The position numbers and the translations under genes are program-made. A DNA stretch of 6,616 nt. Source: Ignavibacteria bacterium (GTDB lineage: Bacteria > Bacteroidota > Ignavibacteria > Tepidaquicellales > Tepidaquicellaceae). Numbering within the stretch: the first letter of the stretch is position 1; each line of letters opens with the position of its first letter. Shown piece by piece: positions 1 to 6,616 of this stretch. The notes beneath the pieces were generated by a model. It was not told the DNA's origin. It searched no databases and saw only the letters and a list, made by a program, of their open reading frames with translations. The stretch is from the NCBI GenBank assembly GCA_018058125.1, contig JAGPCH010000088.1, positions 1 through 6,616 of the forward strand. Direction: 5' to 3'.

Positions 1-8
1 AAAAATAA

Positions 9-1457
9 CTAATTTTGTTGTTTAAATTTTTCAATATTTTTTATCATTCCGTTGAATATAAAATAATGAAACGGAAGAAGAGAGAACCAATACAATCTTC
101 CAAATACACCGAATGGTCTGAAAGTGGCTGTCTGTCTGAGTTTGCTCACACCATCCTGCTCTGTAATTTCAAATTCCAGCCATGCATCACCAGGTAGTTT
201 CATTTCAGCATGAAGCAAAAGTCTTTTCTTTTTTTTATCTGCAACTATAACTCTCCAGAAATCCAATACATCTCCGGGTGAAATAATATTTTTGTTTGTC
301 CGACCTCTTCTTAAACCAACTCCACCGATAAACTTATCTGCATAACCACGGAGTTTCCAGAGGAAGTTCGCATAATACCAGCCTCTGTTACCTCCGATCG
401 ACCAGATATTATCAAGTACCTGATCAGGATCATTAGTGATATCTATTTCTTTTGAATCTTTGTAACAGCCGTAATTCGGCACTTCAATGAATTCTGAAAA
501 TCTGTTGTTTACGGAAGTTGTAATAAGAGAATCTTTCCAGCTCGAAAGCACAAGATTCTGTTCGATCTTTTCAAACGCGAGCTGCACGGAAGTCTTATAG
601 TCTATTGTTTTAATGTTTAGTATTTCCTGAAGTCTGTTATCGCTGCATACTATTTCGATCTTCATGCTGTTGACAAGATTCACAGCCAGTTTATAAGAAG
701 TTGAGGTTACAAAATATAACCAGTAAGATGAAAGTCTCGGTGTCATCACCGGTAGAGTCAAGATCAGTCTCTTAAGCTTTCTTACTTCAGCATATTGAAG
801 AAGTATTTCTTTGTAAGTTAAAATTTCCGGTCCTCCAATATCAAAGGTCTCATTATAACATTCTTCTTTTAATAATACACCTGTCAGAAATTTTATCACA
901 TCTCTTATTGCGATAGGCTGAGATCTTGTATTAAGCCATTTAGGTGTGATCATTATTGGAAGCTTTTCGACCAGATCCCTGATTATTTCAAAAGAGGCGC
1001 TTCCCGAACCGACAATTATACCGGCTCTCAGAATAGTTACAGGAACGCTTCCCTTCTTTAAAATATCTTCGACATTTTTTCTTGAAGCAAGATGCCTCGA
1101 AAGTTTTTTCTCATTAGATATTCCGCTAAGATAAATGATCTGTCTGCATTTCGTTTTTGAAACAAATTCCGAAAAATTCAAAGCAGTTATAGATTCCAGT
1201 TCTTCAAAAGCCTGAATTGAAGATGACATTGAGTGTATAAGATAAAAAGCTGCATCAAATTCTATCGGAGCATTATCCAATTCAACTTTCTTAAGAAAAT
1301 CAACTTCGAAAATTTTTACCTGACCTGCAAAATAATCTTTAAATTCGAACCGGTTCTTATCTCTGACACAGCATATCACTTCATGTCCCTGCTCAATTAA
1401 AACAGGTAATAATCTTTTGCCGATATATCCGCTTGCGCCGGTTAATAGTATTTTCAA
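9..1457 (-). CDS. YbjT-like atypical SDR NAD(P)-binding protein with C-terminal DUF2867 domain
   Basis: This 482-residue protein is probably a cytoplasmic NAD(P)-dependent oxidoreductase or isomerase of unknown substrate. An N-terminal Rossmann fold opens with the dinucleotide-binding motif TGASGYIG at residues 6-13. The stretch PVTILRAGIIVGSGSASFE (138-156) closely resembles the E. coli YbjT family as I know it, and the length matches that family (about 476 residues). There is no classical YxxxK catalytic pair after the YLSG strand (109-112), so it belongs with the atypical SDRs. From about residue 330 to the end it resembles DUF2867, including the segment with IGGNRGWYYANFLWKLRG (354-371). 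The start is TTG at 1455-1457: an in-frame stop lies two codons upstream and the TTG places the Rossmann motif at the usual distance. A GAGG lies about 15 nt upstream, inside the end of the GNAT gene. It starts 10 bp after that gene, so the two are probably co-transcribed. The family call is firm; the reaction is unknown. Confidence 0.9.
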   Translation of the reverse strand: MKILLTGASGYIGKRLLPVLIEQGHEVICCVRDKNRFEFKDYFAGQVKIFEVDFLKKVELDNAPIEFDAAFYLIHSMSSSIQAFEELESITALNFSEFVSKTKCRQIIYLSGISNEKKLSRHLASRKNVEDILKKGSVPVTILRAGIIVGSGSASFEIIRDLVEKLPIMITPKWLNTRSQPIAIRDVIKFLTGVLLKEECYNETFDIGGPEILTYKEILLQYAEVRKLKRLILTLPVMTPRLSSYWLYFVTSTSYKLAVNLVNSMKIEIVCSDNRLQEILNIKTIDYKTSVQLAFEKIEQNLVLSSWKDSLITTSVNNRFSEFIEVPNYGCYKDSKEIDITNDPDQVLDNIWSIGGNRGWYYANFLWKLRGYADKFIGGVGLRRGRTNKNIISPGDVLDFWRVIVADKKKKRLLLHAEMKLPGDAWLEFEITEQDGVSKLRQTATFRPFGVFGRLYWFSLLPFHYFIFNGMIKNIEKFKQQN

Positions 1458-1467
1458 AATTTATGGT

Positions 1468-1917
1468 TTATACCTCAAGATAATAATAAAAGTGTTCGTT
1501 ATCTTTTTTAAATCCGATCTTGTCATAAAGTTTTTGAGCGCTGTGATTTGAGTTGTGTGTTTCAAGGACAAGACCTTTTGCATTCGTTTCCTCCGCAAGT
1601 TCTTTTGAAGCCATTATCAATGCTTCAGCAACTCCTTTCTTCCGGTGATCTTCACTAACATACAGATCATTCAATATCCAGATCCTTTTCATTGAGACGG
1701 AAGAGAATGCAGGATATAACTGAACAAATCCAATTCCTGAATTATTATCATTATTTTCCATAGCTAAGAAAATAACGGATTCGTTTTTTCTAATTCTTTC
1801 TTCGAGAAACTTTTTCGCTGAATCAGTATCAGATGTTTGTTCATAGAACTGTCTATAGAGATCGAACAGAACTGTTATAGTTTCGATGTCTTCCAATGTT
1901 GCTTTTGTAATTTTCAT
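1468..1917 (-). CDS. GNAT-family N-acetyltransferase
   Basis: This 149-residue protein is a single-domain GNAT acetyltransferase, expected to move an acetyl group from acetyl-CoA to an amine in the cytoplasm; the acceptor cannot be read from sequence. Motif A is clear: strand ILNDLYVSEDHR (81-92) followed by the pyrophosphate-binding loop RKKGVA (92-97) and a helix. Motif B follows as HSAQKLYDKIGF (125-136), where Y131 sits at the usual general-acid position. The length is typical for the family. The start is ATG at 1915-1917, giving the normal N-terminus MKITKAT; no Shine-Dalgarno site is visible, only AT-rich sequence. A 174-bp gap with a palindrome separates it from the flavoprotein gene upstream, so it may have its own promoter. 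The SDR gene follows 10 bp downstream. Confidence 0.92.
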   Translation of the reverse strand: MKITKATLEDIETITVLFDLYRQFYEQTSDTDSAKKFLEERIRKNESVIFLAMENNDNNSGIGFVQLYPAFSSVSMKRIWILNDLYVSEDHRKKGVAEALIMASKELAEETNAKGLVLETHNSNHSAQKLYDKIGFKKDNEHFYYYLEV

Positions 1918-1992
1918 GGTTATTAAGTTAGCTTATAATAAATATTCCAAGTTAATTATTTCTTTAAAGATCACTACAATAAATCGAAATGG

Positions 1993-2017
1993 ATTCCCGC
2001 CAGGAGCACGCGGGAAT
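1993..2017. repeat. Dispersed-type palindrome ATTCCCGC-(9 nt)-GCGGGAAT
   Basis: Perfect 8-bp inverted arms (1993-2000 and 2010-2017) flank a 9-nt loop. The plus-strand flanks, GG before and GACAA after, match a style of repeat common between genes in many bacteria (the ATTCCC...GGGAAT type, as in neisserial dRS3). It is GC-rich in an AT-rich gap. Neither strand has a T run after the stem, so it is not a standard intrinsic terminator, although it lies about 75 bp past the flavoprotein stop codon. I see nothing else clear in the rest of the 1918-2091 gap. Confidence 0.75.
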
Positions 2018-2091
2018 GACAACCAGAGAAAAATTTGGTACAACTAAACTCCCCGCTTCTTGCAGACTGGAATTAAACCTATGGGATTAAA

Positions 2092-3648
2092 TTAATTCAG
2101 ACTCACCGCTATTGCCTTCGCGACATTCTGTCCGTCAAGCGCTGCTGAAATTATTCCACCGGCATAACCTGCACCTTCGCCGCACGGGTAAAAATTCTTT
2201 ATTTGCGGATGCTCGTATGTTATTTTATCTCTCGGTATCCTTACCGGCGAACTCGTTCTCGACTCAACTCCAATTAGATATCCGTCTTCTGAATAATATC
2301 CTCTCATCTTTTTACCGAACTGCACTAAAGCATTTTGTATCCTTGCTGAAATTTTTTCGGGTAATAGATTATGTAAGTCAGCACTATAAATCCCCGGAAT
2401 GTAAGAAGATTTCCCTAGCGAACCGGATAGTTTATTTTCAACAAAATCTGTCATTCTCTGTGCCGGAGCTTTCTGCGAACCATCACCGTTATCAAAAAAT
2501 TTTCTTTCAACATCTTTCTGAAATTCAAGTCCGGCGAATGATCCGTGCTGTTTGTAATCTTTCAGATCTTTCTCATCAATTGCCGTAACAATCCCAGAAT
2601 TTGCAAATTCAGAATCCCTTCGCGACATTGACATTCCATTTACTACAATCTCTCCGGGAGCGGTAGCGGCAGGAACTATCAGCCCGCCAGGACACATGCA
2701 GAAAGAAAAGACACCAACATCATTAACTTGTGCAGTGAGTTTATAACTCGAAGCCGGAAGATACATACTTCTCGGATTTTGTCTGTATTGAATTTCATCG
2801 ATCAATGCCTGCGGATGTTCGATCCTTACTCCAAGTGCAAAAGGCTTGGATTCTGTCAGGATATTTTTCTTTTTCAATAAATAAAAAATATCACGCGCGG
2901 AATGACCGGTTGCAAGTATAACCGCATCTCCCGGGTATTCATCTTTTTCATTTACTATGACTCCTGAAATTTTTTCATCTTTTATAATTAGGTCTGTAAC
3001 TAAAGAATTAAAATGTATCTCTCCTCCAAAGTTTAAGATGGTTTCTCTGAGTTGTTCGACAACGCCGGGAAGTTTATTCGAACCGATATGAGGATGAGTG
3101 TCAATTAAAATGTCTTCGTTTGCGCCATGCTCTACCAGTATTCTCAAAGCCTTAAAAATATCACCGCGCTTATGAGAGCGTGTATATAGCTTTCCGTCAG
3201 AATATGTTCCGGCTCCGCCTTCGCCAAAGCAGTAGTTAGAATCGGAATTAACTTCACTGAACTGCTGAATAGCTCTCAGATCTTTCCTTCTCGATCTTAC
3301 ATCTTTCCCTCTGTCAAAAATGACCGGTTTAATTCCATTTTCTATAAGTTCAAGTGCTGCAAAGTAGCCTGCCGGACCTGCGCCGACAATGATCACTTTT
3401 TTAATGTTGGAAACAGGTTTATAATTTTCTTTTATTACAGGTTCGGGTGGAGGAGATTCATTTATGTATAATTCAATAAGTAAATTTACAAGAGGAGTTC
3501 TGCTGCGGGCGTCTATTGATCTTCTTAGAATCTTAAACTCTAATTTATCTTCTTCCTTTATATTGCATTCCGATATTAAAAATTTTTCAAGTAGTTTATT
3601 ATCAAAAGCATCTTTCGGAAGAATGGATATCTCAATTCTTTTTGTCAT
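2092..3648 (-). CDS. COG2509-type FAD-dependent dehydrogenase
   Basis: This 518-residue protein is a predicted soluble flavoprotein of the uncharacterised COG2509 family (NAD(P)/FAD-dependent oxidoreductase). Residues 1-80 form an alpha/beta N-terminal domain with the basic run LRRSIDARSR (41-50), as usual in this family. The FAD-binding fold begins at KKVIIVGAGPAG (83-94), with G89, G91 and G94 as the dinucleotide-binding glycines and FDRG (111-114) after the second strand. Further family marks are YCFGEGGAGTYSDGKL (139-154), the ATG motif in VILATGHS (243-250), FCMCPGG (316-322) with two close cysteines, and the C-terminal FAD-contact segment YPCGEGAGYAGGI (487-499). The length is complete. 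The start is ATG at 3646-3648 without a Shine-Dalgarno site. The MmcQ gene ends 56 bp upstream, and a short direct repeat lies in that gap. Family assignment is strong; substrate and electron acceptor are unknown. Confidence 0.92.
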   Translation of the reverse strand: MTKRIEISILPKDAFDNKLLEKFLISECNIKEEDKLEFKILRRSIDARSRTPLVNLLIELYINESPPPEPVIKENYKPVSNIKKVIIVGAGPAGYFAALELIENGIKPVIFDRGKDVRSRRKDLRAIQQFSEVNSDSNYCFGEGGAGTYSDGKLYTRSHKRGDIFKALRILVEHGANEDILIDTHPHIGSNKLPGVVEQLRETILNFGGEIHFNSLVTDLIIKDEKISGVIVNEKDEYPGDAVILATGHSARDIFYLLKKKNILTESKPFALGVRIEHPQALIDEIQYRQNPRSMYLPASSYKLTAQVNDVGVFSFCMCPGGLIVPAATAPGEIVVNGMSMSRRDSEFANSGIVTAIDEKDLKDYKQHGSFAGLEFQKDVERKFFDNGDGSQKAPAQRMTDFVENKLSGSLGKSSYIPGIYSADLHNLLPEKISARIQNALVQFGKKMRGYYSEDGYLIGVESRTSSPVRIPRDKITYEHPQIKNFYPCGEGAGYAGGIISAALDGQNVAKAIAVSLN

Positions 3649-3673
3649 TATATTTTATTCTGTTCACTATTTA

Positions 3674-3698
3674 TGTGAAAAAGTTATTTGTGAAAAAG
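3674..3698. repeat. 10-bp direct repeat upstream of the flavoprotein gene
   Basis: TGTGAAAAAG occurs at 3674-3683 and again at 3689-3698, a spacing of 15 bp. It lies in the 56-bp gap between the MmcQ stop codon and the flavoprotein start, about 25 bp upstream of that start. It could be a binding site for a regulator or chance in A/T-rich DNA. Only the repeat itself is observed. Confidence 0.4.
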
Positions 3699-3704
3699 AT
3701 GAAG

Positions 3705-4055
3705 CTAATCAGACAATAATTCTCTTTGTTTTTTTGTCAGACTGCTGACAATAAGATCATAAGAATTATCAGTCATTTTTTTAAGTTCAGCATCAGATAT
3801 TCTGCCTTCAAAATCTACTGTATTCCAGTGCTTTTTATTCATGTGGTATCCGGGCTGAACTTCTTCATATCTTTCTCTGAGATCAACGGCTTCTTCCGGA
3901 TCACATTTCAGATTAACCTTAAGAGGAATGCTGAAAGAAGTGATAGCAAATATTTTTCCCGCGACTCTGAAACAAATAGTCTCTTCTCCAAAAGGGAAAT
4001 CTTTTGTCACAGCGGGTTTGGAGAGACAGTATTTTGTGAAAGCATCAAGTTTCAA
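3705..4055 (-). CDS. MmcQ/YjbR family protein
   Basis: This 116-residue cytoplasmic protein belongs to the MmcQ/YjbR family, which has a CyaY-like fold, is sometimes described as DNA-binding, and has no settled function. Family marks are FPFGEETICFRVAGKIFA (20-37) and the stretch from LKVNLKCDPEEAVDLRERY (45-63) through PGYHMNKKHWNTV (68-80). The length is typical. The start is taken as TTG at 4053-4055, giving MKLDAFTKYCLSKP, which aligns with the usual N-terminus. The frame stays open upstream but holds no ATG and runs into heptamer repeat DNA. No Shine-Dalgarno site is visible. The LOG gene ends 75 bp upstream, and the flavoprotein gene follows 56 bp downstream, which allows co-transcription. 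The family call is confident; the exact start is less so. Confidence 0.88.
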   Translation of the reverse strand: MKLDAFTKYCLSKPAVTKDFPFGEETICFRVAGKIFAITSFSIPLKVNLKCDPEEAVDLRERYEEVQPGYHMNKKHWNTVDFEGRISDAELKKMTDNSYDLIVSSLTKKQRELLSD

Positions 4056-4060
4056 AACAG

Positions 4061-4088
4061 TATTGGGTATTGGGAAGTGTGTATTGAG
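4061..4088. repeat. Heptamer repeat, TATTGGG type
   Basis: TATTGGG occurs twice in tandem at 4061-4074. After one diverged heptamer, AAGTGTG (4075-4081), a related TATTGAG stands at 4082-4088, so the 7-bp phase holds over four units. It directly abuts the 5' end of the MmcQ gene, where a ribosome-binding site would be expected. Confidence 0.6.
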
Positions 4089-4109
4089 TAAATAAAAACC
4101 ACATAGTTT

Positions 4110-4130
4110 GTAATTTGTAATTTGTAATTT
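4110..4130. repeat. Heptamer tandem repeat, three copies of GTAATTT
   Basis: Three exact copies of GTAATTT fill 4110-4130, with a partial copy (TTT, 4107-4109) before them. On the minus strand the run begins immediately after the LOG stop codon (4131-4133). It shares its 7-bp period, but not its sequence, with the repeat at 4061-4088 in the same intergenic gap. Confidence 0.75.
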
Positions 4131-4712
4131 TTAACTGTTTTTTGTATCAGTCCATTTCCTTACTTCAACCGGTTTAAACTCTTTCATTTTAAACAAAAGG
4201 TTTTCGGGATCGGAATCAAATATTACCATATCAAGATATTTTTTCATTACAAATTCATTTTCAACTGCTTCGTATATAAACTCAATTAGTTTATCAAAAT
4301 AATTATCAACATTCAGAATACCAATTGGTTTGGAATGAATGCCGAGCTGAGTCCAGGTCCATATCTCAAAGAGTTCTTCGAGAGTACCAATACCGCCTGA
4401 CATAGCGATGAACCCATCTGAGAGTTCAGACATAAGAGCTTTTCTTTCATGCATTGATCTCACGATCCTTAGGTCTGTGACTTCATGCAAAGCACATTCT
4501 CTGATAACCAAATCTTCCGGTATGACACCAGTGACTTTACCATTAAACTGCAAAACAGTATTAGCTATCTCACCCATAATGCCGACATTACCACCCCCAT
4601 AAACAAGGTCTATATTATCCGCCGCCAGAAGTTTGCCGAGTTTCTGTGCAGCTGTTAAGTGCTTAACACCTTTACCCGAGGATGATCCGCAGAATACACA
4701 AACGCTTTTCAT
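4131..4712 (-). CDS. LOG-family protein (TIGR00730), putative nucleoside 5'-monophosphate phosphoribohydrolase
   Basis: This 193-residue Rossmann-like protein belongs to the LOG (lonely guy) family. Characterised members hydrolyse cytokinin riboside or purine nucleoside 5'-monophosphates to free base and ribose 5-phosphate; many bacterial members are untested. It opens with VCVFCGSSSG (4-13), then has the glycine-rich YGGGNVGIMGE (38-48) and the MHERK motif (87-91), whose R90 matches the conserved arginine. The signature normally written PGGxGTxxE appears as SGGIGTLEE (105-113), with serine for the first proline and the glutamate kept. The ATG at 4710-4712 is chosen. An in-frame TTG three codons upstream is possible, but MKSVCVFCGS is the standard N-terminus. 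No Shine-Dalgarno site is seen. The DUF4199 gene ends 32 bp upstream, consistent with an operon. Confidence 0.9.
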   Translation of the reverse strand: MKSVCVFCGSSSGKGVKHLTAAQKLGKLLAADNIDLVYGGGNVGIMGEIANTVLQFNGKVTGVIPEDLVIRECALHEVTDLRIVRSMHERKALMSELSDGFIAMSGGIGTLEELFEIWTWTQLGIHSKPIGILNVDNYFDKLIEFIYEAVENEFVMKKYLDMVIFDSDPENLLFKMKEFKPVEVRKWTDTKNS

Positions 4713-4744
4713 TTTATACAATTATAAATTTACATTAATGGATA

Positions 4745-5260
4745 TCACGCTTTTTTAAGATCTTCTTTTCGGGTCTTTTTTAAGAAAAAAGCGGCAATTA
4801 AAGAAGTTATAGTACCGCCTGCGAGAACATACAGCGTCTGCCGGATCATTTGCACATTAAGACCATAATCATATTTCACAATAGTGATCTCCGCATTGAT
4901 CTCCTCTCTTGATGCATTATTTCCGAGCAAAACTTTCTGAGCTTCTGCACTCAGGTAATCCACATAACCGGGATTGATATATTCATAATACACATATACA
5001 AATACCATCATTATTACTGAAATGATAAGAGTAATAATCATTCCGGATTTGAATGCTTCATTGAAAGAAATGTATCCAAAATTTGACCGGAGTTTTTTTT
5101 CTTTAATCCCGAAATATATTCCGGCAAATGGTATAAAGAAAGCAATGATACTTATATATGAGCCAAATTGATGATAATTTGGAAAGAGCAAAGTATATAC
5201 AATTATCATCCAGATAATAAGAAGGAATGAAGAAAACAATCCGTATTTGAATTCAGTCAT
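4745..5260 (-). CDS. DUF4199 domain-containing membrane protein
   Basis: This 171-residue protein is predicted to lie in the inner membrane with four hydrophobic helices: about residues 7-26, 33-52, 72-92 and 142-160. The loop KEKKLRSNFGYISFNEAFKSG (53-73) and YINPGY (94-99) just after helix 3 are characteristic of DUF4199, a family frequent in Bacteroidota and relatives with no known function. A roughly 45-residue soluble loop separates helices 3 and 4, and the C-terminus is strongly basic (KKTRKEDLKK), which suggests a cytoplasmic tail. The start is ATG at 5258-5260, with no Shine-Dalgarno site. It sits 47 bp after the DUF2007 gene and 32 bp before the LOG gene. The DUF4199 match is from memory of the family pattern; membrane topology is visible directly. 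Confidence 0.85.
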   Translation of the reverse strand: MTEFKYGLFSSFLLIIWMIIVYTLLFPNYHQFGSYISIIAFFIPFAGIYFGIKEKKLRSNFGYISFNEAFKSGMIITLIISVIMMVFVYVYYEYINPGYVDYLSAEAQKVLLGNNASREEINAEITIVKYDYGLNVQMIRQTLYVLAGGTITSLIAAFFLKKTRKEDLKKA

Positions 5261-5307
5261 AGAATTTATTATTATAAGAAAGACAGTAGTTTATATTTTC
5301 TGTCCGG

Positions 5308-5586
5308 TCAATTGTCTTTCACATCTTTAAGAAGTTCGCGGGCATATTCTGCATCATCCGGCATGACCCTGAATTGTACGGGACCTGTTATGGGATTAAA
5401 ACCCGTTCCGAGTATACCTACTCCGAAGAGATCCTGCACACCTTCTCCTTTTGCAAGATATCTGATTTGCGCTTCATCCAGTATGGATTTTACTACTGCG
5501 ATTATTCCCTCATGACCTGTTTCAAAAACCGTAACAAGTCTTTCGTGATCTTCCTTTTCCTGCTGATCTTTTTGTTCCTGATTCAT
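5308..5586 (-). CDS. DUF2007 domain protein (putative signal-transducing protein)
   Basis: This 92-residue protein has a highly charged N-terminal tail (residues 1-16, rich in Q, E, K and D) followed by a DUF2007-like domain. The pattern LVTVFETGHEGIIAVVKSIL (17-36), DEAQIRYLAKGEG (37-49) and VQFRVMPDDAEYARELLKD (70-88) fits this ACT-like beta-alpha-beta fold, named putative prokaryotic signal-transducing protein; its ligand is unknown. No signal peptide or membrane helix is present. The start is ATG at 5584-5586, backed by GGAGG ten bases upstream. This is the first gene after the transposase locus, 116 bp from it, and probably leads a short operon with DUF4199 and LOG. Confidence 0.82.
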   Translation of the reverse strand: MNQEQKDQQEKEDHERLVTVFETGHEGIIAVVKSILDEAQIRYLAKGEGVQDLFGVGILGTGFNPITGPVQFRVMPDDAEYARELLKDVKDN

Positions 5587-5596
5587 AAATTTTTTT

Positions 5597-5601
5597 CCTC
5601 C
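5597..5601 (-). promoter_or_regulatory. Ribosome-binding site of the DUF2007 gene
   Basis: GGAGG on the minus strand lies 10 nt before the ATG at 5584-5586. It is the only strong Shine-Dalgarno sequence found before a gene in this window. It fixes the start and suggests this gene heads its transcription unit or is translated more efficiently than its neighbours. Confidence 0.7.
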
Positions 5602-5640
5602 AATCTTTGGATTTCAATTCAATTTATCAATGCAGATTTT

Positions 5641-5668
5641 CCGTTGGCTAAAGCCAACGGGAATGAAT
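5641..5668 (+). repeat. Single REP-like palindrome with trailing GAATGAAT
   Basis: Perfect 9-bp arms CCGTTGGCT (5641-5649) and AGCCAACGG (5652-5660) flank the centre AA, followed by GAATGAAT (5661-5668). The outer bases, the AA centre, the arm length and the tail all match the palindrome in the 50-bp array on the other side of the transposase gene, in the same orientation. It lies about 40 bp past the transposase stop codon. There is no T run after the stem on either strand, so a terminator role is possible but not of the standard type. Confidence 0.82.
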
Positions 5669-5702
5669 ATTAGAAATTTATTTTTTAAAAAAACATACTG
5701 GA

Positions 5703-6140
5703 TTATTTATCTTTTATAATTTCCCAGCCATATCTATTTATGAATTCATCTATTTCACATTCAAATGATCTCTTGGAATGATGTGATTCCTGATATTTAA
5801 TATATTTCATGACTCTTTCGACATGTGATTCACTTACAGAAACTGTAAAGTAGTCATCCTGCCAGGAGAATTTGTCCAAAGTTAGATTGTTATTATTAAT
5901 CCAGAATGATGATTCGCCTTTTATATGTTGTACAACATTTGATATTGTTTGTTGTTTTCCTAAAGAGATGAGGCAGTGTAAATGTTCTGTATATCCGTTT
6001 ATAGATTGCAGGAATATATTTTTTTTTGAACAATTTTCTATAATATGTTGCTGAACACGATATCTGATATTGTTTGTCAGTAATGGCAGTCTGTACTTTG
6101 TGGCAAAAACAATATGTACCCAGATCCTTACATATGACAT
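5703..6140 (-). CDS. tnpA: IS200-like Y1 HUH transposase, REP-associated (RAYT) type
   Basis: This 145-residue protein is a complete single-domain Y1 transposase (IS200/IS605 TnpA superfamily). Such enzymes cut and join single-stranded DNA next to hairpins through a covalent 5'-phosphotyrosine link. The N-terminus WVHIVFATKYRLPLL (7-21) is typical. The HUH metal-binding pair is H53 and H55 in EHLHCLISL (52-60). The catalytic tyrosine is most likely Y113, four residues before Q117 in YIKYQ (113-117), matching the Y-x3-Q arrangement of IS608 TnpA. The following HHSKRSFECEIDEFI (120-134) resembles single-copy REP-associated transposases. No frameshift or missing key residue is seen, so it is probably active. 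The start is ATG at 6138-6140, with a weak AAGAG about 6 nt upstream. The gene begins 26 bp from the 50-bp repeat array, so its promoter must lie in or next to the array. A plain IS200-like copy is the alternative, but the palindromes on both sides favour the RAYT reading. Confidence 0.92.
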   Translation of the reverse strand: MSYVRIWVHIVFATKYRLPLLTNNIRYRVQQHIIENCSKKNIFLQSINGYTEHLHCLISLGKQQTISNVVQHIKGESSFWINNNNLTLDKFSWQDDYFTVSVSESHVERVMKYIKYQESHHSKRSFECEIDEFINRYGWEIIKDK

Positions 6141-6166
6141 AATATTCTCTTTAATTATTTATTAAT

Positions 6167-6616
6167 CCCGTCCTATAAATGGGACGGCAATGAATTTTTC
6201 CTTCACTTTACTTTGTCCCGTCTCATAAATGGGACGGCAATGAATTTTTCCTTCACTTTACTTTGTCCCGTCCCATAAATGGGACGGCAATGAATTTTTC
6301 CTTCACTTTACTTTGTCCCGTCCCATAAATGGGACGGCTATGAATTTTTCCTTCACTTTACTTTGTCCCGTCCCATAAATGGGACGGCAATGAATTTTTC
6401 CTTCACTTTACTTTGTCCCGTCCCATAAATGGGACGGCAATGAATTTTTCCTTCACTTTACTTTGTCCCGTCCCATAAATGGGACGGCTATGAATTTTTC
6501 CTTCACTTTACTTTGTCCCGTCCCATAAATGGGACGGCAATGAATTTTTCCTTCACTTTACTTTGTCCCGTCCCATAAATGGGACGGCAATGAATTTTTC
6601 CTTCACTTTACTTTGT
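6167..6616 (+). repeat. Tandem array of nine 50-bp palindrome-containing units, open at the right edge
   Basis: Units begin at 6167, 6217, 6267, 6317, 6367, 6417, 6467, 6517 and 6567. Each has a 21-bp head containing 9-bp arms CCGTCCCAT and ATGGGACGG around AA, then a 29-bp linker running from CAATGAAT through a pyrimidine-rich stretch to CTTTGT. Only four differences occur: C to T at unit position 8 (unit 1, 6174), C to T at position 7 (unit 2, 6223), and A to T at position 23 in units 4 and 7 (6339, 6489). The linkers are otherwise identical, so this is a minisatellite-like array and not CRISPR. The unit is not a multiple of three, and stop codons occur on both strands. The array occupies the region upstream of the transposase gene; the 26 bp between them (6141-6166) are A/T-rich. 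I see no other gene in it. Confidence 0.95.

Follow-up and report, generated by a model that had tools for sequence, protein, structure and literature searches.

Are the palindromes on either side of a transposase gene in a draft genome of an Ignavibacteria bacterium the substrate of the enzyme encoded between them? The window analysed here, 6,616 nucleotides in length, is the entire contig C359 of a 2.3-Mb assembly (468 contigs, 67% complete). An initial annotation had placed a single palindrome with its tag (5641-5668) and an array of the same palindrome family (6166-6616), in the same orientation, on the two sides of an intact Y1 HUH transposase gene, and had proposed a RAYT with an amplified REP substrate. 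The layout and the gene were confirmed (Table 1), while the attribution to RAYT was not supported. From comparison with related loci, we consider it probable that the palindromes are the cognate REP-like repeats of the flanking Y1 transposase, which is predicted to bind, cut and spread them.

Table 1. Transposase gene and palindromes in the window (positions from the first nucleotide of the contig)
Feature	Position	Strand	Remarks
Y1 HUH transposase gene, 145 aa	5703..6140	minus	PF01797, NCBIfam IS200, alignment, AF2/Foldseek
Single palindrome CCGTTGGCTAAAGCCAACGG	5641..5660	plus	20 nt, 8-bp stem, loop TTTA on minus strand
Foot/tag GAATGAAT of single palindrome	5661..5668	plus	On the minus strand, that of the gene, ATTCATTC precedes the hairpin
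Tandem array of nine 50-bp units	6166..6616	plus	TRF, period 50, 9.0 copies, 98% matches; stops at contig end
Array hairpin 1 CCGTCCTATAAATGGGACGG	6168..6187	plus	Sister palindrome of the single copy
Array hairpins 2-9	Starts 6218, 6268, 6318, 6368, 6418, 6468, 6518, 6568	plus	Every 50 bp; consensus CCGTCCCATAAATGGGACGG
Foot/tag CAATGAAT of array copy 1	6188..6195	plus	Recurs with the 50-bp period; copies 4 and 7 have CTATGAAT

The transposase gene and the palindromes of its genome

The reading frame of the transposase is intact. Its HUH motif is H53-L-H55 (codons 5984-5976), and its catalytic tyrosine is likely Y113 (codon 5804-5802), which lies in the motif YIKYQESHH, that is Y---Q--HH (Y113..Q117..H120 H121). 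The protein scores 93.3 bits with PF01797 and passes the NCBIfam IS200 model (70.3 bits, cut-off 55). Both tests that define a RAYT gave a negative result: the NCBIfam model NF047646 (REP_Tyr_transpos) stopped at 28.6 bits, below its cut-off of 80, and the Y---NP motif of class 2 RAYT/TnpAREP proteins is absent from the transposase, which has Y---Q instead. The TnpA proteins of ISDra2 and IS608 could be aligned with it, the tyrosine region included, and they are also the best Foldseek matches of its AF2 model (pLDDT 78.3), in which search the TnpAREP structure 4er8 ranks 30. With its Y---Q--HH motif, a length near 148 aa and a low copy number, the transposase fits Y1 subclass 1.2. Two divergent Y1 genes (93.7 and 70.8 bits) were detected in the 67% complete genome, in which several near-identical gene copies of the IS200/IS605 type were not seen. 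No tnpB was found among the eight window ORFs scanned, the sequence beyond the array lying outside the window. The second, divergent Y1 gene (L027:4100-4606, contig C143) has short AT-rich palindromes on both sides, CCGTTTTAACGG and CCGTTTAAACGG, without the ATTCATT tag; they resemble the AACCGTTTCAACGGTT hairpins near loci L151-L155.

When folded as single-stranded DNA, the window palindromes form 8-bp stems with a TTTA loop on the gene's strand (folding z of -4.7 to -6.3). The single copy and the array hairpins, with the gene between them, are tagged on the same strand. Since the plus strand reads hairpin and then a tag of the AATGAAT type, the gene's strand has ATTCATT[G/C] before the hairpin. 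Nine array units are present, as annotated, but they are near-identical (98% matches) and not identical, and their number is a lower bound because the window is the whole contig and the array reaches its end. One arm change each distinguishes copy 1 (CCGTCCTAT) and copy 2 (CCGTCTCAT), and the proposed formula with a [G/C]AATGAAT tag fits seven of the nine copies, failing in copies 4 and 7.

Contig C72 of the same genome terminates in four further copies of the array unit, in a compatible direction, followed by unique sequence and a gene that by its sequence we take to be transketolase-like. In the congener G240, a single contig carries the left block of the window and the C72 gene, separated by about 2.6 kb that contain no Y1 gene; the two other genes found there are presumably cydAB-like. 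As the window block and the C72 gene are near each other in G240, C72 is likely the other end of the window array. The alignment of G240 with the window breaks off at the palindrome. At a same-genus locus (L253:4799), the alignment with the window ends exactly at the palindrome (5638-5641) and other genes lie beyond, so that the palindromes may mark rearrangement borders.

The further copies that the annotation had proposed to look for were found. In the window's own genome, the pattern ACGGSNATGAAT was matched 22 times and its reversed form once; on visual inspection, 20 of the 22 matches are parts of hairpins and the other two seem fortuitous. When up to two mismatches are allowed, CCGTTGGCTNNAGCCAACGG occurs at 15 sites on six contigs, and its control at none. 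The palindromes are therefore in low copy in this genome (15-22 pattern matches). A second kind of array occurs on contig C57 (L026:1590-2390), where a 203-bp tandem of 3.2 copies with three palindromes per unit lies between two genes.

Hairpins at related transposase loci

Related genes were collected by scanning named genomes with a 16-row alignment, and the best 80 of 189 relatives were used; the scan relied on two conserved peptides and therefore favours close kin. These 80 were supplemented with 40 loci taken from the listed matches of one family, with 29 from the class to which the window belongs, and with the window itself and the second Y1 gene; removal of two duplicates left 149 loci. 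All counts below come from loci that are related by descent, as their conserved gene places indicate, and are not independent. In the 80 named loci, palindromes with a stem of at least 8 bp and a loop of 2-4 nt were counted in 350-bp bins. The first 350 bp upstream of the gene contain them in 62 of 78 loci, and the first 350 bp downstream in 23 of 80. The second upstream bin holds them in 17 of 76 loci, and from the third bin onward they occur in 0-4 of 65-80 loci per bin. Overall, 105 of the 149 loci have a palindrome within 400 bp of the gene and 44 have none. The nearest downstream hairpin is inverted in 38 cases and direct in 14; that of the window is direct, unlike those of most relatives.

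Palindromes near the gene share a common centre. TTYA (TTTA or TTCA) is found at the centre of 297 of 318 palindromes near the gene (266 kb) compared to 15 of 58 far from it (627 kb), and TTYA or its complement at the centre of 255 of the 256 two-nucleotide-loop palindromes of the 149 loci. Palindromes of this type are present in 66 of the 80 named loci, 10 of the 18 loci L143-L160 and 27 of the 29 window-class loci; none was found beside the genes of the 20 loci L161-L180, which share the Y---Q--HH motif, the palindromes at L167 being of another kind. In a strict count, 217 of 267 palindromes of the 149 loci have a perfect 9-bp stem, that is 8 bp plus the T-A pair bounding the TTYA loop. The hairpins are also polar: a TTG foot stands on the strand with TT or TC in the loop in 145 cases compared to 6 on the other strand, and 81 of 256 feet read CATTG. 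A GTAG or GTGG foot 0-2 nt from the hairpin was found in 0 of 256 cases at the related loci, in agreement with the annotated difference from GTAG-type REPs.

Of the 149 loci, 82 have a second, smaller hairpin of fixed sequence, GGCTTYAGCC, about 22 nt beyond the main hairpin on its far side. It accompanies 149 of 278 hairpins, compared to a mean of 0.01 (maximum 1) for shuffled flanks, 11 on the tag side and 3 on the opposite strand. Perfect stems of at least 7 bp do not occur among these 149 mini-hairpins, though some, for example in L087, resemble imperfect large hairpins. A full end in the relatives thus reads ATTG, main hairpin, about 22 nt, GGCTTYAGCC. With a somewhat looser motif, the gene is bracketed by two outward-pointing ends in 18 of 149 loci, and the bracketed unit measures 547-559 bp in six among the 12 listed. 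Many scattered pairs that point outward have the same ends: all five pairs with perfect stems carry the second hairpin, and among the 13 pairs 40-110 nt apart that are counted once imperfect stems and a slightly looser motif are admitted, it is present on both sides in eight, on one side in four and on neither in one. The double-hairpin pattern, with the stem left unconstrained, occurs in 58 of 245 genomes of the class compared to 0 for the reversed control. Among the matches listed, taken once per genome for 35 of the 58 positive genomes, 6-8 of the 8 stem positions pair in 33 of 35 although 26 different left arms are represented. The pattern has no match in the window's genome, where the elements are of the single-hairpin form. 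At 18 loci (for example L060, L072, L074, L079, L095 and L097), the transposase gene is preceded by a GGC-TTYA-GCC hairpin (stem of 5-7 bp) whose end lies 8-15 nt from the start codon, where it might hinder translation.

Arrays also recur beside the gene. Tandem arrays that bear palindromes lie within 700 bp of it at 19 of 151 loci, or 18 of 149 without duplicates, and none was found elsewhere in the 149 loci. The window array has the most copies among them, and the number of units differs, by eye, between the close Mucilaginibacter loci L087 and L097.

Lineage, dispersal and competing explanations

A tree of 119 transposases, from which the 29 class loci were left out, was compared with palindrome type as given by the outer stem bases. 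All 58 rows with CCGT or CAGT palindromes, the window included, fall in one clade of 78 rows (SH-aLRT 98), in which 13 rows are without palindrome and 7 have another type; outside it the types are CCAC, CTCC and CCCC. The proteins of L161-L180 lie near the base of the tree in more than one branch. Palindrome labels change 25 times on this tree compared to at least 42 times in 200 shuffles. Many forks are unresolved and the rows share descent, so the tree supports, but does not prove, that palindrome type goes with transposase lineage. Inner stem bases vary even inside one genome (G011), with the opposite arm changing to match.

Palindromes and gene also tend to occur in the same genomes. Among 151 genomes of one family, CCGT palindromes are present in 9 of 12 with a gene of at least 200 bits and in 8 of 139 without; in the class, a gene at E≤1e-40 was found in 59 genomes, 34 of which have the double-hairpin pattern, as do 24 of the 186 others. 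Fisher P values for these counts treat the genomes as independent, which they are not. The strict double-hairpin pattern is missing from 25 of the 59 gene-bearing class genomes. Conversely, no gene reaches E≤1e-40 in 24 of the 58 genomes with the pattern, and in eight of these no Y1 match was obtained even at 1e-20. The proposed link between palindromes and transposase holds in part: the same palindromes flank the same transposase in relatives, but two genomes of the window's genus have palindromes and no close gene. G240 (97% complete) has 10 palindrome matches at 7 sites, and G267 (96% complete) has 3, one of which is not palindromic; in the latter, a contig breaks off within palindromes at the corresponding position, so that the gene may simply be missing from the assembly. 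Within the window's class but beyond its genus, the CCGT pattern gave mostly non-palindromic single matches, near the control level.

In the relatives, the repeats answer to the description of REPs: they are short palindromes, present in many copies (CCGT-type matches in 16 of 24 genomes, up to 116 per genome, a site tagged on both sides counting twice) and extragenic, with 74 of 76 copies outside ORFs and 2 inside in 40 regions (77% coding) of three genomes. The expectation that copies lie between genes is thus largely borne out. The genes that flank them are unidirectional in 44 cases, convergent in 20 and divergent in 10, and palindromes within 150 nt of each other form 19 outward, 10 inward and 8 same-direction pairs. 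The listed places among the 116 matches of Adhaeribacter soli (G016) belong mostly to an imperfect hairpin type, CCGTCAGCTAAAGCAGACGG, which flanks the gene there as well. At L104, three of the four elements that flank the gene are of the imperfect hairpin type common among the places listed for that genome.

The gene itself seems to move little. The same neighbour gene, which we take from its sequence to be pgi-like, stands beside the transposase in 17 of 25 Mucilaginibacter loci, and another, presumably addB-like, in 17 of 19 Pedobacter loci, as expected of a gene that stays in place within a genus. At one orthologous site, several palindromes are present in each of two Mucilaginibacter genomes and none in a third, and at another, one genome has a pair where others have a single palindrome. 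Exact insertion borders were not found when sites were compared in three Mucilaginibacter genomes, and a locus scan for palindrome insertions between near relatives yielded three candidates, of which none was cleanly bordered. L099 and L100 differ by 160 bp at a place that resembled an empty site, but the difference lies inside another gene and is not a palindrome element. A palindrome cluster at L214:809-1536 occupies a site that is empty in a third species; the sequence just after it resembles, in our reading, a TPP riboswitch.

These observations have to be weighed against other accounts of the palindromes. They could be bystanders, moved by another enzyme or inherited with the locus and found near the gene through a conserved neighbourhood, as the constancy of the gene's neighbours within Mucilaginibacter and Pedobacter, the two congeners without a close gene and the 24 double-hairpin genomes without one would allow. 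Yet the neighbours differ between the two genera and palindromes are present in both, palindrome type tracks the transposase tree, and TTYA palindromes are missing at the related Y---Q--HH loci L161-L180, which together make this account rather improbable. The locus could also hold a standard IS200/IS605 insertion sequence in which the hairpins are subterminal, the other copies being its relics; the IS200 model score, a predicted fold nearest to ISDra2 and IS608 TnpA, and the outward ends that bracket the gene at 18 loci, in units of near-constant length in six of those listed, all fit such an element. What makes it distinctly improbable is that the window's genome has two divergent Y1 genes and not several alike, that the place of the gene is conserved in most loci of two genera, that palindrome matches far exceed close gene copies in the genomes compared, and that the scanned window ORFs include no tnpB.

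Transcription terminators, or RNA hairpins that are alike by chance, would likewise be intergenic and hairpin-forming, and the orientations of the flanking genes, mostly unidirectional or convergent, would suit them. However, no T-run directly follows the hairpin on either strand (the 3' flank is A-rich on the tag strand and reads CAATGA on the other), the stem varies while loop and foot stay, and no Rfam family reached its gathering score in 5500-6616 (best 23.6 bits, compared to 60). Intrinsic terminators are lowered by this flank composition, and we hold the explanation to be highly improbable. A sub-threshold psRNA14 match at 5633-5700 was taken as chance. As for the array, it could be an artefact of assembly or have arisen by neutral slippage and so be irrelevant to the enzyme: it stops at the contig edge, and slippage produces tandem repeats anyway. 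We regard this as unlikely, given that C72 also ends in the window's array with a unique flank of its own, that palindrome arrays lie by the gene in 18 distinct loci and nowhere else in the 149, and that unit number differs by eye between L087 and L097.

A probable REP-like family with its own transposase

In sequence, the hairpins are centred on the gene, polar in strand, co-varying in their stems, scattered between genes and locally arrayed, and the best reading of the window is as an amplified case of a REP-like family with its own transposase. By analogy with TnpAREP and IS608, the transposase would bind the palindromes as folded single-stranded hairpins, and Y113 would cut near the ATTG foot, guided by it, the DNA being rejoined elsewhere. 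Such cutting and rejoining could spread the hairpins into the gaps between genes. The scattered copies would be internally deleted derivatives of the gene-bearing unit, and within a genus the enzyme gene would have stayed at a single chromosomal locus as its ends spread. Repeated local copying, by the enzyme or by replication slippage, would have produced the array of the window. More broadly, a Y1 lineage across many Bacteroidota and their relatives may read a two-part single-strand code, made of a lineage-typed hairpin with ATTG foot and TTYA loop and of the invariant GGCTTYAGCC, with a fixed gene whose ends have become mobile gene-less repeats amplified locally; the window would then be an extreme, simplified case. 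We would defend and doubt this wider proposal in equal measure.

Known systems resemble the family in part. TnpAREP was described as acting on one strand, using foot and loop, and having co-evolved with its REPs (Corneloup et al. 2021, PMC8266576), and GTAG and CGTC families were described by Di Nocera et al. 2013 (PMC3733652). Like the TnpAREP/RAYT genes with GTAG REPs of E. coli, Pseudomonas and Stenotrophomonas, the gene studied here encodes an HUH-Y1 enzyme and adjoins hairpins which also occur, in pairs and clusters, in other intergenic places and which have a strand-specific foot on their 5' side. In contrast to class 2, which is defined by Y---NP (PMC6006769), the present proteins have Y---Q--HH, and their hairpins have a TTYA loop, lack a GT[AG]G foot and are accompanied in relatives by a second, invariant mini-hairpin. 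With IS608 and ISDra2 of the IS200/IS605 family they share the fold, the HUH motif and tyrosine, a guide-like stretch 5' of the hairpin and, in relatives, hairpins on both sides of the gene. They differ in that the gene is not multi-copy and keeps its place in most loci of two genera, that gene-less copies dominate and that relatives have two hairpins per end. The inverted pairs of extragenic palindromes recall REPINs and BIMEs, from which they are set apart by foot and loop, by the four-hairpin layout of 8 of 13 wide outward pairs and by the direct orientation of the window copies.

With subclass 1.2 of Quentin et al. 2018 (PMC6006769), described as IS200-like proteins without IS properties, the present proteins share Y---Q--HH, a length of about 148 aa, low copy number and kin in Bacteroidetes. 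Table 1 of that study gives the subclass the motif YIKNQKEHH and the REP entry 'no', whereas we counted palindromes within 400 bp of the gene at 105 of 149 loci; the automatic REP search it describes demanded a GTAG or GTGG foot. The Y---Q--HH proteins of our sample divide into one part with hairpins and another (L161-L180) without this type. No account of REPs for this group was found in the literature searched (RAYT, REPtron or REPIN in Bacteroidetes/Bacteroidota; subclass 1.2), a search outside which most subscription papers and preprints lay, and the sole match to the palindrome strings was, by its title, on another subject.

A substrate candidate with a fixed loop, a foot and, in relatives, a second hairpin gives the subclass 1.2 Y1 proteins a testable role. 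The arrays, confined to the side of the gene in the loci examined, make local amplification directly testable as well. Our results suggest that pairs of REP and transposase also emerged outside GTAG/class 2, and that other such pairs escape a search bound to GTAG.
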